Source: Takashimella koratensis (lineage: Eukaryota; Basidiomycota; Tremellomycetes; Trichosporonales; Tetragoniomycetaceae). From it: a stretch of 64,000 bases of DNA. Location: positions 883,763-947,762 of the forward strand of contig BCKT01000001.1 of NCBI GenBank assembly GCA_003116875.1, in the 5' to 3' direction. Below are positions 1 to 64,000 of the stretch, one piece after another. Each line of letters starts with the position of its first letter. The stretch's first letter is position 1. Under the pieces are notes generated by a model. That model was not told the DNA's origin and did not search any database. It saw nothing but the letters and a program-made list of their open reading frames with translations. The translations under genes were made by a program, and so were the position numbers.

Positions 1-2102
1 CTGGGTTTCGAGACGGTGAGATGGGGAGCCAAACATCATGAGTGCGCGAGCGAGCTTGAGGATGAACTGTTGTCGAGCAAGGATAGCCGCCACATGTTGA
101 ATGATCTGCAAAGGGGTAAGGTCTATTCTTTCCTATTTGTTCGCAGAAGCTGAGAATCAATACTCACAAAGATTTCCTGCTTCTTTTTCGCCTCCTTGGC
201 GCGCTTTCGACGCCTCTTCTCTGCCTCCCACTCTCTCCTTCGCCTGTCGTCCTCGGACATTGGCTTCCCAAAGTAATCTCCGCCCGACTTCTCATCTGGC
301 GTCCTAGCGGCGGACATGATCCACTTCTCTGCACTCTTAAACGCCTGTCCACCTTCTCTGATCGCGTTACCGGGCAAGCGCTCGAGAGATTTGAGGTTGA
401 GCGGGCCGAGCGGCTTCTTCTTCTTCTTCATCGAAACAATGTCGTCATTTGATTTTGTGTGAGTCAATGTCGACTGAGTCAAAGTTGGCTTGATCGACAA
501 GTCGTCTCGAGAGGTCGGCGAGTCGTCGACAGCCGTAGACGAGTGAACGGACGGTGGGCGGGAACCGGCGCGCGATTGAGGTCGAGAGGCAGGGCGTGAA
601 GCTGGCCGCCAGGGGCCCTGCGGTGTCTGCTCCTCGGTCGACGGCGCGGGGAGAGAGTATCGACTGAGCGTATACCCCGGGCGTTTGGCAGCGGGGACTA
701 AAGTGGACGCAGCGGGCGTCGCCGCGCCAGTGATATTGCCTGTCCCCTGGATGAGGGCCCCAAAAACACCCGCACCACTGCGAGCTGCCTTGGGTCTGTC
801 TTCTCTGAAATGGCCCATGGCTCGGTGGAATGATCCCAGCAATCCCGGGCTCGGCGGCTCGCGATCGGCGATGCTAGTCGTGCTCTTTGACCGGTGGTGA
901 GTCGTGAACGTCCTTCCGTGGTCGGTAGACTGCTCGACGTCGCCAGTCCGCTCGTTGACAATGTTGACTTCGTTGTCAGCAGCGACGGGGGACGGCTGAG
1001 CCGAATCGGACTGAGAGTGGGAGTGAGATTTTCGGTGCAGCCACCCGCCGTGTCGACCTTGTTGGTCGGACTTGGTGCTGTAGGTCGACATGCGACGGCG
1101 GCTCTCGTCGTCGTCCCAGTCCTCGTCGTCAGATCCGTACATCGAAGGTGGGCGGGAACTCGCTGGAGTCGTCGTACCCGAGTTCATCCCCTGCTGCTGC
1201 CCGTACAAAGCGAGAAGAGACGAAAGAACCGAAGTGCCACCAGGGATCGCTGGCATGCCGTTCATGCCCGTGTTCAAAGAAGGGTTCGCACCGCCTGGCC
1301 CCGAAGGCTCTTCCATCTGTTTCTCCTCGTCTCGGACGATGGGACCCGAGGAAGGAACACCTTCGTTGCGCGGGGAGAAGGCTCCTCGGACGGTGTTGGC
1401 AGTTTTTACTCGTCGACGGAGGACGCCCCATTTACTTGTGTGTGCGCGAACGAGATCCTTGGCAGCGTCCATGTCGGTCCCGTTGTCCTGCGCAGGCATC
1501 GAAGGCAGGCCGTCGGTTTCTCCGAGAGGGATGTACTGAGTAGCGACTTCGTTGACGCCGTTGTCCAAGATCGCCTCGGGCGGTCGGCCCTCCTCAATCG
1601 CGGCGGCGCTGCCAGGGCTGAGTGCCTTGTCGAGTGGCTGCGTCGGTGCACGCGGTGGATCCGTGTCCAGTCGGTAATCGTAATCCTCCTCTTCCCGGTG
1701 CGTTCCATGGTGATAGTGGTGGTGGCCGTCCTCATCGTTAGCGCTGCTCGCGATGCTCAATGACGATGGTCTATGCCGAGTGCTCCTGTGTCGCTCGAGT
1801 GCGTCGTCGACCTGCGCCAAGTTGGCCGCGTCTAGTGTTTGCGCCGGGGACAGCTCCTCGTTCCGCTCGACGGGCATCATCGAAACGATGTGTGAGTCCG
1901 ACGTCCACTGCACACGCCGAGGCGTCTTCGTCCCGTGCGCGCCCGGAATAAGGAGCGATCCATGGCTGGGACCAGGCGGGGACGCCTCCGAGGGCGAGGC
2001 GGCTTGGTGGGTGACCGTGTCATCTGGGTGAAGTTGGAGTCGCGGGACGGGCGATCCTGGGTCCCGGTCGGTGTTGTCAAACGGGTTGTCTGGGACCGAC
2101 AT
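1..2102 (-). CDS. PRM10-like ThrE-family membrane transporter, N-terminal part (runs off left edge)
   Basis: Exon 1 is 2102..168 (645 codons) and exon 2 is 105..<1, joined across a 62-nt GTGAGT...CAG intron in phase 0. Exon 1 encodes a long, Ser/Pro/Arg-rich, charged and probably disordered cytosolic region with an acidic DDEDWDDDE patch near residue 330. Exon 2 reads into FILKLARALMMFGSPSHRLE, the start of the pheromone-regulated membrane protein 10 / DUF1212 (ThrE-like) domain. In the family this domain leads into a multi-pass membrane unit, which lies beyond the window. The yeast homologue Prm10 is pheromone-induced and of unknown substrate; relatives in bacteria export threonine. The start is the first ATG of the long open frame. 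The family call rests on the KLARALxxFGxPSHRLE motif only, so it is good but not certain. Confidence 0.82.
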
Positions 2103-4521
2103 GATGGGTGGTGAGGGCGATCGTTCTTTGTTTGGAACCGGGGCGAGGGAGATAAGTCACAGTCTGTCATTGAGAATCAGCAGTGCGCCCTCTTATGTGT
2201 CACTTTCAAGGTGCACTCACATTCACAGAGACGAAACACGCGGTACGTTGCCGCTTGATCTGTTCTATTCTAGTCGAGGCGATGTTCAATCGTTGAGAGG
2301 GTCTGATGTTCTATCTTGGGTTCGGCGGGGGAGACCTTGTTTCGTCTTTCGTGACCCTCGTTCTTGAAAAGGTCGTCGACAGATGGATTATGCGATGGAA
2401 AGGAAGAGATGACGATCTGTGGTTCGTTATGAGCGAAAGAACCCAGCTTTGAGCACAGCAGGTTGGGTAGATCAATCGAAAGCGAACGACGGATTTTCTT
2501 CACCCAAGAGTCATAGGGGAGGGGATGTGCAAGGTTCACTGGGAATATTTGGAGGCGCTGGGGTATGAACGCCGCAGCGTCACGTTTGCGCAGCACAAAC
2601 ACTCGGTTCTCTTGGTGCAAGGGGGACGTGGGAGGGAGGGGGGAAAGGGAAAGAGCAAGTGGGCATGTGTCTGCCCGCTGCCTTGTTTCCTGCCTGGGTG
2701 GAAACGAGGGTACCCAAGGGTTTTGTTTTTTACTCCACTCACTAAAGGGTCTGCGCAGGTTGGATTGCGGGGTAAACACAGATCGCAAAGGAAAGACGAG
2801 GGTGGAAGACGGAGAATGGCCCACAAGGGTCGATGGTAGAAACGTTCAATCAGATGGTCCTCTGCCAAGGCCTCGAGAGGGAAAGCCTAGGGCGGAAGTA
2901 TGCGATGGCACTGCGCGATCGCGGTCGTCGGAGTAGGGTGGGGGGGAAAGTGGGTCCTGGTACGATATGCGCTCGGATTATGCTGTAGGATAGAAGGTGG
3001 CCAAGGAATCGCGATAAGAGCAAGAAAAGGTTTTTCTCTCTGTTTCTTGCTTCTCGGCAGTGAAAATTAAACGTGTTGTTTGTGGGTGACATGTGTTGGG
3101 GAAGCGGGAGGAACAGTTCCTCCGGCAAGACCCAGGTGGTGTACGTAGCCCACCCCCCTCAATCGCCGGCGGGAGAAGCAGAGGAAACCAAGGGGGGTGA
3201 GGGCGCAGGAGCACCGGACGCATCATAGACCCAAAAACCCAAACACCCGGACACCCGCCCGCAAGCAGTTAGGACCCGGACGCCGGGCACCGAGCAAAGG
3301 GTCCGGTAAGGATAATTTCTTGTTTGAATTGTCTCCATGAAAAGCCTGACTGGAACGCGACGGGGCACGCGCGCGATGGCGACGACATCACGATCGCCGC
3401 TTCGGTTCTGGCACCGAGGTTCGGGCGGGACTCAGTCACGGGGGTGATGCATTTCTCTCAATGAACGACCCCACTCCAGTACCTCAAAAACTAGATTCGT
3501 TCCTCTTACGAACCCCCCTCCCCAATGCATTCTCTCCCTTCTTTCTCGGTATTGCTTATTCTCGTCTAACGGCTCGATACCAAACTCACACCGGGTCGGG
3601 AGTTTTCCTTTATACACTAGCACAACGCATCGTTTGCCAGGCAGACACGAGGGCGAGCACCGATGAGAGAACCGCTGTGGTCTGCGACCTCTGACGTAAC
3701 TCCCCGCTCACAAAGGCATTCTGCATTGATCGCTGCTGGGCTGAAAGGAGGGTCCCAGTCACCCAAATTATCCTTGATTCCCTGCGGTTGATCAAAGCTC
3801 CAACGCACCGCTTTACGGGTCCGGTCCGCCGTCGCTCTTTGTCTCACCCATCCGTACCATCTGTACCACCACTCTCAAGGGCAGAAACCAAATGAGGAGA
3901 CCCCAAAACTAACCCCACGAAAACGGGTCTGTTCTACCCTTCCCGTAGCCGTTTGTCAGTCGAGTTGACTCATCGGTGGACAGGACCCCTGGGTTCCCTG
4001 CCGATCCATGGGGCTGGCTGACGACATTTGCGAAGGGCATCGTGACCTCGTCGTCGTCGCAGTTGTCACGCGCAGTTTAGAAGAAGAACAATGGGCACGC
4101 GACCAGGTAGGGGTCCAAGTCTAGCCATCGCTCGTTCATGTCATGCACATGCGCACCTGTTCGAGGTTGTCGTCAGCGCCGGTGCCGGTAGCGGTGACCA
4201 AAGACCAAGCAAGAGCCCATGGTGAGACTTGTCCCCGCAATAGTGCGCAGTGCCTCCATTTACGTCATCTCACCCGGAATCAAATGGAGGAGGGAAGGGA
4301 AGAGGTGATAGGCTTGCAAGGACTACTTTGGGGCGCCTAAAGATGTGGCATGCCTAACTATTGCCCCGCTTAGAAGCAACGCGACGCCGAGGGTGAGTGT
4401 GTATTTTCGACGTGTCCATCCTACCCACTTGAACCCCACCACTTCATCGCAACCGCCGCTCACCCTTCACTTCCCTCTCGACCCCCCGGCCCTCGCCCAA
4501 CGCCCAACGACCTCCTTCATC
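2103..4521. other. Intergenic region between PRM10-like gene and GOT1
   Basis: About 2.4 kb without a supportable gene. Open frames here are short, mutually overlapping and lack splice-consistent continuations. It probably holds the PRM10-like promoter (minus strand) and the GOT1 promoter, with C-rich pyrimidine tracts just before the GOT1 start near 4430-4500. Confidence 0.5.
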
Positions 4522-5474
4522 ATGTGGCTCAGCGATAGGCAGAGTGAGTTAAACTGTCGTGGAGGAAGAGGGGGTGGGAGGAGAAGACGGGGGCCGCGCA
4601 AAGAGGTGGCGGAGCAGAAGACGAAGACGGGAGATGCGCACGACTCGGGAATCGGTCTTCCTCGTTTCGATTACTTGGATGCTAACGGGATCTCTTGCTC
4701 TCCTTGGGCGTAGAGATTGGTATCGCACTCGTGGCATTTGGCATCTTCTTCCAGTTCCTCGGTGAGTGTCAACCCCAACATCGCAATCCTTACAGTTCGA
4801 CTTCACCCGAAGCACCGTTGACAACGACCAGGTATCATCCTCCTCTTTGACGGTCCCCTTCTGGCGCTCGGCAACGTGAGTCTTGCTGTCCCTTACTATT
4901 CTTCTCCGAAGCAGTCTAAAGGTCCACACCGACTGAACGGCGGCGGCCGGCGTATCAACAAAAAGGAACTTACTTGTTTTGCTCTCCTCGCGTACAGATC
5001 CTCTTCCTCTCTGGTTTGCCATTGATCATTGGCCCAACCAAGACCTTTTACTTCTTCTCTCGGCGGGAAAAGTGGCGCGGTACCCTGTGCTTCTTTGGCG
5101 GGATGTGAGTTTCTTTCATCTGCCGCCTACGTATCTTTGCTGATGGTTTACTCTCGCAGCATCCTCGTGTTCTTCAAGTGGCCAGTTGTCGGTATCCTCG
5201 TCGAGTTTGTCGGCTTCATCGGTCTGTTCGGGTAGGTCTAGCTCCACTTTCTCTTTTATCGACTTCTGCTGACTCTGCGGTCTATAGCACCTTCTTCCCG
5301 GTCATTCTTCAAGCTCTTCGCCAAACTCCTGTGATTGGAACCTTCCTCTCTCTTCCTTACGTCCGACAGGTGAGTACCCGGTCAAACTCCGAAGAGCGCC
5401 TGACTGACAACGTACCCTTCCCGTCCCGCTAGGTCGCCGATCGTATCGCCGGAGTTCGTCAGAGTGCCGTATGA
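4522..5474 (+). CDS. GOT1: Golgi transport protein Got1
   Basis: Seven exons: 4522-4543, 4714-4761, 4832-4875, 4998-5104, 5160-5231, 5288-5369, 5433-5474. They close in frame to a 138-residue protein, the same length as yeast Got1. The protein begins MWLSDRQKIGIALVAFG and continues through four hydrophobic segments with short loops, typical of the Got1/Sft2 family. FDGPLLALGN and GLPLIIGPTKTFYFF are visible family signatures. Got1 is an evolutionarily conserved Golgi/ER vesicle membrane protein that facilitates COPII vesicle budding and fusion with the Golgi. The first exon encodes only seven complete codons, so the start depends on the exon 1-2 junction, which restores the expected K-I-G-I sequence. 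No oddities were seen. Confidence 0.96.
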
Positions 5475-6491
5475 TCACGAGCTCTTCATCATCCCTCTCC
5501 TCTTCTCTTCTCATTTCTTCCTGTGTCTCGCTGAGCCGAGGTAAAGGGGTAGGCGTTCAAGGCGCGCGAACAGGCAAATGCATCAATCTGCACATTACCA
5601 AGACTCGTATTGATTTTGAATGTTGTGCCTGAAGGTATGAGATGATGTAGAGGACGACAGCGATCATGCTGGGTGGTTGGGAGTGGTGGTCTAAGGTGAT
5701 TGAAGGTGACCCAAGAGCGACTTGACATATTCAGCAGGCTGTGTTTCACATACTAGATGCATCTGATCCGGAAGGACTAAACAGTTCATCTGATGGATTA
5801 TTGTAGCTACAGAACACAGAATTCGCTCGAGTGAGCTCGCGCTTGGAGTTCAGGTCAAGAAGGAAGGTGTGAGAGATAAAGGATAGTTGCAAAGGTCAAC
5901 GACAGTGTTTGATATCTCACACGTTGCATTCACGCACTAGATGCATCTGGACTAAACAGCTTATCGTATGGATTGGGCATATAAGGCTGGAGGTTCGCAA
6001 ATGGGTTTCAGGAGTAGGCGATCGGATGTGTGTGATAGAGGGGGATAAAATCATGGGATAAAACTTTAAGACAACGTTTTGGTGGCAGACTTTGGATGGT
6101 GGGCAACGTGTGTGCGTGTGTATGATGGATGAGAGTGTGTTATGGTGTGGTGCGATTGTGGTTATGGTTGTATATGGTGACAGGGATGGAGAACGACATA
6201 GAGAGAGGGACAAGAACGGGGATGAGAGAGAACAAGGGAACACACAAGAACGAACACGCGAAACGCTGGAAAGGGAAACTCTATAGACAGATCGTAGCGA
6301 GAAACGAGAGAAAGCGAGACGCACGCGTCGATGTGGAAACGAGGAGCGAAGAAGGAACCCGGAAGAAATAGGGGAAAGCGGGACTGCGTAAGCTCTATAC
6401 AAAGAAAGGTAGGGGATAGGCGGAAAGTCGCATGATGGCACGGCAACTACGGTGGGGAGGTTGAACAGACAGCAGTCGACCTGGGATCACC
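5475..6491. other. Convergent intergenic region after GOT1
   Basis: About 1 kb between the GOT1 stop and the stop of the convergent minus-strand gene. It contains purine-rich repeats such as gagagag and gaacga around 6180-6330. A motif cactagatgcatctg occurs twice (near 5749 and 5934), each followed by a ggactaaacag stretch, suggesting a short local duplication. No coding signal. Confidence 0.5.
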
Positions 6492-7235
6492 TCACTTCCC
6501 CCCAAAGCCCTGCCAATTGGACGAGGAAGCAGCCGACTGACGTTCCTCCCATAGCGGTCGGAATGCGTCCTCTGCGAACCCACCCGTGTCCTTTGGACTC
6601 GCCTTGATCGGAAGCACCGAGGTGTGGTAAGGGATCCCGCCGTTCATCGATTGTCCGGCGTTACCAACTGGATACGCGGCATTTCCAATGGCAGCGGACG
6701 TGCCCGAGCGAGTAGTGAATGAATCGGTTCGGGGGACAGGTACAAAACCCGTCTCACGCTGCCCGACGAACGCAACATTGTTTGCGTTATTTGTCTGGAT
6801 GGGGATTTGCATCTGTGCGGACCCGTTGAGTTGCGCGGGACTTGGGTTGGGGACGGCAGTAGCGTTGTTGTGGCTACCTGCGAGGCTGGATGAATTGAGC
6901 GGGCGACCGGTTTGACGAGGCGAGTTGCCCATGCCACCGGAGAAGCCAGGGGAGAAGAGGTGCGAGCCAGAGGGAGGAGGGTCGTTCCATGACGAAGCGG
7001 GAGCAGGGGGAGGCATCGGGCCAGCCGAGTGAGGCGGTTGATGTTGAGCGTGTGTGGGGCCGATCGGTCGGTACGGCGGGATGTTGGGGTGAAGGGTTTC
7101 CGCGAGCTTGGCCTGAGAGGTATTAGCGATGACGTGGAGTGGGAGACTTACGTGCAGGTCTTTGAGGTCGTTGGATTGCTGACCGACTTGCATACCGCCC
7201 GAGATGGTAGCAATCAGATCATCCATGGACGCCAT
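6492..7235 (-). CDS. Hypothetical protein, Pro/Ser/Asn-rich
   Basis: Two exons, 7235-7152 and 7112-6492, separated by a 39-nt GTAAGT...CTCAG intron. The intron is a multiple of three and open, so unspliced RNA would also be read through. The spliced product is 234 residues. The N-terminus (MDDLIATISGGMQVGQQSN, then KDLHAKLAETLHPN) looks like a short helical module. The middle is low-complexity Pro/Ser/Asn/Gln-rich, and the C-terminus is SSSNWQGFGGK. I do not recognise a family. The start could be the first Met or the one three codons later. A transcription or RNA-related role would fit the composition but is only inference. Confidence in the gene is fair, in its function nil. Confidence 0.7.
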   Translation of the reverse strand: MASMDDLIATISGGMQVGQQSNDLKDLHVSLPLHVIANTSQAKLAETLHPNIPPYRPIGPTHAQHQPPHSAGPMPPPAPASSWNDPPPSGSHLFSPGFSGGMGNSPRQTGRPLNSSSLAGSHNNATAVPNPSPAQLNGSAQMQIPIQTNNANNVAFVGQRETGFVPVPRTDSFTTRSGTSAAIGNAAYPVGNAGQSMNGGIPYHTSVLPIKASPKDTGGFAEDAFRPLWEERQSAASSSNWQGFGGK

Positions 7236-9923
7236 GGCTGCAAAGTTGTGGGTTGGTGTGTGATGAAGTGGATTTTTGAGATACGACTATCGGGGAGCCT
7301 GGGGTCGAGTAAAAGCCGATACACGAGACGCCGTTGGAAGGCGACAACGTGGGGCGCGGTAGGTGAAAGGTGGGTGAGTGCGGGGTGTGGGACGGTGTGC
7401 TGATATGGAGCGGAGGGTGCGGCAAATCACGGCAGCCTAGAAGAATGGAGAGTGGGTGAGAGTGAGGGGAGTGGGGGTGAGTGAGAAGAGGATGTGATGA
7501 GAGAAAGAGAGAAAAGGGAAGAGAGACAGCGGTGCGACGAGGGGTAAACGGGTGGTGGCGACAGCCGGGGGAAGGGAGGCCGGGGAAGGGGAAGGCAGGT
7601 CGGGGCGGGGGCGTGTGGAGAGACCGAGGGGCGACTGAAACGCGTGTTGTCTGCTGGCACGGTAACCGGGGCGCTGCGGGATAGCCGGAGGCGACGCGGA
7701 CCGGTTGTTGGAGGATGGGGAGGGACGAGTTTGATGCGATTGGAGATGTGGATGGTGTCAAGTGCACGGCGAAGCGGCGAAGCGGCGAAGCGGTTGCGCT
7801 TTTAGTGGTTGTGATGGTAGAGGAGATGGTCGCTGAGACCCGGTGCGGAAAGGAAGAGCAAGAGGGTAAAGGGTGGGGCGGTAGATGAGCGCACGGGGAG
7901 AGGCAGAGGAATGTCGAGATAGATGGCCGCTGGGGTCCCGTCGGCTCTGACCTGGGCCGTTATCCTTTGTCCTTTGACGACCAAGTGTCGATGCCTATCG
8001 CTTGTCGCAGCCGAGCAACGGGCCGTGAGCGTGGTCAACGTGTCTCCAGGATCAGACGCGCACACGCGTGAGTGTGGTCGTGGTTTAGGTTTGGGTTGAG
8101 GTATCGACCGGTCCCCAGGTGTTGATGATCGAGTTTGTATTGGGCGGGGACGAAAGTGGGAATGGAGGATGGTGTGATCGCGAGGCACGTCAACAGGCTT
8201 TGAGTGGCGAGGGGGTTGTGAGAAAGGTGATGAGGCTGGAAAGATAGGTCGAGAAACAAGGTAGGTGGATGGATGGATAAGGAAGTCAAGATCGAGCCGA
8301 GATTGGGATCGGGTGCTGAAGGCTGGCTTGGTTTGCTTGCGGCCGCTGACGTTGGTAGCGTGGGATAAGAAAAAAGCTAAGCCCGATAGTCGAGATACCC
8401 GAATAACACAAGTAGGGCGGTGGGCAGTGTGAGATGGGGGAGGCTGGGATGAGGTGAGCGGCAAAACGGGGAAAGCGCGGAACCTCTCAGGCCGGAGGAA
8501 GAGTCGTAGAGTATGCCGGCAGAGCGAGCAAGGCGAGAGGTGAGAAGGGTGGGTGGATTGAGACAAGGTCTGTAAACGGGATAGAGCGAGACGAGGGACA
8601 AGGTTTAATTCAGCAGCCAACGCGAGGACCGTGTATGGCAGTGCCGGGGTGACGGGGGAAAGGTCTAGCGAGACAACTGCAACCGTACGACGGAACAATG
8701 GACAAGTCCGATTCGGTCCGACGCGAGATCCAGAACCAGACAGCCAAGAGGGTAAATTTCAGCCAAGCGGAGGGAAGGGCGGGGGCGGGGGGGGGGGGGG
8801 GGGGAGCGGTTAAAACTCCCGAAGTAAGGCGTAGGCGTCGCTTCAATCGCGAATTATAGAAACGAGCTCGGGGAAAGTGTTGCCGTGTTTGTTGCGGTCG
8901 ACGGTAGTTGTTGGAGTCAAGGTGATATGGTGAGCCTGTATGCTCGTGATGAGGTGGGTGTTCAGTTAAAAGAGAAGAATGGGTCAATTATAGACCAAGC
9001 CAGGGACAGTCTGGGGTCGGCCTGTAGCGAGCTAGCGCTAGGTGGCAGGCGCCGGAGCGCCGAAGGAGTATTCGTTTTCACTGATGGCATCAATGGACGA
9101 GTTCATTTGCTCTTGAGCTAGGTTAGAGACAGATTCAACCGAGCTTGTTCCGTGGGTAATCAAGTAGCTACGGCCTTGGGGGATGACCTCACTTCTCGAC
9201 GCAATACCATGCTACGCTGCTATTCCAGATCGCCTATGCTCGTCTACAGGATCAGAGCTAGTCGAGCCCGCAGGAGAATAGCTTGTAGGGTGAGGTTGAC
9301 AAAGGCCATGCGCAACCGCAGACCCAGGTGTTACGGCACCCCGGTGAAGCGATAGAGACGTCGCCCTACGCCTCGTCCTTTTTCCCGCACTAATCCCCCC
9401 GACCAGGGATCTGTGACCAGGGAGCTGACTTTTCTCCTGTCACGGACAATGGGCCGCAGGCTCTTACTAGAGTATTGAAGGCGTCACAACATATGCACTA
9501 TACGAAACACGGACACGGACCACGGAGCTGTGCCGAGAGCCAAGCGGACCGGCTCGGGCCAATACGTCAGGACAGCAAGCGAGCACATCATCTGACTATC
9601 GACCGGGGCTACACGGGACGATATCGTGAACTAGCCACTTGGGTCTGCGCCTATTTGGAGGAACCTCCGTGGCGCGTGGTCGGACAGGGCTTGGACTTTG
9701 TGCACGTCACGCGCGAACCACGCAACTATTAGTGCCGACTTTCGCTGCTTGACCCCCTCTCGGTCGCGATCAGCTCATGGGAAGTTGACTGACGACAGCC
9801 ACAAAGCAATCTCAAGTGTCACAAGTCAATCCCGGACACCCTGCCCCAACCTATAGCCAGACGTAATAAAGGAACCCAATCCATCTCCCAATCCTACAAA
9901 ACACCACGCCATGCGATAACGAC
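7236..9923. other. Long intergenic region with homopolymer G tract
   Basis: About 2.7 kb with no supportable gene. It holds a three-fold aagcggcg repeat near 7770-7795 and purine-rich stretches at 7440-7650. A G-rich tract at about 8780-8810 ends in a long run of G. Segments at 8990-9360 and 9470-9730 are less biased in composition than the surroundings but give no spliceable coding model; a noncoding RNA cannot be excluded. Confidence 0.45.
8779..8811. repeat. Poly-G / G-rich homopolymer tract
   Basis: A G-rich stretch interrupted by single C bases ends in a run of roughly twenty G. Such tracts can form G-quadruplexes and are prone to length error in sequencing and assembly. It lies outside any gene model. 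Confidence 0.85.
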
Positions 9924-11167
9924 TTAAGCACGGGCGGCGCCAGCGGCACCGGGGACGAAGCGGCCCTTCCTCTCGCGAGGCTGGTAAGCCGAGACGGCGG
10001 TGACGGTGACGGGGAGGCCGTCGAAGCCGAGCGAACGGAGGAGGTCCTTGGTCTCCTGGTCGACCTCGAGGCCGGTCTCGGCGGATGGCGCGAGAGCGGA
10101 GACGTCGGGAACGTACCTGTGAGATGTTAGTGGTGTCAAGTGTGATAGAGGATTTCTGTATAACCAGCTTTGGTAAAACACTCACTGGTCCTTTCGCTCA
10201 CGCTCCTCCTCCTGCAGACGGAAAGAGATACCGCGGACGGGGCCCTTCTGGATACGCTTCATCAAGTGGGTGGTGACTGCGGGATATCAGCAGGGTCGGA
10301 TTGATGTGGACGAAGCCATTGTCGGCTGGGGGGATCGAGCAGGGTCAACTCACAGCCAGAGATCTTGTTCCGGAGACGCTTGGAGGGGACCTGGGCGACC
10401 TCATCGAGGAGACGCTTGTTGGTGCTGTGCAAAGTCAGCAGAGTTTGGGTAGGAGTGTGGGTAGTTGACAGGCAAGGCAGGCAGAATGGCAAAGCGATAG
10501 AGGCAAGACGCGCCGCAGGGATGAGGACGTGGAGCACGGAGCACGACAAGTGGTCGCAATATGAAGTTTCCATTCCTCGCTCTGCCCCGCTGACCAGACC
10601 ACGACAACTCCTCGATAGGTATGCCCCCACTCCATGTCCACTCTCAGCGTCTCGTCCGTCATCACTTCGTCCCAGTTCCCCTATCCACTCCATCGATCAT
10701 CACACACTCCTCCGACCTCCAAACCCAGCCTTGCTCCCGTTCACCACGTTTCCTCTCATCCCCTTGCCTAGCCTTTCCTGCCCGTCTTGCCTCTGCCCGC
10801 CTGTATCCCCGCTGCCCGCTACCCGCTACCCGCCGTGGCCGACTCCAACGAATGCTCGACTTACTGGAAGTCAAGGGTGAGACGAGGGTAGTACTTCTCA
10901 ATGAGAACACGAGATGCCCGCTTGACGGTCTTGGTACGAACGCGACCCTGTAGGCGAGAACCGAATGATCCCAGCAGACCAACGACAATGACAACGCGCG
11001 AAGGCAAAAGGCAAGTCGACGAAGATGGGTGATTCGCAAGTGGATAGAGAGGAAACAACGGTCAGCATACACTTTGACATCGACAGAATGCGACCCCGGC
11101 TAGCGCAGTCGTCATGGCGAGACTGGTGGTGTCGAGGTGATCGGTAGCTAAGAGCGGAACGTACCAT
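9924..11167 (-). CDS. RPS17: 40S ribosomal protein eS17
   Basis: Five exons: 11167-11165, 10947-10865, 10424-10354, 10276-10186, 10116-9924, closing to 146 residues. The product reads [20 protein letters not shown], then [40 protein letters not shown] and [15 protein letters not shown], the full eS17 sequence with a family-typical length (yeast 136). eS17 is a structural protein of the small ribosomal subunit. Exon 1 contributes only the ATG: the intron begins directly after the start codon, as is known for yeast RPS17 (RP51) genes. Introns 1 (217 nt) and 2 (440 nt) are much longer than the 40-60 nt typical of this window, as is common for fungal ribosomal-protein genes. It is divergently arranged with APE4. 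Confidence 0.97.
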
Positions 11168-11603
11168 TTTGACTTGATGATTGAAGAGAGAAAAGACGAG
11201 TGTGAATGTTGAAGTGAAAAATGTAACGTCGCTGGCTGGCTGTCCAGGGTGGGCGATGGGTAGGGTCAGTCCACTGCCAGGAAGACGAGTGTGGCACTCT
11301 GGGCGCACTCACCGTGGAAGAAAGGAGGGCGGGGTGGCACTTGGGCCAAGGGTTGTCGGCGTTAATGGCAGCCAACTTAACGCCGAAAGTTTCGAATTGG
11401 GATGACCCCCGGCTATTCCCGGTCTCCATGTGCTCATCACGTGGGTCCTTTGGCTTGCTTATCGACGTGCGTGTCTTCCGATCACCCTTCCCGGCTGGCC
11501 ATTTGAGCTGACTCGGACCCGCGCCCCATCGCCACGCTCTCAGCGCGTTTCACCTGTGCATCTATCATCCACATCCCACATCTCCAAACCTACCATAGCC
11601 ACC
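11168..11603. promoter_or_regulatory. Shared divergent promoter of RPS17 and APE4
   Basis: The 436 bp between the two start codons must contain the promoters and 5' leaders of both divergently transcribed genes. The APE4 side ends in a C-rich leader (tctatcatccacatcccacatctcc). No specific element could be assigned with confidence. Confidence 0.55.
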
Positions 11604-13308
11604 ATGAGATTCCCCCCGGCCCCACCTGTCGACGCAGTCAAGTGAGTCCTCACTCATGTCCATCCCAGGACTAAACCCTCCAGGTTCTGCGACTTTGTCA
11701 CTGCCTCGCCTACCCCTTTCCACGCCGTGGCCAACCTGACCGCCCGCCTTGTCTCCGCTGGATTCACCCCTATCTCTGAACGCAACCTCTCCTCTCACTC
11801 TCTCCTTCCTGGCGGGTCTTACTTCTACACTCGCAATCAGTCCTCCCTTGTCGCCTTTACACTCCCAGCTCGCCCTTCGCCCTCGGAGTCGGCCATTTCC
11901 TTTGCGGTCGGCCACGTGGACAGCCCTTGTCTCAAGGTTCGACCGGTCAGCAAAAGGTCCAAGCTGGGCTACCTTCAAGTCGGTGTCGAGCTTTACGGCG
12001 GTGGGATCTGGCACAGTTGGTTTGACCGTGACTTGTCCCTTGCCGGTCGCGTGATCGTCTCAACCCCAAGCGACGCCTCCTCGGGCTCAGGTGGCGCTTT
12101 CACATCTAAACTCGTCAAGATCAATCGACCGATCCTGCGTATCCCGACACTTGCGATCCACCTTGATCGCACTGCCAACGACACCTTTAAATTCAACAAG
12201 GAGACAGAGTTTATGCCGATCGCCGGGCTGGTCGCGGATATGCTGAATGGGTCTGCCGAGGGAGAAACGGGTGGGAGTGGACCGAAACTTGGCGGTCAGT
12301 CGGCGGGACCCAGTCGAGGGCCTTCGCCTGCGCCTTTCTCGGGTACAGCAAGTGGGACGGCCACCCCGGCGAGGATGCAGGTGGACGTAGAGGATGTCTC
12401 GGGAATGGCAGAGAAGCACCACTCGTTGCTCCTCGCTGTACTCGCTGATGAACTCGGCTGCAACATTAGTGACATCCAGGACTTTGAGCTGTGAGCGGTG
12501 GAGAGGGACCCACGCTGACTCTGATAGATCGCTGTACGATACCCAGCCATCCTGCGTCGGTGGCCTGTCAAACGAGTTTATTTTCAGCCCACGTATCGAC
12601 AACCTCATGACCTCGTGAGTACCTTTATAGGTTATTCTTACCGCCTTAGGTTCTGCACGATCGAGGGCCTTTGCGCCGCTGTCGAGACCGAGACATCTGC
12701 TGGTATGCCCAGCGCCGAACCCAACGTCCGCTGCGTCATCCTCTTTGACAACGAAGAAGTCGGTAGTGTCTCTCACCACGGTGCCGAATCCAACCTCCTC
12801 CCAGCGTTTGTCGAGCAAATCGCCTCTCTCCCCGATTTCGCAGGTTACTACCAATTACTCAATGCTAGTTTCCTCATTTCGGCGGATATGGGACACGCAG
12901 TCAACCCAAATTACTCGGATAGGTACGAGACGAACCATGCGCCCAAAATGAACGGTGGGGTCGTGATCAAGACCAACGCGAATCAAAAATATACTAGTAA
13001 CGCACAGACAACATTCTTGCTTCGTCGAATTGCGAAGCGAGCAGGAGTCGCTGTGCAAGAGTTTGAGATTAGGAATGACTCGGTAAGTTGTGATATCGCG
13101 CGGTAGGCTAATCCCGCAGACATGTGGATCTACTGTCGGCCCGCACCTCTCAACTCACGTCCGCACGGTCGATATTGGACTTGCCCAACTCTCGATGCAC
13201 TCGATTCGAGAGACAGCTGGATCGGCCGACGTCGCGAGCTATATCAAGTTGTTCCAGACGTACTTTGATACCTTTGCCGGGATCGAGCGGGAGCTCAAGA
13301 TTGACTGA
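11604..13308 (+). CDS. APE4: Aspartyl aminopeptidase (M18 family)
   Basis: Five exons: 11604-11641, 11684-12490, 12528-12614, 12650-13082, 13120-13308, giving 517 residues (yeast Ape4 about 490). M18 dinuclear zinc peptidases remove N-terminal Asp/Glu. Visible family landmarks are [15 protein letters not shown] at the N-terminus, the metal-binding His in [10 protein letters not shown] (about residue 90), and the catalytic/metal acidic pair in LFDNEEVGS (about 344-347). [12 protein letters not shown] and the C-terminal metal His region near [18 protein letters not shown] follow. A Gly/Ser/Pro-rich insertion of roughly 40 residues (around 12250-12400), probably a surface loop, precedes [18 protein letters not shown] and accounts for the extra length. 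Yeast Ape4 is cytosolic and carried to the vacuole by the Cvt pathway; whether that holds here is unknown. It converges with CBF5. Confidence 0.96.
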
Positions 13309-13413
13309 GAAAGGCTGTCACATTCCAAGATCATTATTACATACAATGCAAGGGCGCTGAGCCAAAAGATACGAAGGGGGACAAATGAGAAGGAGGAAAA
13401 AATGGAGAGATGT

Positions 13414-15022
13414 CTACTCCTCGGCAGCTTTCTTGGCCTTTTTAGCCGCTTTCCGTGCTGCTCGCTCCTCGGCCGTCTCCTCGCGCTCAACACCGTCCTC
13501 GGTCTTGACCTTCTTCTTCTTCTACATTTGGTCAGCAAAAAACCACCACAACCACTCACCTTCTTCTCACCGTCGGCATCAGCCTTGGTGGGGGTCTCGG
13601 GAACAGCCTCGGCGGCCTCCGACTTGCGCTTGCGCTTCTTCTCCTTCTCGGCACCGTCATCCTCGATCGGAGTGATAGTCGCCTCTGGTTGAGTCGGGAC
13701 AAGTCCATCCTGCGCCTGTTCCTCGGCGTTGTAGTCGACGTAAGATTTAGACCAAGTGTCAGGAGTAACACCGTCAATCTTCTTGCCGTACTTGTCAAGC
13801 TCGCCCTTCTTGATCATCTTCTTCTTCTCCTGGGCTTTGGGACCGAGACCCCATCGGCGAGGGTAGAGGTCGCGGTTCATAATGCATCGCTTGACCTTGG
13901 CGACGACACCGTGATCGCAAGAGGCAAGGTCGACGGTCGACATCATGGCGATACCGATAGCGATCGCCTCACCTTTGGTAGTCATGAGAACAACTTCCTC
14001 GTGAACCTCGATATCGGCCTCGTATCGGAGCAAACCGGGGATCATGAGCTTGGCACCGTAACAGACCGCGTTGACTGCCGAATCCTTGACGACGACACGC
14101 TTAAAGTTGGTGAGCAAGGATTCGAGAGGTCGAATAACTCGGCGGAGGTATGATTCGTCGCGGGTATTGTCGTAAACCCATTGGGCGTCGAGAACATCGT
14201 GCATTGTCACGATATCATCGTTCTCACCCGTAATACCGGACCTGACACGACGAAGTTCCTGCATGTGGGCGCCGACACCGAGCAAGAGACCGAGATGGAC
14301 ACAGAGCGTTCGGATGTAGGTACCGGCCTCGCACGAGACCCAGAAGACACCGAGGTTGCGCTTGGGGTCAAACTCGATCAACTTGGATTCGTAAATGGTA
14401 CGAACACGAAGTTGTCGCTTGACGGCGGAGATGAGGGGTGGGCGCTGGAAGAGAGCACCGGTGAGGGTTTCAAGCGCACGAGCGAGAGCCTTCTCCTCGA
14501 CCGTATCGTGGAATCGAACGACACAGACGTACTCCTTCCCTGCACCTTGCTGCGACTTGACAAGCCGAGTCGCACGGTCGATACAGACGATCAAACAACC
14601 AGTGACTTTTGGGTCAAGGGTACCAGAGTGACCAGTCTTCTCGACTCGAAGGATTCGTTTGAGCCACGCGACGACTTCGTGCGAGGAAGGGTTCGAGGGT
14701 TTGTCGAGGTTGATCACACCGGATTTCACATAGGTTGCAAGCTCGCGCTTGAGCGGGGAGACACCCTAGTGGGGTTAGCACAGAAGTGGGGGTCTACTTA
14801 CAGTGGGGATAGGGGTGAAGTGGGAGGATCGGATGAGAAGCTTTTCGTAGTTTTTCAACAGCAACGGCCACTGCGAGGTGTCTATAGATGGTTAGATGTC
14901 TCCTGCCACCCTTTCGACTCACCAAGCTTTGGAGTCACCGCCTCGCTCTTGATAGCGTAGTCGCCAGATAGCTGGAGCGCCGTGACCTGGTCGTGCGAGA
15001 GCCCGTTGGACGAGGACGCCAT
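13414..15022 (-). CDS. CBF5: H/ACA snoRNP pseudouridine synthase Cbf5 (dyskerin)
   Basis: Four exons: 15022-14923, 14881-14802, 14765-13560, 13521-13414, closing to 497 residues (yeast Cbf5 483, human dyskerin 514). The protein has the dyskerin-like N-terminal segment ([33 protein letters not shown]). The TruB catalytic domain follows, with Asp about residue 111 in [16 protein letters not shown], then a PUA domain and a Lys/Glu-rich nucleolar-type tail. Cbf5 catalyses isomerisation of uridine to pseudouridine in rRNA and snRNA, guided by H/ACA RNAs with Nop10, Nhp2 and Gar1. The last intron splits the KK(E/D)-like tail, which is short compared with yeast. The gene is divergent to the mS23 gene (252 bp apart) and convergent with APE4. 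Confidence 0.97.
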
Positions 15023-15274
15023 GGTGGTTGGTAGGTGAGGGGTTAGTGAGTAGAGTGGAGATGGTGTCGGCGCAAAAAATGATGGCATCGAAAAAAGTTG
15101 CGCAGGGAAAAGGGTACACGTGTAAAATGGGCTTGGGGCAGAATCCTAATAGGACTAATGAGGAGATTAGCAGATCAATGTGAAACGTTATCAATCCCCC
15201 TACTCCCAGCGTACGAAAAAATCGAGAAAAAAGTGTCTATCGACCGTCTTCCAACACCTTTACCCCTCCTCGAC
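15023..15274. promoter_or_regulatory. Shared divergent promoter of CBF5 and mS23 gene
   Basis: A 252-bp spacer separates two divergent start codons, so both promoters and leaders overlap. It couples a nucleolar and a mitochondrial ribosome-biogenesis gene. No individual element was identified. Confidence 0.55.
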
Positions 15275-16365
15275 ATGGTACGCAAGCTCGCGACCCAAGT
15301 CCCCCAGTTCGTCTCGCGGCTCTTGCAGGCGGACCTCCTCTCCACTCCTCCGACATGGTATCAGCCTGTCCTTTCCAACCCACCACCTGTCCTCCCTCCT
15401 CGGCAAGTGATCGCTCGTTCCCGCCCTACCTCTTCCACCTCGCTTTACCCCGACCTCCCTCGCGCATCAGCGTCTACCTCGCGTAAGGGGAAACGGTATC
15501 CACGTGAACCCAAGCCCAGGCCAGCCGCAATTGTATATGATGAAGACAGGATCAGGCGTCAGTTCTTTAGAGATTTCCCATTCGAAGCACTTAGGCCGGT
15601 ATCGCTGGTCGAGTCGGCAGAGGTTGCTGGAGAACATGGGGTGAATGGGTCAAGTTGGACAAAGCTTGAACAGCGTGGATCGTACCCGACTGTCGAGGAG
15701 TGAGTAGACGGGTCTCTGATACCGATTTAACCTTCTCCAGCACAATCTCATTCACTGTCAACCTGCACAAGGAGCAAAACATCTCCCTCTCGGACGCTTA
15801 CGAGCAAGCGACGACCGAGTTTGTCGCTCTTCGCGCTAAACATGAGATGGCGACTCTTGTAGCCGAGGACCAAGCTAGGGCTTTGGGTGCAGAGTTTAAG
15901 CGTGACGCATGGGTGAGTGATTTATTACAAACACCTCTAAACTTGATATAGGACCGCGCATACGATCAACAAACGCGTGCACTTTCTCAATCCTCTTCTT
16001 CTTCCTCATCCACCTCTCTTGATTCCTCCCGATCCACGAAATACCGTACCCCATCACACTGGACGGCCTCGATCGCTTCTTCCGTCCTCCCTTCGCTCCC
16101 ATTCACTGGCGGAGTCGAGTACGTCTCACAGTGGTCGATGCCTGCTGCTGCTGTACCTTCCTCCGCTGCACCGGCGAGGGGCGACCTCGTATCGGCCATT
16201 GGAAGTGCGGCACCTGTTAATGTGGAAATGAGCGAGGCCGAGATGTCTGATGTGGAACTGTTGGACAAGTTCCTCAATGAGCCGGTGGTTTTGGAGAAAT
16301 CAGATGGCGCGGTTGAGGTTGAAGACGCGTTTGAGCAGGTGTTGGCAGAGGTCAAGACCAAGTAG
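15275..16365 (+). CDS. RSM25: Mitochondrial small ribosomal subunit protein mS23 (Rsm25-like)
   Basis: Three exons: 15275-15699, 15741-15912, 15952-16365, giving 336 residues. The N-terminus (MVRKLATQVPQFVSRLLQAD, then PPTWYQPVLSNPPP) matches the mS23/Rsm25 family, which in yeast starts with a similar amphipathic helix and a TPxWYxxVxxxPP motif. The central region (YDEDRIRRQFFRDFPFEALR, then TVNLHKEQNISLSDAYEQA) is also family-like: a V-x-L-x-x-x-Q-N-I-S-x-x-E/D-A-Y module. The product is longer than yeast Rsm25 (264) because of a Ser-rich linker and an acidic C-terminal tail. It functions in the mitochondrial 37S subunit. The second intron is short with a weak poly-pyrimidine tract, but the frame closes. 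Confidence 0.88.
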
Positions 16366-16468
16366 AGTTAGGGATTTAGGCATTTACATATCTCATTCGT
16401 GATACAGTAGTGCTACATAGACACATGTCCAAGGGTGATGAGACCACATCTCGAATCTATTTACTCCG

Positions 16469-16792
16469 TTACTTCCCGCCTAGCCTCGAACGAGTTCCGG
16501 TAAACCCTCGACCACTGGTTCCTGAAGAGGAATGAATGGGTGTCGCGACCTGCCCACTCGGTTAGCACACGGTGTTCCAGGGCGACCTACGGGCTGGGTC
16601 GGGGCGAGGAGCGACCGAGTTTCGGTACGGTCAACTTCGCTCTCGGGGTAAAGCCATGACGAAGTGGATGGAGTCCGTCCTGGGTCCAGCCATGACGAAG
16701 TGGATGGAGTCCGTCCTGGGTCCAGTCAGCTTCTAGTCGTGGGTAGGTGAAGGCTCACTGCGGTGTCTCGGTCGGCTAGAGGTAGATCCCAT
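16469..16792 (-). CDS. Array gene A: small predicted N-myristoylated protein, basic, Ser/Thr-rich
   Basis: Three exons: 16792-16759, 16715-16591, 16549-16469, closing to 79 residues. The N-terminus MGSTSSRPRHRR has Gly2 and Ser6 followed by Arg7, fitting the N-myristoyltransferase consensus with a polybasic patch behind it. A 12-residue unit (RTPSTSSWLDPG) is repeated in tandem because of a 36-bp DNA duplication. The duplicated DNA carries a copy of the intron 1 acceptor (gacccag). The tail is Ser/Gly/Arg-rich and ends RLGGK. Exon 1 (34 nt, phase 1) and the first bases of exon 2 match gene B, so A and B look like close paralogues. There is no recognised domain. It is convergent with mS23, with about 100 bp between the stops. 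The gene model is inferred from splice sites and frame only. Confidence 0.62.
16653..16724. repeat. 36-bp perfect tandem duplication (two copies)
   Basis: Copies at 16653-16688 and 16689-16724 are identical. On the minus strand the unit begins tggacccaggacgg. It lies at the intron 1/exon 2 boundary of array gene A, adds 12 codons in frame, and duplicates the 3' splice-site sequence. Confidence 0.97.
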
Positions 16793-17267
16793 GGTGGCGA
16801 GCAGTGTAAAGGACAGTTGGAGATGTGCTGAAGAGAGAAGCGTGGGTGGTGGCGCGGAACGCATTACACCCTCTCTCAAAGGGTTTGTGTATTATACCCA
16901 CAGGCCCAAACTCAAAAGTCGTTTACGCACGTCAAGAGTGGTGCATGGTGCGATCTGCGCGTCACTGCCGTCACTGCCTCACTGCCTTTTAAGCCTCGCA
17001 CTTTCGCCACACACCACGACTCTCCTTTGGGACACCGCTTCGGATCAGGTCACTATCCTTTGCATACACACTATCATATGATAGTCGAGGGCAGAGATGA
17101 GGAGATGATGGACACGATCCCTCGTGGGCTGCGGACGAGAGGAGCTGCATTCATGGTCTTACGCTGCGCTTAGCTTGGGACGACGTGCCCAAGGTATGGT
17201 CGCCTCTCGAAGTGTGAAGGTGCATGACTTCCGAAGGGTGTCGAAGGTGATTCGACGAATCAAAGTA
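16793..17267. other. Spacer between array genes A and B
   Basis: This spacer contains a candidate TATA element for gene A (minus-strand GGTATAAT at 16898-16891, about 100 bp upstream of its ATG). A ctgccgtcactgcctcactgcc short direct repeat lies near 16967-16988. No coding signal. Confidence 0.45.
16891..16898 (-). promoter_or_regulatory. Candidate TATA box of array gene A
   Basis: The minus strand reads GGTATAAT about 100 bp upstream of the gene A start codon. Position and sequence fit a TATA element. Similar A/T-rich elements lie 95-140 bp upstream of genes C, F and G. Confidence 0.35.
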
Positions 17268-17716
17268 TTACGACCTTTGGTGTCCCTCGCTTGGTCTGTC
17301 TGGTGGCGACGTCCTCTCGCCTCCCGGCATCCCATGATCGCCGACAGCCGCGGGGTTCTGGGGCTCGGTCTCGGCCTGGGCATTGGATGAGTCACCGCAT
17401 CAGCACCAGTTAAAGCTCTACTACATCCTTCCTCGATGAATCAGGGAGAGACTAAACTCACAGGGTCGGGCGGGAGACGGACCGGTGGGTTCTCGTTTCG
17501 GTTCAACTTGGAGTAAAGACCCGACGACTTCTTTCCGCGTCCTACCCGTTGAGCAAACGGTCAGTCTCAACCAACGTCCGCGGAGCAGGAAGTGGGAGCA
17601 AAAGAGGAACGAGGATGAAGGCGAGAGGTGTTGCTTAATCGTGGGAACGCCAGGGGTCCAGGAGGTATGAGAGAGGGCTTACTGCGTCGCTTGGGTTTGC
17701 TGGACCCCGTGCCCAT
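17268..17716 (-). CDS. Array gene B: small predicted N-myristoylated, polybasic protein
   Basis: Three exons: 17716-17683, 17541-17462, 17375-17268, closing to 73 residues. The N-terminus MGTGSSKPKRRRRGKKSS has Gly2, Ser6 and Lys7 (myristoylation consensus). A strong Lys/Arg cluster follows, which in known proteins cooperates with myristate for membrane binding or could act as a nuclear localisation signal. The rest is hydrophilic (LNRNENPPVRLPPDP, then an acidic/Pro/Gly-rich tail ending EGHQRS). Exon 1 length (34 nt), its phase and the GA start of exon 2 equal those of gene A. No Gly/Cys tail is present, unlike genes C-G. The function is unknown. The model rests on canonical donors, CTGAC-type branch sites and a closed frame. 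Confidence 0.6.
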
Positions 17717-18000
17717 GATGAATAAAGCAACGAGGTAGGTGAGGTCAAGCAGATGCCGTCACGCCAGTCTTAAGGTCGTTGCGAAAGACGAAAAGGAGGT
17801 GAGAGGGCGCTCTCAAGCGCTGGGAAATAAACCCTCTCCCAAACTTAAAGTCGTGTGCGTACTCCAGGATCTCGTGTAGTAGTCTGCATCATCGGCTCTA
17901 CCTGATTCACTCCTACAGTGTACGAGGTTGGCCTTTTGCCAAGTGCGCGTATCATTTGAACCTCGCTACGTCCTGCACCGATCTTGACCTCGCCACCGCC
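17717..18000. other. Upstream region of array gene B
   Basis: This region lies between the gene B start and the small open frame at 18001-18324. It contains an A/T-rich ggaaataaaccc segment near 17822, about 110 bp upstream of the gene B ATG. Nothing else is supportable. Confidence 0.4.
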
Positions 18001-18324
18001 TCACACCTCCTTTCCAACATCATAGACGGCAAAAACGTGCACCTGACCGCTGTCTGTGTCGATACCTTTCAACTGAGATCTGGTCAATGTTCCTTTAGAC
18101 TCTACGACGTGTGCAGTCGGTGCCCCATCCTCGTCCTCGACCCAGGCCACCGCCCTCGCCGGCTGCACACCCCGTGAGCACCAGGTCTCTATTCCCTCCT
18201 CAATGGTGGACAGTTGTACCAGCCTAATATATACAATCCAAACGCCGGCTGCACCAGAGACCAGCTCCCTAAATTTTGTCTGTGTCAAAGCGGTACCAAT
18301 AGCGACTCCACCGCTTAGTGGCAT
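18001..18324 (-). CDS. Uncertain small open frame just downstream of array gene C
   Basis: An uninterrupted frame from ATG 18324-18322 to T-G-A 18003-18001 encodes 107 residues (start MPLSGGVAIGTALTQTK, end VHVFAVYDVGKEV). It starts 12 nt after the gene C stop. Its composition is balanced rather than repetitive and includes a hydrophobic stretch near AAGVWIVYIRLVQL. It could be a separate small gene, a decayed C-terminal portion of an ancestral larger gene, or chance. No intron and no family are visible. I rank it as speculative. Confidence 0.3.
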   Translation of the reverse strand: MPLSGGVAIGTALTQTKFRELVSGAAGVWIVYIRLVQLSTIEEGIETWCSRGVQPARAVAWVEDEDGAPTAHVVESKGTLTRSQLKGIDTDSGQVHVFAVYDVGKEV

Positions 18325-18335
18325 GAAATCACAGC

Positions 18336-18779
18336 TTAGTCTCCACCTCCTCCGCAACCACCGCCTCCTCCTCCACACCCACCTCCACCGCCTCCGCACC
18401 CGCCATGCCCACTGTGTCCGCCGCCTCCATCACCAGCATTTACCCCTGCGCCTCCGTCGCCGCCTCCATCACCGCCGTCGGCGCGGCCCTTGTCGTGGAA
18501 TTTGTTGCTGTAGCGACGGTGTAGGTCGCGTCGGCGCTGACTTGTGGTCTCGCTGTGAGGGCCAGGGATATGCTTGTGAAGGCAGGATGGGGACTATGGG
18601 CTGTACCGGAGTGGGATGCGGGTGTGGGTGGTGAAGGTAACTTACATTCCTCGAGCGGACTGAGGGTGTCAGCAGTTCATTCGGCAAGAGTGGTGTAAGT
18701 CTGAACTCACGGCGCACCCGCCACGAAGCCGGAGTGGCCCCTCGGTCTCGGAATCGACCTTGCTTCCTCTGTTCCCCAT
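18336..18779 (-). CDS. Array gene C: myristoylation-signal protein with LRLRGGC motif and Gly/Cys tail
   Basis: Exons 18779-18711, 18659-18646 (14 nt) and 18552-18336, closing to 99 residues. The start MGNRGSK fits the N-myristoylation consensus. Exon 1 ends PLRLRGGCA; LRLRGG equals the C-terminus of ubiquitin but is internal here. The Cys after it could be palmitoylated. The microexon encodes S-A-R-G plus part of Ile. Exon 3 begins ETTSQRRRDLHRRYSNK, a basic stretch, followed by Asp/Gly and then a Gly tail with spaced Cys and His (HSGHGGC, then CGGGG blocks) ending in Asp. It is closely paralogous to gene D (shared ETEGPLRLRGGC and SQRRRDLHRRY). No family is recognised. A membrane-attached metal- or thiol-binding protein is one possibility, not shown. 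Confidence 0.72.
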
Positions 18780-19274
18780 CGGACTTGGGTGGTGGGGTTA
18801 TGCAGTAGTTGCACCGGCTCGGTGATGTTGGGAGTGGTTTTGGACGTTGGTGGGTACGATGCGCTGCGGTGAAACGAGGGGGGATGGACGTCCTTGCGTA
18901 GCGAGGGTTTTATACCATCACGACGAGGGGCCGCTCACGCCGCTCACTTGACTGATAGCACTCCCACGCCCCTCCTTTGCGCACAGACAACTGCCCTCAG
19001 CATCGCTCTTGCCCGCATGCTGATCACCATTCCCCGGTCGCCTTGTGGTTTGGGCAGATCAGCGGCGAAAGCTTGACCATCCACGTTCAACGCAAGCGGT
19101 GACTCTGCCCAATCAATCCATGTACCGAACCTGGGGTTTGGATAGGGACCATGGCGTCGTGTATAGCATGGGTCAAAGCTACGTGGCGAGCATAGGTGCT
19201 GTATATATAACATGGGTCTGAGATATGATCACCGATCAACGCTTGCAGAGACTGCAGATGCTCTTCAAACTCAT
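18780..19274. other. Spacer and promoter region upstream of array gene C
   Basis: This spacer carries a minus-strand TATAAAA-like element near 18908-18914, about 130 bp upstream of the gene C start. It also holds one copy of GGGCAGATCAG (19052-19062), which recurs upstream of genes D and F. No coding signal. Confidence 0.45.
18908..18914 (-). promoter_or_regulatory. Candidate TATA box of array gene C
   Basis: The plus strand reads ttttata, i.e. TATAAAA on the coding strand, about 130 bp upstream of the gene C start codon. Confidence 0.4.
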
Positions 19275-19727
19275 CTACGAGGTGCCACCCCCTCCTCCAC
19301 CACACCCGCCTCCTCCGCCTCCGCCCCCGCCCCCACAGCCCCCTGCCCCTCCCCCTCCGCACCCAGAATGTCCACCCGTATGCCCACCTACATGTCCTCC
19401 GAACCCAACATGACCGCCCGCGTGCCCGCCTCCACTCCCACCGCCATCATCAACTCCCCCATCGCCTCCATCGCCATGACTGTGTTTCTTGCCGTATCGC
19501 CTGTGCAGGTCGCGGCGGCGCTGGCTCGCGGTCTCACTGAGCAGGTCAAGGACATGTTACTGAGTGCGAGAGACAATAAGTGGTTCACTTACATGCCGTT
19601 GGCGGACTAGGAACTGTTAGCGGCGGGTCTCGATGAACAGCGAGGGGTCTAGACTCACCGTGCACCCGCCACGAAGTCGAAGCGGTCCCTCGGTCTCGGG
19701 ATGAGACTTGCTTGCTCCGTTCCCCAT
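19275..19727 (-). CDS. Array gene D: myristoylation-signal protein with LRLRGGC motif and Gly/His/Cys tail
   Basis: Exons 19727-19659, 19606-19593 (14 nt) and 19536-19275, closing to 114 residues. The start MGNGASK fits the myristoylation consensus, and exon 1 ends ETEGPLRLRGGCT. The microexon encodes S-A-N-G plus part of Ile. Exon 3 begins ETASQRRRDLHRRYGKK, nearly identical to gene C. The tail alternates GGH units (GGHAGGHVGFGGHVGGHTGG region) and then Cys separated by Gly runs, ending GTS. The repeated Gly-Gly-His and Cys could coordinate metals, by analogy with His/Gly-rich proteins only. Introns 1 and 2 have canonical GTGAGT and GTAAGT donors. This is the most convincing duplicate pair with gene C. 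Confidence 0.74.
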
Positions 19728-20134
19728 CGGATAGGTCCAAGAGTAGGTCAAGTCCTGGAAATATGGAGTCGAAGTGAATGAATAGACCAAGCCAGGTAGG
19801 ATCCTTGCGGCAAGTGCTGAGGGAGGTCGTTTGAGGCGTTTAACCAGCACCACAAGAGTAGAACAGCACGCCATCGGCAATCGCTGCGCCCTCCTTTGCG
19901 CCCGTGGAGCAGAATCCATCGGCGATGCTCTCACTCCTCACCTTGATCATCCGAGCAACCTCGCCTCGCTACGTGGCTCGGGCAGATCAGTCCGTCCCAT
20001 CTCAACATGCCGCAACCACGCCCCTGCTCGAGATCAACTGCTGGCGACCTGCACACGTTCGCACACGTTTACACTTTTCATCAGCTGCGTGCTGTACAAC
20101 GTGGGCTACAAGCTCCATCCACGGCCACTGCCAC
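19728..20134. other. Spacer and promoter region upstream of array gene D
   Basis: This spacer shares short blocks with the spacer upstream of gene C (cctcctttgcgc, gatgctctc and GGGCAGATCAG at 19980-19990). The blocks occur in similar order, suggesting the upstream DNA was duplicated with the gene. No coding signal. Confidence 0.45.
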
Positions 20135-20712
20135 TTAACACCCACCACCGCCTCCTCCCCCACCTCCACACCCTCCGCCCCCACCTCCTCCTCCTCCTCC
20201 ACAACCACTGAACCCTCCTCCCCCTCCCCCTCCCCCTCCTCCTCCACACCCAGCCGTCCCACCCGCATTGGCACCTACCGCCGCCAACCCAGCACCTCCT
20301 GCGAACCCAGTACCGGCAACTAACCCAAACGCTCCGCCTCTACCTACTCTCCCGCTATAAATTGGATCGCTGTATGGTCCGTTCAAGCCGTTCTCTGGAT
20401 ACGGTCGGTAGTCGCCTTGGAGTTTACGACGTTGTGCTGCCGAGTCGCTAGATGGGGTTAGTGTCGCGGCGAGAGGGAGGAAAAAAGGGGGGCGGGGTGA
20501 TGGGAAGTGGAAAAGGAGCATCAAGGTAGAGAAGGGAGCGATGTGATAGGGACGGGGCAAGGCAAGGTAGTGAGCGTGACCTACATATTTCTAGCAGACT
20601 GAAGTAGTCAGCACAGATCATCGAGCGGCCAAAGAGCACCTAGACTCACCGTGCACCCACCACGAAGACGCATCGGCTCATCTTCGTATACCTTGCTCTT
20701 TCCGTTCCCCAT
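20135..20712 (-). CDS. Array gene E: myristoylation-signal protein with RLRGGC motif and long Gly/Cys tail
   Basis: Exons 20712-20650, 20598-20585 (14 nt) and 20447-20135, closing to 129 residues. The start is MGNGKSK and exon 1 ends EDEPMRLRGGCT, nearly identical to gene F exon 1. The microexon encodes S-A-R-N plus part of Ile. Exon 3 begins DSAAQRRKLQGDY, followed by a Tyr/Pro/Gly segment (RPYPENGLNGPYSDP) and an Ala/Gly-rich stretch. A tail of Gly runs punctuated by Cys at intervals of about 10-15 ends in Cys. The long intron 2 (137 nt) has a clear CTAAC branch site and CTAG acceptor. The function is unknown. Confidence 0.72.
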
Positions 20713-21091
20713 TATGCAAATCGTTGTACTTGATCTCAAGTAGTCTTGGTCTGGTGATAACGGATGTGTTAGGGCGAGGGTTGTTGTATGGTGGAGTGAA
20801 AGTGAAAGGAAGTGGAGTCAAGTGGGGGATCAACATGCCCCGCACCGCTTAGTTGTACCTAAATAGCGTGCCAAGAAACGGACCCGTCCAATACGGGTAT
20901 ATCCTCGCCACCACTTACCGCGCACTGCTCCGATGAGGCAAGTGGCGACTCGTCGGAGGATGCCGACCCGACCCAGTTCAACAGCAGCCTGGCGCACTGG
21001 TCGTTCCGTGGAAAACTAACTCGCATAGCTATACAACATGGGTCTACTCATACACGCTCGGCATTTCTCAGTATAATCCTGACAGAGGCAA
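20713..21091. other. Spacer between array genes E and F
   Basis: A 379-bp upstream region of gene E. A minus-strand GATATACC element lies near 20900. No coding signal. Confidence 0.4.
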
Positions 21092-21582
21092 TTACGACCC
21101 TCCACCGCCGCCTCCACAACCACTTCCACCGCCGCCTCCACTATGCCCCCCGGCATGTCCTGCTGAGGACCCACCATGATGTCCTCCTCCAAACCCACCA
21201 TGATGCCCGTGATGTCCTCCCCCGTGATGCCCGTGGTGCCCATGATGACCTCCTCCTCCACCGCCACCGTACCAACCAGACGTAGTTGCGTTGTTTCCAC
21301 TGTAATATGGTCCATAGTTCTTGCCTCGTCGATGACGACCAGATGATGAGTCGCTGGGGTAGTCAGTATCATCTCACGCGACGAGACGCGATGAGGGTAG
21401 ACCAGGATCGACGAGGTCTCGGGGTTGGGCATTGTCACTCACATCCCTCGAGACGACTGAAAGGCGGGGTCAGCTCGGTCCCATGAGAATGTCTACGGCG
21501 AGAGCAGATCGTGACTCACGGTACATCCACCCCGAAGACGAAGGGGTTCGTCCTCATAGACTTTGCTTCTTCCATTCCCCAT
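21092..21582 (-). CDS. Array gene F: myristoylation-signal protein with LRLRGGC motif and His/Gly-rich tail
   Basis: Exons 21582-21520, 21456-21443 (14 nt) and 21353-21092, closing to 112 residues. The start is MGNGRSK, and exon 1 ends EDEPLRLRGGCT. The microexon encodes S-S-R-G plus part of Ile. Exon 3 begins DSSSGRHRRGKNYGPYY and continues into a striking His-His-Gly region (HHGHHGHHGGGHHGHHGG), then Gly/Ser with a single late Cys, ending GGGGGS. The clustered HHG units are the strongest potential metal-binding signature of the array. It is a close paralogue of gene E at exon 1 but differs in the tail, so the tail diverges faster than the anchor. The function is unknown. Confidence 0.74.
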
Positions 21583-22192
21583 GTTGATATAATACCACGC
21601 GATGTGTTTTGTTGGAGCGTTTGGGATGTAGATGGGGTGGAGTATATGCCCGGCACAATGAGATGTACAGTTTATTATTGAGTGCTGTTGAATGTGTTGA
21701 GATGCTCGCCTTCACCCTCCTTATATATTGAGGTTTATTCGGCTCAAGACGATCGTCATGGGCACCGCTTGCCATGGGTCTGGCTATGGCTGTACGCTAA
21801 TCTCCACCAGGAACGGCACTCGCTCGCCACTCACCGCGAGATCCGAGCCAACGCAAATCGGCACCTCACTGCTCCTCCCGGACAGCGATCAACGGCCGAA
21901 GCGCACCGCGGTGGTTGTAATAACACATCCAGGCGGATACTGCATTGCGTCTGGGGCGAGGCGCGGGTGAGTCGAATGACAATCAAGTCGGGAAATGGCG
22001 CACACCGTTCGGGCAGATCAATCGAAAAGTCACCGAGCTCACCGAAATCGGTGTTTAACGGTCCACTTCATTCACCTTGGATTCTCGTCACTTAATTTGC
22101 ATTCAGCATGTACCAGCCTCTCATGTTCCCTCTCCTTTTACAGAATCAGTCGCTTCCACGTCATGCGGAGATATCATGTCCGTCGCAATTGA
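21583..22192. other. Spacer and promoter region upstream of array gene F
   Basis: This spacer contains a minus-strand AATATATAA element at about 21721-21730 (roughly 140 bp upstream of the gene F start). It also holds a copy of GGGCAGATCA at 22011-22020. No coding signal. Confidence 0.45.
21721..21730 (-). promoter_or_regulatory. Candidate TATA box of array gene F
   Basis: The plus strand reads ttatatattg, i.e. CAATATATAA on the coding strand, about 140 bp upstream of the gene F ATG. Confidence 0.4.
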
Positions 22193-22742
22193 TCAGAGCC
22201 CACTCGAAGGCGGGGCAGTGTACCCGCTTCCTCCTCCTCCTCCTCCTCCACACCCCGAACTCCAACCAGTCTGAGTGGTATTGGCCCCACAGGACGAAGT
22301 CCATCCACTCCTTCCTCCTCCGTACGTCCCTGCGTTCCCTCCCCCTCCGCCGTCGCCGCCGCCGCAGGACGAGACTGGTGCCGAATACGTGTTACCTGCG
22401 TTGGCGGCGGCGAAGGTGGTGGTGTCCGTAGAAGTTGGGTTAGGGGTGCGATTCGAAGAAAAGAAGTTGAGAGTGATGGGGACACCCGGAACGCGGTTGG
22501 CAGTAGCAACAGTTCGACGCTGCCCAGCGCCTTCGTCCCTGTTAAGTTGTCAGAGGGGTTGTTCACACAGTAAAGTTTGAGATCGAGAAAGGGGAGGGAA
22601 GAAGGATACTTGCATCGTAGCAGCAGACTGCAGGTGGTCCTTGTCAGCAATCAATGTATGGGTAATGGGGCTTCGACCATGGTGTTCACTCCGCCGGGGA
22701 TGGTGGACTCACAGTACACGCCTTGCTCAAAGCAGAGCCCAT
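22193..22742 (-). CDS. Array gene G: divergent myristoylation-signal protein with Gly/Cys tail and GC-AG intron
   Basis: Exons 22742-22713, 22627-22614 (14 nt) and 22538-22193, closing to 129 residues. Exon 1 is only 30 nt (MGSALSKACT): it keeps Gly2, Ser6, Lys7 and a Cys but lacks the RLRGG block. The microexon encodes S-A-A-T plus part of Met, in the same 14-nt phase as in C-F. Intron 2 uses a GCAAGT donor. Exon 3 begins DEGAGQRRTVATANR, retaining the QRR core, then a Thr/Asn/Ser-rich segment. The tail has Ser-Cys-Gly and CGGGGGGGSGYT elements. It is the most diverged C-G member and sits at the upstream end of the array. The function is unknown. Confidence 0.7.
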
Positions 22743-23476
22743 GATATCGTTACCTGGGAGTCGTAGCTGGAGTGGTTGGAGTAATGCGGCCCCAGAAGTC
22801 GCTGAGAGGTGAGGACACAATGCTCAGCTGGTATCTTATAGACCTCCTCGGCAGCATTGTATCTTGTCGCTTGCCGAAGAAGGCCGCGTTGTTGTCCCTG
22901 TTGTCCCTCGTGGTGTCACGGTACCCATCTTCGTCGAGCCCGTCGCCAAGCGCTTCGTCAAGGCTCGCTTCGCTTCGCCATTGATTGGCGCCGATCCCAT
23001 CATAATCTCCACTTAGCTCGGTTTGCGTGGAGTGAAGCGAGGTAAGGCTAGCGGTAGCGGGGCGGGGCAAGGAACACAGGTACCGAGCGCTCTGATGGAT
23101 GAAAGGATGGCGAGGTCGACAGTCCGAGGTCTCGTCGTAGAGGGGTCAACAACGAGTAAGACGCAAGCAAGTCAAGGACAACGTGACAAATTCAAGGAGT
23201 CAAGAAATGAAAGAAAAAGGGGTAGCGTACATCCTGCTAAAAGACTGTGCAAGTAAAAATTTAAACTTTTGAAGGGTGGGGAAGGAAGTGGTTGAACAAG
23301 ATGTCGTTGTGGAGTGGAGTTTAGGTTTAGTGGGTGGGAAGGGAAAGGAGCGACTCAAGAAGATAGCCTAGAAAGAGACGAGGCGGGGGTTCAGAAGCAG
23401 GGCGCACGCGCCGGTCTATGTAATATGGGTGTAAAGATGAGGCGTGATCAAAGCACACCTGGGAAGGTAGGAGAAA
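22743..23476. other. Intergenic region between array gene G and the desaturase 3' end
   Basis: This region contains a minus-strand TATAAGATA element at about 22832-22840, roughly 95 bp upstream of gene G, and short A-rich stretches near 23200-23270. No coding signal. Confidence 0.45.
22832..22840 (-). promoter_or_regulatory. Candidate TATA box of array gene G
   Basis: The coding strand reads TATAAGATA about 95 bp upstream of the gene G start codon. Confidence 0.4.
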
Positions 23477-25308
23477 CTACTTGGACTCGGCGGTCATGTC
23501 AACACCCGAGTCGGAAATGTTACCCGAGGGTTCCTGGACACCGACCATCTGAGCGACACCGCTCATGTTCTTGTAGAACACGACGTCCTCGTTATCCTCG
23601 ACGAATCGGCACTCGCGGTAGTTCCTGTAGGCCGTGAGGAGGATGTTGTCGTCTGCGCACTTGTAGTGAGGACCGAGGAAAGTCTTGAGGGCCTCGGTAG
23701 CTTCCCAAGCGTTGTAGTGAGGGATCTTGGAGGAGATGTGGTGAGCGACGTGGGTCTCGCAAATCCCGTGAAGGATGTAAGGGCCGATAGGGCCAAGGAA
23801 CTTGCGGTCGATGGTGGCCAAGGCGCCTCGGGCAAAGTTCCAGGTCGACGGGGAGTAGTGGGCTAGACCGTGGGTTAGCACAACTTGGGATCGATACAGA
23901 GGTTGACACTCACGGAGCAAAGGGTCGGTGTGCTGGAGGAAAGTAATCAAGACGAGCCAGTTGTTGACAAAGAGGTAAGGAATGAAGTAAACGACGAACA
24001 TCTCGGTGAAGCCGCGGTAGTAAGTCCAGACACCAAGGAGAGCGAGGGTGATGAAGACGCCAATGTCAGAGACGATAACCTGCCACTGCTGCGAGGGCTT
24101 GAAGATGATCGAGTTGGGCGAAAAGTGGTTGGTGTACGCAGGGTAGTGGAGCTGGCCACTGGCGTTACGGATAAGGTAGAGCGGCCAGCCAAAAAGCTGC
24201 TGGAGGAGGTAATTGAAAAGAGTGGCAATTGGGGCTTCACCGATGGCCTCGTACAGCTCGGTCTGGCGCCAAGCGGGAACGCTGAATGGGGTTAGCCAGG
24301 GCCCCCAGGGTGGGGGGCGACTCACTTGAGACCGAGAAGCTCAGACTCGTGTTTGATCTCCGGGTACTTCATCTCCTTGCGAGTACGCGGGACGAAAATC
24401 TCGTCACGGGTAAGGTGACCAGTCGCTGCGTGGTGGCGAGCGTGCTATGAGGAGTTAGCGCCTTTTGCCACTAGTGACTCACGGAGATACGCCAGCTGTG
24501 GTACGGGACAAGCAAGGCAGAGTGGAGGAACCATCCGACCGTGTTGTTGATCTCCTTGGAGGTGGAGTACGCCTGGTGACCGGCCTCGTGGCTATAAGGT
24601 TAGTGGGGTGCAAATACGGGGGTAACTCACGCAATGATCCAGACACCGGTACCGACGAGACCAGCTGAGATGCTGTATCCAGTCCAGAGCGCAGCGCGGA
24701 GAGCGTAGTAAGCCGGGGCCGAGAGGTTACTACGAAAGGTATCAGCAGTTGTCAAGCGAGATCGCATGGAGACTGGCGGTGGAGCTGCGCGTTGAGTGGC
24801 CCTACGGGATAAGGGAACTCACAGCGAGGCGACAAAGTCGTCAATGTGGTACGCGCCGTAGACGAGACCACCGAGGAGGGCAAAGTCCTGGACGACGTAG
24901 AGGGACGAGTAGAACGCCGAGCGCTTGAAGCAGTGCGCCCTGGGTAAGATTAGCGTTGGGGTCGAGCGGTGCAAAGGTAGAAGGTGGGGGCAAGGAAAGG
25001 TGGGGGCAAGGACTCACGGGATGGCGTCGAGGAGCTGCTTGACGGTAAAGTTGGGCACGACGAACCTGGTCAAAGCGTTAGCAAAGCTGCGCTCCGACTC
25101 TTTCCATGGACGCTGGAGAAAGCGCAAAACCCCGGCGTATCGCGTCGCCACCGGAATGTTCGGAGCTGGGCACCAAAGATGGAAAGCTCTCGACTACTCA
25201 CTTCTGACCCTCGGTGATCTCCTTCTCCTCAGCCTCACGGATGAGGGCGTTCTTCTGCTGCTGCGCCTCGGGAGACGGGGCGCGGCGACGAACAGCGGCA
25301 GCGACCAT
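23477..25308 (-). CDS. Delta-12-type fatty acid desaturase
   Basis: Eight exons: 25308-25202, 25065-25018, 24939-24823, 24729-24631, 24591-24483, 24444-24326, 24281-23914, 23862-23477, closing to 450 residues, typical for fungal delta-12/omega-3 desaturases. The three histidine boxes that bind the di-iron centre are HEAGH (about 125-129), HARHH (161-165) and HVAHH (360-364). Hydrophobic membrane segments lie before box 1 and between boxes 2 and 3. The enzyme inserts the second double bond into oleoyl chains in the ER, making linoleate with cytochrome b5 as electron donor. The first box has Ala where delta-12 enzymes usually have Cys (HECGH), so regiospecificity should be checked. The start gives a short Ala/Arg/Gln-rich cytosolic N-terminus. 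Confidence 0.95.
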
Positions 25309-26810
25309 GGTGCTAGGTTTTTGCTTGGGTGAGGGCTGGGGGTTGGGGTAAAGGAAAGGGAAGAGGCCTGCTCTAAGAGAACGTGGGTGGGTCTCTAGGT
25401 TTCTAAAGAGAGAAGAGGTGGGAGAAGGTGAAGAGGTGAGGAAGAGGGGATGAGAAGGATGGAGCAAGACGCGGTGGAGTAAAGTAGTGGGAAGGAGTAG
25501 GAATAAGGAGGAAGAAGAAAAAAAAAAACAGTGACCAGAGGTCGGTCGGAACGGATCGACTAGGGGTCGTTGGTAGGTATGACTACCCGGGGGTGGTGTG
25601 GTGCTGGCGGTGGTGCGGGCGGTGGTGCGGGCGGCGGGTTATCTCTCGCTTTGGCTGCGTTGGCACCAATCTGGCTTCTTTCCTGGCTGGTTGAATGCCA
25701 CGACACGGGTTTAGTCGGTCCCTCTCTCTCCCTGCCGCCTGCCTGGCCTGGTTTAATTTTTTTGGGTTGGGGTTTGGGGGTTTTTTTTTTTGGATGTTGA
25801 ACTACTCCACCGCGGCTCTCGCCCTTGCCCACGTTCCCTGCGCTCCCCCTTTCCCCCTCCCCTTCCCCCCCTTCCCCCGTTCCCTGCCTCCCTTTCCCCT
25901 TTGCTCCTGGTTGTTCCGATCAGAATCCATCCATCCAATCCACCATCCATCAATCCTCACCTCGGATCCGCCCATCCCTCCTCCCCCTCCTCCCCCCCTC
26001 TCCCCCCTCGCATCTGCTAAACCCAGCCTATGAGACCCTGAACCCCATCCCCCTTTGCCCACACAGACACCTTCCTTTACCTCCTTTGTCTCGGCTCTAT
26101 CCCTTGCTCCTTTCCGTCCCCCTCACACCCTCCTTTACCGCACCCCCTACATCCTTCCAACCCACCGTCCCTGTTTCTCCGGCCCTGACCACCCCCAAGC
26201 ATTCGACTTGCCCCACCCCAACCCAACCCAACCAACCAAACCAACCACAGCCAGATCAATCCACCACACACCCGTTACTCCTCGGTCCAGGCCTGGGTTT
26301 TGACTCTGCTTCTGTTCCATTCTCTACTGGGTGGCCCATGTCAAACACCGTACCTGGTCCCGATCCTCGGCTGAAACGTGACCCGTATATTGCAGATTAG
26401 TCCTCATGTCGTCGACGCCGGGTTCACCCAAGACGAGGAAGGATACTGATGGGGTCGCGCTATGCGCAGCAACAACTCATCCTCGCTTTGTCCTAAGCTT
26501 GGCCCCACCCTGGAGAGCCTTGTGCCAAGCGGGCCAAGCGGCCAAGCGCTAGTCGGACGTGGCACTCGGGATCTCACGGATCAGTAACCGTGGCACCAAT
26601 CCTTTCCGCCATCTAAAAAGACCCCCGACGACAACGGATGGAATCAATCCTATGCATTCGTGTTCGGACTATGCAAATGACACTGCGTACTTACATTGAC
26701 TTGAAAACGTAGAGGTCGTTGAAAGACATGAGGGTAGGAATAGGTGTAGTAATCGACAATGTTCAAACAGATTAAAGCGATGCAGCCTGCTGGGGGTAGG
26801 TATGTGTCGA
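25309..26810. other. Pyrimidine-rich intergenic region
   Basis: About 1.5 kb separating the desaturase promoter from the 3' end of YVH1. It contains poly-A near 25517-25529, a poly-T run near 25780, and long C/T-rich tracts at 25850-26270 that yield artefactual Pro/Ser open frames. No supportable gene. Confidence 0.5.
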
Positions 26811-29384
26811 TCACCAAACCTCATCGACCTTGCTGCGGTGGATACAGAACCCCTATCACTGATCAGCCTCGCCCAACACACCATCCCGTTCAAGCCCAAC
26901 TCACAGGTGTGACCCATTCTTTGCAACCGCACTGAACTCCAGCCCAATCAAAGTTGCCAATCTTGGCTCCACATTTCTCATTAGGGCAAACAAGTTTTCC
27001 CGCGACTGCTCCCGAGGCAAGAACGGGTTCCATCCATGTAAGCTGATGATGGCTTTAGCTTCCACCGCAACATTACCACATCCTATCCCGGTGTACTCCC
27101 CCGGACCACCCGACTCACCGGCTCAACAAAGTATCCTGAACACTTTGGGTTGGCCAAGATCGGAAGACTCATCGGTGTCATTCCACCCAAACTCGCAGCG
27201 CTTCCTCTCCTCTCCCATCCTTGCCCTTGAGGTCCACCTTCCTGCCCTTGTCCGGCTTCACTAGGTGTGAGCGCGAGCATTGACATTTTCCTTCCTGCTG
27301 CTCTAGCCCCTGCGCCCTGGGTGCTTGAAGTCCCCAGGCTCGAGCGGCGCGCGATCCCCGAAGGAGCGGTATCTGTCTCTGGGCTAGAAGGGGGTGACGA
27401 ACCAATCGGCGAGGCGAGGCCCGTCATCCCTTGCCCCGCGGCTCGGAGGGCGAGCAAGTGCGGGGGCAGTTTGGCAGCCAGCTGATCCGCGTCAAGCATG
27501 GGTCGACCCGACCCGGTCTGTGGGAATGTGTTGGCGTGGCCATTGCCGTTGTTGGAGTTACGCAGAACAGCTGGGTTGGACGAGATCGCCGCGAGGTTGG
27601 GGAGGGTCTGGGCTGAGCCGCCGGCAGGCTCGGGGGACGCGTGGGTCAGAGAGAGACTAGGGCGGTGAGCGAGGAGGTTAGGACCCCTAGGTAGAGGTAC
27701 CCCAGCGGATTGAGGTCGAGTCTCAGCCGGTGGCGACGACGCGTCTGTGGCAGAGTCGCGCTGGTAGACTGTCATCGCCTCGGGGTGGGTAAGGGATAAC
27801 GAAGCGTTCCGAGACCTGATAGCCCCAGGTCGACCAGTTAGCGGATTGATGATATCCGAAACCACCGAGGCTCTCCTCTCCCTCTCTCGCCCGCCGAAAC
27901 CAGGAGACGAAGCGTCCATGTCCCCAGGTGACGGAGAGGAGACGATCGCGGACATTGGGAGAGGCCCAGGGAGGAAAGGGTTGGACGGTGTTCGAGGTCG
28001 AGAGATGGGAGCTTGGTCAAGGATATGATCCATCATATGTTCGCGAACAGCCAGGTGACGACGACACATCTTGCACCGGATCTTACGACGGCCGTGGGAA
28101 CCAACAGGGGTAGGTGGGTTTGAGGTGCTGGGTGTAGCTGGGAACTTGGCCATTTTGTCCATCGGTGGGGTCCCGCCTTCATCTATAGGTTGTTAGCTTC
28201 TCCCTTGTGCACCACTCACTCATAACGTAGCTGGTCGTGCGTTCCATATAAAACTGCCTTGTCGGTCGATCTCTCAGCGTCACCTTGCCATCTGCATTAT
28301 AATACAGGCCCAACTGATGCCAAAACGTCTCTGACGGATCGACCACGGGCCTTGCGTCTTTCACCTTTGACACGGCGTCAACGGGGTCGAGGGATTCTGC
28401 GCGCATGAGGTAGGCAGCGACGACGGTGGCGGAGCGGGACATTCCTGCTTGGCAGTGTACGAGAACGGAGCCAGGTCGGGTTGGGCCAATGCGTTTGTCA
28501 ATGTCTTTACTCCGGACAGGGAGAGAGGAAGAAGCGGAGGAGGTGGAGGTAGGTGAGGTAGGTGAGGTGGAAGTGGAGCTAGAGGCCAGAGGACGAGGAG
28601 GGAGAGAAGGAGGTGGGTGGGAAAGAGCTTCTTGGATCCAAGCGACACAGGAGGGGAGGTAGGTTAGGATATCGGTCGTCGGGGAATCGTCAATCTCGAG
28701 GTGATAGGTCGCAAAGTCGGGTGCGAATTCGAGCGCGGGGCGAAGAAGGGAGACGATGTTGGTCTATGGGTTCGTGGTCAGCTAGAAACGATTAAAGTAG
28801 CAACAAGTGGTTTAACATAGATTTGTAGTCTGTCAAGTACTCACGATTCCACGTTGTCGGAGTCCATCCGCGTCCATGGCAGCTACCAGATCCCCGATCC
28901 ACAACCCGGGGACTACCTCTTGCAAATGTTCAATCTCGACTGCGTCTTCCTCTCCCCCATACTGATCCTGGTCCATCTCCTCGTACCCTTCTCCCTCGTC
29001 ATCACCTTCTTGGTCGACAGCTACGAATCCTTGCTGATACTCCATCTCTTCCGGGTCGTCCATCCACACTGGTCTCTTCGGGGCCTGCGCGATCACTTGC
29101 TGCGGTTGCGCGCCGGTATCGTACCCTGTTTGTTGTCCAGTAGTAGACCCCGAATCGTCTCGACTGCTCCCTGATGATACTTTCCGATTTGTGTATCCCG
29201 ATTGCTGTTGTTGAACCGCAGCAAGAGCGGCAAGTTTTCTCGCTGCGGCCTCTAATGAACCCATCGCTTCCACTTGAGTATAAACATCGTCAATCGCTTC
29301 TTCGTCCGATTTGGCGGCATCGTGTGGGGCCGTGTCAAGTATCTGGGAGGAAGTACGCGCCGGGAGAGGTGGCCGGTTGGACAT
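26811..29384 (-). CDS. YVH1: Dual-specificity phosphatase Yvh1 with enlarged zinc-binding region
   Basis: Five exons: 29384-28845, 28763-28220, 28182-27119, 27042-26905, 26852-26811, giving 775 residues (yeast Yvh1 364). The dual-specificity phosphatase domain spans exons 1-2, with entry motif VPGLWIGDLVAAMDADGL and P-loop HCQAGMSRS (catalytic Cys about 284). The C-terminal Yvh1 zinc domain is complete: IRCKMCRRHLA (about 392), KCSGYFVEPLTWM, LVCPNEKCGAKIGNFDWAG and CGCKEWVTPGFCIHRSK. In yeast this domain releases Mrt4 during late 60S ribosome maturation. A disordered Ser/Pro/Arg insertion of about 300 residues separates the first Cys pair from the rest of the zinc domain. A long Gln/Ser linker precedes the phosphatase domain. 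Confidence 0.94.
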
Positions 29385-30196
29385 GGTGTAGAGGATTTGG
29401 GTCGTGCAGAGGTGAGGCGTGAGAGCTGGGTGAGAGAGATGAAAGAATCGAGCAGAGGATGGAGAAAGGTGAAGAGGGGAGAAGAGTGAGTGATGAGAAG
29501 GGGATGGGGATAGAGAGCGATTCAAGTAGGTGCGCTATAAAGGAAGGGTCAAGGACATGAACGTGTCAGCGGTCTGTCCAGGTCACGTTGAAGGTAATTC
29601 TGTGAGTGGATCGAGTTGAGTTTGAACGGAAAATTTGGGATGATGTCAGGGCAAGATGGTACAGCAAGTACGAGGTAGAATTCCCGGGGTAGACCGTAAC
29701 TTGGCGCGAATATACCGTATCCCCGAGATCTGCAGCGAGTAGAACGTAGTAGACCTTGGGATGGGTAAGAAACGGTTCCACTTGCTGACTGTGGGACACT
29801 CAGCAAGCACGACAAAGGAGCCAAGGAGGGGAACAAAGACGGCTTCCTTGTTCCCCTTTTTTTCAACGACCTGATTCGCACGGTATTCACTCTAGACATA
29901 TTCACAAGACCACAAGACCCACATGCGCATGACTCGTAGTCGTCTAGGTTCAAGATGACTGAAACGGAAACAAACTTGAAGATAGACGAGATCACAAAGC
30001 AAGTCCTCACTCCGTTTTGTGTGTTCATGATTGTTTTGCATTTTTTTGGTCCAGATGAAGAAAGGTATCAGAGCCCAAGCCCTGTTCTCAAACACCTTCT
30101 CACACCGAGTCCTCGTCACTACACCAACGTCCTCGCGAGGCGCACGACAAAGACCTTGACCCTTCACTCCTCTACTACTTCGCACCACCAGTCTAT
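29385..30196. other. Intergenic region between YVH1 and ATP5
   Basis: About 0.8 kb containing the YVH1 promoter (with purine-rich gagagag tracts near 29440-29520) and the ATP5 3' flank. A poly-T run lies near 29860-29868. No coding signal. Confidence 0.5.
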
Positions 30197-31822
30197 TTAA
30201 ACACCCTCTGTAGCGTTGTCAGTCCTGTTCGAAGCTTACTGCGTACAGCAAACGTCTCTTCAGGGAATGGTAGACAGTGGATTTGGAGTAGGAGAGAGTG
30301 GGTCAGCATTCTACTCACGGGTAAGGGCGGTGTTGAAGCGGTTGACCTTGGACGAAGCGGAGAGGTCGACTACAAGGGGTTAGCGAGATAATCAAAGGAC
30401 GAGAGTAGTCAAGTAGGGTAGGGCTAGACTTACTGGTCTTGTCTCCAAAGTCGACAATGAGACCGCCGATGATGCTGGGGTTGACCTGTGGGTTGTCAGC
30501 AGGGTTCTACCTTGAGTCATGTCGAATCTCGACTCCTCCTCCTCCACCGAGTATCTTCCGTTCCTTCCCTCTGGACAGATTCGCCAGGCAGTCTACCCTC
30601 TTCGTGTCTACCCTGACCTTCCTCTTCGCACAACTAGCCTCCACTTCCAACTATTATGACCAGCTATCACGGCCGCTTCCGCCTCCGCCTTCGGCGTCGG
30701 CGTCGGCGTCGTGCACTCACGCGGTTGGTAAACTTGAGCGTCTTGCCCTCAGACACGCTGGTGCCCTTGAGGGCCTTCTCGAGCCTGCTCATAGCCTTCG
30801 AGTCGAGGGGTTCGGCCGAAGTGACGATAACCTCGAGTTCACCACGGTAAGCGGCGATGAGGGAGTTGAAGTCCTCAAAGACCTTGGGAGCGGCAGAGAG
30901 GCGGCCGTTCTCGGAGAGGACAGAGAGGAGGTTGAGGAGGATAGGAGAGGAGTTGGAAGGGACCAAAGTAGGGAGAACCTTGGCCCGCTCAGAGGCGGAG
31001 AGAGTAGGGTTCTCTGTAAAGGTGTTAGCTAGCTGCAGGATGATATTCGGCAAGCGCCCACTCGTCCGCCTCGATCATTCTAGCCCGTCACCCATCATCT
31101 CGACATCATTTCTGAGGCCTCTCTCATCGACTCTTAGGTCCCTCATCGACTCTTGAAGCGAGCACCCTGCTGGCAAATCCCTTACACCATTTCCTTCACC
31201 TCCCTCAAAGCGCACGACATTCAACCCTCCACTCTCCACTTGAAAGCCCAATCTCAACTCACGGATGAACGCAGCGACCTTGGCGTCTTCCTTGATCGAC
31301 TTGTCAAACGTCTCGATATCCTTGGCGAGGGACTCGAGGTCCTTGGACGATTTTTTAAGCGCAGCGAGGTAAGTCGAGGTCGCGTAAGTGCCGGTGAGCG
31401 AGTTGAGCTGGATCGGAGCCTGGGAAGGGTTAGCGTGAGTGATTGGGTACAGGAAAAAGCACGTGGGGGATAGTTTGAAGAGTAGAAAGACTTCAAGCCG
31501 TCGAATGGATATTGTCCTTCACCGAACTCGAGCAGCGGCCCACACTGCTGCTTCGACACATGTCACCGGTGTCCTCCTCCCTCTCCTGCCCTCTTCTCAG
31601 CTGTGACAGACGACGACTACGCCGACGTCACACTACGCCCTCGACATCTCACGCTCTTCGTCCTTGGCCTTGGCCTCTTCCCCGACTCATCTCTCTTCCA
31701 CTTGCCGCTCCCTTTTCTTTTCTCTCCCTTGACTCGCCGCGTGGTAGACTAACCTTGACGGACGAGGTCGAGGCGGTGGCGTAACCCCTGCGGAGGAGGG
31801 TGCGTGCGACGGCGGAGGACAT
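30197..31822 (-). CDS. ATP5: Mitochondrial ATP synthase OSCP (subunit 5)
   Basis: Six exons: 31822-31754, 31419-31263, 31013-30721, 30485-30434, 30369-30319, 30207-30197, closing to 210 residues (yeast Atp5 212). The N-terminus MSSAVARTLLRRGYATAST is a mitochondrial presequence. The mature part has OSCP landmarks: PIQLNSLTGTYATSTYLAA, NPTLSASERAKVLPTLV, ILLNLLSVLSENGRL, and the C-terminal VNPSIIGGLIVDFGDKTIDL. OSCP couples the F1 head to the peripheral stalk of the F1Fo ATP synthase in the inner membrane. Intron 1 is long (334 nt) for this genome. The last exon carries only 11 nt (Gln-Gly-Val-stop). It is divergently transcribed from HAP2. Confidence 0.96.
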
Positions 31823-32234
31823 GGTGAGGTTGGGTAGGAGTAGGGGGTGGGAGGGGTGAGGGGTGAGGAGAGGGGAGTAGAGGGTAGAGGTGGAGATGGA
31901 TGCGGACGGGTTGAAGATGAGCACTGGCTGGCGTGCTTGGTGCTGGTACTGGCTGGTGTCTAGTGCTGCTGGCTGGGGCCTACGCTGGCTACAGTGGCAG
32001 ACGGCACCCGATGTGTTAATCCCGCCGGCCTGGGCGATATGTCCGAGTGTGGCACATGAGATGCACCTAGACTCGCCGCGATGGCCCGAGTCCGAGGACG
32101 GCCCAAAATTGTCTTTGCGTGTGGGCGAGGCAGCCAGGGTGTAGACAGGGGTACAAGGGACAGGAGCTAGGGGAGAATTTTTGGGTGACGGGCCAACGGG
32201 TCAATCGACCCATACTGGGCACGGTCTGCTTGTG

Positions 32235-32260
32235 TATGTATGTGTGTGTGTGTGTGTGTA
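32235..32260. repeat. TG dinucleotide microsatellite
   Basis: A tgtatgta lead-in followed by an uninterrupted run of about nine TG units, located in the ATP5/HAP2 spacer. Confidence 0.9.
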
Positions 32261-32329
32261 CAAGTCGGCGACTAGGGATTGGGATTTTTGCTGATCACGA
32301 ATCCATTCACTCGCATCCATTGCTACATC

Positions 32330-32400
32330 CCTTCTCTCATCCCTCATCACCCATCGCTCATCACCCATTGCCCATTGCTCATCGCCCATTGCTCATCCCA
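32330..32400. repeat. Degenerate short tandem repeat of catcaccca/ttgctcatc units
   Basis: Several imperfect copies of a roughly 14-15 bp unit (variants of ctcatcacccattgc) occur in tandem. They lie in the leader region of HAP2 and are noncoding. Confidence 0.75.
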
Positions 32401-32646
32401 CTTCTCATCCACACCTTCTTTCGACACACGACGACCCTCGGTTCACTCGCCTAGTCGTCTCATCGCTCTCTTGCGTCTTGGCAATATCCCATCTCCTCCA
32501 CCGCCCGCGTCAACTACCTCCGCACACTGCCCACCATCCTTTCCTGATCACTCCTCATCACATCTCTCTTCCCTCTTCCATCACATCCGCCACCTACTCA
32601 CACCTTTTCTCCTCTTCCCTCCCCACCCCACTCCAACACCACCACG

Positions 32647-33838
32647 ATGAACTCGATCCACCCGCTCATGTCCGTCATGCCTAACGGGTCCTACGACCAC
32701 TCTGCTGCTGCTGCCGCCGCTGCGGCAGGTCTCTCCCGCCCCTCATCATCCTACGACTACCCACATCACGCTCAACACTCGCACAGCCATCACGGGCGTA
32801 CCGAGCACGGGTCCAGCCACGATCAGCAGCAACAACAGCAGCACGAGTCCACTCACTCTCATGCCAACGGGAGTAGTAACGGTCCTGCCGGGATGGATTT
32901 TGCCTACGCTTCTTACGGCGACGACCTGGGTTCCTTTGCGATGCACCCTTACTCGCGATCAGGCCAACCTTCATCCTCTTCCCTCCACAACGCCGCTTAC
33001 TCTCACTCGCACCACGCCCCCTCCCACTCTCGATACCTCGACCTCGACCCCTCGATCAACCGAGAATCGCGCTACCTCGAGCTCGACATGCCGTCTGCCT
33101 CTGCCCCACACGCCCACGGTCACGTACACCACCACGCCCACGCCCATCACACGGGATACCCCTTGTATGGTGACGCTGCCTCGGCTTCAGGGTCGGGCTC
33201 GGCCGCTCCAGGTCTCAGCAACGGCTCAGAGAACGACCACTCCCCTTCGTCAGGCTCGGTACCAAGGGACGACGACCTCCCGTACCCGCGTGCGGCGATG
33301 AACGGCGCTGCGGCCCTCGCTGCCGGTCTCGACGGGTACGTCGACGACGTTCCGGATTTGATCAAGCTCGAGGCCGCTGGAGGCATGGGTATGGGTCTGG
33401 GCGGGGATGGGATCGATGCCGGGATCGATGATCAGGGAGACGGGGAAATGGATATGGAGGAACCATTATACGTCAACGCAAAGCAGTACCATCGGATTTT
33501 GAAGAGGCGTATCGCTCGTGCCCGTTTGGAAGAACTCAACCGTCTTGTTCGATCAAGAAAGGTGAGTAGACTCACTCGCGCCCTTCCTCTTCATGTGGTC
33601 TTTGATCCCACGCATCTACTGACAAGCCCAGCCGTACTTGCACGAATCTCGACACAGGCACGCTTGTTCTCGCCCGCGCGGCAAAGGTGGGCGTTTCCTC
33701 ACTGCGGACGAGATTGAGGCTTTGCGTCAGGAGGAGTTTGCCAAGGGGAGTAGCGACGCGGCTGCTGCCACTGCGGACGGGGCCAACAGTGGCGAGGCGT
33801 CGACTGCGGCGTCCGTTTCCGAGTCGGAACAGGCATAG
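32647..33838 (+). CDS. HAP2: CCAAT-binding factor subunit Hap2 / NF-YA
   Basis: Two exons, 32647-33561 and 33632-33838, closing to 373 residues. The conserved NF-YA core is split by the intron. The subunit-association helix reads EPLYVNAKQYHRILKRRIAR and ARLEELNRLVRSRK; the DNA-binding part reads PYLHESRHRHA, then RPRGKGGRF, as required to contact CCAAT. The N-terminal 270 residues are low-complexity with poly-Ala, His/Ser and Gln runs, probably activation or regulatory sequence. The C-terminal tail is Ala/Ser/Glu-rich. Hap2 binds the Hap3/Hap5 histone-fold dimer and, in fungi, regulates respiratory and iron-dependent genes. A CS replaces the usual MR/NR just before RPRG, a minor change. It is divergent to ATP5. 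Confidence 0.96.
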
Positions 33839-34481
33839 CGCGTACCACAGCTTGGTCTCTCGCCTCAACTAGCCTTCTTGTTCCGCTACCCTGTTCAAAC
33901 TTGGGATATAAGGTACTTGAGCCACGGACTCTGTCAACGTCTTAGTCAAGCAAGACTTTTACTTTCACCTCGGCATAGATACTTCTTTCAATCCTATTCA
34001 TAACCTCTGGTCGTGTTTTGTTGTGTCTCTAGTCTCACGTTCAGACGACAGTACGATACCTCTCTCTTCTAATCCCTCTACCCCTCCTCTATCGACATCC
34101 TCCCTTGATCTCGCTTCTGTTCTCTACCCGCCCTCTCCCTCCGCAGTGTACCATTCCCAGGCTTTGACATAGATTTGACCCTTCTCCCTTCTTCCTTCTT
34201 TCTTCAAGTCTCTCCTTCTGTCACTCTTCCGGATCTCTCTGCATGTCCGTATCGGACGGACCGTCTCCTACTTGTCGTGTGCATCGTATCGTAGTGTTCT
34301 AGATCTTCTCCAGGGGGTTAAAACGATGAGGTGCATGCAATCGATACAATGGTATTCTAGAACTAGAGAGTGGACGAATCAGGTTTGAAGACGTGTTATC
34401 AGATCCATACCCAGGCACGCTGACCGACTGGTTGGCGCCTTTGCTCATTCATTGGTCGATTCGGTCCTCTGTCTATTGACC
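33839..34481. other. 3' flank of HAP2 and upstream region of the MAK32-like gene
   Basis: A pyrimidine-rich 0.64-kb spacer between two genes transcribed in the same direction. No coding signal. Confidence 0.5.
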
Positions 34482-36451
34482 ATGGAACCCACCAATCCCG
34501 TCGTCGCCCGGTCTCCCTCTCAAATGTGTACTCAATCCGACCTTGGGGCTCTTGGACACACCTCTACCTCATCCCTTGACGTCGCCACGATGGACCCCAC
34601 AAACCCTACCACCGACACCGGACCTTCAGTGGCAACCCTCGGTAAGCCCCAACCCAGCCCCTTGCTGTATCCCACTGACTCGTTCCTCTCCTCGTTCGTA
34701 GAGTCATTCATCATCGACACATTTACCACTGTCATCGATGGTCTCGAGCAGCCCGACGGTCGAGCAGACCAGGTAAGCAAGTTTCTCGCCTCTCGTCCCT
34801 AGCCCTTGTCCCTAGCCTACCGCGTCTTCATGCCTCTTTCAACTCGAAGTTTGAGCTCACGCTGCCCCCTCTTCTACCTGCCCAGATCGGCGGCGCTGGG
34901 ACTTACGGTACGTTGACCTAACCCCTTTGCCTATCTTCGTTCCAACTGGCCTGGGCTAACCGCCGCAGCAATCATCGGCGCACGGATCTTCCTACACCCG
35001 TCTCGACTAGTCATGTTCATCGACCACACGCCTTCCACCTTACCCGAAGCCGTGCGCGCGCAGCTTGATGTCTATGGGAAAGAGATGTGGAGTTATCGAA
35101 CTAGGGAAGATGGGTATGGGACTTGTCGAGGTTTGAATCGGTATGATGGAGAGAACAGGAGGTGAGTATGGATGTGGACCGGGGGTGTGGGTGTAGGTAA
35201 AGGGTGGAGCTTTGCGGGTTGTTGAGTCTGTTCCAACAAAGTGTAGAGAGCTCAGCTGATTCACCTAATTCACTACCTGACTCCTGTCGTTTGAACCTCC
35301 CTCGTTATCAGGTTCGAATACCTCGTCCCACCAGTCGAAGTCACGCCAAGCGACATTCTCAACCTCGATCGATCTCTCCTCTCATCTCTTCCCACACCTG
35401 CACCTACACCCCCGCCTCCAAGCTGGATACACCTCGTCTCTTACCCTCCTCGAGGCGAGTCGACCATAGCCGAGCTCAGGGACCTTGCAAGCAGCACCCG
35501 AGGCTGGGCGCCGGGCCTAGTTTGGGAACCTGAACCGGTACGTCTTGTTATCCCTCCTTTGCTGCATTTACATGTCTCTCGCCAAGTCTCTGGGCTTATC
35601 GTCATGAATGAGTGAGCTGATGGGTTCAGCCATGTACGGTCCCTGAGAACTTTGAAGCGATTGCTCGTATCATTCCTTACACAGATATCGTCAGGTTCGT
35701 CTCTGCTCTTTCGGGTCAACAATAATCTGTACTGACTCATACTCTCTTCCGCATCATACACACCTCCCCGACTTAGCCCTAACCACACCGAAGCCGCTTC
35801 CCTCTTCTCCATCCCCCTCCCGCCCGATGCCACAGACCTCTCTCCCTCCCTTCCCCTTCTAATCAGCGCTATCGAGTCCATAACCACCTCGCTCGTCGCT
35901 CTTCGGCCAAAGGTAGCTGCGATCGTCCGTGCTGGTTCGTTGGGTTGCTGTTATGCGCTCACTGCGGATCTCGACCGACCGCAACGAGGACCTGGAGTGG
36001 AGGGTACGGAAGGTATGAAAGAGGAGGGGGAACGAGGAGTCGAGGGAGAGGTAGCGGTGTATTGGTGTCCTGCCTATTGGGGTAAGACTGAGGATGAGAA
36101 AACTGAAGAAGGAAAAGTAGTTGATCCTACGGGAGGAGGTAACAGTTTCATGGGCGGTCTCATGGCAGCTTTCGCCCAGGGCAAATCAATCCACCAAGGT
36201 AAGTTGGAACTCGTGCACCGTGAGCAGGGACTGGTATTCATCTAATCGCTTTCTTGATGAATGGGGTTTCAATCACAGCCGTCGTGTGGGCCAACGTTGC
36301 TGCGAGCTTTGTGATCGAGCAAGACGGGTTACCGAGAGTGACCACGAACGTGGTGATGGAAGATGGACGGGAGGTAGAGTTTTGGAATGGGGAAGAACCG
36401 ATGAAGAGGGTAGAGAGGTTGACTCGACGTGCGGAACGATTGCGACGGTGA
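34482..36451 (+). CDS. MAK32: PfkB-family protein, Mak32-like
   Basis: Eight exons: 34482-34641, 34702-34772, 34886-34907, 34969-35161, 35312-35537, 35630-35694, 35777-36198, 36279-36451, giving 443 residues. The N-terminal FIIDTFTTVIDG and IGGAGTYAIIGARIFL segments replace the usual PfkB GGAxxN entry. Near the C-terminus VVDPTGGGNSFMGGLMAAFA occupies the place of the ribokinase DTxGAGD signature. In kinases the final Asp of GAGD is the catalytic base; here Asn stands in that position, which suggests an altered or lost kinase activity. In yeast, Mak32 is needed for maintenance of killer dsRNA particles; its biochemistry is unknown. The start chosen is the first ATG after the leader; an internal Met 37 codons downstream is an alternative. 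Confidence 0.88.
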
Positions 36452-36677
36452 TGGTGCTTGAGGGGTTTGGGAATATCTCGGTTTGAGCTGTAGAGTAGAT
36501 GTAGAACGCCTGTAGATGAGTATGCAAATCCCCCCACCCTTTGTTCCTTTAGATCCTTCTCGTGATCACCTTGCCCCCCGATCTAGTTCATGACGAATCT
36601 GCATGTGCATCTGTGGTGTTTGTATGTACACGAAAAAAGGGTTGACTTTTGCTCCTACTCTCCTTCTACCTTTCTAC

Positions 36678-38878
36678 TCATGCTTTGATTGCGCTACCCT
36701 TTCCAAGCTTGGCCTCGCGCATCGCATAGTCCTACATCCAATCAGCTTTCTCTCCCAATACCTTTCGATCTCGGACCCAGCCCTGTCACTCACCTTGGCG
36801 ACCAAATGACTCGTCTTCTCCACCAAACCCAACAACTTGCCTACGTCCCCACTCCATTCATTCAAGACTTCATTCACCCCCTTTCGTTTATGGAACGAAA
36901 CGATTCCCGCAGGTCGATCGATACGTGCCCAGACCGTCTTGTCAGTGACGAGTTTGCAGAGGACACGCTCGGTAGCGAGGATAGGCAGGTCGAGGAGCTC
37001 GGAGAGGCGAGTTAGGGTGATTCGGGAGTAATAAGCTGCCACGACGCGGATGTTCTAGAGCACATTGTGAGTATCCGACGTGAAACAGGCAGATGTGAGA
37101 GGACTACTTACGTGCTCAATGACTCGCTTGTGAAGAACGGCCCAACGGGCATCACCAGGGTTGGACGGAACATCATCCAGAACCGAAACAGACCTGGCGC
37201 TCGCGCTCTTGCTTACCGATCCACCAGCCTTGGTGTCCGCTTTGATCCCGAGCGTCGAGTTTGACGAGAACACAGGAGATTGACGCAAAGTCGGTCCGTA
37301 GAGCCCCTCGATCCCGGGCCACCTCATCAATTCTTTCGTCACAAAGCATTTCACAAGGTCGCTACAGTATCCCCATGTCAGCCTTCATTTTCTTCAAGGG
37401 AAAGAGGAGAAGAGAAAGTTACGTACTAGTGGAGAGGAGCTTTTTGCAACGCGTGATTGGCGTAGAGTTTGTGAAGCATGTCCGACTGCTCGTTGCTATA
37501 CGGTGCGAGAACAACGTAGATCATGATACTTTGAATCACCTGGGAGCTTTGAGCTTTTATCCTTGGCGATAAAAGAGGACAGAGAAGACCAACTCACCTC
37601 AAGCTCGCGCGCTTCGTCGGTTTTAACCTCCTCGGTATCCCAAACCTCCTGGTACGCGCTGCACGCTTCCAAAAAGTCATCATCCTGAAGCGCGAGCTGG
37701 ACAATGAGGTCGTAGTATCGCAACTTGAGGTCCTGGGGGATTACTTCAGCTGCGGTATTCTGACTGCAGTCATGTGACGACCGACTCACCGCGCTCTTCT
37801 CCTCTTTCAAGAAGACTCGGTTAATCTTCCTCGATCCAACTCGGACGCGGCTCCAATTCCCACGCAAGCTCTCGAGCCTCATCTGCTCGAGGATGCTACG
37901 ATCCGATTAGCACCAGTTACCACGCGCGATACAGCGACACGGTCGAGTGGTTTCTTGTAAATCTCCACTCACAACTCGGTCTTCTCGCGCTTGTCCATGC
38001 TGCTATATGTCTCGACCTGGATATCCGACATGAGGTCGGCGGCGGTGTCCCGGTGGTCTTTGGCAGTGACGGGTTCTCGTTTAGACGTGGTCCCGTCCTC
38101 TTTCGCGGTGCTCGTCGATGCGGCCGGAGCGGCAGCGGTTTCTTGAAATGTCAACACAAGCTCTCCACCAAGGGTGATCTTACCTGGGGCTTCGAGAGGG
38201 GCAGTCTCCGCGAGAACTTCATGGTACTCGGCGAGCGAGACGGTGAGTCGCGCCCTTGCGAGTTCGAGGTAGATCTATGGTCGCGGTACCAATCAACATA
38301 TGACATGAACAACATCCTTTCACTTCCAATATAACCCACCTTGCCCTCGGTGATATCCCGCAACGTCTGAAGGAGCTCCAACCATCTATCCTTGGCCCCA
38401 GCAGCCTTGAACTCCCCGGCGTCCTTGCGTTTCTTCAATTCAGGCAAGTAGGTCATCGCTTCGTCGACCATACGAACGACGGCTTCTTTCAACTGTCCGT
38501 GTTTCTTCGACATGAGTGTGAGTTGAGAGTTGAGAAGGTCGAGGGATTTGGATTCCCAGACGAGTCGAACGAGAAGGGTGAGGAGCGCAGCGGTAGATGG
38601 CATGTCGGAGGCCTGCAGGGTTGGTGAGGTTAGCAGGATTCTGGGCAAAGGATTTCTTGTCATAGACTGAAGTAGTACATACGTTACGAGTCTGCTTCTC
38701 GAGTGCAGAGATCTTGTCGACGGCCTCTTGCAGTTTCCCGCCCTTCAAGGTTGTCAGCGCCGGAACCACGTAGGTGCTCCATCAAAGCATGGCTTACCTT
38801 GGCGAGCTGCTCGACTTCCGGGGTCAGCGTCTTGACCTCTTCCGTATAGTCCTTCTCCTGTTTCCTCTGTAGCGACAT
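36678..38878 (-). CDS. RPN5: 26S proteasome lid subunit Rpn5
   Basis: Ten exons: 38878-38798, 38742-38683, 38612-38340, 38274-37973, 37895-37790, 37732-37598, 37539-37427, 37361-37112, 37054-36794, 36731-36678, closing to 544 residues (yeast 445). The N-terminus KDYTEEVKTLTPEVEQLA and helical repeats (DLKLRYYDLIVQLALQDDDF, YQEVWDT) fit Rpn5/PSMD12. The PCI winged-helix domain lies in exons 8-9 (YYSRITLTRLSELLDLP, then VWARIDRPAGIVSF). Rpn5 scaffolds the regulatory particle lid beside the deubiquitinase Rpn11. Extra length comes from a Thr/Ala/Lys-rich insertion in exon 4 (around ETAAAPAASTSTAKEDGT) and a Ser/Ala-rich loop in exon 8. Intron 3 has a GTGGGT donor; otherwise the structure is regular. 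Confidence 0.95.
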
Positions 38879-39015
38879 GGTGGGTGTTGTTGGGGTTGAT
38901 GGTATGGATGAAAGAGCAAGCAATCTCAAGTGACGCTGACGCTCACGCGTGCATCCACCAGCGGAAGCAAATGGAACCAGGACTCAATTCACTATTCATC
39001 ACAACTTTGCAGCAG
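38879..39015. other. Upstream region of RPN5
   Basis: Short spacer before RPN5 (minus strand). No assigned elements. Confidence 0.4.
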
Positions 39016-39529
39016 TCAGAATTTGCTATGGACAGTTGACTGCTCCTTGCCAGCATCTACACCTTTGTCTTCCTCCGTCTGTCCTTGTCCTGTGGCCACC
39101 TCTCCTCTCGCCGCTGCACCGCTCATATCGCCCTTGACTCTACATTTCATCAGCTTGACCACTCTGTTCATTCGATAGCAGCATGTAGCGTCTTGCTTAC
39201 CGACGCTAAAGTCGCTCGTCAGCTGCTGCGAACCAATGGGTCACGGAGGTAGGAATGAGCAGGGGAATCATTGGTGATTATGAGGAAGTCTTCACTCACT
39301 CCGAGACAGCAAAGCCAAGATGATGAACGGTCCAGTTGTGCCGAGGAGGAGAAGGACCAGACGGAGACTTCGTCTTCGGACCGACGGGAAGCTGCAGCTG
39401 ATCAAAGTCAGCGATGAGCAGAGGTTTTATGAAGGGCAAGGACGGGCAGAGAGGTGCAAGAGACGACTTTATGGGCAGACGGCGACTTAGTGGGCAAGCT
39501 AGAAGAACGATGTGTGGATACTCACGCAT
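39016..39529 (-). CDS. Possible small four-exon gene, uncertain
   Basis: A model of exons 39529-39526, 39397-39300, 39205-39201 (5 nt) and 39139-39016 closes to 76 residues with canonical donors (GTGAGT, GTGAGT, GTAAGC) and YAG acceptors. The product would start MPAASRRSEDEV and end in a hydrophilic acidic tail (VKGDMSGAAARGEV, then HSKF). The 5-nt exon and the one-codon first exon make it doubtful. In another frame exon 2 encodes a clear hydrophobic segment (RLVLLLLGTTGPFIILALLS), which may be the real coding frame of a small membrane protein under a different model. No family is recognised. Confidence 0.28.
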
Positions 39530-39946
39530 GACGACCAATGTTCGATAAATAGACGAGCGTGTGCGGGAGAGCGGTGCGTGAGTGAGACGGAGTGAGGTGA
39601 GAGTAAGACAAGAGGGGGGAGTGAGATGATGGGAAATGAGGATGCGGGCGAGGGCGGATTGATGGCTTCAAAGGGGCTAAAAGTCTACCATCAATCCTAG
39701 CATCAACGCGACTACGCAAAGGCATGCTGACTGATCCAGTACGCAGCACACGACATGCACTGCATTACTCGTGACTACTAAACTTGTTTGTCATTCATCC
39801 TTGATCAATTCATGCGTTGGTTTCAACCTAATTACTTCTTTTGCAAACCCACTAACACCCATGCTCTTCACCTCCGACCAAGGTGCAGAGTCCCTTTTGA
39901 GCGCTGAGAACCGTTCGACTTGCCCACTCGCATCCCGATTGGGCGC
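39530..39946. other. Spacer between the uncertain small gene and MGFF gene H
   Basis: A 0.4-kb region rich in gtgagt-like purine motifs near 39580-39640. Nothing supportable is coded. Confidence 0.4.
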
Positions 39947-40644
39947 TCACGAGACGTATACTCGAATGATGGCACCTTGCGAGTTCCTCACGGTGAGATA
40001 GAAAGCCGATTGACAAGTGATCAATGTTGGGCCGTTGGCCTCGATGATCTCAGGCGGTGACGAGACATCTCCTGGCAAACAAGCGGTGTAGAAATCCAGC
40101 GGTTCCTTGTAGTCCCTTGCACCACTCGACGTCGAGTCCGCGGATCCCTCATCCTCGTCCGAGAGGTCGCCCTTTTCGTTCCCGGGGGTAGAGGCGGTAC
40201 CTGGGCGAGGGACGAGACCGACTTCTTTACCCATGATAAGATCAACACGACCACCAATGTTGGTGACCTGGTTGGTGAGACCAAACTTCTTCAATCGCTT
40301 GGTGGAGTAGCTATCACCTTTGATCGACTCGGTGGTGGGCGAGTAGCCAGCGAACCCGGAACGAAGGGACTTGTATGAAGGTGGAGGGGTGGTTGAACCC
40401 GGTCGCCTAACTTTGAAGGACTGCTCGGAGCTCTCGTTGTCAATGCCCTTCTATGTAGTGTCAGCGTTAACACTGGACAACCGGGGTGGTCATAACGGCA
40501 ACGGCAAGGGTGAGGCGTAAAGCAGGTAGATGATTACCGAGGACTTGCAGCCTAAGACAGGTCACTCAGTCAACATGTGCACTTTCTGTACGAGCCTTTG
40601 ATCCAAACCGATCACTCACGAATCAAAGACTTGAAGAATCCCAT
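39947..40644 (-). CDS. MGFF protein H: predicted lipid-anchored small protein
   Basis: Exons 40644-40620 (25 nt), 40551-40538 (14 nt) and 40450-39947, closing to 180 residues. The N-terminus MGFFKSLIRCKSSKGIDN has Gly2 and Ser6 (a possible N-myristoylation site) and Cys10 (a possible palmitoylation site). The rest includes RRPGSTTPPPSYKSLRSGF, a segment LKKFGLTNQVTNIGGRVDLI, an acidic Ser-rich block (DLSDEDEGSADSTSSG) and a C-terminus suggesting a small beta fold (QSAFYLTVRNSQGAIIRVYV). It shares MGFF and the C-x-S-S-K-x-I-D-N pattern with gene I at 42.6 kb, so the two are likely paralogues. Exon 2 has a GTAATC donor, the weakest point of the model. The function is unknown. Confidence 0.7.
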
Positions 40645-42595
40645 TGTGGTTGCTGAAAAGTAAAGGCGGATAGATATTTTAAAAGGGAATCTGAGAGAGA
40701 AAAGAGGGGAGAGGGGACGTCTCAATATATACCCACGGGCGAGGCTTCGTCTTCACTCGAGCGGGTGAGATATGGTTCTCGTGGCGTCCTCGAGAATACA
40801 GTTCCGCGAGATCATGTCACGTTGGTCATTGAAGCCGATTGTCCGTCTCCTCTGCCGCTTTGCCGACGCGTTCTCGCGTAGCGTGAGAAAATGAGCTCAT
40901 GAGTGCACGTGTTAGCTACAGAACCTGTAACATAATTCGCTGTAGCGACTGCTGTAGCTCATGGGATGGGCGAGAGCTTACCCGAGGAGATCAGGTGAAG
41001 GGCGGGATAAACGACGAGCAAGCGTCCGGTGCGGGATGATCGAGCGGGACTTTGGGAGATGTTGTGATCCAGATGGAGTCGGCCCCGCGCAACAAGCTCT
41101 GAGCTCATATCGCTTCCTCTGACGTCCAGTCGATACGCCTCTCTGCCACAGGCTGAGCTAAGTGTTGAGCCTGTCTCATTCCGATCGGCGCACGGGTGGA
41201 GAGCGTCGTTCATCGCCGGTAATAAGCCCCATCAACCGGCCGGCACAAGTCTAGCCGGTATGTCGACCGTCCAAAGGTCACGCCACGACCTCCTCTTTAT
41301 CTTTAAGCTCAACAACAAAGTCCTTCACCCGCCTGTCGCCTCATTCGCTCGTTTGGCCGTCTCAGCTCTCTAGGCACACAAGTCATCAGCGGTCGCTTTG
41401 AATCCGCGATCTTCATTTCCTTCCACCTCTCATCCATCCGCTTCTCGCTTCGATTTCCTTTCGTGCCGTTCCCACGCCTTATCAGCTGCTTCACCTGCGT
41501 CGACTCCTTGTTGACTTGAAAACCAACAAGGAACGCTTTCCTGCTCTCCATTCTCCCCGATGGAGACGAGGATTGGCCAACCGGACCTTGGCCGATGCTT
41601 GCTAGTTGATTGCATTCCATCGGGTGTTGTAAACGAAGTTTGTCTGAGCAGCTGGGTCTCGACAATGAGCGCAAGGATCTCCGTCCTGCTTCCAGCGCGG
41701 TCCCTGAGCAAGCTTTCGCTGGTGTGCATTTCGAGCAGAGGATGGTATATAAGATTAGGACCGCTAGTGACAAGATAAGACCTGTCCCAAGGGTTGATCT
41801 CCATAAGCGAGATGGGTACAAGGCGGGCCGGGCGGTCAAGTGGTAGTGTTGGCCGTTCCCGAGGGCGGGGTTTGAGCGGGGCGTGAAGACGAGGATGAAT
41901 ATGGGGCCTGGCTGAGCTTGGACGCAGAATATGGGTGAAAAGGATCCAAGAATGAAGGGTGCTTCGCTTCTGAAAAAATGGGAAGGGAGCTTGAGATGGG
42001 GCGCAGTGTCTGAAACGATCAAAGCGGGTGAGGGGCTTGATGGCCGCATTCGTCAAAGGTAATCTGTCAACTCCGAGTTCCATGATCATTGATGACTTCA
42101 GCGCATCGACGTAGCCAGGCTGTCAATCGCGCAGCACTCGATACTAGATTCGCAGTCGGTAACTCGCCGCCGAGGTTTGGCTTCAATCGAAATTCTCACT
42201 TCTTGAACCACCCTCGTTGATTCCTGATAGCCTCCACATGGTGCCCTCTCAGACTGCATCCTTTCGGGCGCCGGATGAGATGAGATACCTTGACCGAACA
42301 AGGGGACGACCATGTCGCCGATGCTGGGCACGTCAAACATGAGGGGTTGCCGCCTGATTTGGGAGAGGGGGTGAGTTTGCTACCCTCGTGGATGAGGCCC
42401 GTGTTCAACGCGAGGGGCTCTTGTCGTGGATAAAGCGTGTAGATGACGTATAAGCCCATACTGTATGACACCCGGGGTGTTTCACCGAGTCCACAAGTAT
42501 CGCCCAGGGTCGACAACTTCTGCAAACCTCCCCCGTGTGGACGCCAGGCAAACATCGCGTTCATAGATACAACAGTACAGTCCCAACGCAACCGT
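40645..42595. other. Gene-poor region between MGFF genes H and I, with an uncertain long open frame
   Basis: This region contains palindromic or repeated agctacag/ctgtagct motifs near 40914-40960 and a minus-strand frame at 40959-41213 ending in a donor-like ggtaagctc. Two overlapping minus-strand frames of 219-246 codons lie at 41309-42089. None could be joined into a convincing spliced gene, so this may be decayed coding DNA. Confidence 0.4.
41430..42089 (-). CDS. Uncertain 219-residue open frame
   Basis: A continuous frame starts MIMELGVDRLPLTNAA and ends KAWERHERKSKREADG. The second half has balanced composition (LLRDRAGSRTEILALIVETQ, SGWPILVSIGENGEQ) and C-ending codons as in real genes here; the first half is Pro/Arg/His-rich. 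An overlapping frame on the same strand encodes a hydrophobic segment (GTGLILSLAVLILYTILC), so the true frame is unresolved. After its stop the same frame stays open for another 19 codons to a TAG that looks like a 3' splice site. It may be a broken gene. No family is recognised. Confidence 0.28.
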   Translation of the reverse strand: MIMELGVDRLPLTNAAIKPLTRFDRFRHCAPSQAPFPFFQKRSTLHSWILFTHILRPSSARPHIHPRLHAPLKPRPRERPTLPLDRPARLVPISLMEINPWDRSYLVTSGPNLIYHPLLEMHTSESLLRDRAGSRTEILALIVETQLLRQTSFTTPDGMQSTSKHRPRSGWPILVSIGENGEQESVPCWFSSQQGVDAGEAADKAWERHERKSKREADG

Positions 42596-42921
42596 TCAAC
42601 CCTGTTGTGAACCCTTGGTAGCGGGTGTGGTCGAGTCGGGCTGCTGGGTGCGCGGAGGCTGGGAGACTGGGGCGGTCCCGTTATCAATCTCCTTCTGCAG
42701 TGGTGTCGGTATCAGTATCTCTGTCCGCGAGTCCGACCCAGCGATGGTGCTACAGGTATTTCGGCAGCCGCTGGGACGCGGGGTGAACCACTTACCGAGG
42801 ACATGCAGAAGCAGCCTAGACATATATTGTAATCAGCTGGTCTGCTCCCGGTTGGATATGTGAACCAAAGGCACTCACCCATCTCTCGCAACTCGGTGAC
42901 AATCGCGTCGAAGAAGCCCAT
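42596..42921 (-). CDS. MGFF protein I: very small paralogue of gene H
   Basis: Exons 42921-42879, 42815-42796 (20 nt) and 42694-42596, closing to 53 residues. The N-terminus MGFFDAIVTELREMGCFCMS resembles gene H: Gly2, Phe-Phe, a short helix, then Cys residues and the S-S-K-E-I-D-N junction at the same exon boundary. Ala replaces Ser6, which weakens but does not exclude myristoylation. Two Cys at 16 and 18 could be palmitoylated. The tail is short and hydrophilic (APVSQPPRTQQPDSTT) and the large third exon of gene H is absent. It could be a functional micro-protein or a truncated duplicate. Intron phases equal those of gene H (1, then 0). Confidence 0.6.
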
Positions 42922-43882
42922 GACGGTGGTGATTTCGCTCAAGGTAGGTAGTGTACGCCGAGTCTGTCTCTGGTCGTCGATGGTATAAGAGAGGGAGAGG
43001 AAGAAGGCAAGGAGTGGGGTAAGGGGTAGATGAAGAAGACGAAGGAGACGAAGTTTGGTCTCGGAAAGGTCGTGTGTCTCAATGGGCAATTTTTTTTTCC
43101 ATTTCTATTTTTTACCCGCCGCGCAAAAGGGGTCCTCCAGTCACGAGAACAAGGTCGCAGCTGCTGCATGCCCCCCATTGGTCTACTTTGCTACGGTAGT
43201 CGGGGCGCTGGAGCGGGAAGGGGAGGGAGCGATAGGCCCACGCGTGTTTTCGTCCTGGTTGTTGGGGAGAGGAGCTAGGGAAGCTTTTGCTGGAGCAAAT
43301 TTCGGGCGAGAGAGATGGGGTCTAAATCCGAAGTCCGAAAGGCACCGACCAGGCGAGGAGGCTAGAGTAGGGGTCGAGGCGGGTCAAGGAGACTATTCCC
43401 CGACGCAGAAGAAGCAACGAGTCAGATTCCGGTACTTCCTAACCGTCGTGTTGGTCGTGCTTGCTCAGTACTCGTGTTCTGAATCTCTTCACCTCCCAGG
43501 TCACTCCACGGCCACTGCTAGGATCCATCGGTCATCTGCTCAAGGCCCAAGCAAGCAAGAGGTTTACCCCGTTTCCATCTCGCTCTTCCCACGATCTTTC
43601 AACGGACCGGTGTACACGTCGATGTCGCGACGCAGGCAACAAGCTTTTCAACTCGAAACTACCTTCTTGCATCTCATTACAGGGGAGTATGTAACACTTG
43701 ACCAAATCACAAACGGAACGAAGAACATCTCTCTCTCGTCATATAGTCGTCCAAACTCCACTCGTCCACTTGATTACCTCATCTTCCCCTTGCTTCTCAT
43801 CTCTTGCTGGTCTTTCCGTTGGGTATACCTTGCACAACGACTAAAAACCTGTTTCGGATACTCCCTTGCATCGTCATCTGGC
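42922..43882. other. Spacer between MGFF gene I and gene J
   Basis: This spacer has a poly-T run near 43091-43098 and no spliceable minus-strand gene. A 327-codon plus-strand frame covering it runs antisense into gene J and looks artefactual. Confidence 0.45.
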
Positions 43883-44589
43883 TCAAGGCCCACCTCCACC
43901 ACCGTACCGACCCCACTTGTTCCACATCATCCATCCTCCGCCACTGTTCCCGCTGCAGTGGTGCTGCCACCACTTGGTCTTGGGTTCCGCCGGGACGGGC
44001 GCGGCGTCGGTGACCTCGTCGAGCGGGGTGCTATGTAGTTAGCCGGAGAGGGGAGAGCAGAGAGGAGAAGGGTGGTGGGAGGTGTCATCTTGAGCATATC
44101 CGAAGGGTATCGGGTAACGGGTTGGTCGGACAAAGGGAAATTTCGACTCACAGTGTCGTGTCCGACTACATGACAAGAGGGTGAGACGAGATGTCAGCCT
44201 CGTTTAGGTTTAAATTCTGGAGAAGACGATGACGAAAGAATGAGAGTGAAGAGTAATGACGAGGCATGGTTGCGAGTCAAGTAAGAGCGGCTCACTCACC
44301 TGGCGACGAGAAAATATCTTGCCTAGGGGTTTGCTACCTTTGATTGACGACCCGGGGGACGCGACGGCGGTCGTGCCGCCTGAAAGCAGGTGTTAGCTTG
44401 GTCCACATGACCCCAAGCGGGAGTGCTGACGGTTGGAGAGACGGGTACTCGTTGGGCGGGGGTTGAAGAAGGGAAGAGGGGCGAGGCAGAGTACGGGCGC
44501 GGCGGGGTAGCGGGTTGGGGGTCGGGGTAAGGGAGGAAGGAGAAGGGAAAGGTCGACCCACTCTCTTTGCTCAAGACACTGGCGCTCAT
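43883..44589 (-). CDS. Gene J: small protein with Trp/His/Gly-rich tail
   Basis: Exons 44589-44562, 44379-44300, 44165-44152 (14 nt) and 44030-43883, closing to 89 residues. It reads MSASVLSKESGTTAVASPGS, then SIKGSKPLGKIFSRRQ, the 14-nt exon (SDTTL), then TPLDEVTDAAPVPAEPKTK and a tail WWQHHCSGNSGGGWMMWNKW ending RYGGGGGP. The 14-nt exon has the same phase (0 in, 2 out) and the same following C as the microexon of array genes C-F. The Gly/His/Cys tail is also reminiscent. The N-terminus lacks MG, so it would not be myristoylated as modelled. Intron 1 has a GTGGGT donor and reads open, so a longer unspliced N-terminus is possible. The function is unknown. Confidence 0.6.
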
Positions 44590-44822
44590 GGTGTGGGAAA
44601 GCCGGAGGTGCAGTGATGTTGAATGTAGTAAGAGCTGGGGTTGTTGAGTGGGTGGTAAGTGTTCGATGGTCGGTGAGAAGTCCGTGTTGGCAGAGTCGGT
44701 GGCGACGTTTTGCCAAGCCCGCTATCTACATATCTTATACCCTACTCTCGCCCTCGCATCTCCGTCCCCGCTATCCGTGTTGCCTTCTCCACTCCAACAG
44801 CACACCATCCTTTCATTCCTCC

Positions 44823-44864
44823 CTCACTCCCTCCCTCCCTCCCTCCCTCCCTCCCTCCCTCCCT
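44823..44864. repeat. CCCT tetranucleotide tandem repeat
   Basis: About ten consecutive copies of ctcc/ccct with no interruption. It lies upstream of gene J. Confidence 0.9.
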
Positions 44865-45016
44865 TTGCATTGCGAAACCCCGCCGAATCCTAATTTGAAA
44901 CCCCACGACCAACGACGTATTGACTGGCTCGTTGGCGGTTTTCGCCACTCCCCTTGGCGCAGAGTTAGATAAGTCAGCAGGTCACCGGACCTCACCGCTC
45001 GGAGCTCGCCGTGGGA

Positions 45017-45052
45017 ACCAACCAACCAACCAATCAACCAACCAACCAACGA
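45017..45052. repeat. AACC tetranucleotide tandem repeat
   Basis: About eight copies of aacc with one caat interruption in the middle. Confidence 0.9.
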
Positions 45053-45230
45053 CGAATACAATCGTGTCAGCATAACGACTTGCCGCACTTGAGTTTGGAC
45101 TATCGACGGTGAAGCGGCGAGCGGGCGCAAGTGACCGTCCTCCGCTGGTTTCAAGCCGCTGGATGTTTCCCAGCCAAGCACGCATATGTTACGCCACCAA
45201 ACACTGCGCCTTTCCGAGCACCGCTTCCGC

Positions 45231-45315
45231 GCCCCCCCCCCCNCCCCCCCCCCAGATCTCTCGGTCCCTCGTGCTCCTCTCCACCGCACTCTCGACCACT
45301 TTGCTCCTCTCCCTC

Positions 45316-45352
<37 letters not shown>

Positions 45353-45353
45353 A
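45231..45353. repeat. Two poly-C tracts, one with an unresolved base
   Basis: A C run at about 45231-45253 contains an N at 45243, and a second C run of roughly thirty bases lies at about 45320-45351. Homopolymer length here is unreliable, and the N marks an assembly or consensus problem. Confidence 0.9.
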
Positions 45354-45748
45354 CCTCACTTTTGCACATCGTTCGTCTCCAAGAGACACACCGCTTCACA
45401 ACTTCTTCCTCCTCGGAGGTCTGTGCCGAATGTTCTTCTGTCGGCGTAAATACAGATCTGCCATCTAGTGTCTTGTCTAACAAAACCCTCGTCATCCCTT
45501 TACTTGGATATCCTTCGCTCGCGCCAAAGGTAGACTGAGTGCGACCAAGGTTCAGACCAAAGTCCAAGCAAAGTGATGAGTCGTAAGAAATCTATGTATC
45601 ATGAAACGAGTAAAGTACCGGAACAAAAAATGGAAACATGAATCGCAAAAATCGTGCGAGTCTCAAATCTATGGATCAGAGATCAAACGTCGTTCAAGTA
45701 TCATCATTGTGTTTGAGATGTCAAGTGCCAATCGTGACGCCGTACAAT

Positions 45749-48362
45749 TCATACCTTGACGTCGCGGTATGTCGCTGATTCCCGGTCCAGCGAATGCAGT
45801 CGCGCCAGTTCGAGGAAGAGGCGGTAGGTCTATTACTGGGTCAGCAAGGAGGTATGAAGGGGATGAGGATAGGCCCCGGGCGAGAGTAGATACCCACATA
45901 AGCCTGCATATCCTCCCATCGCCAATGCTCGAGCGCAAACCGTTGTCCGGCATCTCCAATCTTCCTCGCGAGGTACTACCAGGCATGGTAAGTATTCAAA
46001 CACAATGATACAGTCTCGCTTTCCACTCACGTCGTGTCCTTTACTCTCGTCAATCTCGCCCGACTCTTCCATCGGACCAACGAAGAACGCCATGATATCG
46101 TACAGGTCCGAGTAGTCGGGTTTGAGCGGGATGTAGTGATACCATGGGGCTATAAGATGGGTTAGCTTGGGAACGTCGGTCCTTTCACAGCTGAGAGGAC
46201 ACTTACTCAACCAAGACTGTGAATCCACAATCGAGACGGGTATGTTAGCGAACGAATTGCTTGCACGTCTACATGCACCAACCCCCTCGCTCCCACCCGC
46301 CTACCCTCGACATCACTCACCATATGCCAATCCGCAAACATGGTCATCTTAATCACGGGGCTCCCCGTCGTGAGGACTCTATGAAACCTCGAACTCCACC
46401 CGTTCCCATCGACATCTAGTATATACTTGAATTGTTTCGCGTCTTTGGGCCAAACATGATCCGCAAATTCAATCGTCCTCTCGACCTCTTTACACAGTTC
46501 CGGCGCGGTATCACTTGGACACTGAACGAGCTCGCCTGCCAGTTTGACGTCTGCGTAAGCTCGAGAGAGAATTCGTTCCCATCGGCGAACGACGGTGTAG
46601 CCTCCTGTTCCATCGGGAAGCATGACTTCGCGAACTTGAGAGTCCCACCATTTGTCACCACCTTTGGGCCCGTTGACCATCAGGTGCAGGCGCATACGGT
46701 GGGATTCTTTCCAATCGCGCTGGGTGTTGAAACCACCAGTGGTCGAGCCTCGCCAGTGGACTCGGTTGTCAGTCTTCTCAGCCCAAGAACCGTGGTGGCT
46801 GAGAGAAGCGGCGGTCACGTTGCCGTACCCCTCGGTAGGCGCGAGGAGGAAACTGCGGTCACCGGGCATCTTGGAGTGAACGAGGATTGGCGTGAGTCGA
46901 GACGGCGATCGGTCTTCCTTGTCCATGCTGATACGGTCGTTAGGGTCAGGTTTGGAACGTAACAGGCGCAGGGGTGAGCAGGTTTAAACTCACTGAAACG
47001 CCCCGTGCAGTCGCTTGAGCTCGGGAAACTCGCAAAAATCCATCGTCGGCAAGTGGTCATAGATGAATGATTTGGCTATATGAGGTTCCAGTCAGCGCTT
47101 GCCGGTCCTTCTCGACCTCGTCATTCGACTCACGCTCAATCTCGTCCGTCGCGTTCTCCGCCCACGGTCGGATATTCGCTGGCGAGTTCATTGGGCACGC
47201 TTTCTGCTCGCGTCAGTGGTCTTCAAGCGTCGCGTGGGTAGATCAAGAGAGAAGCGGTGGTCGAGGTACTTACAAACCAGCCCCATGCTGGGGTCCTGTT
47301 CGGGTCTTCAAGCTTTCTCAATTCTTCGGGTGTAAAGTCTGCCCAGCGTCAATGATCAAGTCCACCACCACCCCTCCCAGACATAACCCGACACCACCTC
47401 TACCCACTTCACTCACGCATGTTCTGCTCGACCAGCTCCATTGCACGCTGCCTCTGATCCTCGCCTAGCACGATACTCCCAGCATCATGATCGCTTCCGG
47501 TAACCGTCAATTTGAACCCCTCTGGCAATTCCTCCCTAAAACCTTCAACCATATCCCTCAATGCCGTGGGCCTTACGCGTCCACTCGCTGGGCCCGAGAT
47601 ATCTACGTTACTCTTTGAGATATCGAGGGTGTAAGTCCATGCTTCACCCTGGAGCGCTCGGGCGCGTGATACGAAGAGTTCGGGGGAAAGCGCATGGTGA
47701 GGGATGATATCGCGCATGAGTTCGTCGTAGTCATCAACAATGACGACACCGTGTCGTTGGCAGAAAGCAAACCAGTCATCGAACCCGGCAGGTGGGGGCA
47801 TGCGGTATCTTCGTTTGTACTCTGCGACGGCAGATTCCAAGGTCGTCGATTGGGAAGCTAAGAGGCGGTTCCATCGATCCTCGGCGCGTTCCATGAGCTC
47901 GTAGATTGGGTGCTCCGGGTGAGCGTTGGGTCGAAGAGGGAGTAACGAAGCCATCCCGTGTAAACTCCATGAGATGGTTCGTCCTCGACCCCGTCGGCTA
48001 CCACCCCCTCCCTTCACCGCGTAACCCAGCGGAGGCGGGGGAACACGCTCCAGGCCCAGCCCGTGTCGGATGCCAAACCAGTATAAGAGGAAGAATATGA
48101 CAGCGAGGTAGATGATTTGTTTAGGACGTCGAATCGGTCGAGGGATGTGAATCCCGCTCGAGGAAGAGTGAGGGTTGTATGGACCTCCAGAGAGAGCGTG
48201 GGAGTGGGAGTGGTAGCTGTGTGGAGAATAGATGACGGGCGACGGACCGAGTTTGGGAGAGAGAGGGTAGACCGGGGAAGGCATAGAGGAAGGGAGAGGA
48301 GAGCCAGTGGGACTGTGTCGAGGAGTGTCAGAGGCAATGTAGAACCCCTTGCGCGAGGGCAT
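45749..48362 (-). CDS. CXT1: GT90 / CAP10-domain glycosyltransferase, Cxt1-like beta-1,2-xylosyltransferase
   Basis: Nine exons: 48362-47417, 47338-47274, 47203-47134, 47075-46994, 46927-46321, 46216-46207 (10 nt), 46149-46031, 45975-45898, 45829-45749, closing to 685 residues. It is a type II Golgi protein: Ser/Pro-rich cytosolic N-terminus, then a membrane anchor (IIYLAVIFFLLYWFGIRHG, about 85-105) and a luminal part. The GT90 (CAP10) domain is seen in RVHWRGSTTGGF, DWKESHRMRLH, FKYILDVDGNGWSSRFHRVL, then PWYHYIPLKPDYSDLYDIMA and DAGQRFALEHWRWEDMQAY. In Cryptococcus, Cxt1 adds beta-1,2-xylose to capsular and glycolipid mannose. Substrate assignment here is by family resemblance only; other CAP10 paralogues are possible. 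Exon 6 has only 10 nt, yet both flanking frames require it. Confidence 0.88.
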
Positions 48363-49122
48363 GGCGCCGGAAGAGAGGGGAGGGGGAAAGGGAGAGTCGC
48401 GACGGGATCAGGTAGCGAATGACTCTGGGTGACGGAGAGGGTGTATAGGGTGTATGCGTCCGAACGCGTCTTGATCAGGGGACGAGCAGTTGAGAGTCGG
48501 GACGAACGAGGTCTAGTCGATGAGTTGGTGGTGAATGATGAGAGAGAAGACGACTCGAGGTTACTGGAATCTAAAAGGATGCAAGGACCGTGGCTGAATT
48601 TCAATAGGCGCGTCGTCCACGCGTGGCAATGGTTCTCTATGCATGCAAATCAAGTCCTTCCCTTGCGGTCTCACCACGTCGGTGCAGTCAACGCACGTCT
48701 GCCCCTATTCTCGCACGGTCCATTCATCAGACTGGTCGGGTTTCTCATCCAGGCATTCACAGTGATCAGTGATGATTGCTTCGCACGGTAGGTTGAGACT
48801 ACTTTGTTTCATAAATTTCCACCTCTTTTCACCGAAAGAGCAACTACCGCTCGGATCTGGAGAGAGAAGGAGCTAAAGATTTGGCGCGAGCCGAGGGGAG
48901 AAGAGAGGGAGAAAGGACAAGGAGAGAGGTAAGGGTTGAGAGAGATCGAGATCGACAGGTGACCGAGACTAAGGAAACAGCTGGCTATCGTACCGAGACG
49001 GAGGACGAGCCGGGAGAAAGAGGATGACCAGGCGGGAAAGAATCTACAAACGACTAGAACTTCTTTCTCGTTCCTCATCACCACCCCACCCCCGGAAGAA
49101 CCTAGGACCAAGGGAAGGCTGC
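48363..49122. other. Upstream region of the GT90 gene and 3' flank of aconitase
   Basis: About 0.76 kb with purine-rich tracts at 48870-48930. No supportable gene. Confidence 0.5.
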
Positions 49123-52063
49123 TTAGTTGCCCGCGGCCTTGGAGGCCATGAGGTTGAGCGCCGAACCGGCCTTGAACCACTCCCACTGGCCCTCGTTGAT
49201 AGTCGAGGTAGCGAGGAACGACTCCTCGGAACCGTCCTGGTGCTTGATCTTGACGGTGATGTCCTTGCCAGGGGCGAACTCGTTAAGGCCAACAATGGAG
49301 ATCTTGTCAGTCCCAGAGATCTTGTCGTAGTCGGCCGGGTTCTTGAACCAGAGCGGGAGCATACTGAGTTATTGTCAGTAATGACTCAGTAGAACACGAC
49401 CGTCACCGTAAAATTTGACTCACCCCTGCTTCTTCAAGTTGGTCTCGTGGATACGGGCAAAGGATCGGACAATGACAGCGCGGCCACCGAGGAATCGGGG
49501 CTCGAGAGCGGCGTGCTCTCGGGACGAGCCCTCACCGTAGTTCTCGTCACCGATGACGACCCAGGGGATGTTTCGGTCACGGTAGTAACTAATCAAGTCA
49601 GCACTTGTCAAAATCAGATATCCGTGACTCACGCGCCAACGGTCGGGACGGCACCGAACTCGCCAGTCTCCTGGTTGAGGACCTTGTTGGCCTCACCGTT
49701 GTCGGCGTTGATGGCACCAATCAAGCAGTTCTCTGTTCCACGTCAGCTCTATAACCCGTCTCTTTTTCGCCCTACTCACGCGAAATGTTCTCGAGGTGAC
49801 CACGGTACTTGAGCCAGGGGCCACCGGCCGAGATGTGGTCGGTGGTGCACTTGCCCTTGGCCTTGATGAGGACCGGGGCGTCGACAATGTCCTTGCCGTC
49901 CCACTTGGTGAAGGGCTTGAGGAGCTGGAGACGGTCCGACTTGGGGTCGACCGCGACCTGAACGGTGGCACCGTCAGCTGGGGGAGCCTGGAAGGTGTTC
50001 TCGCCAGCATCGTAGCCCTTGGCGGGAAGCTCAAAGCCGGAAGGCTCGGAGAACTTGAACTCCTTGCCGTCGGCACCCTTGAGCGAGTCGGTCAAAGGGT
50101 TGAAGGTGAGGTCACCGGCAAAGACGAGGGCGGTGACAAGGTCAGGGGAGGCGACGAAAGCGTGGGTGGCCGGGTTGGCGTCGTTACGGCCGGTGAAGTT
50201 ACGGTTGTACGACGAGACGATCGAGTTGACCTCACCCTTCTTGACATCCTGACGGTCCCACTGACCAATGCAGGGGCCGCAAGCGTTGGCAAGAACGACA
50301 CCGCCAATGTCCTCAAAAGTCTCGATGAAGCCGTCACGCGCAATGGTGGCGCGGACCTGCTCGGAACCGGGGGTGATGGTAAACTTGGACTTTGCCTGGA
50401 GACCGTGCTCCTTGGCCTCACGAGCGATCGAAGCCGATCGGGACATGTCCTCGTACGAAGAGTTGGTGCAAGAGCCGATAAGACCGACCTTGAGCTCGGC
50501 GGGCCACGAGTGCTTCTTGACCTCCTCGGCGAACTTGGAGATTGGGGTAGCAAGGTCCGGGGTGAAGGGGCCGTTGATGTGGGGCTCGAGCTCGTTGAGG
50601 TTCTGATGGGGTAAGCTGCGAACAGTGATACATGATAACTTACAATCTCAATGCGCTGGTCGTACTCACAGCCCTCGTCGGGCTGGAGGTTGTGGTTGAA
50701 CTCCTCAGCGTAGCGGGCAATAGCCGAGCGGTTGGTAGCTTCGAGGTACTTGGACATGCGGTGGTTGAAGGGGAAGAGAGAGGTGGTGGCACCAATCTCG
50801 GCACCCATGTTACAGATGGTAGCCATACCCGTGCACGAGAGGGACTCGACACCGGGGCCGTGGTACTCGATGATGGCACCGGTACCGCCCTTGACGGTGA
50901 GGATACCAGCGACCTTGAGGATGACATCTGATTGTTAATCACGAACCAAGGTTGTACTCACCCTTGGGTGTAGTCCAGCCGTTCATCTTGCCGTCAAGGT
51001 AGACACCAATGACCTTGGGGGCCTTGAGCTCCCAAGGGATGTTGGCCATGACGTCGACAGCGTCGGCACCACCGACACCGCAGGCAACCATACCGAGACC
51101 ACCAGCGTTAGGGGTGTGGGAGTCGGTACCGATCATCATGAGACCAGGAACAGCGTAGTTCTCGAGGATGATCTGGTGGCTGGACGGATGAGCAGGTGCC
51201 AAGGGGGAAAGGGAGAAACAACTCACATGATACCAGATCCGGGCTTCCAGAAGCCAATGCCGTACTTGGCGCAAGCAGTAGCGAGGAAGTCGTAGACCTC
51301 CTTGTTGATGTTGATAGCGCGGGCAAGGTCCTTCTCACCACCGATCTGGGCCTGGATCAAGTGGTCGCAGTGGACCGAGGTCGGAACGGCGGTCTGGGGG
51401 AGACCAGCGGACATGAATTGAAGGATAGCCATCTGGGCGGTAGCATCCTGGCAAGCGACGCGCTGGATGAGGACACACGTTTAGCGCGTTTCCCACAACT
51501 GTTGGCGGAAAAGGTGAAGGGGAGAACTCACGTCTGGGCGGAGCTTGAGGTACGAGACACCACGCTCAATCTCCTGGTGGTGCGGGTCGTCGAGGTGACC
51601 GTAGACAATCTTCTCAGCGAGGGTGAGAGGGCGGTTGAGACTGGTTGAGGGTTTGACGTCAGCGACAACTGTCGGCTTATCTGCGGAACCTTAAAAGCGA
51701 AATAGCGGCGGGTGGGTCCCCCGTGCGTAGGAAACGTTGTGACAAGGGTCAAAGGGATTGATGCACGACGGATCACTCCAAAGACAAGTGGAGATGGATG
51801 CAGGGCGTCATAGGTAGGTAGGGCCGCGTGCGATGGAAAAGGGTGAAAGAGATGCGAGAGGAACAACTTGAAAGCCCTACTTACCGGCCGCGGACAATCT
51901 GGAGGTTGTCCTCGATACGCTGGTAGTTGATAAACTTGCCCTTCTCGAGGTTGCTCATCTCGACCTTCTTGCCGCCGATGGACGACTTGACGGTAGCCAT
52001 GGAGCGGGAGAGCGGGGCGCGGGCGAGCCCGCCAGCGCGCGCGAGGGAGATGCGGGAGATCAT
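49123..52063 (-). CDS. ACO1: Mitochondrial aconitate hydratase
   Basis: Nine exons: 52063-51885, 51640-51532, 51462-51227, 51179-50962, 50927-50644, 50602-49780, 49732-49633, 49588-49424, 49363-49123, closing to 784 residues (yeast Aco1 778). The N-terminus [20 protein letters not shown] is a mitochondrial presequence. The three [4Fe-4S] cysteines are visible at about 387 ([13 protein letters not shown]) and 450/453 ([10 protein letters not shown]). Active-site motifs include [34 protein letters not shown] and [18 protein letters not shown]. It isomerises citrate to isocitrate in the TCA cycle and, in yeast, also stabilises mitochondrial DNA. Antisense open frames across the gene are codon-bias shadows. 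Confidence 0.97.
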
Positions 52064-55000
52064 GAGTGGGGAGTGGGGTGGGGTGGGGTGGGGTGGAGCG
52101 AGGTGCGGATGTGGTGGTTTTGTACCTGTCTGGTTTCCTGTCTTGACCAGTCGTGTCAAGAGTCGGTCAGGAGAGAAGGGAGGGTGGGATGGAGGTGGGT
52201 GAGGGTGGTGGAGAGGAGGTGGATGGAAACAACAATTTTTGCGGTGAGCGGTATAAGAGGTGAGGTGAGTGGGGTGGGTGTGCTCGGGGGAGGAGCTCAG
52301 CCAGTGAGGACTAGGTAGTTTCTGTGGATGCATTCCTTTCCTCGTTCCCTTGTTTCCTCCGCTTGCCTCTTCGCTCATCCCTCCCCCTCAGCCAATGACC
52401 ATCCTGGCATTTCAGCCACGTGAGGTCAACTCGTCATAAAAACCGAATCCGCCGATAAACCCCGACCAACCTCAGCACCACACGTCATTTAAACGGCGGG
52501 TTATCATACTCACAGCGTAGGAGAAAGACGGCCGCTTTGCGCCGAAACGCACAGTCGGGCCGAAGGGGTAATAAAGAAACGCGACAGGGTGTGATTAAAG
52601 CCGGTTTCAATCGGCCGCGGTTCATCGGTAGTAGTCTCCAGGGAAGCAGTCAAGTTTCAATAACAACAACGACCCACCCAGTCCGGTACACATCACCACG
52701 AGGCATTCATCCTCATCGTCTAGCTCAAGTCTGCTCCTTGCTTTCCTTTTGTACTCGTCGACATGGCTACCAACCATCCATTCAGACAATGAGCGCTGAC
52801 CACGAGGCTGATGATGGCTAGATACACCCACGCCCCGCCTTTCGTCAAACACGGCGATACCGCACACCTGTCACGCCCTAGCTCCCACGTCCACGTCCAC
52901 TACCTACTGCCCCGTGCCCCAAGGCGGGCCTGTCGAGCCCATCAGCATATACTAATCCCCCACTCATCCAATCCCAACTAATTCGGACAGACTCCACCGA
53001 CTCCAATGACGGAGTGATGGGCGAGAGCGTTACCGTCACGCTCGGCCACGCCATTAACATGCCTCTCGCGGATATGTGTATTGAGGATAGGAACGCCCTG
53101 ACTCGCGCTTCGTCGTTGCTTCTGATCCTCTCCTCCTCCGCTTACCTACTCCCGCGGACCCCTGACGCGCTCTAGCCGCTTGGACACGCCGACGTGATCA
53201 CCTGCGAGGCATCGGGCCGGTCAAGAAGCTTCAGGCAGGTAGCAAGTAGGCAGGGTAGGACGGACAGAATCACGACCTAGCCATCGCCTCGCCCCAGCGC
53301 TGATCATTTTACCTCGTTGTCTGATCAGATCACACTGCAATCTTTGCCTGGTCCTCGTCGCCTCGTTGCCCGCGTCCCTCTTCTGCCCTACCCCTTGCCC
53401 CTGCCCATCTGCCCCTGCCCATCTGCCCCTGCCCAATCGCCTCAAGTCCTATTCCACCGCCCGACATCGCCGCAGCCTACGAGGCCCGACCAGACTACCC
53501 CTGCTACCGCAAAAGTTGTTCCCTCGAGACATCCGGAAAAAGATCCTCTACGAATGCGGTGCACTTTGCCGCCCCATTTCTCTCCCTTCCAGAAGCCAGA
53601 ACCGCAATCAACTAAGCTTGAGACGGCTGCTGAGCAAACCAGAAGCGATACGGTCGTCTCCCTCCTTTAACGGAGAGGAGGCGTAGGCGAGGTCTGTGGC
53701 TGGCGATGAGGGAGGAAGGGAAGGGAAGATGAAGCTCGTGGGGTGTTTGTCGTCGGGGTTTCGGTTGAGAGAAGGGATTTGGTAACCGCCCTCGCCTGTT
53801 CATCGCCAACACGTCCTTCTCGTGTGCTTACTCGGGATAGTCCGCATCGCACTGGCCTTGGCCGCTTCTCCTCTTACCCGTCGTCCCTCCCTTCTTATTT
53901 TCCCCCCCTCCCATCACACACGCGTTTCCTCGGCTTAGCTGGCGGTCCGAGTCACCTAGCGTCAGTTCAGCTCGACGAAACTGTATACAAAAACCCCAAT
54001 CTCCACGTCAACCCGGCGGCAACATTTTCCCAATTCCCAATTTCTCACAACTTCTCACCTTTTTGCCTTTGCAACTCTTCACCACCCCACCACTTTGTCA
54101 CTCCCCCGTCTCTTTCCTCCTCCTTCGCATCACTTGCTCCATCTCTTCGCTCTTCGCTTGATACCTCGCATCGACTCGTTCATTGCTTCGATTCCCGCAA
54201 TCATTATCCCATCTGCTCATTGTCTTCCCTTGCTTCGGCTTGTGCCTGAGTCCATCACGCGGTTCGCAACTGTCTTGTCTTCTGTTCTCATCGTGCCTAC
54301 GTCTCGTCTCTGATCGTATCCGTATCCACTCCCGTCTGTTTCGACCCGACTCTTGTTACGTCTCGTTCTCGCAGTATCGGCTTGGTCTCATTTCTTTCTC
54401 GCTCTCGTTTTCGACTTATCGTTCACGTCTTGTCTCTTTGTTCGGCCACTTGATCTAGCTCGTCTCCGTTCGTATCGCCCGTCTCACTCCATTGTCCAGC
54501 TCGTTCATCACCAACTTGGTGGCTTTTTTTTGTTCAACTGCCACTATCATCATCCCCTGAGAGCCTCGTCTTGCCACTCTGCATCGACACCTGGTCTCTC
54601 TTCGTGCATCTGGTCTCCTTGTGCTGTGCTTTGTCGTTTGATCACTAGCATTGCACCATTGTACCAACTCAGTCTACGACCGCCGCTATCGCCGTCGTAC
54701 CACTGTCATCCAGCCTCCCCCACCCCACCCATCCCCAAAGGCACCCCGCGTACCACCGGCCAGGTCCGCCGCTTTTGATCGCTCGAGGTTGAAAAACGGG
54801 GTTCACGGTTCACCGCATCAAACACGCCCCATCAAATCCACACAAAAAAGACAGGTAGCGGACCCTGTTGACGCCCCTTTCTGTGATACTTGTCGTGAGT
54901 AGCATTGTCCTTGTCTTCACCTTCTCTTTTCTCACACTTGTCATTGCTTCTCACCCACGACCCATCCACCTTCTCTCCTCTCACGCCATATCTCCCACCA

Positions 55001-55248
55001 TGATCAACGTGATCACCTTGTTCCCCTCTCCCCCTCTCTGTCTGCCTCCGATCCTGCCCCTGCCCCTGTCCCTGTCCCATCACTCCCTCGTCCAGTCGCT
55101 GACTCTTTTCTGTGCCCCGACCGCAACCCCTCGTTTCGATACTGCCTCTTGTCCTTTCTTCTCCTCTCTCTCTCAACACCTATTGTGCGCTCCTCCCCTC
55201 CTTGTCCTCCCCACCCGATGATCATAGTGACATCGTTCAAACCTTGTG
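52064..55248. other. Long upstream region of the bHLH gene
   Basis: 3.2 kb without a supportable gene, shared between the aconitase promoter (GTGGGG repeats near 52068-52095) and the bHLH gene. Three near-identical ctgcccatctgcccc units lie at about 53399-53432. From about 53780 to 55240 the plus strand is strongly C/T-rich, as in long 5' leaders of fungal transcription-factor genes. No upstream exon could be proven. Confidence 0.45.
53399..53432. repeat. Short tandem repeat of cctgcccatctgcc units
   Basis: Two to three copies of a roughly 15-bp unit (cccctgcccatctgc) occur in tandem in the upstream region of the bHLH gene. Confidence 0.75.
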
Positions 55249-56996
55249 ATGAGCTACTCGCCAGTCGCTTCGCCAGTTTTCCAAATCACGACCTTTGACG
55301 ACCCCTTCGACCACAACTTTTCATGTAAGTCTATCTCTCACTTGCCCCAACGCTATCCCACCTCTACATTCCATCCATCGTCCTTTCATCTTTTCACTTT
55401 ATCCTTTCCCCCACTTCACCACCTCCTTTTCATCACCACCCACCCTTGCTGACGTGAATCCTTCCCAACGGACTCTGCAGTCATCGATACCGATTACGCG
55501 TTCGACCTGTTAGCCAGCCCGTTTGCCAAGAAGAGTCCGCTGCCCGATATGTCTGGTGAAGAGAGTTCTGCGCCACCGTCCAACAGGGACGACGCGAGCA
55601 GCGACGTGGCCCAGCCTCACTTCAACGTCCCAGGTATGTTACTGGCTGCCATTTGCTTGAGGATCCATACAGCTGACATGACCCAGCGTCGTCATTCTCA
55701 CTGTCACCCCTGTCGCTCGCCGAGGCCGGTGTAACCATGACCTCAGGGTCGATGCTAGACAGCCCTCCGCCGCCGATGATCCCAGACTCGACGTTCCCGT
55801 ATTCGTCAAGTATGAGCTACTCGCAGCCATCCATGGGTTTCTACCACCCTTACGCCCGGAACAGTAAGTCCGCTCCCCTTCCCCAACTTCCACCCAAAGC
55901 CTCAGCTCACACCCCTCAGTGCAAATCTCATCACGATCCCCTCCTACACCCATGTCCCTGCCACTATCGTCATCGCCACCTGGCTCGGCCGGTTCTCACC
56001 ATAACCACTCTCCACACGGGATCAGCCCCTCCATCGTGACTCCCATGACCAACCTCTCCCCCGCGTCCGAAGCTGGCGTGCTCGGGTGGGGCTACTCTCC
56101 GCCTTACGGCCACCCTTTGCCGCCACCGCCTATCGTCCCTAGCATGGCAATGGTCTCGGGTTTCCCGTACCCGATACATCCACCGCCCATGTCCCCGCGT
56201 CCACCGAGACCGCCGCTCAAGATCCTCGCCAAGTCCAAGAACCGGGCGAGCGAACACGACTTGGCAGGAAAAGACGGCGACGACGAAGAGCTCCAAGACC
56301 TCGAAGATGAGCCGATGGACGGTGGCGCTCTCGGATTCCGCCCAGAGTAAGTCAAACCCCAACTGCCAACTGCCACATCCACGAGCTGACCCGCCTCAGA
56401 CTGGACGAGCAGATCCCAGCCAAGCCCGAAGCAATCCGACGCGCCCGTATCGAGTCGGAACAGGTAAGCTCAAACTCTTTCAACCTCCCCTTACCCACTC
56501 ACCAATCCACCTTCTCCCAAACCTGTTTTGCCCCGGTCTCGGAATAATACTGTGACGAGACAGGATGCCGATACTTTTTTTTTTCCCTCTCTTTCACCCC
56601 ATCGCAGAAAAAACGGCTGACCGCGATGTGGCAGAGGCGGAGGACAGAGCTCAGGCAAGGGTTTGATCGTCTACGCGACGCCCTGCCTGCGTCCAACCAA
56701 CGCGCCTCTAAAGCCACCCTCCTCGACCGAGGTGAGTAAAGTGTGGCGATATTGATGGGGTATGAGCTGATCAGAGGATAGCCGTCGCCCATGTACAGTC
56801 GATCGAGGCGGCAAACAGGTATCTCGTCCAGCAGAACGAGAGCCTCGCCAAGCAGTGCGAGGAGTTGCGGCGGTGAGCTCAGTCCTTAGTGTAACTTGTA
56901 TGCGTCGAGCTGACATTGTCCAGTACCAACCAGCAGCTCGTCGCGACGATGGCGGCCAGATCAACGGGCTCGAGCCCCTCCGCCCCGCCGTCTTAA
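55249..56996 (+). CDS. Basic helix-loop-helix transcription factor
   Basis: Eight exons: 55249-55324, 55481-55633, 55687-55863, 55920-56346, 56400-56463, 56608-56731, 56782-56872, 56924-56996, closing to 394 residues. The C-terminal quarter is the DNA-binding domain: basic region RRARIESEQKKRLTAMWQRR, helix 1 RTELRQGFDRLRDALP, loop ASNQRASKATL, and helix 2 LLDRAVAHVQSIEAANRYLV. A short zipper-like extension (NESLAKQCEELRR) follows. The glutamate of the basic region (ESEQ context) fits E-box recognition. The first 270 residues are Ser/Pro-rich, with an FDDPFDHNF acidic-aromatic start and an acidic DGDDEELQDLEDE patch. It forms homo- or heterodimers by family knowledge; the target genes are unknown. 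A pyrimidine-rich upstream region suggests a long 5' leader. Confidence 0.9.
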
Positions 56997-58976
56997 GGTG
57001 GGCGTGCTCATGCCCATTTTGTTTACCGCAGCCTACTGACACTCTCCAGGCCATTCTGTGAATCCTTGTGCACACTCTTCGTTCCGGGCGTTCTCTTCAT
57101 CTCGACACCCCACACTCATCTCTGTGTTCATCACCCTTGTTCTGGCCCACATCGACAACCCGAAGCGAGCATCCTGCTCATCGGCACTCATTGTACGCAC
57201 GACACCGCTTGCACGCATTCAGCATATCGATCGTTTCGTTTTCTCGTGATTCCCTTCATCGTGACCCGTCGACACCTCTTGCGATATACACGACCATCCT
57301 TCCTTGCTCTGGCATTTGATCTCGACCTGTTGAATGATCTCTATACTCATGCCTTGAACACGCGTGCGACCGCCCACCTAAGCCCAACCCGATCGACCTC
57401 AACCGTCCGACATGTGCCACACTCAAATGCTCAAGATAGCGAGGTCTCGGCTGGATGGCCTTTGGACGAGAAGGGGTCGACTCTCTCTTCGTCCTCGGTC
57501 TTCCGAACCTCGTTGCTCCCGACACGCCTCGAGCTTTAATCGTCAGTGACGTCTTCGCTCTTCGGCATCTCGGCTGGATCTTGAGCAGTCATCATCTCAC
57601 CCGCCTCCGCACCGATACTCGAACCCGACCCATCCGAACCGCCTCGCACGTAGCAGCTCGAACCGCTCCGAGGGCGTCGAGACTACCCACTGTTGCTTGT
57701 CGATCCCGACCTTGCGCAGACATTCTACCCAGGACCGGTCCCTTGGTAGAACGACAGGCGCAAGTATCTGACGACGATGGACGTGCACCAGGACAATGAC
57801 GGGGACATCTTTGGCCGAGCCTGGCTGTCTCCTATCCCTCTCTCTTCCTCGAGATTGACTCTTGACGATGCGTTCCAAAAGGTAGCAGCCCACTTCTCGT
57901 CACCGCTCTCACAGTCTGTGACTCTTGAGGCCGTACGAGTGGTTACCTGTTGCTTCTCCCACTTCCCAACATCTCCCTCTCCCTCTGCATATCTACCCAA
58001 AGTCAGTGTAGAGCACGATGACCGACCGAGTCGGGGGGTAGATTCGACCCGGTGTCGCAGAGGTGAAGGAAGGGAGTGAGAGTTGGACCTTTTGGTTCAG
58101 ACGCCAAGGTTCGATGGATGAACAAGACTGGCTGCCTATGTTCAACCTCGACCTTGGTCTCGACTCATTCGCGTAGATTAGAACCCACAATCTTAACCTC
58201 CCCAACACGACTTTACTCCTCTTTTCTGAAAATCCTCCTCCTTCCCACGCACGCACGCGCTCAAGACCGAGTACCCTTCGCCCTGCTCTTGTAAATAACT
58301 CTCGCGTTTTCGATATACCATCCACCCGTGGCTCTTTTCGTGTCGATACCGCCGCGTGCCCGCCCAACCACCGCTCAGGTCCACCTACCATCGTCCCTTG
58401 CTCCTTCCCGTTTTGGTTCAGATCTTGTGTTGAGTTTCTCTATCTTGTGTACCACCTTGCGCCTCGGTTCAGTTTACGACCCACCACGATCATTGACGAA
58501 CCTCCTCCCACGTAACCCGCCCGGTTCCAGTATATACCACTTGAATGCAATGTTGTCAACCCTGTGCTCTATCCCGAGCCCCTGCCTTTGTTTCATGGCC
58601 TGGATGATGAAACATGATGTAAGTAGGTGAGGAGAAGAACGCAAGCCGAATGCTCTGCATGCTTGTTGAATATGCTTTGAGGCCAACGGAGTGGATTACG
58701 ATATAACTGCTTGGAGAAACGAGACGAAAAGAGTGAGGTCAAAAGAGAGAGAGAGAGTGAGAGAAAATGTGAAAAGAAATAGGTGAAAGGGAAACAACGA
58801 AGAGGCTAGCGATAAAAATGGCTTAGGAGGACTAATCGATACGGTTCTACTTCAATTACCATGAAGCTGTAGCTATAGTATGCGGCCGGTCCCCCCTCCT
58901 CATGGGCGACACCACGGACAGGAGATGTCAACGCCAAGTCTACATCAGGCCGTTGACGGTGTTTCTGACTCGGAAT
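56997..58976. other. Convergent intergenic region between the bHLH gene and NPC2
   Basis: 2 kb of C/T-rich plus-strand sequence with multiple overlapping short frames, none with splice support. It includes a gagaga run near 58747-58762. It may contain the bHLH 3' UTR or a noncoding RNA; nothing specific is seen. Confidence 0.45.
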
Positions 58977-60319
58977 CTAGTTGAGCTCTCCGGGCTTCTT
59001 CATCTGCGATAACAAGTCAGTAACGCGATGAAGACCAGGGAGGCAAGCGGTTTGTTGTGGGAGAAAAAGAGGATTGAGATAGGACGGAGATACGTACAAA
59101 GTCGACAAAGAGGTCAAGGCAGATCATGTCGGCGTCATCGACGGTGTAACCCCGGATAGCGACGGAGAACTTGGCTATAGGAGTAGTCAGTAATGACCTC
59201 AAAGATAAGAGGACCTCATCACCTGATCACCACATCTCAATATGATCATTCACAGTGCCACAGCAGCACAAAGCCAGGACTAAACGTACCTCGGGGGATC
59301 TCCTTGGGGAGCTCGACAGTCTGGCTGACACTGTAAGGGCCCGGAGCGACAGGGCACTGGACCGTGGCGTTGGCGTTACGGCTAACCATCGGTACAAGTC
59401 AGCCAGTCATCCACGAGATGGTCATAGATCAAAGTAAGGTGAATGGAGATGACGAGAAAAGATGACAATCCGCTAGTCAGGCGAGATAAGGGACAAGTAG
59501 AGAAAGGAGAGGCGTTGAGAAAGGGACGAGGAAAGAGACGACTTACGCTTCTTCGCAGACGTCGAAACGTTTCTGGAGAAGCTTGATGAGGCCCAGTTTG
59601 ACAGTGACGTCGGCGTAGGCACCCTCCTGTGTGATGAAGCGGTTGGAGAGGTGAGATGGGGACGATGATGGAGCGGGAGGTGGGTAGCATGTTAGCGTGT
59701 GTTAATTAAGACGATCGGGTGGGGGTTGTAGGAGAGGGTTGTTGTGAGCGTGCAGAGGGACTCGGGACATGTTTGAGGACGGAAATGAAACGACTGTAGA
59801 GCTGGTTTCGCAAATCCGAAGACGGAAGAGTACTGATATAGAGTCCAAACTCACCTCGATGATCTCGAGGACGTCAGCCTCGACGCTGACAGTCATGTTG
59901 GCTCCGGGCTTGGGCGGGTCAGGGGAGACCTTGATCGAGCGAATCTGGCTGCGGGAATGTCAGGGGACGAAGTGGGATTGGGAGGATATAGACCAGGGGG
60001 AAGGAGAGTAAGGGTGAAGCTCACATTGCGTCCGAGGCGAGACCTAGATGAGGACACAGGTCAGTAACTATAGTCAAAGGGCGGCGGACCAAAGAGAAGG
60101 AGGGAGGAGAATAGATGAGGCGAGGGGGCGAAGGGGTTGGAGGTGGAAGAGGAGAGAAGGAAGATGACACTCACCGCAGTCGGTGTAGGACCAAGCATCC
60201 ATGGTATGGACGCCGCTATCGCTCCCCGCAGCGAGGTTGAAGACGTCTGCCGCGAGGTTGGGAACAGACAGCGCCGACGCGCACGCAGCGAGCAGAGGGA
60301 GGGCGAGAGCGAAGCGCAT
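58977..60319 (-). CDS. NPC2: Secreted/vacuolar ML-domain lipid-transfer protein (NPC2-like)
   Basis: Seven exons: 60319-60175, 60043-60025, 59948-59855, 59626-59547, 59381-59290, 59174-59098, 59003-58977, closing to 177 residues. The N-terminus MRFALALPLLAACASALS is a signal peptide. The mature protein has the ML (MD-2-related lipid recognition) pattern: WSYTDCG, IRSIKVSPDPPKPGANMTV, LGLIKLLQKRFDVCEEA, QCPVAPGPYSVSQTVELPKE and a Cys near DDADMICLDLFVDF. These Cys would form the conserved disulfides. The family includes yeast Npc2, which hands sterols to Ncr1 in the vacuole, and the fungal PG/PI transfer proteins. Exon 2 carries 19 nt. Which lipid is bound cannot be read from sequence. Confidence 0.94.
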
Positions 60320-60989
60320 GGTTGGTGAGGGGGGTGGGGGAGAGAGGGTGAGAGATGGGTGAGGTAGGAGGTATGAGCAGTGGGTTATGAGATGGGAGAC
60401 AGTAGCTAGGTTGCCACTGAACAGTGAAAGGGGTGATGATGCGATTCAATGCAGTGAGTGGCTCGATGGGGGATGGAGAGATAGCCAGTAACCGGAGAAA
60501 GGGGGATATTACAATTGGGGATTAGGGTTAGGTTGACCCGGGATTACGAAATACCGACCAGTGGGTTAATTGGAGGTTCCAGATCTTCAAATCGTCATGG
60601 GGTGTGCGTGTAATTGCCCCTTCAGGTGAATCCTACCATTGGTGGCAAGTGGCAAGCAAGTCTAGGATGTTGGGCCAAGGTGTGGGGAGGTCTTGGCTTG
60701 GGTCAGTGACACCTGTGAGTATCCTCGTCTCCTAGCTCATTGGTTCTCTGGACCGCTGGTGCCCTCGTACACCTGTCATGCTTCGTATGGGAACGACCAT
60801 CCCATAGCAGGACCTCTTCTTATTCGGACCCAAAGCAACAGCCTATATCTTGGGTCACTTTCCCAACTAGGCGTGTGTGAATAATTGCATATGTCTTGTT
60901 GTCTTCTTACATCCTTGAAATTGAAGAAATGCCACTACTCAAACCATGCGCATACCACTACCTCATCAACCTTCTCTGCCCTAGTCTGA
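60320..60989. other. Upstream region of NPC2
   Basis: 0.67 kb spacer between NPC2 and the next minus-strand gene. Near 60515-60530 is ggggattagggttagg, a short telomere-like match. No gene. Confidence 0.45.
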
Positions 60990-62546
60990 CTACTTCTTGT
61001 TACCCTTCTCATCGACGATACCGGCCTCCTGGAGAGCCTGCTGCAACAGCTTGGCGACAGAGGGACTGAACTGCTCGACCTGGTTGACGAGGTCCTTGGG
61101 TTCACCGGGGAGAGTCTTGGCAGCGAGTTGGAGCTTGCTCTTGACTTGATTAGCCTGAGGTGGGTCAGCAAATACAGGCCACAAAAGGTTTTAGTTGCAC
61201 AGGATGTGAACACAAGGATCGCAGCGCTTACAGTTTCCTCAGCGTTGACTTTCCCGTCTTCGGCCTTGCTCTTGAGCCAGCTCTCGATCGTGTCCGCAGG
61301 GAGGCCGGCCTTGTTCGCTGCCTCCTTGAGCTGCTTGACAAGGTCGTCGACGTCGGCAGGTGCGGCTGAGAAGGATAACCATCAGTACAAACTTTCTTCA
61401 CTTTCTCCCTAGTCCCTTCTGCCGACTTCTCCAACGTCCTAGGCGTTCGTATTTACCACTCCACACCTCTCTCAGCACTCACCATCTTTGAGACCCTTGA
61501 GCAAAGCATCACCCTTGCTCTTGCCGTCCTTCTTGGCCTTGTCGACCTCGGCGAGAACCTTGGACGCAGCCTTCTCGACCTCCTTGAGCTGTTCCTCGCC
61601 AATCTCCTTGGCCTTGGAGACGAGCTTCTCGATATCTTCCTTGCTTGGCATCTGCCCGACGAGGAACTGCAGGGAAAGATGGAGAGATGGTTATCAGCGA
61701 GACACTCCAGCATTACCCATAACAACCTTTCACCTGTTGACTCTCCTCGTGCCAACTCACGTCAATAGCCTGCTGGGCCTTGTCTCCAAACTCCGATTTG
61801 AGGTCCTGAGCGAGCGCCTTCCAATCCACATCCTGCGCCTTCCCCTTGGCGTCCTTGAGCTTTGCCTCGACCTTCTCCACAATCCGCTTCACGTCATCCC
61901 CACCAACTTTCTTCACTTCGTCGAGGACACCAGCAAGGTCCTTGTCCTTGAGGTTGGAGAGGAAACCGTTGATACCGCCGGGCTGGTTGGCAATTTGGGT
62001 GTAGAGCGCCAACGCCCCGGGAGGGAGCATGGATTTGGCGAGACCAGCGTACTGTTGTGCGTAGTCACCCTAGACCCGTGGTTAGCGTATAGTCGCAAGG
62101 AGACATGGAGAAGAAACAGAAGCAGTAAAAATCCAGCTACTCATCACTCACCAAACCAGCAGCCTGGTCCTTGGCCGACCCGATCGCCTGGTGTGTAACC
62201 GCCGCGACGTCACGGACAGGCTTGAGGTAGTAGAAGCCGCCAGCACCGAGAGCCGCGATCGCAGCGAGGACAATGTACATTTGACCACCACCGCCGTTCC
62301 CGCCCGACGACGGAGGGGGAGGAGGAGGAGTTTGGGCGTCGGCAAAGGTGCGGCGGAAGGCGACGGGGCGCTGCGAGGCGCGGACCGCGGGCCGCTGTGG
62401 AGTGTGAGCGCGAGTCAAGGTAGGGACGGGGGTGGGAGGGGGTGGGAGTGGGTGCAGGAGGGAGCGAGAGGAGGTGTGAGCGTAGGGATGACACTTACGA
62501 TAGCGCTACGGCGAGCGAGAGAGGTGGCTGAACGAAGAGCGGACAT
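60990..62546 (-). CDS. Mitochondrial membrane-anchored coiled-coil (LEA-like) protein
   Basis: Six exons: 62546-62499, 62394-62152, 62069-61761, 61666-61483, 61365-61232, 61154-60990, closing to 360 residues. The N-terminus MSALRSATSLARRSAI continuing RPAVRASQRPVAFRRTFADA is an Arg/Ser-rich mitochondrial presequence. A Pro/Gly linker is followed by one membrane segment (MYIVLAAIAALGAGGFYYL). The rest is charged and helical with repeated Lys/Ala/Glu/Asp units (KVEAKLKDAKGKAQDVDW, KLVSKAKEIGEEQLKEVEKA), like LEA or apolipoprotein-type amphipathic helices. I do not recognise a named family. An inner-membrane-anchored stress or cristae-related role is possible by analogy only. The gene structure is well supported. 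Confidence 0.85.
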
Positions 62547-64000
62547 GGTGATTGTGAGAGATGAGTGAGGGTGCGAGTGAGAGAAACAGTTAAGAGTCAA
62601 TGCTGAGGTCAGAAATTATGAGGTAGCTGGGGGTTAGAGCAAAGTCACTGGTTATATGATGTAGCCGCACGTTTAATGCTCATCGGTTGACGATTCCCGC
62701 TTTCTACAGTCCATGTCATAACTCAGGAACCACGCGGTGATGTCATTCCTAACAAGTTCTGGAACCCCCGACCAAGTCGATGGATGATTCATTCCAAACC
62801 TCTTGGTCATGGCTTGTTAGCGGGTAGATTGAAGTCAGTTGGACCAAGACGAGACAGAGCTATACCTGCGAGTTGATCATAGATGGTATGGGTGTAGAGG
62901 GAGGTTATACGTCAGGTCGCGATGGTGGGTACGTGTTTGTGCATATATGGCTTTCCTTACAGTGCGGGGGAATTATGGAGATAGCCGGAGTTGAGAAAAT
63001 TTCGATTCAGAGGTAAAAGACACACTCGCTTTAGCTTGCTCTTGGTGGTGATGGTGGTCGCGAGTAGACGGATGCAACATCACACAACTGGTGAGCGACC
63101 CTCCAGACTGTGCTCAGGCACCAAGAGTCTATCGACAGGTCCGACGATGCATGTTGTGTCACGAAGAAGAGAAGAGTGCGCCTTGCTCTCGTTGCCTTGT
63201 CGCTTGATCGGCCTTGAGCCCAGTCTGTCAACCTCGTATCAATACCTTCCCGTCTCCTACTGACACTCCCCCCTCCTACCCTCTTCCCTTGCCGCCTCCG
63301 ACCCTCGCGTCCAAACGTCCGTCCCACTCCACGCTGGCCGAGCTCCCGGGCACGCCAGCAAATCAACGAACCCCAAACGCAAGGGTTCATGACCGAATTC
63401 GAAACGCCACATACGACAACGAGGGACGCAACGTAGCGCCACACCTAAAACACACCACCCACCCACCACCCACATTGTCACCCTGCGGACGCACACGCCT
63501 GTCCCGCGCCCACTCGAGTCATCGTGCACCCGCATCAAAGCGACATACGACCCTACCGTAAAGCACACCGTGTGAGGACAGGCATCCGGGAAAGAGACGA
63601 CGGGTTCAGCGCAAAACCACACGGAGCTTTGGTTGCGATCGGAGCCGAGTAAGGGCCAGTGTGTCACTGAAAAAAGACCTAATTAGCATCCGGCGAGCGT
63701 TGCCTCGTCCTCCCCCTCCACCATCACCAGCCACCACCGCGCAGACGCAGGGAAGCCAAAGCAGCAAACCACAGCCAAGACCGTCGTCAACTGCCCCTTC
63801 ACTCGCCCCACCTCGTTGGTGACTGTACTCCGACGCCACCAGGTCCCTTCCTCGAGGGTCCAGGGTTGTTTACTCCAGCTCGCTCTCTGCCTTCTCCCCC
63901 ATCTGTAGAGTTTGCCTGCGGTGCCTCGACCCTCGTCCCTCTCTGCCGACATCGCGCTGTTCCAACCCCTGTCCCTCGAATTCCGACCCCCCAAACCCTG
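62547..64000. other. Right-end region without a supportable gene
   Basis: 1.45 kb up to the window edge. Open frames on both strands are low-complexity and overlapping. The last 500 bp is C-rich and may be a leader of a gene beyond the edge. Confidence 0.45.

What the first reader, a model, noticed from the sequence alone, without database searches (positions are those of the whole stretch)
16469..22742. Head-to-tail array of seven tiny genes encoding M-G-x-x-x-S-K/R proteins, an apparently undescribed family
Seven small genes, all on the minus strand, each with three exons, encode 73-129 residue proteins. All seven have Gly2, Ser6 and a basic residue at 7, the textbook N-myristoylation signal. 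C-G share a 14-nt exon, an (S)QRR-type basic stretch and Gly tails with Cys/His. A and B are shorter and polybasic. The anchor is conserved while the tails diverge, as expected for lipid-anchored proteins whose exposed tails are under different selection. I know no family with this layout. Gene models come from reading splice sites and frames; the myristoylation reading is from established consensus; any role (surface sensing, metal binding, self/non-self, stress) is open.
Basis: partly seen in the sequence, partly recalled or inferred. Interest (0 to 1): 0.92.

Follow-up and report, generated by a model that had tools for sequence, protein, structure and literature searches.

The report
Tiny fungal proteins with ubiquitin's tail

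Summary
The array is real as a set of gene models. Seven minus-strand models of 73-129 aa all begin M-G-x-x-x-S-K/R. A CTRAY branch-point-like site lies near the acceptor in 12 of 14 introns, against a 14% background. C/D and E/F differ mostly at synonymous sites in the conserved part. It is not shown to be one family: A and B have other intron phases and do not align with C or D above shuffles.

C-F carry (L/M)RLRGG-Cys at the end of exon 1. RLRGG is the end of this genome's own ubiquitin. G lacks it but keeps the Cys. The core recurs in an unnamed Kwoniella protein (LRLRGGCASASNID), which as deposited lacks MGxxxSK.

The genome encodes a ZUFSP-type deubiquitinase, a class reported to cut RLRGG peptides fast without folded ubiquitin. 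Best explanation: a likely myristoylated leader and a Gly-rich tail that such an enzyme would separate at RLRGG|C. Expression, acylation and cleavage are untested. A free mini-ubiquitin modifier is disfavoured: human Ube1 did not activate VLRLRGG.

The parts
22193..22742 (-). Gene G, exons 22742-22713, 22627-22614, 22538-22193; 129 aa; MGSALSKACT|SAATM.. ; same 14-nt exon and phases as C-F, keeps Cys but lacks RLRGG
   Evidence: GC-AG intron 2; aligns to E and F above 999 of 1000 shuffles, to C above only 886 of 1000
21092..21582 (-). Gene F, exons 21582-21520, 21456-21443, 21353-21092; 112 aa; MGNGRSKVYEDEPLRLRGGCT; Gly/His-rich tail
20135..20712 (-). Gene E, exons 20712-20650, 20598-20585, 20447-20135; 129 aa; MGNGKSKVYEDEPMRLRGGCT; Gly/Cys-rich tail
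19275..19727 (-). Gene D, exons 19727-19659, 19606-19593, 19536-19275; 114 aa; MGNGASKSHPETEGPLRLRGGCT; Gly/His/Cys tail
18336..18779 (-). Gene C, exons 18779-18711, 18659-18646, 18552-18336; 99 aa; MGNRGSKVDSETEGPLRLRGGCA; Gly/Cys tail
17268..17716 (-). Gene B, exons 17716-17683, 17541-17462, 17375-17268; 73 aa; MGTGSSKPKRRRR; separate pair with A (34-nt exon 1, phases 1 and 0)
   Evidence: no further copy in the genome
16469..16792 (-). Gene A, exons 16792-16759, 16715-16591, 16549-16469; 79 aa; MGSTSSRPRHRRR; exon 2 and its acceptor lie in a tandem duplication of about 36 nt
   Evidence: alternative acceptor gives 66 aa
19052..19061 (-). TGATCTGCCC upstream of C
   Evidence: exact copies in the window are three, all in this array, same strand; up to one mismatch there are 8 matches and 11 of 100 shuffles reach 8
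19980..19989 (-). TGATCTGCCC upstream of D
22011..22020 (-). TGATCTGCCC upstream of F

Best explanation
Genes C-F are predicted to encode small proteins whose likely N-myristoylated leader ends in ubiquitin's terminal pentapeptide RLRGG followed by a conserved Cys, and a ZUFSP-type deubiquitinase of the same cell would likely cut there and free the Gly-rich tail from the membrane. Shown by sequence: the MGNxxSK start, (L/M)RLRGG-C in the same open frame as the ATG, conservation of that core at protein level within the array and in one Kwoniella protein, a 14-nt exon 2, basic stretch and Gly/Cys/His-rich tails, and a ZUFSP-like gene and an N-myristoyltransferase gene in the genome. Inferred: transcription and splicing, myristoylation, membrane location. 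Untested: that RLRGG is recognised as in ubiquitin, that cleavage happens, and what the leader and the Cys-tail fragment then do. Paralogue G, which has the anchor and the Cys but no RLRGG, would be the uncut form.
For: RLRGG-C in 4 of 4 of C-F; across C-F 6 of its 7 codons (first Leu included) vary in DNA, and the only amino-acid change is Leu to Met at the first. The genome's own ubiquitin reads STLHLVLRLRGG. Kwoniella P0001 has LRLRGGCASASNID, 10-11 of 14 identical to each of C-F; its alignment to C, D, E and F beats 2000 of 2000 shuffles each. LRLRGGC occurs 7 times in the six-frame genome: 3 are C, D, F; the 4 others have no MGxxxSK within the 60 codons read upstream, and match the reversed-pattern control of 4. 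A ZUFSP gene lies on contig C8: PF07910 E 4e-33 for my hand-spliced 415-residue partial model, 4.5e-27 to ZUP1 6ei1; catalytic Cys, His, Asp aligned; Asp406 and Trp423 kept, Glu428 replaced by Asp. ZUP1 and Mug105 cleave RLRGG-AMC efficiently, most other DUBs do not (PMC8776766, PMC5824887, passages). NMT gene present.
Against: No expression, acylation or cleavage data. The only outside relative has database E 1.9 and its deposited N-terminus lacks MGxxxSK, so the anchor is not shown outside this genome. G keeps the Cys without RLRGG, so the Cys has a role of its own. ISG15 also ends in RLRGG yet is not cleaved by ZUFSP (PMC5824887), so the pentapeptide is not always enough. ZUFSP is widespread and not linked to this locus. 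One of its two Arg-binding acids is Asp instead of Glu here. A six-residue match noticed after the fact can be coincidence.
Confidence: 0.33

Rival explanations
1. Plain lipid-anchored proteins: myristate on Gly2, perhaps a second fatty acid on the conserved Cys, and the basic RLR/QRRR stretches bind the inner membrane face; the likeness to ubiquitin is coincidental and the Gly-rich tails serve as low-complexity glue or metal-binding arms.
For: MGxxxS[KR] in 7 of 7; the Cys is kept in C-G (5 of 5), also in G, which has no RLRGG; basic residues around it; His- and Cys-rich tails.
Against: Does not say why R-x-R-G-G is exact in C-F and in Kwoniella when K and R would both serve a membrane; the Kwoniella protein as deposited has no myristoylation start.
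Confidence: 0.4
2. RLRGG is an arginine-methylation (RG/RGG) site in a Gly-rich RNA- or condensate-associated protein.
For: RGG precedes Gly-rich tails of 29-48 Gly in exon 3; RGG as a methylation motif is recalled, from no call.
Against: A single RGG, in the leader and not in the tail; Leu at both flanking sites is kept and is not needed for methylation.
Confidence: 0.12
3. After cleavage the leader, with a free LRLRGG end, acts as a tiny lipid-bound ubiquitin-like modifier or ubiquitin-tail decoy.
For: Ubiquitin-tail-derived short peptides can be charged by E1 (PMC6136576, passages).
Against: In that paper the native tail VLRLRGG was the negative control and was not activated by human Ube1. 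No ubiquitin fold is present: no Pfam match for C-F.
Confidence: 0.05
4. Artefact: not protein-coding genes, or coding in other frames.
For: No RNA data; no annotated homologue over most of the length.
Against: Synonymous excess, branch sites in 12 of 14 introns, one 14-nt exon kept in five copies with introns of different lengths, Kwoniella match.
Confidence: 0.05

Closest known systems
Kwoniella mangroviensis L486_07531 (P0001, hypothetical protein, 79 aa)
   Same: LRLRGGCASASNID core, basic stretch, C-terminal Gly/Cys run
   Different: No MGxxxSK in the deposited sequence, shorter tail; database E 1.9
Ubiquitin and ubiquitin-fusion precursors
   Same: LRLRGG followed directly by more protein, as in the polyubiquitin and the ubiquitin fusion of this genome (LRLRGGMQIF, LRLRGGMAKK)
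   Different: No ubiquitin fold: no Pfam ubiquitin match; the match ends at LRLRGG; Cys follows
ZUFSP family deubiquitinases (ZUP1, Mug105)
   Same: Known to act on RLRGG as a bare peptide; a gene of this family is in the genome
   Different: They are the proposed enzyme, not relatives of the array; no natural non-ubiquitin RLRGG substrate appeared in the passages I saw
N-myristoylated MGxxxSK proteins in general
   Same: Gly2, Ser6, Lys/Arg7
   Different: No sequence family shared; acylation not tested

Membership tests
Ubiquitin / ubiquitin-like proteins | beta-grasp ubiquitin fold | tested here: not met
   hmmscan of C-F against Pfam: 0 families at E up to 1; leader before RLRGG is only 14-16 residues
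Ubiquitin / ubiquitin-like proteins | R-x-R-G-G tail at a processing site | tested here: met
   RLRGG then Cys in C, D, E, F; same as own ubiquitin tail; absent from G
N-myristoylated proteins | Met-Gly start with Ser/Thr at 6 and basic residue at 7 | tested here: met
   7 of 7 models; not in the deposited Kwoniella relative
N-myristoylated proteins | N-myristoyltransferase in the organism | tested here: met
   PF01233, E 1.8e-27, contig C4
N-myristoylated proteins | Myristate actually attached to Gly2 | not testable with these tools
   needs labelling or mass spectrometry
ZUFSP substrate | R-x-R-G-G recognised by two acidic residues of the enzyme, then cut | tested here: inconclusive
   motif present; enzyme present with Asp at both places, Glu in ZUP1 at the second; cleavage not tested
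ZUFSP enzyme (gene on contig C8) | Peptidase_C78 domain with Cys-His-Asp triad | tested here: met
   PF07910 E 4e-33; triad aligned to 6ei1; partial hand-spliced model
One seven-gene family A-G | Shared intron phases and sequence beyond MGxxxS | tested here: not met
   A/B phases 1/0, C-G 0/2; A/C, A/D, B/C, B/D reached by 243, 576, 474, 196 of 1000 shuffles

The most novel reading that the evidence does not exclude
Fungi of this class have a two-part protein system without ubiquitin: a lipid-anchored leader ending in ubiquitin's RLRGG and a Cys-headed Gly-rich tail, cut apart by a ZUFSP-type deubiquitinase that reads the bare pentapeptide. This would be a natural non-ubiquitin substrate family for that enzyme class, would give a purpose to its puzzling peptide activity, and would make membrane release of the tails a DUB-controlled switch, with paralogue G as the permanently anchored form.
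Probability: 0.2. Interest if true: 0.85.

Novelty: new variant of a known kind. Interest (0 to 1): 0.6.

Why it matters
ZUFSP enzymes cut the bare peptide RLRGG much faster than ubiquitin-AMC, and the 2022 paper says the molecular basis is not entirely clear (passages). A family of cellular proteins that carries exactly this peptide outside any ubiquitin fold is a ready candidate for a natural substrate and can be tested in a tube. If the peptide turns out to be coincidental, the array is still an unnamed, tandemly expanded family of likely lipid-anchored Gly-rich proteins in Tremellomycetes.

Tried and rejected
Homologues: 5.8-billion-protein search with D residues 1-46 gave no candidate; with the C-F alignment, tails masked, 29 candidates and one protein at E up to 10. 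As a control the neighbouring desaturase found many Tremellomycete proteins, so the database holds such genomes (1617 proteins at E up to 1e-50, best 120 listed); tiny genes may still be unannotated there.

Further copies in the genome: protein queries B, C and F found no new member; the one match elsewhere (L017, E 0.022, stop inside) was read and dropped as chance. The other LRLRGGC places (L007-L010) lack MGxxxSK; the L007 frame was read and not taken as a member. The Kwoniella protein used as query on the genome gave nothing, with no candidates in the first look, so that search is uninformative. I did not run searches with E, G or A.

Intron retention or exon-2 skipping: all such products of C-G are short or shift out of the Gly frame; stops at intron 2 follow from a phase-2 GTRAGT donor and were not taken as regulation.

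Promoters: local alignments of upstream regions are weak (best pairs reached by 2-7 of 200 shuffles); TGATCTGCCC and GCGCAAAGGAGGG (exact only upstream of C and D) are leads, not proof of co-regulation; an A/B upstream likeness is equally weak.

Literature: searches returned no paper; others returned lists, of which I saw passages of PMC8776766, PMC5824887 and PMC6136576 and only listings of the rest. Nothing in print about this family was found in these searches of the held open-access library.
Full report
What is there. Reading the minus strand and rebuilding splice sites gave seven three-exon models, A to G. All seven start M-G-x-x-x-S-K or -R. The introns look real: 13 of 14 are GT-AG and one is GC-AG (G intron 2), and a CTRAY branch-like site lies near the acceptor in 12 of 14, against 14% of 5000 random windows before AG on the same strand. 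In the conserved part the changes are mostly synonymous: pS/pN 0.48/0.12 for C/D and 0.75/0.23 for E/F; the more distant pairs range from 0.60/0.38 to 0.81/0.40. Glycine tails use all four Gly codons. Coding by these frames is thus well supported, but no RNA was available.

Not one family. C-G share a 14-nt second exon between phase-0 and phase-2 introns; A and B have a 34-nt first exon and phases 1 and 0. A/B aligns above 998 of 1000 shuffles, but only because of the first seven residues: without them 165 of 1000 shuffles do as well. A or B against C or D is not above background; G aligns to E and F above 999 of 1000 shuffles, to D above 984 and to C above only 886. A and B against E and F were not tested.

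The feature that was missed. The end of exon 1 in C, D and F reads LRLRGGC, in E MRLRGGC. This genome's own ubiquitin ends STLHLVLRLRGG. Across C-F six of the seven codons differ in at least one copy, with one amino-acid change, Leu to Met in E. Searching the whole genome in six frames for LRLRGGC gave seven places: C, D, F and four others; the reversed-pattern control gave four. None of the four others has an MGxxxSK start in the 60 codons read upstream. So the motif as such is not rare in six frames; its repeated, protein-level conservation in this array is the point.

A relative elsewhere. A profile of C-F with masked tails found one protein at E up to 10 among 29 candidates: a 79-residue hypothetical protein of Kwoniella mangroviensis, E 1.9. 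That E-value alone proves nothing. But its core LRLRGGCASASNID is 10-11 of 14 identical to each of C-F, the alignment beats 2000 of 2000 shuffles against each, a basic stretch follows, and it ends GCGGGGC. It also comes from the same class, Tremellomycetes (the window's desaturase is closest, 74%, to Cryptotrichosporon argae). I take it as a true homologue. Its deposited N-terminus has no MGxxxSK; whether that start is misannotated could not be checked.

How it may work. Among deubiquitinases the ZUFSP family stands out because it cuts RLRGG-AMC efficiently, while most others need folded ubiquitin (PMC8776766 and PMC5824887, passages seen). The genome has such a gene on contig C8. My hand-spliced partial protein (415 residues) matches PF07910 at 4e-33, ZUP1 at 4.5e-27 and Mug105 at 1.4e-11. 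The catalytic Cys, His and Asp align; of the two acids that hold the two arginines, Asp406 is Asp and Glu428 is Asp here; Trp423 is kept (residue numbers by my count on the 6ei1 alignment from Cys360). The proposal is that C-F are anchored by myristate, that the enzyme cuts at RLRGG|C, and that a Cys-headed Gly-rich tail is freed; G would stay uncut. Each step after the sequence is inference.

Against it. ISG15 ends in RLRGG and is not cut by ZUFSP. G keeps the Cys without the motif. The plain lipid-anchor rival explains the start, the Cys and the basic residues without any cleavage, and I give it slightly more weight (0.40 against 0.33). A free modifier peptide is unlikely because the native tail heptapeptide was not activated by human Ube1 (PMC6136576, passages).

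Surroundings. The array lies between a delta-12 desaturase-like gene (23477-25308, minus) and a mitochondrial ribosomal S25-like gene (plus), with Cbf5/dyskerin-like and M18 aminopeptidase genes beyond. TGATCTGCCC occurs exactly three times in the window, each upstream of C, D or F on the same strand; allowing one mismatch there are eight matches, reached by 11 of 100 shuffles. By simple base count I would expect about 0.12 exact matches.

Verdict.

Noticed in passing
23477-25308 (-): Delta-12 fatty acid desaturase-like gene directly upstream of the array; best relatives Cryptotrichosporon argae 74% and Vanrija humicola 71%, which suggests a Trichosporonales-like organism.
   Followed up: partly
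16591-16730 (-): Gene A carries a head-to-tail duplication of about 36 nt that includes the intron 1 acceptor and the start of exon 2, so two acceptors in the same frame exist.
   Followed up: no
L024 (G000 C8, minus strand, about 3475-1790): ZUFSP-type deubiquitinase with an N-terminal zinc-finger-like part resembling the TAX1BP1 zinc finger (E about 0.003) and a second CPVC motif.
   Followed up: partly
22614/22613 (-): Gene G intron 2 uses a GC donor (GCAAGT), the only one of 14 introns.
   Followed up: no
13239-14762 (-), 15083-15700 (+), 11646-13103 (+), 28182-28763 (-), 32548-33714 (+): Neighbouring reading frames match Cbf5/dyskerin domains, mitochondrial ribosomal protein S25, M18 aminopeptidase, dual-specificity phosphatase and NF-YA.
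   Followed up: no
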